IMG/VR virus record: IMGVR_UViG_3300010885_054611 | Span: 1-23,248 of that record | Direction: 5' to 3' (one strand) | Length of the DNA stretch: 23,248 nt | Source of the DNA: a virus | Shown: positions 1 to 23,248 of the stretch, one piece after another | Numbering within the stretch: the first letter of the stretch is position 1 | Layout: each line of letters starts with the position of its first letter | Notes under the pieces: generated by a model | Seen by the model: the letters and a program-made list of their open reading frames with translations, nothing else | The model's database searches: none | Told to the model about the DNA's origin: nothing | Program-made: the position numbers and the translations under genes

Positions 1-132
1 ACGGTAAATAATTTACTAAAAAAGCTACTCTTCTAGTTGATTTATTTCTTACAAAGAATAACTAATAGAGAATATAGGAAAGAGAGAAGGGACGGCAGAC
101 AGACTTTAAAACCAGACACTATAAACTTTCTG

Positions 133-162
133 TTGATTTCTACAATTTCCGAGTCATACTAT
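133..162 (+). promoter_or_regulatory. Putative sigma70-type promoter of the QueD-like gene
   Basis: A -35-like TTGATT (133-138) and a -10-like TACTAT (157-162) are separated by 18 bases, with only 4 bases between the -10 and the ATG at 167. No Shine-Dalgarno sequence lies before that ATG. The same TTGATT hexamer occurs in front of two other genes here (2087 and 12305), which supports it, but the -10 is imperfect and the discriminator is short. Confidence 0.35.
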
Positions 163-166
163 CTTT

Positions 167-811
167 ATGAGTTATCAGAGTACTAAACTAATCGAACTTG
201 GATCATGTGCATTTAGACAATTTGGAGCTACACACAGTCATTGTCACTTACTTCACGGTTATCAATTAAAAGCTAAATTTTATTTTTCAGCATCTTCATT
301 AGATTCAAACAACTGGATTGTTGATTTCGGTGGGCTTAAACAACTCAAACAAATTTTAAATGATCAATTCGATCACACTCTCTGTATCGCTGAAAATGAT
401 CCATTACTCGAAGTCTTTCAACATCTTCACAATTTAGGCGGATGTAATCTTAAGGTTATGTCGGGTGTTGGTATTGAGAAGACAGCAGAATGGTGTTTTA
501 ACGCAGCTACACAATTCCTTAAAGATACATATGGTGATCGTTGCTGGGTTGAAAAAGTAGAAGTGTATGAGCATGAAAATAATTCAGCTATTTTTTCAAA
601 GTCAAATTTAATATCTACACCAGTTATTGAAGCGGTACCAACTATTCAATCAAGTGCAGCGCTTGAAGAGGTTCCTTCAACACCTACTGAACCTGTGACA
701 CCTGCGCCGGTAGCACCAGCTCCTGACAATCAACCTGTAAATGTAGGCAATAGTAAAGTCACAACAGGATATTCAGGTTTATTTGACGGTATTAGTTGGG
801 GTAGTAGGTGA
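167..811 (+). CDS. queD: QueD-like 6-carboxytetrahydropterin synthase with a proline-rich C-terminal tail
   Basis: By homology, this is a member of the 6-pyruvoyl-tetrahydropterin synthase/QueD family, which converts dihydroneopterin triphosphate to 6-carboxytetrahydropterin in 7-deazaguanine synthesis. Residues 1-145 form the enzyme domain. H23, C26 and H30-G31 lie where the family has its zinc ligands and catalytic Cys, followed by a DFG segment (about 53-55), FDHTL (about 68-72) and a C-terminal VYEHENNSAIF with the conserved Glu. The usual His-Gly-His is His-Gly-Tyr (Y32), so the third zinc ligand is altered, and the His-to-Cys loop is shorter than in bacterial QueD. Residues 150-214 are a Pro/Ala/Thr-rich linker ending in a hydrophobic-acidic GYSGLFDGISWG. 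The protein is much longer than bacterial QueD (about 120 aa) because of this tail. The next gene starts at a GTG inside the stop codon region (GTGA), and QueE follows downstream. The family call is secure; full catalytic activity is inferred. Confidence 0.85.
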   Translation: MSYQSTKLIELGSCAFRQFGATHSHCHLLHGYQLKAKFYFSASSLDSNNWIVDFGGLKQLKQILNDQFDHTLCIAENDPLLEVFQHLHNLGGCNLKVMSGVGIEKTAEWCFNAATQFLKDTYGDRCWVEKVEVYEHENNSAIFSKSNLISTPVIEAVPTIQSSAALEEVPSTPTEPVTPAPVAPAPDNQPVNVGNSKVTTGYSGLFDGISWGSR

Positions 812-1218
812 ACTCAGAACAGTTACAGCAGTTATATGGTGGTGAAATAACCGATCATATTAAAATACAAAATCAATTAGCTCCTGATTTGTTTAAGGTT
901 GTTGATAGTGGAGAGCAATTAACCAATATTTACAATAATCAGGTGAAATCAAAGGGAGCTGTTAATGTAACAAATTCTTTAATAGCATTTAATCCTAAGC
1001 ATCTAATCGATAGACCTTCTGAGGATCCTATTTCCTCAGCCTTTAAAGATACTTTAAATAAAGTAGCAGCTGAGATAGGATTAACAGATGCTGATGGTGT
1101 TCGATATAGCCCTGAATATAATCCTCTGCTCAAGGATCAGTCAAAAACCGATATTGATCAAGCTAATGATGCTGTACTTAAAGCTTTAGAGGAACTTAAG
1201 TCTTTAGGTGAAATCTAG
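808..1218 (+). CDS. Hypothetical protein coupled to the QueD-like gene
   Basis: I do not recognise this 136-aa protein. It starts at GTG 808 inside the GTGA overlap with the preceding gene, so it is probably translated by coupling. It is soluble-looking, rich in Asp, Asn, Leu and Lys, with no signal peptide or membrane segment. The N-terminal 25 residues and the last 25 look helical, and the C-terminus is acidic (KALEELKSLGEI). Its 3' end overlaps the end of the opposite-strand PhoH-like gene by 23 bases, so the two are convergent without room for a terminator. The continuous frame and the overlapping start make it a real gene; function unknown. Confidence 0.7.
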   Translation: MNSEQLQQLYGGEITDHIKIQNQLAPDLFKVVDSGEQLTNIYNNQVKSKGAVNVTNSLIAFNPKHLIDRPSEDPISSAFKDTLNKVAAEIGLTDADGVRYSPEYNPLLKDQSKTDIDQANDAVLKALEELKSLGEI

Positions 1219-1828
1219 AGTCTGATGGGCTGTATTCTTTTGTATTTGTTACAGGCATAATACCCTTGAATACATGAGTAACATAACGGCATAGTTCAGA
1301 TCTTACTATATGATCTTCTGTTAATTCAACGCAATGCACACCATGCAACTTAGCGTCTTCATTATCGAACGCTTTATACACAGTATTAAACCCTGATTTA
1401 CCATACGGAAGATCTGACTGATCAGGATCACCGCAAATAATCATCTTACTAAACTCACCCATACGGGTAAAAAGCGTTTGAAGCTCACGAATTGTCAAAT
1501 TCTGACTCTCATCGCAGCATACAAACTTTACTGCAAAGTGTAAGCCACGTGCGAAGTTAATAGGGCAAATTGTAATACGATTATCCTTATGTAAACGATG
1601 AATTTGAGGTTCAATAATAAGTTCAGAGAACTTTTCATTAAAAGGAGTCATATACACATTAACCTTTTCGTTAATATCACCCGGTAAATAACCAAGCTTA
1701 GAATCTGAACTCTCTACAGCAGATCTTACAAGAACGATATCTGATACTTTCTTCATATTAAGAAGCTGTAAACCTAGATACATTGAAAGAATTGTCTTTG
1801 ATGTACCTGCCGGGCCCTTTAGAATCAT
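1196..1828 (-). CDS. phoH: PhoH-like P-loop ATPase (surviving ATPase part of an interrupted gene)
   Basis: PhoH-family ATPase, common in marine phages. This 210-aa stretch carries Walker A KGPAGTSKT (about 4-12), a VRSAVESSDSKLGYLPGD segment typical of PhoH (about 34-51), Walker B VCCDESQNLT (about 102-111) and ICGDPDQSDLP (about 130-140). The ATG at 1828 is only three codons before Walker A, so a protein starting here lacks the short N-terminal segment that normally precedes the P-loop. That segment is still encoded immediately upstream in the same frame (LPWTDKQKEIINLFL and beyond) but is separated from the ATG at 2026 by an in-frame TAA at 1943-1945. I see no ATG, GTG or TTG in frame between that TAA and 1828. 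The gene is therefore either a recent pseudogene, expressed as a shortened protein, or affected by a sequence error. Functions proposed for phage PhoH (phosphate stress, RNA metabolism) are not settled. Confidence 0.8.
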   Translation of the reverse strand: MILKGPAGTSKTILSMYLGLQLLNMKKVSDIVLVRSAVESSDSKLGYLPGDINEKVNVYMTPFNEKFSELIIEPQIHRLHKDNRITICPINFARGLHFAVKFVCCDESQNLTIRELQTLFTRMGEFSKMIICGDPDQSDLPYGKSGFNTVYKAFDNEDAKLHGVHCVELTEDHIVRSELCRYVTHVFKGIMPVTNTKEYSPSDSRFHLKT

Positions 1829-1942
1829 TAATTTTGTATTCTTATCAAGAAAAAGATTTATTATCTCCTTTTGCTTGTCTGTCCAAGGAAGCTCTCGAAC
1901 ATTGAGAGAAAAATCAATTTTATCTCTCTGGGCTACGTATGG

Positions 1943-2026
1943 TTAATTATCTTTGATCTCCGGATTAGCGTTGATCTTAGATGTTACAACGGCTGCGGCT
2001 TTCGCCGTGCGTTTTTGTTTTTTCAT
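1943..2026 (-). pseudogene. Severed N-terminal fragment of the PhoH-like gene
   Basis: On the minus strand an ATG at 2024-2026 opens a 27-codon frame beginning MKKQKRTAKAAAVV, ending at TAA 1943-1945. The frame is identical to the PhoH-like frame downstream (198 bases, 66 codons, from this ATG to the ATG at 1828), and the stretch after the stop still reads as PhoH-like protein. Read through, the product would be 276 aa, a normal phage PhoH size. A TTAAATA promoter-like element sits 7 bases before this ATG, supporting it as the ancestral start. A single C-to-T change (CAA to TAA) would explain the break. The alternative, an independent 27-aa leader peptide, is possible but less likely. Confidence 0.6.
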
Positions 2027-2033
2027 CTAATAA

Positions 2034-2040
2034 TATTTAA
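2034..2040 (-). promoter_or_regulatory. T4-late-like promoter element (TTAAATA) for the PhoH-like gene
   Basis: Minus-strand TTAAATA resembles the core of the T4 late promoter (TATAAATA). Seven bases separate it from the ATG at 2026. It belongs to a set of TAAATA elements placed 5-7 bases before start codons in this window. Confidence 0.45.
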
Positions 2041-2052
2041 TCGTTTTTGATC

Positions 2053-2080
2053 TTGATTAACAGGAACAATAATTTATTAT
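2053..2080 (+). promoter_or_regulatory. Putative sigma70-type promoter of queE
   Basis: TTGATT (2053-2058), 16 bases, TATTAT (2075-2080), then 6 bases to the ATG at 2087. The same hexamers and spacings recur exactly before the gene at 12305. The predicted transcription start falls on or next to the start codon, and there is no Shine-Dalgarno sequence next to the ATG. Confidence 0.5.
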
Positions 2081-2086
2081 CTATAT

Positions 2087-2845
2087 ATGATCGATATTAA
2101 TACCGAAACTCTTTTTTTGTCCGACGATAAAGTCTTTTATACTATTGAAGGTGAAGGTGAATATGTAGGTGTACCTTCTGTGTTTATGAGAGTGGCAATG
2201 TGTAACCTTACCTGCCGTGGATTTGCGTCAGAAGATTCACCATATGGCTGTGATTCGTACGTTTCCTGGTCAGTTAAAAACAAAATGACATTTGCTGAAA
2301 TCTTCCAATTACTTGAAGATAATAAATATATTGATCATCTCAATAATAGAGCTATTTTAAAACTAACAGGCGGAGAGCCAATTATTCAGGAGAAGCAGCT
2401 TCTTAAATTTATTGAAGCTTTTGTAGATAAGTATGGTTTCATTCCACGTATTGATTTTGAAACAAATGCAACTCTTATTCCTTCTGAGCGATGGAGGTTA
2501 GAATTTGGAGCTACCTTTACCACATCGCCTAAGCTTATCTCTAATGGCGATCCAGAGGAGAAGACATATAAGCCCGAAGTTCTTAAATGGCATAGAGAAC
2601 AAAACTCTGGATTTAAATTCGTCATTAATAAATCTGAAGATATTGATGAGATATGGAAAAAATATATTAACGATGAACATGATATTAATGTACCATTGAA
2701 GCGTATTTGGTTTATGCCATGCTGCGGCTCAAGAGAAGAGCACGTAGCTAACGCTCCTGCTGTAGCGGAATATGCTAAAGCATTGCATGTCAACTTTAGT
2801 CCTCGTCTTCAATTATTGATTTGGAATAAGGCTCTCAAGGTTTGA
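2087..2845 (+). CDS. queE: QueE-like 7-carboxy-7-deazaguanine synthase (radical SAM)
   Basis: QueE rearranges 6-carboxytetrahydropterin to 7-carboxy-7-deazaguanine with S-adenosylmethionine and a 4Fe-4S cluster. The N-terminus has the family's EGEGEYVGVPSVFMR (about 21-35), followed by C39, C43 and C55, the candidate cluster ligands, spaced CX3CX11C rather than the compact CX3CX2C of ordinary radical SAM enzymes. LTGGEP (93-98) is the SAM-binding GGE motif. FETNAT (about 124-129) and TTSPKL (about 145-150) are typical of QueE. At 252 aa the length fits. It acts directly after QueD, whose gene lies about 1.3 kb upstream on the same strand, with the PhoH-like gene inserted between in the opposite direction. 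QueC and FolE are not in the window. Confidence 0.88.
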   Translation: MIDINTETLFLSDDKVFYTIEGEGEYVGVPSVFMRVAMCNLTCRGFASEDSPYGCDSYVSWSVKNKMTFAEIFQLLEDNKYIDHLNNRAILKLTGGEPIIQEKQLLKFIEAFVDKYGFIPRIDFETNATLIPSERWRLEFGATFTTSPKLISNGDPEEKTYKPEVLKWHREQNSGFKFVINKSEDIDEIWKKYINDEHDINVPLKRIWFMPCCGSREEHVANAPAVAEYAKALHVNFSPRLQLLIWNKALKV

Positions 2846-2862
2846 TAAATTGACGCGAGATG

Positions 2863-2869
2863 TTAAATA
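2863..2869 (+). promoter_or_regulatory. T4-late-like promoter element (TTAAATA) before the P-loop kinase-like gene
   Basis: TTAAATA ends 6 bases before the ATG at 2876 (TAAATA-TCTAAC-ATG), in the 30-base gap after queE. No Shine-Dalgarno sequence is visible. Confidence 0.45.
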
Positions 2870-2875
2870 TCTAAC

Positions 2876-3625
2876 ATGAGAATTGCTATTTCTGGGTCTG
2901 CCTGTCAAGGTAAAAGTACGCTAATTGACGATATTATTAAAAAGTGGCCAATGTATAAACGGTCAGAGGAATCATATCGTAAGTTAATAAAGGAAGAAAG
3001 TTTACCGCTTAACGATAAAGTCACACAAGAAGGTCAATGGAAAATTCTTAACTGCCTTATTGATGATATTCAAAAAACATCAAAAGATGATTGTGTTCTA
3101 TTTGATCGATGTCCGTTAGATAATCTTGTTTATTCACTTTGGTCTAATAGTAAAGGAGAGTCAGATATCGACGATGATTTTATTAAAAAGTGCATTCCTC
3201 TCGTACAAGAAACGATGCACGCTTTAGATATTATTCTTTTTACTCCAATCACTAAATTTTCACCAATACCGACTGAAGTACGTGAATCTCGCAATATCGA
3301 TGAGAATTATATTAAGGAAATTGATAATATCTTTAAAGCAATTTCATATCAATATACGAAGACTGGCGCATCGCCGTTTTTTCCATCTGAAGATCGACCC
3401 CCGATTATCGAAGTATTTGGTGATAGAGAGCAGCGTATAGCTATGATTGAGCTTTATCTCGACGAAAGTGGTGATATTATTACTGATGAGAAAAGCGTAT
3501 TAAGTAATGAAAATATTGATCTTGTCGAAAAACTACTTCGTGACCAGAAGGATGTACAAAGAGCTGAAGTTCAAGAAGAAGAATTTAGAACAAATATTAT
3601 ACGTTCTAAGATTTTACCAGAGTAA
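2876..3625 (+). CDS. P-loop nucleotide kinase-like ATPase (AAA_28/NadR or deoxynucleoside kinase-like)
   Basis: 249 aa with a Walker A GSACQGKST at residues 7-15 right after the first beta strand, and VLFDRCPLDNLVYS (about 74-87), a DR-containing segment like that of the phage and NadR-type nucleoside kinase group. These suggest phosphoryl transfer to a nucleoside, nucleotide or similar small substrate. The C-terminal third (about 165-249) is highly charged. The substrate cannot be deduced. It follows queE by 30 bases but has its own promoter-like TTAAATA. Its TAA ends at the base before the minus-strand gene's stop, so the two genes are exactly abutting and convergent. Alternatives are a thymidylate-kinase-like protein or a general ATP-binding protein. 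Confidence 0.65.
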   Translation: MRIAISGSACQGKSTLIDDIIKKWPMYKRSEESYRKLIKEESLPLNDKVTQEGQWKILNCLIDDIQKTSKDDCVLFDRCPLDNLVYSLWSNSKGESDIDDDFIKKCIPLVQETMHALDIILFTPITKFSPIPTEVRESRNIDENYIKEIDNIFKAISYQYTKTGASPFFPSEDRPPIIEVFGDREQRIAMIELYLDESGDIITDEKSVLSNENIDLVEKLLRDQKDVQRAEVQEEEFRTNIIRSKILPE

Positions 3626-4345
3626 TTAATACGTCTTAAGACAACGTACGCCATATGTTACACTTATAGGCATAATGCCGCCAGCGTTTAATGTTACTGT
3701 AGATGCTCCATTAGACGGATTAGTTACACTCCGTATATAGGGCACACAAGTAAGTGGTTGCGAGAGTGCTGAACCATTACCGGGTGTAATAATAAAATCA
3801 GTAACCTTTAGTGTTGTTATTTGTGAGGGTATACCTGTTATTGAACCGGTGTTTTCCTTTGAACTATTATATGCAGATATTGTAATAGGATCTAATACAT
3901 AATCAAAGATATTTTTGTTAGCTTGAGCAGATACAGCTGTAAGTTGTGTAAAAAGACTTAGATATATTGGATTTTGCTTGTAGTCAACACTTGTCGGTAC
4001 TGCGCTTGTTATCAATCCATTCTGAATTGTAAAACTATCGTAATAATCTCTAGTAGAAGTATTTAGAGGGGTGGTAATACCGAGCTTTCCATTAGATGTA
4101 CAATACTGTGATGAAGATATACTTACAAATCTTGTATTAGTAAACTGCGCACTATTACCCGTAAGTGAACCAACAACTGTAGCATTACCATTGATATCTG
4201 TTTTTATAACATTAAGCGCACTAAATGAAATAATCTGTGTGCCGTTATTTGTTTGTAAAATAAAATAATCAGAGTTTGCTGCAAGCTGCGCTTTTGGAAG
4301 ATTAGTTATATTTACAGGAGTACTATTTGTTAGATTTGTTGCCAT
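3626..4345 (-). CDS. Putative virion structural or tail-fibre-like protein
   Basis: 239 aa, low in Cys and rich in Ser, Thr, Asn, Ile and Val, with beta-rich composition typical of phage fibre or decoration proteins. The N-terminus contains ITNLPKAQLAANSDYFILQ (about 13-31) and TDINGNATVVGSLTGNSAQF (about 49-68), resembling the repeated start of tail-fibre and structural proteins in marine T4-like phages. The C-terminus (GGIMPISVTYGVRCLKTY) looks like a terminal beta motif. No signal peptide or membrane segment is seen. It is transcribed opposite to the sugar block, with only 21 bases between its start codon and the first glycosyltransferase start. A CTAAATA element 6 bases before its ATG suggests late expression, consistent with a structural role. 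The exact role is inferred. Confidence 0.55.
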   Translation of the reverse strand: MATNLTNSTPVNITNLPKAQLAANSDYFILQTNNGTQIISFSALNVIKTDINGNATVVGSLTGNSAQFTNTRFVSISSSQYCTSNGKLGITTPLNTSTRDYYDSFTIQNGLITSAVPTSVDYKQNPIYLSLFTQLTAVSAQANKNIFDYVLDPITISAYNSSKENTGSITGIPSQITTLKVTDFIITPGNGSALSQPLTCVPYIRSVTNPSNGASTVTLNAGGIMPISVTYGVRCLKTY

Positions 4346-4351
4346 CGTTAA

Positions 4352-4358
4352 TATTTAG
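4352..4358 (-). promoter_or_regulatory. T4-late-like promoter element (CTAAATA) before the fibre-like gene
   Basis: Minus-strand CTAAATA is followed by 6 bases (TTAACG) and the ATG at 4345. It lies inside the 21-base gap between two divergent start codons, so the element also overlaps the 5' signals of the + strand gene at 4367. Confidence 0.5.
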
Positions 4359-4366
4359 TATACAAT

Positions 4367-5251
4367 ATGCGAAATAAAACTATGTCTGAAAAAATAGGAG
4401 TTGGAATAATTACATGCAATAGGCCAGCATATTTAAAAGGATTACTTGATTCATTTCCACAGGAATGTGATATTGATGAATTAGTTATCGTAAATGATGG
4501 TAATCCTTTGAGTAAAGACTTTCCTTATGTTAGTGAGGATTACGATTTTAGTCATGTAGCCTGGATTCAAAATAAAGTAAATCTCGGTGTTGGTAAATCT
4601 AAAAATAGAGCGCTAAAATACCTTTATGATAAAGGTTGTGATTATATCTTCTTATTTGAAGATGATATGATTATATTGGATCCTACCGTTTTTAAGCAAT
4701 ATATCAATGCATGTCATGTTAGTGGTATCCAGCATTTTAACTACGGACCAGGGTCACCTTTTAATCGCAAGCAAACTATTCAGAATTTTGATTTACATAA
4801 TCGACATCTTCTTAGTCAAGATACTGAGCCAAACCCTAAAATGCTTCTCGAGTATAAAACGTGTAAGATTGCGCTTTATGAACACACTGTTGCTATGTTT
4901 TCCTTTTTTACGAGAGAAATAATCGAAAAAGTCGGTTATATTGATGAGCAATTTTATAATGCTTGGGAACACGTAGATCATACATATTGTATTATTAAAG
5001 CCGGTTATCATCCACCTTTCTGGTGGTTTGCTGATTTGGCTAATAGTCATGAATTATTAACTGAAGCACCAGGAGCTATTGATAATTCGTCCATTGCAAA
5101 TAAATCTGATCAGTGGGAGAAGAATGTTTATAGTGGTAGGGAGTTATATCTTAAAAAACACGGACACTATCCTAACCAACCCCCATATATTAGTAAAGAA
5201 CAAGTAATTGAAACCGTAAAAAAAATTAAAAATGATTATAGCAGAAAATGA
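4367..5251 (+). CDS. Family 2-type glycosyltransferase
   Basis: GT-A fold glycosyltransferase of 294 aa. The nucleotide-binding part has VGIITCNRPAYLKGLLDSF (about 12-30), LVIVNDG (39-45) and NLGVGKSKNRAL (about 72-83). FLFEDDMII (95-103) holds the metal-binding EDD at the DxD position. The C-terminal half has DEQFYNAWEHVDHTYCIIKAGY, matching the acceptor-side (G)xD/E segment of family 2 enzymes. Donor and acceptor are not evident. A second ATG at 4382 (MSEKIG) is an equally plausible start, since neither has a Shine-Dalgarno sequence. It is the first gene of the sugar block and overlaps the methyltransferase gene by 20 bases. Confidence 0.8.
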   Translation: MRNKTMSEKIGVGIITCNRPAYLKGLLDSFPQECDIDELVIVNDGNPLSKDFPYVSEDYDFSHVAWIQNKVNLGVGKSKNRALKYLYDKGCDYIFLFEDDMIILDPTVFKQYINACHVSGIQHFNYGPGSPFNRKQTIQNFDLHNRHLLSQDTEPNPKMLLEYKTCKIALYEHTVAMFSFFTREIIEKVGYIDEQFYNAWEHVDHTYCIIKAGYHPPFWWFADLANSHELLTEAPGAIDNSSIANKSDQWEKNVYSGRELYLKKHGHYPNQPPYISKEQVIETVKKIKNDYSRK

Positions 5252-5822
5252 ATTAAACAGTCAAAATTTTCAAGAATTTGAAAGCTTGCTCATCGAGTAC
5301 CAAAAGCTCGATGCAAGTAAGGTGATTGAGATAGGATCACTCTACGGCTGGGCTTTGCAACATTTTATACATTATAGCCAAGAGGGATCCACGGTATTAG
5401 CTATTGATTTACCGGTTCGAAATTTTGTTGGGCCATCCGATTGGAGAGTTGAAAAACAGGAAAGAAATTATAAAGAAGTTTGGCCACAATGGGCTAAAGC
5501 AAATAAAACTAAATTATTTTTAATACCTGATATATCACAAAAACAAAAAACTCTCGAAAAAACAAAAGAAATTTTTAACAACAAAGAAATTGACTTTCTT
5601 TTTATAGATGGTGATCATACTTATAATGGCGTCAAACAAGACTATGAAATGTATGGCCCTCTTGTTCGTAAAGGTGGTATTATTGCTTTTCACGATATAG
5701 GTTTAAACGAAGAAGGAGGTGTATATAACCTCTGGAACGAAATTAAAGTTACAAAAAAAGAATACAAGGAATTTTTATTTGAACAAAATAATGAAAAAGG
5801 CATAGGCCTATTATATGTATAA
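5232..5822 (+). CDS. Class I SAM-dependent methyltransferase (Methyltransf_24-like)
   Basis: 196 aa. Motif I is VIEIGSLYGW (31-40), motif II falls near VLAIDLP (55-61), IDFLFIDGDHTYNGVKQDY (120-138) carries the family's DGDH, and LVRKGGIIAFHDIG (144-157) is the post-core strand. This is the pattern of small sugar-locus or cephalosporin-hydroxylase-like methyltransferases rather than DNA methyltransferases, as no NPPY or PC motif is present. The likely substrate is a sugar or glycoconjugate, given seven glycosyltransferase-like neighbours. It starts inside the upstream gene (20-base overlap) and ends 6 bases before the next one, indicating co-transcription. Confidence 0.8.
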   Translation: MIIAENELNSQNFQEFESLLIEYQKLDASKVIEIGSLYGWALQHFIHYSQEGSTVLAIDLPVRNFVGPSDWRVEKQERNYKEVWPQWAKANKTKLFLIPDISQKQKTLEKTKEIFNNKEIDFLFIDGDHTYNGVKQDYEMYGPLVRKGGIIAFHDIGLNEEGGVYNLWNEIKVTKKEYKEFLFEQNNEKGIGLLYV

Positions 5823-5823
5823 T
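5818..5823 (+). promoter_or_regulatory. Possible internal -10 element (TATAAT)
   Basis: A perfect TATAAT overlaps the end of the methyltransferase gene and lies 5 bases before the ATG at 5829. No convincing -35 is seen. The position matches the other near-start -10 elements of the window but could be chance in AT-rich DNA. Confidence 0.3.
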
Positions 5824-5828
5824 ATTTT

Positions 5829-6593
5829 ATGAGTAAACAAACACCAAAAATTGCTATATTAGTACCATCAAGAGAAAGAATGAATAAGAGATTAACCCTT
5901 ATTTCATCTATTATTACTTCTGTAAAAGATATAAACAATGTTACACTCTACCTAGGTGTCGATGAAGATGATCCTACAATGAATTTAGCAGATAAACTTG
6001 CAGCCGCTATACCATTTGTTAAAATTGTAAAGATACAAAACGAGGGTAAGTTTATCGGTCTTGGTAAGATGTGGAATATTCTTGCTAATAATTCTACTGA
6101 AGATATTATATCAATGATTGGAGATGATATGGTGTTTAAGTCGCAAAACTGGGATGAGGAAATTATTAAGGAGTTTATCGATTGCCCGGAAGATAATATT
6201 AAAGCTATACACTGTAATGATGAGTGGCATAAATCAAAACTAGCTGTTAATATATTTTGTCATAGAAAATATGCTGAAGTTATGGGTGGCTTTATGCGTG
6301 AAGAATTTAAAATTAATTGGGTCGATCAGTGGCTTCATCAATTATTCAGCGCATTCGGTAGATTGACGTATCGAGATGATATTATTATTGAACACCGTCA
6401 CTGGTCCATTGGTAAAGGTAATAAAGATGGTACGGTTGATCGTATGTATATTGCAGATGGACCGGATAAGATTAGTGATAAGCTCTGGTATGAATTAACA
6501 GATGAACGCATAAGCGATGTAAAAAAGCTTGCAAAATACCTCAATCAAGAACCCGATTGGACAAAAGTTGACACTGTCAAAATAGATTTATGA
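5829..6593 (+). CDS. Glycosyltransferase-like protein (GT-A fold)
   Basis: 254 aa. IAILVPSRERMNKRLTLISS (8-27) is a family 2-type first strand and helix, LGVDEDDPT (42-50) follows the second strand, and ISMIGDDMVFKSQNWDEEI (94-112) gives a GDDM motif at the metal site. The later HRKYAEVMGGF and NWVDQWLHQLF segments fit the acceptor region, with IIEHRHWSIGK near the end. Substrates are unknown. The upstream gap is 6 bases, and its stop overlaps the next start (ATGA). No membrane anchor is seen. Confidence 0.72.
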   Translation: MSKQTPKIAILVPSRERMNKRLTLISSIITSVKDINNVTLYLGVDEDDPTMNLADKLAAAIPFVKIVKIQNEGKFIGLGKMWNILANNSTEDIISMIGDDMVFKSQNWDEEIIKEFIDCPEDNIKAIHCNDEWHKSKLAVNIFCHRKYAEVMGGFMREEFKINWVDQWLHQLFSAFGRLTYRDDIIIEHRHWSIGKGNKDGTVDRMYIADGPDKISDKLWYELTDERISDVKKLAKYLNQEPDWTKVDTVKIDL

Positions 6594-7441
6594 TCGTACA
6601 AATTACATTAACAAAAAACGAATCGTTTTTACTTAAAGAAATGTTACCTATCTGGCAGCGGTTTGCAGATGGGTTTGTGTTTCTAAATAACGACTCTACC
6701 GATGATACATTAGAGTTTTTGCAAGCTAATAAAGAAAAATACAATATATTAGAAATACTCTCACCGAACGCAAATATAAGGCCTGAAGAATATGAAACAA
6801 ATGTTCGACAAAAATTATTTGATGCTGCGCGTAAATACACCGATAAAATTATCTGTATGGATTCAGATGAATATCTCGATGGCACTTGCACAAAAGAACA
6901 GCTCGAAAAAGTGCTTGATAAAAATCCCGATACCACACTAATGCTTAAATGGATACAATATACCAGTAAGAATCAGAGACGTGTTGATTCTCACTGGAGA
7001 GAGGTTTTTCATGATAGAGTAGGATCTTACAAAGAAGATGCAAAATTTGGAACTGCTTTTAGTCATTCCGGTCACGTTCCATCGGCATCGAGAGCTGTAC
7101 GAGTAGATCCTGAACAACTATTTATTGCTCATTTACAGTGGTTGGATAAAAGATGGGTTGGTATTAAACAATATTTTTGGAAAGTATGGGATTATGTAAA
7201 TAATCTCGAACACGGTGTACATATAATAAATCGCAGCGATTACGATGTATCAGTTAATAACTTTGCATGGGAATATGAAGATTTTAATGTACCGTTAAAA
7301 ATAAGAGAAGATATATACGCAATACAAAGCGTAAAAGATAATTATAAGTTACAATATATAGTTGAACAGACAAAAAAATATAATATAGCAAACCTCAATG
7401 ATTGGGGGATGGGTATACACGATTTTGCAATTAAGCAATAA
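6590..7441 (+). CDS. Family 2-type glycosyltransferase (Glyco_tranf_2_4-like)
   Basis: 283 aa. It opens with VQITLTKNESFLLKEMLP (3-20), then FVFLNNDSTDDTLEFL (29-44) and KIICMDSDEYLDG (86-98). DSDE is the metal-binding DxD site. This order (KNE, NDSxDxT, DxDE) matches the Glyco_tranf_2_4 group of soluble transferases. The C-terminal half is rich in Trp, Tyr and His (HLQWLDKRWVGIKQYFW), plausible for sugar contacts. It overlaps the preceding gene by 4 bases. A 45-base gap follows, holding a promoter-like element before the next gene. Confidence 0.78.
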   Translation: MIVQITLTKNESFLLKEMLPIWQRFADGFVFLNNDSTDDTLEFLQANKEKYNILEILSPNANIRPEEYETNVRQKLFDAARKYTDKIICMDSDEYLDGTCTKEQLEKVLDKNPDTTLMLKWIQYTSKNQRRVDSHWREVFHDRVGSYKEDAKFGTAFSHSGHVPSASRAVRVDPEQLFIAHLQWLDKRWVGIKQYFWKVWDYVNNLEHGVHIINRSDYDVSVNNFAWEYEDFNVPLKIREDIYAIQSVKDNYKLQYIVEQTKKYNIANLNDWGMGIHDFAIKQ

Positions 7442-7454
7442 CGATTTTAACATA

Positions 7455-7461
7455 ATAAATA
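7455..7461 (+). promoter_or_regulatory. T4-late-like element (ATAAATA) inside the sugar block
   Basis: ATAAATA sits in the only sizeable gap of the first part of the sugar block. The context CATAATAAATACAT is close to the element before the neck gene (TTAATAAATACAT at 18716-18728). The ATG at 7487 is 25 bases downstream, leaving a short leader. Confidence 0.45.
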
Positions 7462-7486
7462 CATAAGAAAGATATAATAAAGAAAT

Positions 7487-8182
7487 ATGTTTGTAATACC
7501 GTGTAAATATAGCGCAGAAGCTCGTTTTGTATTTGACGTCGTTTCAGATATTAAAAAATATCATCCAGGCGAAAAAATTGTCGTCGTAGATAGTGCATCG
7601 CAGGATAAAACATATTTAACGTTATTAGAAAAAGAAGGTGTAATCGTAGAAGATATAGATAATATAAATTGGTGTGTCGGAGCTTATTGGCATGTGTATA
7701 AAAAATATCCTAACGAAGCTTTTTATTTTTTTATGCACGATTCAATGAGAATTAAAGATTCATTGAATGATATTAAAGATAAAGAATTAACAATTATTTA
7801 CTATTTTAATAGAAGGGTATGTAATTCATTTAACCAGTGGTCCTCGATAATAGAAGAGCAAACAACATTTAAATATAATGGTGATGGATTGGGGTGCTAT
7901 GGACCTGTATTTTTTTGTAAAAACCAGGTAATGCAATCTCTTCTCAATGCTGGTGTAGATAAATTACTACCAACAAATAAACAAGAAATTGGTTTTGCAG
8001 AAGGTGCATATGGATTTTTCTTTGAACAGTTAGGTTTTGATTTAACTAAATGCTCATTATATGGCGATGTATTAGAAGATGAAAGTCCTGCAGGTAGATC
8101 GGGATCATATCCACATAAGACATCATGGCAGCATCCGGTTGAAAAATTTTATGGTCATCATTTTACATCGGATAGATTGTGA
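7487..8182 (+). CDS. Putative glycosyltransferase, divergent GT-A type
   Basis: 231 aa. FVIPCKYSAEARFVFDVVSD (2-21), KIVVVDSASQDKTYLTLL (30-47) and YFFMHDSMRIK (80-90) follow the order of a GT-A core: first strand, nucleotide contact and metal site, here MHDSM instead of DxD. GLGCYGPVFFCKNQVMQSL (about 135-153) is an acceptor-side segment, and the C-terminus is rich in His and Ser (SWQHPVEKFYGHHF). I infer a transferase acting on a nucleotide sugar. The missing acidic pair makes metal dependence uncertain. The stop overlaps the GTG start of the next gene by 4 bases. Confidence 0.55.
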   Translation: MFVIPCKYSAEARFVFDVVSDIKKYHPGEKIVVVDSASQDKTYLTLLEKEGVIVEDIDNINWCVGAYWHVYKKYPNEAFYFFMHDSMRIKDSLNDIKDKELTIIYYFNRRVCNSFNQWSSIIEEQTTFKYNGDGLGCYGPVFFCKNQVMQSLLNAGVDKLLPTNKQEIGFAEGAYGFFFEQLGFDLTKCSLYGDVLEDESPAGRSGSYPHKTSWQHPVEKFYGHHFTSDRL

Positions 8183-8823
8183 ATAACGTATTATTTTTTC
8201 ATGTTGCAACTATTGGAAACTATCAACAAATCGTTGATAGAGTCTTTTCTTTGTTAGAAGTTAGCGGATTATATACTGACTTGCATAGAATTTTTGTTAA
8301 TATTGCCGGAGATAAAGATGTGCGTATAGACTTAAAGGATAAAAAAATAAAGCTTTTTCCAAAAAGATCATCTTTAGATAATTTTGAATTTTCTACGCTA
8401 TGTTATTTGAGACAATATGCTTTTATGAAAGAAGCAAACCTTTTATATATACACACAAAAGGTTGTAGCACTCCTTCAAATCCTTGTATAGATGAATGGA
8501 GAGAATACATGTTATATTTCAACATAATTCAATACAAAAAAGCTTTAAAATTTTTATCAAATAACGCAGCTGTTGGAGTAGATCTTGTTGATGAGCCAAC
8601 AAAGCATTTTTCTGGTAATTTTTGGTGGTCAAAGTCTTCTCATATAAGGGCTCTGTCTAGTATAGAAGATCAACCATTAATAATAAGTGATAGACATAAA
8701 TGTGAATTCTGGATTTGCAGTCGTAAAGACAGTAAATATGCATCAATGCACGATAGTGGTATTAATGTGTATAGTAGACATTTAATTAGATACCCAAAAA
8801 GTAATTATGAAAACAACAATTAA
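8179..8823 (+). CDS. Putative glycosyltransferase with HTKG and GNFWW motifs
   Basis: 214 aa beginning at GTG 8179 within a GTGA overlap. The central LLYIHTKGCSTPSN (88-101), WREYM (107-111) and HFSGNFWWSKSSHIRAL (143-159) form the signature of a widespread but poorly characterised group found beside glycosyltransferases in viruses and bacteria. The order is compatible with a GT-A fold in which HTKG lies at the metal site and GNFWW in the acceptor pocket. This is inference from motif layout, not proven activity. The gene overlaps the next one by 17 bases, keeping it in the same transcription unit. Confidence 0.55.
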   Translation: MNNVLFFHVATIGNYQQIVDRVFSLLEVSGLYTDLHRIFVNIAGDKDVRIDLKDKKIKLFPKRSSLDNFEFSTLCYLRQYAFMKEANLLYIHTKGCSTPSNPCIDEWREYMLYFNIIQYKKALKFLSNNAAVGVDLVDEPTKHFSGNFWWSKSSHIRALSSIEDQPLIISDRHKCEFWICSRKDSKYASMHDSGINVYSRHLIRYPKSNYENNN

Positions 8824-9754
8824 TTTTATACCACATTCACGACCACAATATGCGCAATCATTTTATAATGAAATAACATCAATTAGCGATAATGTAAAAC
8901 GAAATATTAATATTAATCTTTTAATATCCGACTCTAATAGTAGAAATTGGAAGTCAGATAAAGATTTTTTATCAAAGCACGGTATTGAAACAAACGTATT
9001 CTTGGTTCAAGGAGGTGATTATATCACAAAAATAAAAACAGCCTTTAATAATAGCGGTGAATATATAGTAAAGCTTGATGAAGATATCTTTTTATCGTCA
9101 AAGTTGTGGGAATTTTTCTTAACTAATTTAATAGTACTAGAAGATAGAAAAAACTTATTCCTCTCACCTTTACTCTCCACGGGTATACCTAGTGTTGATT
9201 ATTTTGCAGAACAATTTTTAACTGCAGATGAAAGACAAGAATTAAATACAATTTATTTACAAACTCCACTACCCAATATATGGGGCGCTGATTACAGCTC
9301 TCTTGAGCAACACACAATAAAATCAACCGCATGGAACCATAATGAATTCTATAACGCAGTATCAAAAATTAATCATTTTTACAAAGGTGTTCACCCTGTA
9401 AGGTTTTCACCTAAAGCTCAAAGATTTATACAGAAATGCGTTATTAAAAGATTTGATAAAATTATAGAAGCGGATAACTTTACACTTCATATAGACAAAA
9501 AACCTTATCTTTGTAATAGTATATTTGGTATAAAAAAAGATACATGGGGGGAGATTATTAACAATAAGTCGCTTTACCGAGACCCATTTGATGAAGTACC
9601 GTTCAATCTTTACATGCAGCAGAACGATCTCAACATGGTATTTATTAATAATGGATTTGGAATACATCCATCATATAATACTGTTAACATGTTTGGAGAT
9701 AACTATCAACACATCTCTGATGAGTTTTTTAATAATGAATACTTTAAACGATAA
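8807..9754 (+). CDS. Putative glycosyltransferase (DED-type GT-A)
   Basis: 315 aa, the longest transferase-like protein of the block. INFIPHSRPQYAQSFYNEI (5-23) is the first strand, INLLISDSNSRNW (36-48) the second, and YIVKLDEDIFLSS (86-98) holds DED at the metal site. The central part (about 130-230) has no motif I recognise. The C-terminal NSIFGIKKDTWGEI and LNMVFINNGFGIHPS resemble the acceptor region of fibre- or glycan-modifying transferases. The gene body is notably AT-rich. It starts 17 bases inside the upstream gene, and the following gene begins 20 bases before its stop. Confidence 0.6.
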   Translation: MKTTINFIPHSRPQYAQSFYNEITSISDNVKRNININLLISDSNSRNWKSDKDFLSKHGIETNVFLVQGGDYITKIKTAFNNSGEYIVKLDEDIFLSSKLWEFFLTNLIVLEDRKNLFLSPLLSTGIPSVDYFAEQFLTADERQELNTIYLQTPLPNIWGADYSSLEQHTIKSTAWNHNEFYNAVSKINHFYKGVHPVRFSPKAQRFIQKCVIKRFDKIIEADNFTLHIDKKPYLCNSIFGIKKDTWGEIINNKSLYRDPFDEVPFNLYMQQNDLNMVFINNGFGIHPSYNTVNMFGDNYQHISDEFFNNEYFKR

Positions 9755-10460
9755 ATGGACTTTTGGTATTACTAGCTTTGATATAACACTGAGCGATCTT
9801 ACTGGCTTAGATATAGTAAAGAACGAAAGATTACACGCATGTATACAGAGCATTAAGAGTCTCAATATTTTAAATGAAAATTATGAAATTATTGTTATTG
9901 GTGGTAATACACTTGGTAAAGATGTGACAATAGACGGTGTGCAGTATATTCATTTTGATGAAAGTATTAAACCAGCCTGGATTACAAAAAAGAAAAACCT
10001 TCTCATCGAAAGAGCACAATTTGAAAATATAATATTAATACACGATTATGTGTCCTTCGATGAAAATTGGTATAATGGATTCATATCCTTTACTACAGAT
10101 TGGGATGTTTGTATGTGTAAAATACGTAATAAAGATAACACTAGATGGAGAGATTGGTTACTTTGGTGGTGCGATAAAACGCCATACCGCATAGAAGAAA
10201 ACGGCACACTACTTGCGCCAAATCGTGTTATGTATGATGATACTAATTATATTAATAATGGTCAGATGTATATTAGTGGTACTGTTATTATTGGTAAAAA
10301 AACATATCTACAGCAAAACAAGCTCAATGAAGATCTCTGCTGGGGCCAGGGTGAGGATTGTGAATGGTCGGGTCGATGCAACAAGACATGGAATTATAAA
10401 ATGAATACAGGATCCACGTTGCGTTTATTAAAACAGCATCAAACAGCAATTGACGTATGA
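9735..10460 (+). CDS. Putative glycosyltransferase (GT-A like)
   Basis: 241 aa from the ATG at 9735 (MNTLNDKWTFG). The open frame extends further left to 9588, but that part lies out of frame within the preceding gene and reads as non-protein-like sequence, so the later start is chosen; it gives the 20-base overlap typical of this block. ENYEIIVIGGNTLG (48-61) is the nucleotide-side strand, ENIILIHDYVSFDENW (97-112) has HDYV at the metal position, and YISGTVIIGKKTYL followed by CWGQGEDCEWSGR supplies a GED acceptor-side acidic pair as in family 2 enzymes. Donor and acceptor are unknown. The stop overlaps the next start (ATGA). Confidence 0.62.
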   Translation: MNTLNDKWTFGITSFDITLSDLTGLDIVKNERLHACIQSIKSLNILNENYEIIVIGGNTLGKDVTIDGVQYIHFDESIKPAWITKKKNLLIERAQFENIILIHDYVSFDENWYNGFISFTTDWDVCMCKIRNKDNTRWRDWLLWWCDKTPYRIEENGTLLAPNRVMYDDTNYINNGQMYISGTVIIGKKTYLQQNKLNEDLCWGQGEDCEWSGRCNKTWNYKMNTGSTLRLLKQHQTAIDV

Positions 10461-11830
10461 TTAAGCACATTATATTTGATCTTGATGGAGTACTAATTGA
10501 TGCACGTGATATACATTATCACGCGCTAAATAAGGCACTTCAAAACGTTGATATTAATTTTGTTATCTCTAAAGAAGAGCATCTTCAAATATACGATGGC
10601 CTTCCAACAAGTAAGAAACTCAAATTAATCACCGAAAAAAAAGGCCTACAATCATCTTTATATGACAAGATATGGCAAGATAAACAAATATATACGATGG
10701 ATTATATCTTGTCAAGTACTACTACTGATCAGAGAATCATAGATATACTACAACTCCTTAAAACCGACGGGTACACTCTTAGTGTTGCATCAAATTCAAT
10801 ACGCGAAACTGTTAAAGCTGTTCTCCAGAAGAAAGGGTTTTTCGATTATATGGATTTTTTCTTTTCGAACGAAGATGTTAAAAAATCAAAACCAAGTTCA
10901 GAAATTTTCCTTAAGAGTATGATTGAAGCAGGTGTCGATCCTATTGAATGTCTTATTGTAGAAGATTCAAATATAGGCAAGCAAGCAGCTCGTAGTTCAG
11001 GAGCTCATCTCTGCTCCGTACTCTGTACAAGTGATGTGACATACGAAAAAATAAAAAATACAATAAACATGATTAACAATACTAAACAAAACACAAAATG
11101 GCAGGGTAGTGACATTAATATTCTTATACCCATGGCAGGAGCGGGTACAAGATTTGAAAAAGCTGGATACACGTTTCCAAAGCCCCTTATTGATGTTAAA
11201 GATAAACCCATGATTCAAGTCGTTGTCGATAATTTAAATATTGACGGACAATATATCTTTATTACTCAAAGCTCGCATTATGATAAGTATAATCTTAAAG
11301 ATACACTTAATTTAATTTCACCTAATTGCAAAATTATAAAAACAAGTGGGCTCACAGAAGGCGCCGCGTGTACAACATTATTAGCAAAAGAATATATTGA
11401 TAATAATAAACCGTTACTACTTGCAAATTCAGATCAATACGTTGATTGGGATAGTAACGATTTTATGTGGTCGATGATGGCGGATGATGTAGATGGTGGT
11501 ATCCTCGTATTTGAATCCACACATCCAAGATGGAGCTTTGTTAAGCTTGACGAAAATAATAACGTTGCTGAAGTTGCTGAAAAAAAACCAATTAGTAATC
11601 TTGCAACTGTTGGCATATACTTTTGGAAAAAAGGGTCAGATTACGTAAAATATGCTGAGCAAATGATTAACAAGAATATTAGAGTCAATAATGAATTTTA
11701 TGTATGTCCTGTTTTTAATGAGGCAATACAGGATGGCAAGAAAATGAAAGTATTTAAAATTGAAACTAAAGATATGTGGGGCATTGGTACACCTGAGGAT
11801 CTCAATCACTTTCTTGAAAACCATATATGA
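10457..11830 (+). CDS. Fused HAD phosphatase / sugar-1-phosphate nucleotidylyltransferase
   Basis: 457 aa with two domains. Residues 1-200 are a HAD hydrolase of the beta-phosphoglucomutase-like type: FDLDGVLID (7-15, nucleophile D8 and acid D10), SVASNS (109-114), the KKSKPSSEIF lysine region (142-151) and IVEDSNIG (167-174). Residues 220-457 are a nucleotidylyltransferase: ILIPMAGAGTRF (222-233) with PKPLI (241-245) form the GxGxRxxx-KP signature, LLANSDQYVDW (321-331) has the metal-binding Asp, and ATVGIYFW lies further on. The pair could mutate or dephosphorylate a sugar phosphate and then activate it with an NTP, supplying the donor for the neighbouring transferases. Which sugar cannot be told. 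It overlaps both neighbours by 4 bases. The fusion is continuous, with no stop or frameshift at the junction (about 200-219). Confidence 0.8.
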   Translation: MIKHIIFDLDGVLIDARDIHYHALNKALQNVDINFVISKEEHLQIYDGLPTSKKLKLITEKKGLQSSLYDKIWQDKQIYTMDYILSSTTTDQRIIDILQLLKTDGYTLSVASNSIRETVKAVLQKKGFFDYMDFFFSNEDVKKSKPSSEIFLKSMIEAGVDPIECLIVEDSNIGKQAARSSGAHLCSVLCTSDVTYEKIKNTINMINNTKQNTKWQGSDINILIPMAGAGTRFEKAGYTFPKPLIDVKDKPMIQVVVDNLNIDGQYIFITQSSHYDKYNLKDTLNLISPNCKIIKTSGLTEGAACTTLLAKEYIDNNKPLLLANSDQYVDWDSNDFMWSMMADDVDGGILVFESTHPRWSFVKLDENNNVAEVAEKKPISNLATVGIYFWKKGSDYVKYAEQMINKNIRVNNEFYVCPVFNEAIQDGKKMKVFKIETKDMWGIGTPEDLNHFLENHI

Positions 11831-12243
11831 TTTTAATATCACATAGAGGCAACCTCACCGGACCTGATATAGAGCGTGAAAATCAACCACGTCATATACA
11901 TGAATGTTTAAATAAAGGTTTAAATGTTGAAATAGATGTCTGGTATAAGGACGGTTTATTCTTTCTCGGTCACGATACACCTCAATATGAGGTGTCTTCT
12001 TGTTTTTTAAAAAATCAAAAACTTTGGTGTCATGCCAAAAACCTTGATGCGTTGTATAAAATGGCTGATAGTGGTAGCATACATTATTTTTGGCATCAGA
12101 AAGACGACTTTACGCTTACTTCACAAAACATTATATGGACGTACCCTGGAAACCCTGTGACGCTAAAGTCTGTAATTGTAACTGATAGTAAAATAATAGA
12201 TGCCTGTTATGGCGTTTGTACAGATTACCCGCTAGAGGCTTAA
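11827..12243 (+). CDS. Short glycerophosphodiester phosphodiesterase-like (PI-PLC-like) protein
   Basis: 138 aa, against about 240 or more for bacterial GlpQ/UgpQ enzymes. ISHRGN (4-9) gives the catalytic HRG, ERENQP (16-21) the Glu-Asn pair, NVEIDVWYKDG (33-43) the metal-binding ExD, and FLGHD (46-50) the second catalytic His, so the N-terminal active-site half is intact. FWHQKDDFTLTSQ and IIWTYPG (about 97-118) follow. The remaining barrel strands are missing or very compact. It could cleave a phosphodiester linkage in a glycan or lipid head group. It ends the sugar block: 4-base overlap upstream and a 61-base gap with a promoter downstream. Confidence 0.65.
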   Translation: MILISHRGNLTGPDIERENQPRHIHECLNKGLNVEIDVWYKDGLFFLGHDTPQYEVSSCFLKNQKLWCHAKNLDALYKMADSGSIHYFWHQKDDFTLTSQNIIWTYPGNPVTLKSVIVTDSKIIDACYGVCTDYPLEA

Positions 12244-12270
12244 TTTGTCAAATATAGCTAAAATAGATAA

Positions 12271-12298
12271 TTGATTTTTGTGGGTAATATATTATTAT
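12271..12298 (+). promoter_or_regulatory. Putative sigma70-type promoter of the DUF366-like gene
   Basis: TTGATT (12271-12276), 16 bases, TATTAT (12293-12298), 6 bases, ATG 12305. Hexamers and spacings are identical to those before queE at 2087. The gap 12244-12304 holds no other feature I can identify. Confidence 0.5.
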
Positions 12299-12304
12299 AT
12301 TGAT

Positions 12305-12889
12305 ATGATTATTAACGTACCACTATACGACGGCGATCTTATTCACTCACGCTTTGCTTATAAGCATTTTCGCGATAAGACACTACCTATTGGTAATATT
12401 GTAGCTTTTAGAGCGCCTATGAAGGTAGAAGCTGAAGGTATGATTGATAATGAGGATATTCTTAACGCTGATTATATCTATAGTGATGACGCGATTAATT
12501 TTTGCTGGGAAATTCCAAACCTCGATTCGTTCGGTGCAGTAGCGTTTCAACGTTTATTAAATACGCAGATTGCAAATATTTTGAGCGCGAAGTACCTTAA
12601 ATCACCTATTGAAGTTGATGGTGACGATCTAATTGTACATAGAGAGCATAACCAGGGTGGAGTAACACAGATGAAGGGTAAGTGTAGTGTTAGTATTACC
12701 TATTCGAAGAATAATGTAGCTCTCGGCCATACAGGTATTAATATTACTGCAGGAAAGAAGGCTCCAGCGTTTGCTTATTCAACTAACCTCTCTGAGGAAC
12801 AAGCCACCAGCTTTATGAATGATGTTATTCATTTGTTTTATGCAATGTGTGACGATATCTTTATTGCTACAACAAAAGTTATTTCTTAA
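12305..12889 (+). CDS. DUF366 family protein
   Basis: 194 aa from ATG 12305; the frame extends to a TTG at 12278, but the ATG fits the promoter spacing and the family start. YDGDLIHSRFAYKHF, GNIVAFRAPMKVEAEGMID, NADYIYSDDAINF, IEVDGDDLIVHR and GHTGINITAGKKAPAFAY follow the conserved layout I recall for DUF366, a mostly archaeal and bacterial family of unknown function. No catalytic role is established to my knowledge. It lies between the sugar block and replication genes, and its stop shares a base with the start of the gp62-like gene (TAATG), so they are co-transcribed. Any link to the 7-deazaguanine genes at the other end of the window is speculation. Confidence 0.65.
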   Translation: MIINVPLYDGDLIHSRFAYKHFRDKTLPIGNIVAFRAPMKVEAEGMIDNEDILNADYIYSDDAINFCWEIPNLDSFGAVAFQRLLNTQIANILSAKYLKSPIEVDGDDLIVHREHNQGGVTQMKGKCSVSITYSKNNVALGHTGINITAGKKAPAFAYSTNLSEEQATSFMNDVIHLFYAMCDDIFIATTKVIS

Positions 12890-13260
12890 TGACGATATTT
12901 GATTTTATATCAAGTGTACTCTTTACTAAGAAAAAAACTTGTTTAAATTCGGTTGACGAAGAGGGTGAATTCTCACCGTATATGCTTAATAGATGGTGTA
13001 GTATGTACTCAACTTCAACCGCAGTGTTTAGTAATATATTAAACAAATACCTTGGTGTTTTTGAAAATAAAAAGGATTTGTACAATTTATTTGTCGCTGT
13101 AATGCCGAAAGTTTCGTCACGACGTATTATGTACATAAAAAAGATTAAGGAAGAAAAGAAAGAAGAGAATTCTGATATTGATATGGTCGCGAGTAATCTA
13201 GAACTCTCTAAAAGAGAGATAAATCAATACATTGCATTTAAGCAAACTCTAATTAATTAA
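12889..13260 (+). CDS. 62: Clamp-loader small subunit, T4 gp62-like
   Basis: 123 aa. The pattern FDFISSVLFTKKKT (about 4-17), FSPYMLNRWCSMYSTSTAVFSNILNK (about 28-53), DLYNLFVAVMPKVSSRRIMYIKK (about 63-85) matches the conserved core of T4-type gp62: Phe-rich start, a P-x-(M/I)-hNR segment, and a basic (P)K-x-x-RR block. It is shorter than T4 gp62 (187 aa), which is usual in marine relatives. With gp44 it would load the gp45 sliding clamp onto primer-template DNA. Genes 44 and 45 are not in the window. The start overlaps the DUF366-like stop (TAATG), and 6 bases separate it from the next gene. Confidence 0.65.
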   Translation: MTIFDFISSVLFTKKKTCLNSVDEEGEFSPYMLNRWCSMYSTSTAVFSNILNKYLGVFENKKDLYNLFVAVMPKVSSRRIMYIKKIKEEKKEENSDIDMVASNLELSKREINQYIAFKQTLIN

Positions 13261-13266
13261 ACGTAT

Positions 13267-13734
13267 ATGGTTGCTGATATTGATATGCTTGGTCCTCTAC
13301 CGAAAAGTCTTATTGACTTTTCCTCACTACCAAAGAATTCTTTTAATTCTGTATTTTATGGCTATAACTTAAAACAGGTTCTAGATGATATTCTTCTTTG
13401 CACTTTTGTCGATGAGACGGAAGATGGTTCAAGTATTATTCGCAATGGTCTACATGTACCCGTTAATACTGATACTAAGGCATGGCGAATTGGCGAGGTT
13501 ATCCTTGCTGGCCCGAACGTAAAATACGCCAAGGTAGGTGATTATGTTTGTTTTCCAAATAACCTCGGTGTACCAGTAGCGAATATTGATATTGACGATT
13601 ACGGTACTCTTAAAAAGGGAATTTTCTTAAATGAGCAACGCATATTTGGTATTTGCTCTCTACGAGGTAATGATAATGAAAGCGTCGCTGCCAACCTTAA
13701 AAAGTCTACTCCTAAGCAACGTCGTCGAAATTAA
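13267..13734 (+). CDS. GroES/gp31-like co-chaperonin
   Basis: 155 aa. Residues about 38-130 read as a GroES-type barrel: DDILLCTFVDE, a variable loop (about 52-70: DGSSIIRNGLHVPVN, in the place of the mobile loop), WRIGEVILAGPNVKYAKVGDYVCFPNN (about 73-99) and a final QRIFGICSLRG strand. The GEVI-GP-vGD-V-FP order is typical of GroES and T4 gp31. Such proteins cap GroEL to fold the phage capsid protein, which fits a phage whose major capsid gene is in this window. The basic tail KKSTPKQRRRN is extra. The next gene starts inside this one in another frame. The alternative is a GroES-fold protein of other function. Confidence 0.6.
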   Translation: MVADIDMLGPLPKSLIDFSSLPKNSFNSVFYGYNLKQVLDDILLCTFVDETEDGSSIIRNGLHVPVNTDTKAWRIGEVILAGPNVKYAKVGDYVCFPNNLGVPVANIDIDDYGTLKKGIFLNEQRIFGICSLRGNDNESVAANLKKSTPKQRRRN

Positions 13735-14053
13735 GTTTAACCGACGCAGAATTAAGCCTGGGTCTGCCCCGACACGGAGGATGCTTTGTACTAACTCCCT
13801 CTCTTTACTTAATAGTACCGAAGGAAGACTCGCGCTAAATTATCGACGCGCGATTAATATGCCAAAATTTGATCCGAATGCAAGAGATCTTATTATTACG
13901 TGGGATATTATTATGCAAGATTACCGCTGTATTAATATGATAGCGTGTGATCTCATTCAAGTAATACCTGCCAACCAATCTTTCTGGAAGTTCTTTAACG
14001 AGAAGCTTGCTGGACTATCAGCTCCTCAGAAGATAAGTTTCATGAACACCTAA
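13676..14053 (+). CDS. DUF2693-like small protein
   Basis: 125 aa from ATG 13676, preceded by one of the few good ribosome sites here: ACGAGG about 8 bases upstream, inside the co-chaperonin gene. The frame is open to an ATG at 13631, but the upstream part has no protein-like character. VVEIKFNRRR, TRRMLCTNSLSLL, DLIITWDIIMQDYRCINMIACDLIQV resemble the SH3-like DUF2693 layout (V-x-F-xK, a basic R-x-M-x-CT strand, a W or D strand and a final D-I-x strand), a family common in T4-like phages without known function. The gene overlaps the previous one by 59 bases and the next by one base (TAATG). Confidence 0.5.
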   Translation: MKASLPTLKSLLLSNVVEIKFNRRRIKPGSAPTRRMLCTNSLSLLNSTEGRLALNYRRAINMPKFDPNARDLIITWDIIMQDYRCINMIACDLIQVIPANQSFWKFFNEKLAGLSAPQKISFMNT

Positions 14054-14400
14054 TGACATCCGTTGAAGACATAGAACAAATGATAAAGCCGTTTTTGCTT
14101 ACTACAGTAGCATTTTCAATAGACGGTAAAAATATCAAGCAAGGTAAGTTGCAGTTGTTTTGTATAAAAGATTTTTTCTGCGTCTTTACGTTGTTGGGTA
14201 TAGATAAGAGCGAGAAAAAAACAATTTACGAATTACCATATCCATTCTCCATTAAGCGAAATAAAAGTGCTCTTGAGTTTGATTATACCATTGATTCGTT
14301 TTGTTTATCAAACGCTGCAATAAGAGAACAAACATCTCGAATTAGAACAACAAAAACTTCGAAGTTTTTTAATAAAAGAGTAGTTGTTACTTTTGTTTAA
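14053..14400 (+). CDS. Hypothetical protein
   Basis: 115 aa, not recognised. It starts within a TAATG overlap, indicating translational coupling to the DUF2693-like gene. The middle is hydrophobic and beta-like (LQLFCIKDFFCVFTLLGI, about 33-50) but interrupted by charges, so it is more likely a folded soluble core than a membrane segment. The C-terminal third is basic with many Arg, Lys and Thr (IRTTKTSKFFNKRVVVTFV), suggesting nucleic acid contact as a possibility only. It lies directly upstream of the DinG-like helicase gene. Confidence 0.55.
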   Translation: MTSVEDIEQMIKPFLLTTVAFSIDGKNIKQGKLQLFCIKDFFCVFTLLGIDKSEKKTIYELPYPFSIKRNKSALEFDYTIDSFCLSNAAIREQTSRIRTTKTSKFFNKRVVVTFV

Positions 14401-14411
14401 GAGGCTATACT
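14384..14411 (+). promoter_or_regulatory. Putative sigma70-type promoter of the helicase gene
   Basis: TTGTTA (14384-14389), 16 bases, TATACT (14406-14411), 6 bases, GTG 14418. Spacings equal those at 2053 and 12271. An AAGAGG at 14399-14404 is 13 bases before the GTG, too far for a standard ribosome site, and would lie upstream of the predicted transcript start. Confidence 0.45.
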
Positions 14412-14417
14412 TGATAC

Positions 14418-16049
14418 GTGGAGCCATCTTATATATCACAATTTCCCTCAAACTATACACCGACACAGCAGCAGATTAATCTTATTAATAAGATCGAGCA
14501 GGCGTTTACAAGTGGTAGGAAGTTTGTCGTTTGTTATGCACCTACTGGCTCTGGTAAGAGTTTTATCTCTCGAACTCTTGCGGGTATATGTAAGCAACAC
14601 AGTAGTGAGTTTGGAAATCTAATTCGTAGCTACGACGCTTATAAGGTAGACTTTGAGGGTAATTATAGCTATGAACAGGAGTGTAAGAATGAACCTGCTT
14701 TCGGTACTTTTGCACTCACAATTACTAAATCACTGCAAGATCAATATCAGGGGTTATTTGAAGATGCGAGCGCTCTCAAGGGTAAGACAAATTATATTTG
14801 TGATATAGATGAGAATTACGATGTCGAGCTAGCACCGTGTACATTTGCACCATCATTACGCGATCAATGCTGGTCGGAAAATAGATGCCCATATTATAAC
14901 GCACGCAATGAAGCAATGCTATCTCAGTTTGCTGTTCTTAATTACAAGATGTTTCTTTCACTTCCTGGTCATATTAAACGTAAAAACTTTCTTGTCTGTG
15001 ATGAAGCCTCTGAATTAGAGGATGAACTCATTCGTCAGTTTTCGGCTGAAATTAACTATGATCGACTAAATCAATATAATATACCGCATGAGGTTCTTGT
15101 AACAGATAATAGAGATCGTGCATTGATATGGATTAGTAATCTTCTCGAACCTGTTATGGAGGAGATTAATAAATTTGCAAGCAAGACTAATACGAAGAAG
15201 CAAAACTTACTCTCGCAGACAGAAAAGATAAAGTATCAATTTCTTAAAAACTTACATAGGTCCTTAACTATAATTAATACACACTGGAACGAATGCGAAT
15301 ATATAATTGATGTTGATGCGAAGCGCGTTCAATTAACGCCACTAAGAGCGAATACTTTGTCAAAGTATATTTTTGATTACGGTGAAAAGATTGTACTAAT
15401 GTCAGCTACGATTATTGATCATAAGCATTTTGCTAAATCTCTCGGTATTACCGATTACGAGTATGTAGAAGTTGACAGTAGCTTTGATGCTAGTAAGTCA
15501 CCGATTTTTATTTCTGCAAAATATAAATTAAATTACAAAAACTTACAGCATTCTCTCCCGGGTATATGCGAGCAAATTAAGCTTATTACGACTCACCATA
15601 AGAATGATAAGGGAATTATTCATACTCATTCAAACGACATTACCGGTTTTGTTAAGGACAGACTTGGCAATGATCGGTATTTGTACAGAGAAACAAATAC
15701 AACCAATGAAGATATATTAAAAATGCATAGCAATAGTACTGACCCAACAGTACTTGTATCGCCGTCACTAGTATACGGAATTGATCTTAAGGATGATTTG
15801 GCTAGGTTTCAAATTATAGTAAAATTACCTTTTCTGTCACTCGCATCAAAACGCGTTAAAAAACTATTTGAACTTGATAGTGAATGGTATGAAAATAAGA
15901 TGCTTAATGCTATCGTTCAGGCTTCAGGGCGCGGTACGCGTAATAAAGATGACTATTGCTCAACTTATGTTCTTGATGGTAATTTTATTAATGTTGTAAA
16001 GAGAACTAAAAACAAACTACCGAAACATTTTATCGAACGCATTCATTAA
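14418..16049 (+). CDS. DinG/XPD-type superfamily 2 helicase with iron-sulfur cysteines
   Basis: 543 aa starting at GTG. Motif I is APTGSGKS (41-48). Motif Ia is near ALTITKSLQDQYQ (99-111). Four cysteines (C128, C141, C151, C157) lie between motif Ia and the ALNYK-type segment VLNYKMFL (173-180), where XPD/DinG helicases hold a 4Fe-4S cluster. Motif II is VCDEAS (193-198), motif III LMSATI, and motifs V-VI are SPSLVYGIDLKDDLARFQII and QASGRGTRNKDDY. These features indicate a 5'-3' DNA helicase that unwinds replication or recombination intermediates. T4 itself lacks a DinG homologue, so this is an accessory repair or replication helicase. It has its own promoter-like element, and a 25-base gap precedes the virion module. 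Confidence 0.82.
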   Translation: MEPSYISQFPSNYTPTQQQINLINKIEQAFTSGRKFVVCYAPTGSGKSFISRTLAGICKQHSSEFGNLIRSYDAYKVDFEGNYSYEQECKNEPAFGTFALTITKSLQDQYQGLFEDASALKGKTNYICDIDENYDVELAPCTFAPSLRDQCWSENRCPYYNARNEAMLSQFAVLNYKMFLSLPGHIKRKNFLVCDEASELEDELIRQFSAEINYDRLNQYNIPHEVLVTDNRDRALIWISNLLEPVMEEINKFASKTNTKKQNLLSQTEKIKYQFLKNLHRSLTIINTHWNECEYIIDVDAKRVQLTPLRANTLSKYIFDYGEKIVLMSATIIDHKHFAKSLGITDYEYVEVDSSFDASKSPIFISAKYKLNYKNLQHSLPGICEQIKLITTHHKNDKGIIHTHSNDITGFVKDRLGNDRYLYRETNTTNEDILKMHSNSTDPTVLVSPSLVYGIDLKDDLARFQIIVKLPFLSLASKRVKKLFELDSEWYENKMLNAIVQASGRGTRNKDDYCSTYVLDGNFINVVKRTKNKLPKHFIERIH

Positions 16050-16056
16050 TTAAATA
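16050..16056 (+). promoter_or_regulatory. T4-late-like promoter element (TTAAATA) before the gp15-like gene
   Basis: TTAAATA lies in the 25-base gap after the helicase gene. Eighteen bases separate it from the ATG at 16075, and that short leader contains TAGG about 9 bases before the ATG, a weak ribosome site. Confidence 0.45.
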
Positions 16057-16074
16057 ATTAATAGGTATCTATTA

Positions 16075-16908
16075 ATGAAAAATCAAACGTTTCACTTTGA
16101 AGTAAAGGATCTTATTACACAGTTTGTAGCTGCGTTTGATGACATTATTATTAATAGATACGATAATAATCGTGTTATTCAAAATAAAATTCAGGTTAGA
16201 TATGTTTATTCGCCTAAACAAAGAGTATTATATGATCTTGTTAATCTTGCTCAAAATATAACTGTACCTGTTGTTTCGGTTAGTATTAGTAACGTTAGTA
16301 GAGACGAGAGTCGCGTTTTTAATAAAATAAACGGTTATTATGTATCAAAAGGAACAGATGACGTTTCTGCTAAAACAAAATCTCTACACTATGGTAGCCC
16401 TGTACCCATTAATATTACTGTCAATATGTCCATAATGACAAAGTATCAATCCGATATGGATCAGATATTATCAAATTTTATACCGTACAATAATCCTTAT
16501 ATTATATTATCTTGGAAGCTTCCGGAGGACTTATCATCAACGGGTTTCGCTATACCGCAAGAAATTCGAAGTGAAGTACTTTGGAACGGTTCAGTTAATT
16601 TAACGTACCCGACAGATATTGCAGCGTCAGACAAATATAAGATAATCGGCGACACATCTTTCACTGTAAAGGGCTGGTTATTTCCTGCACAAAAAGACCC
16701 GGTTGGAAATATCTTCTATATTAAGGAAAACTTTAATACCGCAAAACTTATTACTTCTGTAAGTGAACTCACAGCTACTACCTTTACCTACCCTGTGAGC
16801 ACAGGTCTTATTACAGAAATTGAATCATTATCTGCAAATGCTTACCCGCAGGTTACGAACAAGATTACGTATACAACGTCAGATGCGAATGTAAATTCAT
16901 ATTTGTAA
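16075..16908 (+). CDS. 15: Tail sheath stabiliser and completion protein, T4 gp15-like
   Basis: 277 aa, close to T4 gp15 (272 aa). The conserved pattern is present: an N-terminal helix ending in IIINRYD, IQVRYVYSPKQRVLYDLV (about 39-56, as in T4 gp15 VPITYASKEHFMMKL), VVSVSISNVSRDESRVFN (about 66-83), and YGSPVPINITVNMSIMTKYQSDMDQILSNFIPYNNPYI (T4: P-x-x-M-x-Y-E-L-S-I-F-T-R-Y-x-D-D-M-x-Q-I). The late FTVKGWLFPAQ matches the T4 FEVNGWMYPP. gp15 forms a hexameric ring ending the sheath and connecting tail to neck. Here it directly precedes the portal gene instead of genes 16-19. Confidence 0.8.
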   Translation: MKNQTFHFEVKDLITQFVAAFDDIIINRYDNNRVIQNKIQVRYVYSPKQRVLYDLVNLAQNITVPVVSVSISNVSRDESRVFNKINGYYVSKGTDDVSAKTKSLHYGSPVPINITVNMSIMTKYQSDMDQILSNFIPYNNPYIILSWKLPEDLSSTGFAIPQEIRSEVLWNGSVNLTYPTDIAASDKYKIIGDTSFTVKGWLFPAQKDPVGNIFYIKENFNTAKLITSVSELTATTFTYPVSTGLITEIESLSANAYPQVTNKITYTTSDANVNSYL

Positions 16909-16918
16909 TGGTATTTCA

Positions 16919-16925
16919 CTAAATA
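16919..16925 (+). promoter_or_regulatory. T4-late-like promoter element (CTAAATA) before the portal gene
   Basis: CTAAATA in the 41-base gap between the gp15-like and portal genes, 24 bases before the ATG at 16950, so a short leader is expected. CTAAATA is also seen on the minus strand before the fibre-like gene. Confidence 0.5.
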
Positions 16926-16949
16926 ATTGCTAAGTAATTGTGTTGAAAT

Positions 16950-18719
16950 ATGGTTGATTCAAACAGAGAAAGCACTTTTGGACGGGAGCTCATGAAATAT
17001 GTTTCATCTAAGCTACCCTATCAGTCATATGACGCAAACGAAAAAATTAAGTCACTCAACCCTAAGTATGAGCTTTTCTTCGGTAAGGGTACAGATAGAA
17101 TTGGAGCGCTGACGCGTCAATCAGTTTCATCGTCCATCTCTTTTACCGACGATCAATACGCAAACATCCTACAGAATAAGGATTATCACGATTTCATGTA
17201 CGCGAATATTCAGCCTGACAAGGGCCGGAGACTCATGGATTACCGTGTAATGGCTGCTTATTCAGAAGTTGCCGACGCGCTTGACGAAATATGCGACGAA
17301 TTTATTAATAAAGATGAGAACGGAGATATTGTAAAGCTCGGGTTCGTTGATTCTGGCTTATCTGAAACACAAAAAAGTAAAGTCAAGAGAGAGTTTCAAA
17401 AGTATATTCATTACTTTGATCTTGAAAATAAAGGGTGGGAGTATGTAAGACAGCTTCTCGTCGATGCTGAAGTATACTGGGAACACATTATACATAAGAA
17501 ACATCCTCAAGAAGGTATTCTTGGAGTTATAACGATTCCCTCAGACGTTATTGATCCTGTATTTGAAAATGTCCAGAACATGGTCGTAAAGGGATACCTC
17601 TTACGCAAGCCAATTTATGATGCTAAGAATCCAGGAAAAGTTTCTAAGACAGAGCTTATTCCAATGGATGTAAATCAAATTACATACATTAATTCAGGCA
17701 TCTGGAATGAAAATAAAAATTTACGGCTCCCGTTTATTGAGAATGCACGCCGTGCCTATCGTCAATTGAGTCTAATTGAAGACGCTATTGTAATCTATCG
17801 TCTTGTAAGAGCACCTGAACGTCTTGTTTTTAATGTTGATGTTGGTAATATGGCACCACCAAAAGCAGAAGCGTATTTAAGAAAGCTTATGACTTCATAT
17901 TGGTCAAAGCGTACCTATGACGCAGACCAGGCAGCAACTGTACAAAAATTTAACCCTCAATCTATGCTTGATAGCTTCTGGTTTGCAAAGCGTGCAGGAT
18001 CAGAGGGTACATCTGTTACTCAGTTAGCAGGTGGAGCAAATTTAGGAGAGCTAACAGACTTAATGTACTTTGTTAAGAAGCTTTATAAGTCTCTCAAGGT
18101 ACCAGCTTCGCGCCTTAATCCCGATGACCCGTATAAGGATGGAGCAGATATCTTACGTGAAGAGCTTAAATTTGCACGCTTTGTCGTCCGTCAGCAACAA
18201 CGTTTTGCAACTGGTCTTAAAAACGGATTCATTACACATCTTAAGCTAAAAGGTATTTTTAAAGAGATGGGTCTTAAGGACTCTCACCTTACACTCACGT
18301 TTAACGTACCAACTAATTTTTATGAATTAAGAGAAAATCAAAAATTTCAACTTAAGGTAGAGAATTTTAATTCTATTACTACAAGTGATTTTGTATCCAA
18401 AACTTACGCACAAAAACGTTATCTCGGATGGACAGATTCCGATGTTATGGCTAATAGAGAGTTTTTACGCAAGGATAGAGAGCTTATGTGGGAGCTTGAT
18501 CAAATTACAAATACCGGCCCTGATTGGAGAGAGGCAGGAGCTGTAGCAGGTTCTGCTCCAGAGGCCGGAGGTGGTGGCGGTGCACCCGCGGGATCACCTC
18601 CAGCATTTGGACCTGGACCGACGGGTGGAGAAGAAGCACCACCGGAAGCCACATCACCAGAGGCGGGAGGAGCAGCTGCAGGAGCAGCAGCACCAGCTGC
18701 TGAGGCACCACCTGCTTAA
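16950..18719 (+). CDS. 20: Portal vertex protein, T4 gp20-like
   Basis: 589 aa; T4 gp20 is 524 aa. YRVMAAYSEVADALDEICDEF (about 92-112), SGLSETQKSKVKREFQKY, VYWEHIIHKKHPQEGI, AIVIYRLVRAPERLVFNVDVGNMAPPKAEAYLR and DGADILREELKFARFVVRQQQRFATGLKNGF follow the T4-type portal order. The dodecameric portal sits at one capsid vertex and is the channel for DNA packaging and ejection. The last 55 or so residues (about 535-589) are a low-complexity Gly/Ala/Pro/Glu tail absent from T4 gp20 and encoded by locally GC-rich DNA. The coding frame has no break. A CTAAATA element precedes the gene and the neck gene follows after 11 bases. Confidence 0.92.
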   Translation: MVDSNRESTFGRELMKYVSSKLPYQSYDANEKIKSLNPKYELFFGKGTDRIGALTRQSVSSSISFTDDQYANILQNKDYHDFMYANIQPDKGRRLMDYRVMAAYSEVADALDEICDEFINKDENGDIVKLGFVDSGLSETQKSKVKREFQKYIHYFDLENKGWEYVRQLLVDAEVYWEHIIHKKHPQEGILGVITIPSDVIDPVFENVQNMVVKGYLLRKPIYDAKNPGKVSKTELIPMDVNQITYINSGIWNENKNLRLPFIENARRAYRQLSLIEDAIVIYRLVRAPERLVFNVDVGNMAPPKAEAYLRKLMTSYWSKRTYDADQAATVQKFNPQSMLDSFWFAKRAGSEGTSVTQLAGGANLGELTDLMYFVKKLYKSLKVPASRLNPDDPYKDGADILREELKFARFVVRQQQRFATGLKNGFITHLKLKGIFKEMGLKDSHLTLTFNVPTNFYELRENQKFQLKVENFNSITTSDFVSKTYAQKRYLGWTDSDVMANREFLRKDRELMWELDQITNTGPDWREAGAVAGSAPEAGGGGGAPAGSPPAFGPGPTGGEEAPPEATSPEAGGAAAGAAAPAAEAPPA

Positions 18720-18725
18720 TAAATA
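18719..18725 (+). promoter_or_regulatory. T4-late-like promoter element (ATAAATA) before the neck gene
   Basis: ATAAATA overlaps the portal stop codon, and only 5 bases separate it from the ATG at 18731. An earlier out-of-frame ATG (18727) opens a 20-codon frame only. Confidence 0.5.
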
Positions 18726-18730
18726 CATGT

Positions 18731-19807
18731 ATGGATTGCTCCGCCATTACACCCGTTTCAGCTTTTCAGAGTTCAAACTTAGCTAGTAAAATAGATTCCT
18801 TTGGTCGGTTAGGTGATCGTATTTCACGCTCTCTTGGAGCGCCAATGATTAATGTTGAAATACATCATGATCAATTATTTGAAAATATTTCTCAAGCCTG
18901 TGAATTATATACAAAGTTTGCTGGTTATACAGAAGAATATCTTGTATTTGATTCCAATCTCTATAAAGATGGTGTAGGTATAAAGCTTGATGATTTGTTT
19001 AGCATTACACCTTATTTTAAGCGCCTTGATAAACCTACAACAACAGTTTATGTAGCAATCAATGCTATACCAGGTTATCAGTTTAGTACATCGACAACAC
19101 TGTCTAGCATTTATGCTGATGGTATTTTTAAGAATCAAATTCTTACAACTACCGATTATTTGAGTGTGATGAATTTTAATAGTACGTTACTCGTTAATTT
19201 TCAACCTTCATCTAATAGCCAGGGACAATATGTGAATAGCTTTGACTACGATACTATGGAGTATCGTAAGGTAATTGATATATTTGATTTTGAGGAAGGT
19301 TCATCAACAGGCGTCAATACGTTATTCACAATTGAACAGACTCTCGCACAACAAACATATTTCAGTTACGCGATGGGTAACTATGGGTTTGATCTCATTA
19401 GCTGGTACACATTAAAAAATTGGTTAGAGGTTAGAGAAAAGCTTCTTGCAACAAGACGTCACTTTACGTTTGATCCCCGTACCCAGCTTCTTGTATTTTA
19501 CCCACCACCTCGTACCCCGGGCTCAGGTAGCAGATTTTACGGTACTATTGCTTGCTATGTTGAGAGACCTCTTCGTGATGTTATTAAGGAGCCTTGGGTA
19601 TATCAATATGCATTAGCTCTTAGTAAGATTACACTCGGTAATGTGAGAGGTAAATATAGTGGTACAGCTTTATTCGGTGGTGGTTCAATTAATTTCAATG
19701 ATATCCTTTCGCAAGGACTTGAAGAAAAGAAAGCACTTGAAGAGAAGCTATACACCGGTGCACCAGGTCTCGGCGACGTTGCACCTCCGATGTTCTTCGT
19801 AGGCTAA
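18731..19807 (+). CDS. 13: Neck protein, T4 gp13-like
   Basis: 358 aa; T4 gp13 is 309 aa. LGAPMINVEIHHDQLFENISQACELYTKFAGYTEEYLVF (about 35-73) is the typical LGAP-x-x-x-V-E-h-x-x-D-Q-h-x-x-h-I-x-x-A start of neck proteins in marine T4-like phages. Near the C-terminus, PWVYQYALALSKITLGNVRGKYSG and the acidic FNDILSQGLEEKKALEEKLYTG match the same family. gp13 with gp14 forms the collar between portal and tail after packaging. In T4 this gene is far from gene 20; here it sits between 20 and the gp4-like gene. The assignment rests on the two conserved ends; the middle is divergent. Confidence 0.72.
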   Translation: MDCSAITPVSAFQSSNLASKIDSFGRLGDRISRSLGAPMINVEIHHDQLFENISQACELYTKFAGYTEEYLVFDSNLYKDGVGIKLDDLFSITPYFKRLDKPTTTVYVAINAIPGYQFSTSTTLSSIYADGIFKNQILTTTDYLSVMNFNSTLLVNFQPSSNSQGQYVNSFDYDTMEYRKVIDIFDFEEGSSTGVNTLFTIEQTLAQQTYFSYAMGNYGFDLISWYTLKNWLEVREKLLATRRHFTFDPRTQLLVFYPPPRTPGSGSRFYGTIACYVERPLRDVIKEPWVYQYALALSKITLGNVRGKYSGTALFGGGSINFNDILSQGLEEKKALEEKLYTGAPGLGDVAPPMFFVG

Positions 19808-19808
19808 T

Positions 19809-20267
19809 ATGATACCGCTCAACGGTAAAGGTAAATTCAAGCAAGGTCTTTTCAAGCCTAAGAATAGAGGAAAATATATTGGTAAAGAAGATCCTGTATA
19901 TCGTTCTGGCTGGGAGTTAAAATTTTTTCGTTGGGCTGATGATAATCCTAATGTTGTTGAATGGGCATCAGAGGCAGTTATTATACCTTACGTTAGTCCT
20001 TTGGATCAAAGAGTACATAGGTATTATACAGATGGTATTGTTGCTATAAAAGAAGGTAATTTTATAAAAAAATATATTATCGAAATAAAGCCAAAATCAC
20101 AAACGGTATTACCAACTAGGGGTAGAAAACGAATGGCGACAATGGTTTACGAAACCGCGCGCTTTGCACAAAATCAAGCAAAGTGGGATGCTGCTAAGAA
20201 ATGGTGCGATAAACATGGTTATAGCTTTTTAATCTTAACGGAAAAGGAACTGGGTATAGATAAATAA
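19809..20267 (+). CDS. 4: Head-completion nuclease-like protein, T4 gp4 (gp50) family
   Basis: 152 aa, near the T4 gp4 length of 150. Start FKQGLFKPKNRGKYIG, then YRSGWELKFFRWADDNPNVVEWASE (31-55), RYYTDGIV (71-78) and YIIEIKPKSQ (89-98). E36, D75 and E92-x-K94 form a PD-(D/E)XK-type nuclease set, consistent with the TnsA-like fold proposed for this family. In T4, gp4 is needed to finish DNA-filled heads before tails join. The ATG is one base after the neck gene stop, so translation is probably coupled. Confidence 0.8.
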   Translation: MIPLNGKGKFKQGLFKPKNRGKYIGKEDPVYRSGWELKFFRWADDNPNVVEWASEAVIIPYVSPLDQRVHRYYTDGIVAIKEGNFIKKYIIEIKPKSQTVLPTRGRKRMATMVYETARFAQNQAKWDAAKKWCDKHGYSFLILTEKELGIDK

Positions 20268-20278
20268 GTACTCAGACA

Positions 20279-20285
20279 ATAAATA
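20279..20285 (+). promoter_or_regulatory. T4-late-like promoter element (ATAAATA) before the prohead protease gene
   Basis: ATAAATA followed by five T and the ATG at 20291. No Shine-Dalgarno sequence is present; the transcript would start at or near the ATG. Confidence 0.5.
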
Positions 20286-20290
20286 TTTTT

Positions 20291-20959
20291 ATGTCACTAC
20301 GTCTACTAGTCGAAGCACCTGCCTCTGAAGAGCAATTCGAATACATCGAAGAGCAAAAAAATATCAAAGGCCAATCTGTAATGAAGATTAAAGGTCCTTA
20401 TATGGCTTGTGAAGAAGTTAATAAGAATAAGAGAATCTATACAGAATCAGACATGGAGCGTGAAGTTGATCGTTACGTTCAAGAGATGGTTATTCCGAAG
20501 CGTGCTCTCGGTGAATTAAATCACCCCGCTTCAGCTGAAGTGGATCTCGAGAGAGCCTGTCATATGGTTACTTCCCTTCGTAAGGATGGTAATATTATTT
20601 TTGGTGAATCTGTTGTTCTTTCAACTCCAGTCGGTCAAATAGTTCGTTCACTTATTAATGACGGTGTTAAGGTTGGTATGTCAAGTCGTGCCCTCGGACA
20701 ATTAGAGGAGCAGTCTGATGGGATTAACCGTGTTAATGAAATGCGTCTTATTGCTGTTGACTGTGTAGCAGATCCAAGTTGCCCTAAGGCATTCGTAAAT
20801 GGTATTCTTGAATCAAAGCAATTTGTACTCGGTATGGATGGTAAGCTTGAAGAGTATTATGATAAGCTTGAGAGTAATTTAAAGAGTCTGCCTAAGAGAG
20901 ATGTTGAATCATTTCTTAAAGAGCAGATTATTTCTTTCTTCACATTTCTTAAGGCATGA
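20291..20959 (+). CDS. 21: Prohead core protease, T4 gp21-like
   Basis: 222 aa; T4 gp21 is 212 aa. GPYMACEEVNKNKRIYTESDMEREVDRY (about 35-62), ALGELNHPASAEVDLERACHMV (72-93) with the candidate catalytic His H78, and VKVGMSSRALGQL (126-138) with candidate nucleophile S131 or S132, plus AVDCVADPSCPKAFV, define the T4-type prohead protease. It cleaves scaffold, capsid and core proteins after Glu in (I/L)-x-E motifs during head maturation. The extended tail after about residue 190 is acidic and helical. It overlaps the next start (ATGA). Confidence 0.92.
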   Translation: MSLRLLVEAPASEEQFEYIEEQKNIKGQSVMKIKGPYMACEEVNKNKRIYTESDMEREVDRYVQEMVIPKRALGELNHPASAEVDLERACHMVTSLRKDGNIIFGESVVLSTPVGQIVRSLINDGVKVGMSSRALGQLEEQSDGINRVNEMRLIAVDCVADPSCPKAFVNGILESKQFVLGMDGKLEEYYDKLESNLKSLPKRDVESFLKEQIISFFTFLKA

Positions 20960-21546
20960 AAAAGATAAACGAATTAGCACTGCCTACACTCGGTACAACA
21001 GGTACTACGGGTACAGTTGGTACGAATCCAGCTACAGCTGGTTCACCTGCAGTTATTAGTAATGCTATAGCAACATTAAGCAAAGCCATCGTCGCTGCCG
21101 GTAATACAGTTGATCCAACTGTTAAGCAAACACTTGCGAATTTACAAAAAGCATATGCTGTGGCATCTCAAAAAGCGCTTAAGCAAGCACAGGATGCTGC
21201 GAAACAAGCACAACAAGCTGCAGCTACTACTATACAGCCCAAGCCTCCTGGTCAAGCAGACGAGGAAATTGAAGACAGAAGTATAAATAATTCTATGGCA
21301 AAAAAGAAACTCAGTCCAGCACAGAAAAAGGTACAACAGAAACTTGCTGCAAAAGCAGCTCCTACTAATAAAGTAACGAAAGCAGATTTCGAGGCTCTTA
21401 AGAAAGAAAGTACTGACTTTGACATTAACAATTTTTTAAAGGCAATTTCACAGAAAAATTATGCCCAGGCAGATAAATACTTACAGAGCGCAGTTGACTC
21501 AAGGCTTAAGGCTTCAATCAATAAAGCGGTCGAAAATTCAAAATAA
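20956..21546 (+). CDS. Putative prohead core protein (T4 gp67/gp68 position)
   Basis: 196 aa. The N-terminus has Thr-Gly repeats (LGTTGTTGTVGTN, about 12-24). The middle is Ala/Gln/Lys-rich, with AVASQKALKQAQDAAKQAQQ predicted as helix or coiled coil. A basic stretch MAKKKLSPAQKKVQQKLAAK follows. The end, DFDINNFLKAISQKNYAQAD to VDSRLKASINKAVE, matches a short segment (N/E-F-L-x-A-I-x-x-K-x-x-x-A) common at the ends of T4-type core proteins. In T4 the small core proteins 67 and 68 lie before gene 21; here one such gene lies between 21 and 22. It may co-assemble with scaffold and be cut by gp21. Orthology to 67 or 68 is inferred. Confidence 0.55.
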   Translation: MKKINELALPTLGTTGTTGTVGTNPATAGSPAVISNAIATLSKAIVAAGNTVDPTVKQTLANLQKAYAVASQKALKQAQDAAKQAQQAAATTIQPKPPGQADEEIEDRSINNSMAKKKLSPAQKKVQQKLAAKAAPTNKVTKADFEALKKESTDFDINNFLKAISQKNYAQADKYLQSAVDSRLKASINKAVENSK

Positions 21547-21549
21547 TTT

Positions 21550-22431
21550 ATGCAAAAAAATATCTCTGAACTTCTTAAGGCCGCAACTAAAGATATCCTC
21601 ACAGAGGACGTTCTTAAGGAAATTGAATCAGCTTTCGAATCATCCGTTGAGGACAAGGTTAAGCTTCACGTTGAAAAGGCTCTTAATGAGCAAGACGAAG
21701 ATTATGCTAATAAGCTCGAGACTCTTTTAGAAGCTATCGATGCTGATCATACAGCTAAGCTTAATAAGGTCGTATCAGCTCTTGATGCAGATCGTGCAAA
21801 GAAGCTTAAGAAGATTGTAGAGAAGTATGAGACAGCTCTTACAACAGAAGCTGCAGATTTTAAAGGTACAATGATCGATCAGGTCAGCAATTACCTTGAA
21901 CTTTATCTTGATGAAAAGCTCCCAACGAGCTCAATTCAAGAGGCAGTCAACAACAAGCGCGCTAATGCCGTATTAAACGACATTCGCAACATGCTTTCCG
22001 TTGACATGGCTCTCGCCCAAGAGAGCATTCGTGAAGCCGTCGTTGACGGTAAAACAAGAATTGATGAAGCTGGTAAACAGCTTGAAGCTGCTAATAAGCA
22101 GATTGCTACATTAACCGAGCAATATAATATCGTTAATGCAAACTTATTGCTTGAGAAGAAAGTTTCTTCTCTCGATGAGGCTAAGAAGAAGTATATGAAA
22201 AAGATGCTTGGTTCTAAGTCCGCTAAGTTCATTGCAGAAAACTTTGATTACACACTCGGTCTTTATGAGAAATCTGAAGAAGAGCGGCTCAACAATCTTG
22301 TATCAGAAGCGTCCGCCGACACAGTTGCTTCAACTGTAGATCGTCCGGTCATTGAGGAGTCAGTTGAGACTCCTCAGACAAGTGAAGATAGTTCATTCAA
22401 TCTTTACATGTCCGAGCTTCATAAGTACTAA
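21550..22431 (+). CDS. 22: Prohead scaffold (core) protein, T4 gp22-like
   Basis: 293 aa, rich in Ala, Glu, Lys and Leu and almost wholly helical, with long coiled-coil potential (about 45-100 and 160-215). The N-terminal start (ISELLKAATKDILTEDVLKEIESAFE), the central YLELYLDEKLP followed by an AVNNKRANAVLNDIRNML region, and the C-terminal YMKKMLGSKSAKFIAENFDYTLGLYEK (about 216-242) follow T4-type gp22. It forms the inner core that shapes the prohead and is degraded by gp21 during maturation. Several I/L-x-E sites are present (for example LLEA). It starts 3 bases after the upstream stop, with no clear ribosome site. A 90-base gap with hairpins follows, then the capsid gene. Confidence 0.85.
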   Translation: MQKNISELLKAATKDILTEDVLKEIESAFESSVEDKVKLHVEKALNEQDEDYANKLETLLEAIDADHTAKLNKVVSALDADRAKKLKKIVEKYETALTTEAADFKGTMIDQVSNYLELYLDEKLPTSSIQEAVNNKRANAVLNDIRNMLSVDMALAQESIREAVVDGKTRIDEAGKQLEAANKQIATLTEQYNIVNANLLLEKKVSSLDEAKKKYMKKMLGSKSAKFIAENFDYTLGLYEKSEEERLNNLVSEASADTVASTVDRPVIEESVETPQTSEDSSFNLYMSELHKY

Positions 22432-22437
22432 GTTTTT

Positions 22438-22456
22438 TCTTCTAAGAAATAGAAGA
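22438..22456 (+). repeat. Inverted repeat (hairpin) downstream of gene 22
   Basis: TCTTCT (22438-22443) and AGAAGA (22451-22456) are perfectly complementary around a 7-base loop. The stem is AT-rich and the 3' side is followed by TTTATTG, so any terminator activity would be weak. Confidence 0.4.
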
Positions 22457-22466
22457 TTTATTGTTG

Positions 22467-22479
22467 AGGGGTTTCCCCT
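22467..22479 (+). repeat. Perfect AGGGG-TTT-CCCCT hairpin in the leader of the major capsid gene
   Basis: Five perfect base pairs, four of them G-C, around a TTT loop, the only such GC-rich palindrome I noticed in an otherwise AT-rich stretch. No U-run follows, so it is not a standard intrinsic terminator. It lies 42 bases before the gp23 start. It may stabilise or process the capsid mRNA. Confidence 0.45.
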
Positions 22480-22521
22480 GAATAGATAATAAGGTCGACA
22501 AATAGAAAGAAATTTTAAACT

Positions 22522-23248
22522 ATGTCAAAACAAATCCGTCCCTCACAGTCCTACATCGACGAGAGAAGCGCTAAGACATTGCTTGAGAAGTGGAGTCCAG
22601 TATTGGATTACACATCCAACAACGTTGCAGCGATCGAAGACGATCACACCCGCCTCAATACTGCCATTCTTCTTGAGAACCAAGAGAAGTGGTGCTTTGA
22701 AGCCAGCAATGCTGGTGGCGGTACAGGTGGCGTTTTCTCGAATAGCACAATCAATGCGGGTACCTACGGCAATCAGTTCCCATCACAGAACGATGCCGCA
22801 TACGCCCAAAACGATTCGCGCCTTCCGAAGATCCTCATTCCGATGATTAGACGTACATTCCCTGAGCTTATCACTAACGAAATCGTTGGTGTTCAGCCTA
22901 TGAGTGGCCCAGTCGGTCTTGCTTTTGCACTCCGTTATAAGTACGAAGGTCAAAACCTTGGTTACGCAAGCGCGTCCACAGGCCTTGATGCATCGGGTAA
23001 TTCCCAATACAACACAGGCAACAACTCGCTCTCAGGTAACCCAGAGCTTGGCTATCAGTACCTCAACACAGCCTTCACCGGTGCTAGCAGTCTTGCTCTC
23101 TCCGGTAACAGCTATTTCACAATGCTTCCACAGGACACAGGTGTTGCCGCTCTTCTCAGCCAGTTTGAGCTCAGCAGTAACATTCCTCAGATCGTGGTTA
23201 GCTTTGAAAAGACAGCAGTTGAAGCCGGCACCCGCCGTCTTGCAGCTC
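22522..23248 (+). CDS. 23: Major capsid protein, T4 gp23-like (5' part)
   Basis: The frame from ATG 22522 (MSKQIRPSQSY) is open to the window edge: 242 codons, partial. YIDERSAKTLLEKWSPVLD (11-29) and AILLENQEKW (48-57) resemble the N-terminal region removed in T4, where LLNKWKPLLE and FENQEK occupy the same places. RLPKILIPMIRRTFPELI (about 100-117) and VGVQPMSGPVGLAFALRYKY (about 122-141) are core gp23 signatures. gp21 could cleave after E60 (FE/A), followed by a Gly-rich ASNAGGGTGG, but the site is not a strict I/L-x-E. This protein builds the capsid hexamers. The gene uses clearly more C-ending codons than the rest of the window, as expected for a very highly expressed protein. Confidence 0.93.
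   Translation, partial: MSKQIRPSQSYIDERSAKTLLEKWSPVLDYTSNNVAAIEDDHTRLNTAILLENQEKWCFEASNAGGGTGGVFSNSTINAGTYGNQFPSQNDAAYAQNDSRLPKILIPMIRRTFPELITNEIVGVQPMSGPVGLAFALRYKYEGQNLGYASASTGLDASGNSQYNTGNNSLSGNPELGYQYLNTAFTGASSLALSGNSYFTMLPQDTGVAALLSQFELSSNIPQIVVSFEKTAVEAGTRRLAA

Follow-up and report, generated by a model that had tools for sequence, protein, structure and literature searches.

A locus of predicted glycan genes with fixed edges and an exchanged interior in a T4-like phage

Positions 4367-12243 of the viral DNA analysed here (the window, 23,248 nucleotides in all) form a cassette-exchange site, with fixed edges and an interior that is exchanged between related phages. The predicted products of the block are seven glycosyltransferases, a SAM methyltransferase, a protein that fuses HAD and nucleotidyltransferase domains, and a miniature GDPD-type phosphodiesterase. 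Glycosyltransferase clusters are already known in cyanophages and pelagimyophages; this one shows a clear pattern of exchange and an uncharacterised donor module formed by g9 and g10. The best explanation, which we hold at slightly below even probability, is that the locus directs the assembly, in the infected cell's cytosol, of an oligosaccharide that differs from strain to strain, for which substrate, product and acceptor are what we infer from the genes.

Layout and exchange of the locus

The ORF calls bear out the preliminary description of ten consecutive, overlapping genes in this interval. All ten (g1 to g10) lie on the + strand, and seven of the nine junctions overlap, by 20 bp at g1/g2 and g7/g8, 17 bp at g6/g7, and 4 bp at g3/g4, g5/g6, g8/g9 and g9/g10; the g2/g3 and g4/g5 junctions are gaps of 6 and 45 bp. 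The start of g8 is placed at about ATG 9735, from which its relatives align, since the TTG at 9588 in the ORF list falls within g7. The block sits between PhoH/QueE/kinase genes and gp62/GroES genes in the genome of an uncultured virus of bacteria. A late-promoter-like NATAAATA at 7454, upstream of g5, was given no weight, as base composition predicts about as many occurrences.

On the left, the cassette is bordered by a fast-evolving gene on the - strand (3626..4345) that diverges from g1, with the two start codons 21 bp apart. Its product is fibre-like in sequence character, and searches returned neither a PHROG match nor a relative in a cultured phage. In the contig G011 this protein is 52% identical and its neighbours are 79-97% identical; DNA similarity to the same contig restarts at 12303, next to the conserved gene that forms the right border (12305..12889, + strand, 80-84% in close relatives).

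The locus is present in seven related contigs, always with g1 and g3 at the left edge (7/7) together with further, largely glycan-type genes. Both g9 and g10 occur in six of the seven; a search for g9 in G011 came back empty, and that contig was also checked by reading. In the closest relative, whose portal protein is 87% identical, g4 to g10 have all been replaced by other, largely glycan-type genes, while across the seven contigs 26 of 38 gene families are confined to a single contig. The Que genes are kept as the block is exchanged. Gene order is conserved across contigs at 43-72% identity, and the fact that other viral contigs repeat these genes in matching order indicates that the arrangement exceeds chance. 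The sugar with which a phage coats itself or its host thus probably differs between strains.

A hypervariable glycan gene region in an aquatic T4-like phage has clear parallels. Pelagimyophages carry glycosyltransferase genes in a host recognition cluster (PMC7029224), and large cyanomyophages have LPS-gene clusters, near phoH in P-SSM2 (PMC7029224, PMC3037559). The present block, however, is placed outside the tail-fibre (host recognition) module, between PhoH/QueE/kinase and gp62/GroES, and it is distinguished by its two constant edge transferases and its g9/g10 module. GT8 enzymes are reported to dominate in pelagimyophages, whereas those of the window are GT2-type.

Transferases and the methyltransferase

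Sugar transfer from an activated donor is the predicted activity of g1 and g3 to g8, judged from family profiles, models of fold and conserved residues. Two of these genes exceed their Pfam cut-offs: g1 (4367..5251) matches PF00535 at 29.2 bits (cut-off 23.3) and g4 (6590..7441), which has a relative in the contig G002 at 58%, matches PF13704 at 30.7 bits (cut-off 27.5). The GT2-like g3 (5829..6593) stays below the Pfam cut-off and matches the glycosyltransferase family phrog_14945 at 9e-25, so that the earlier count of at least three clear family 2 transferases is sound for g1 and g4 and slightly generous for g3. Between g1 and g3, g2 (5232..5822) matches PF13578 (Methyltransf_24) at 5e-15, in agreement with the capping SAM methyltransferase first proposed; it probably O-methylates a sugar, and no counterpart was found in the other loci compared.

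Profile-profile comparison of g5 to g8 among themselves gave no convincing links, and fold prediction and family scans were therefore used for these more divergent genes. PF00535 (Glycos_transf_2) is matched by 22 of 30 members of the g5 family (best 1.8e-7), and g5 (7487..8182) adjoins the g9/g10 pair in two Pelagibacter loci (L097 and L101). The AlphaFold model of g6 (8179..8823, with a GTG start) has a pLDDT of 96.5 and GtrB as its top Foldseek match (2.2e-4, TM 0.50); that of g8 (about 9735-10460; pLDDT 82.8) matches AvpGT, TarP and others at about 1e-9. In 27 of the 35 loci holding g8, it lies directly 5' of g9. A DxD motif (LDEDxF) conserved in 25 of 25 relatives makes g7 (8807..9754) a probable glycosyltransferase. 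A profile or a GT-A fold thus underlies the assignments of g1 and g4 (Pfam), g3 (PHROG), g5 (family scan) and g6 and g8 (predicted fold). The four divergent transferases of the preliminary description can accordingly be retained by fold or family for g5, g6 and g8, with g7 a probable member by its invariant DxD; that description had held that a lack of GT-A folds in most of them would count against it, and instead g6 and g8 have GT-A-like predicted folds, alongside the family of g5 and the DxD of g7.

Families and folds taken together support a glycan assembly line of donor synthesis, sugar transfer and methyl capping. The claim that most of its parts are present applies only to the soluble enzymes; the block has no gene for a lipid-carrier transferase, for a flippase, or for a polymerase or ligase. 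What is observed is conserved gene order, from which a complex, ordered oligosaccharide may be deduced as the product, and the original interpretation as a whole is partly supported.

The g9/g10 donor module

The HAD and nucleotidyltransferase domains expected for donor synthesis are present, fused in g9 (10457..11830) rather than encoded by separate genes. PF13419 (3.7e-27) and PF00483 (1.6e-11) match a single polypeptide, the HAD part being beta-phosphoglucomutase-like, and both signatures are intact, with D8, D10, K145, E169, D170 and the GAGxRF...KP region invariant. The closest structures are beta-PGM and 4evw; the searches found no characterised close relative. The protein is conserved in cyanophages, SAR11 and Legionella, and our g9 tree, a quick build with open forks and long branches, supports broad statements only.

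The phosphodiesterase noted at the outset is g10 (11827..12243), whose profile matches GDPD structures (E 0.004-0.01) and whose HR, E-x-D and H-D catalytic motifs, which these matches span, are invariant in the alignment. A standard GDPD is a full-length barrel carrying an E-x-K motif. At only 138 aa g10 falls short of a full barrel, and where the standard enzyme has E-x-K it carries H-x-K (H69, K71), so we class it as GDPD-like. Of 88 viral loci with g9, 74 also hold g10, and the pair is found again in cyanophages, in SAR11 and in a large number of viral contigs. A GDPD-like gene is also found near bacterial g9 relatives in 16 of 21 loci; these relatives adjoin the surface-glycan genes LicD, WavE and FkbM, and the Legionella locus has an adjoining LicD with no GDPD nearby. 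The same three activities are grouped in SAR11, Marinimicrobia, Burkholderiales and other bacteria, several of which, in contrast to the window, have separate HAD and nucleotidyltransferase genes and a full-length GDPD. Kanaloavirus S-CAM9, Makelovirus S-PRM1 and phages B23 and DSL-LC03 carry the same fused protein (54-56%) and mini-GDPD (43-50%) among transferases, but near transaldolase and hli/psbA genes; neither the methyltransferase of the window nor any of its seven transferases has a detectable relative there.

We suggest that g9 and g10 together would make one nucleotide-activated building block, of which we infer the exact chemistry: a phospho-sugar or phospho-alcohol would be interconverted or dephosphorylated by the HAD half and activated by the nucleotidyltransferase half, and g10 would supply or trim a phosphodiester substrate. 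Nothing direct was found in the literature on a HAD, nucleotidyltransferase and GDPD pathway. The nearest idea is the provision of choline by Haemophilus GlpQ for LicC/LicD decoration (PMC10434233), a scheme that is unsupported here, the block having neither choline kinase nor LicD.

Acceptor and alternative readings

With the remaining donors coming from the host, the constant g1 and g3 would probably carry out acceptor-proximal steps, g1 being the probable first, while the interchangeable middle genes would fix the distal sugars, one of which g2 would methylate. All ten proteins look soluble, implying that they meet their acceptor in the cytosol. We favour a virion protein, with a host surface glycan as a close rival, and put the chance that a phage structural protein, most likely a fibre, is the acceptor at a shade less than one half. 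This preference draws on the lack of any membrane-protein-type hydrophobic segment in the block (by hydropathy), on the adjoining fast-evolving fibre-like gene, and on a second glycan cluster that lies among large genes of the tail and fibre region in the related 158-kb contig G001. Phage-coded soluble transferases also accompany virion glycosylation in mycobacteriophages Che8, Corndog and Myrna. The preference draws on the last of these: g1 shares ancestry with the N-terminal portion of gp234 from Myrna (profile E 1.6e-21), a phage whose virions are reported to be glycosylated (PMC12363180). The preference is weakened by the LicD, WavE and FkbM genes beside bacterial g9 relatives, which fit a host surface equally, by the fibre-like gene having no recognised family, and by profile comparison finding g1 unrelated to Che8 gp110, the protein named essential for capsid glycosylation (PMC12363180). 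The block has far more genes than these systems.

A real possibility, though one we rate below the first, is that the phage enzymes work at the cytosolic face, where they extend or decorate a capsule unit or O-chain that is linked to host lipid and that the host then exports, so that the altered surface bars adsorption of competing phages. This is the published reading for pelagimyophages (PMC7029224). The occurrence of g9/g10 in SAR11 itself and the LicD adjoining the Legionella g9 both suit it. So does exchange at fixed edges, as in bacterial O-antigen loci. O-antigen conversion of the GtrABC type, however, uses genes for a membrane flippase and a membrane transferase, and neither is present in the block; hydropathy found no polytopic candidate for these, or for a lipid-carrier transferase, polymerase or ligase, among the 175 ORFs of G001. 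A lytic T4-like phage would also have little time to re-coat its host.

Glycan building on modified phage bases, as a defence against restriction, is highly improbable, even with the precedent of T4 and other phages and with queuosine-type genes adjoining the block. As first stated, no block gene matches the T4 alpha- or beta-glucosyltransferase families in Pfam or PHROG searches. The thymidylate-synthase family is the source of known hydroxymethylpyrimidines. G001, which may be incomplete and is a different phage from the window, has no gene of this family (PF00303), a search that was positive in G006; it carries instead a gene set for a 7-deazaguanine DNA pathway, made up of FolE, QueC, QueD and QueE together with a protein homologous to an annotated DNA guanine transglycosylase. 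The block, moreover, is exchanged while the Que genes stay. We set DNA low as an acceptor after the hydroxymethylase search, controlled by G006, and the AGT and TET/JBP searches, run without a positive control. Just as improbable is that the genes are host glycan cargo filling the head without selected function, as raised for cyanophage LPS clusters (PMC3037559): content varies highly between contigs, but every gene is open and tightly overlapping, order is conserved, the catalytic residues of g9 are invariant, and g1, g3 and further, largely glycan-type genes are always kept in the seven contigs compared.

Returning to a virion acceptor, we consider it unlikely, but worth stating, that the locus is a phage 'serotype locus', in which initiating transferases that stay constant and interior genes that can be swapped would place a strain-specific glycan on the phage's own fibre or capsid, partly through a new HAD-nucleotidyltransferase/mini-GDPD donor pathway common to phages and SAR11; the donor would possibly be an NDP-activated phospho-alcohol or rare sugar.

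Aquatic phages commonly carry clusters of glycan genes, and this locus separates constant from swappable genes. It exposes a candidate nucleotide-activation pathway common to phages and SAR11. Because the recurring donor module is also present in cultured cyanophages, the target of glycosylation and the reason for glycan variation can be tested on existing isolates.

Cassette exchange between fixed borders

The window is the whole of a linear virus record of 23,248 bases, in which the ten plus-strand genes of the glycan block (g1 to g10, 4367-12243; ORF calls overlap by 4-20 bp at seven of the nine junctions) are flanked on the left by QueD, PhoH, QueE and a thymidylate-kinase-like gene, and on the right by a gp62-like clamp loader, a GroES-like protein, a helicase, a gp3-like tail sheath stabiliser and the portal (gp20). 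The genes after the portal are read as gp21-gp23, judged by order and sequence. Its best cultured portal relatives, from Pelagibacter phage HTVC008M and Synechococcus phages, are just 31-36% identical, and the window therefore belongs to a distant uncultured T4-like lineage.

Within this framework the block diverges more than its surroundings. The related viral contig G001 matches the window at 81% in the portal and 80% over the aligned part of the gene at 12278, whereas identities are lower within the block (g1 43%, g3 56%, g6 59%, g9 72%, g10 53%). Judged by PhoH (97%) and the portal (87%), the nearest relative is G011, which keeps g1 (83%) and g3 (69%). In place of the whole of g4-g10 it has about 7.7 kb of different genes, which include methyltransferases (FkbM among them) and genes whose products match models of the GT32 type (Gly_transf_sug), GT11 and RXYLT1; five of the ten replacement genes scanned gave no match. 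DNA similarity between G011 and the window ends at 6520 and restarts at 12303, shortly before the next start codon. Of the seven contigs compared at this locus, every one has g1 and g3, six have g9 and g10, and five have g6-g8; out of 38 gene families, 26 are confined to one contig; G001 and a further contig, G003, may be a single phage type, with near-identical scores in every comparison, so the effective sample is nearer six.

At the right border of the cassette lies a strongly conserved gene (12305-12889; 80-84% in close relatives) that has no PHROG match. G001 has two divergent copies, in tandem, of the fibre-like gene that adjoins the block (L304:11350-12781). Between its PhoH and QueE lies an additional nucleotide-sugar dehydratase/epimerase gene (L304:8696-9646) that is absent from the window.

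Transferases and gene order

Both g1 (4367-5251) and g4 (6590-7441) exceed Pfam cut-offs as family 2 glycosyltransferases, for g3 (5829-6593) the PHROG search identified a glycosyltransferase family (9e-25), and g2 (5232-5822) is a Methyltransf_24 enzyme. Among the divergent genes, g5 (7487-8182) belongs to a family from viral contigs and SAR11 with Glycos_transf_2 matches in 22 of 30 members, and the predicted structure of g8 (~9735-10460; pLDDT 82.8) matches GT-A transferases at E ~1e-9. The g6 model (8179-8823; pLDDT 96.5) matches GtrB, glucuronyltransferases and others of the wider GT-A/nucleotidyltransferase fold at ~2e-4 and TM ~0.5; the predicted fold type is clear, the enzyme class less clear. 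Database searches with g7 (8807-9754) gave no significant match; its DxD is invariant across 25 relatives. Family and fold evidence for clear and divergent members therefore supports six of the seven transferases proposed in the preliminary description, with g7 probable.

Viral contigs retrieved with g5 or g6 as query keep the window's order: g5-g6-g7-g8-g9-g10 in L169, g1-g3-g4-...-g6-g7-g8-g9-g10 in L225 and g1-g3-...-g6-g7-g8-x-g9-g10 in L222-L224. At the 51 loci from the g5 search, g9 also lies within ~6 kb in 29 and g10 in 34.

The probable g9-g10 donor module

HAD_2 and NTP_transferase domains are joined in a single protein in g9 (10457-11830). A Pfam search with g10 (11827-12243) found no match; a profile search with g10 and its cyanophage relatives reached GDPD structures at E 0.004-0.01, across the E-x-D/H-D region. 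The usual GDPD motif is E-x-K; instead, most phage and bacterial GDPD-like proteins here have H-x-K (N in one bacterial copy), a common feature that suggests one functional family.

Homologues of g9 occur in cyanophages (54-56% identity), in at least 80 viral contigs (57-68%, best segment, among matches listed) and, on the bacterial side, in SAR11, Legionella, Marinimicrobia and a Prochlorococcus single-cell genome, among others. A g10-type gene accompanies g9 at 74 of 88 viral loci (among matches listed) and 9 of 21 bacterial loci; seven more of the latter have a full-length GDPD-like gene, and several bacteria with the full-length gene have separate HAD and nucleotidyltransferase genes. In Pelagibacter HTCC9565 the pair adjoins a g5-type gene, and the Pelagibacter g10-g9-g5 arrangement amounts to a minimal form of the phage module in a cellular genome. 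The three genes are adjacent in SAR11 genomes at L097:9559-12144 and L101:9555-12149. In two Legionella genomes a LicD gene overlaps the g9 homologue, apparently a two-gene unit that would add a nucleotide-activated phospho-compound; the overlap with the g9-homologue start is 4 bp (L091:9132-11400, L093:2716-5060). Copies in Prochlorococcus AG-355-G23 (L090) and a Flavobacteriaceae MAG (L089) fall within phage clades in a quick tree; either gene transfer or an assembled contig of phage origin could explain this.

Acceptor candidates and published clusters

Evidence is divided between virion protein and host surface. A virion protein could well be the acceptor: by hydropathy the block encodes soluble enzymes only, and virus-coded soluble enzymes glycosylate chlorovirus capsids, a precedent. 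Also counted for the virion are the fast evolution of the adjacent fibre-like gene (3626-4345, minus strand), the presence in G001 of a second group of glycan genes within the tail/fibre region, and the homology of the constant gene g1 to gp234 of Myrna, whose virions are reported to be glycosylated (PMC12363180). The second cluster (L300:14256-19789 and L301:294-2740, ~33.7-41.8 kb) lies amid large tail/fibre-type genes and contains GT25, GT8-like, GT10, FkbM, GlcNAc-type and HtrL genes. The host surface is possible, if somewhat more doubtful; it is favoured by the contexts of bacterial g9 relatives and by the published reading for pelagimyophages (PMC7029224). DNA is an unlikely acceptor, because a search of G001 (157.9 kb) found no thymidylate-synthase-family gene, and G001 carries QueC, FolE, QueD and QueE together with a homologue (45%) of a phage protein annotated as DNA guanine transglycosylase (in this order L303:6719-7465, L304:4904-5542, L304:7109-7774, L304:9659-10396, L306:832-1641), a probable 7-deazaguanine DNA modification pathway of which the window has QueD and QueE.

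That T4-like phages of aquatic habitats can have glycosyltransferase clusters is already established (PMC7029224, PMC3037559). Relative to these published phage clusters, two things appear to be new: the pattern of exchange between fixed edges, and the recurrent module of a fused HAD-nucleotidyltransferase and mini-GDPD.
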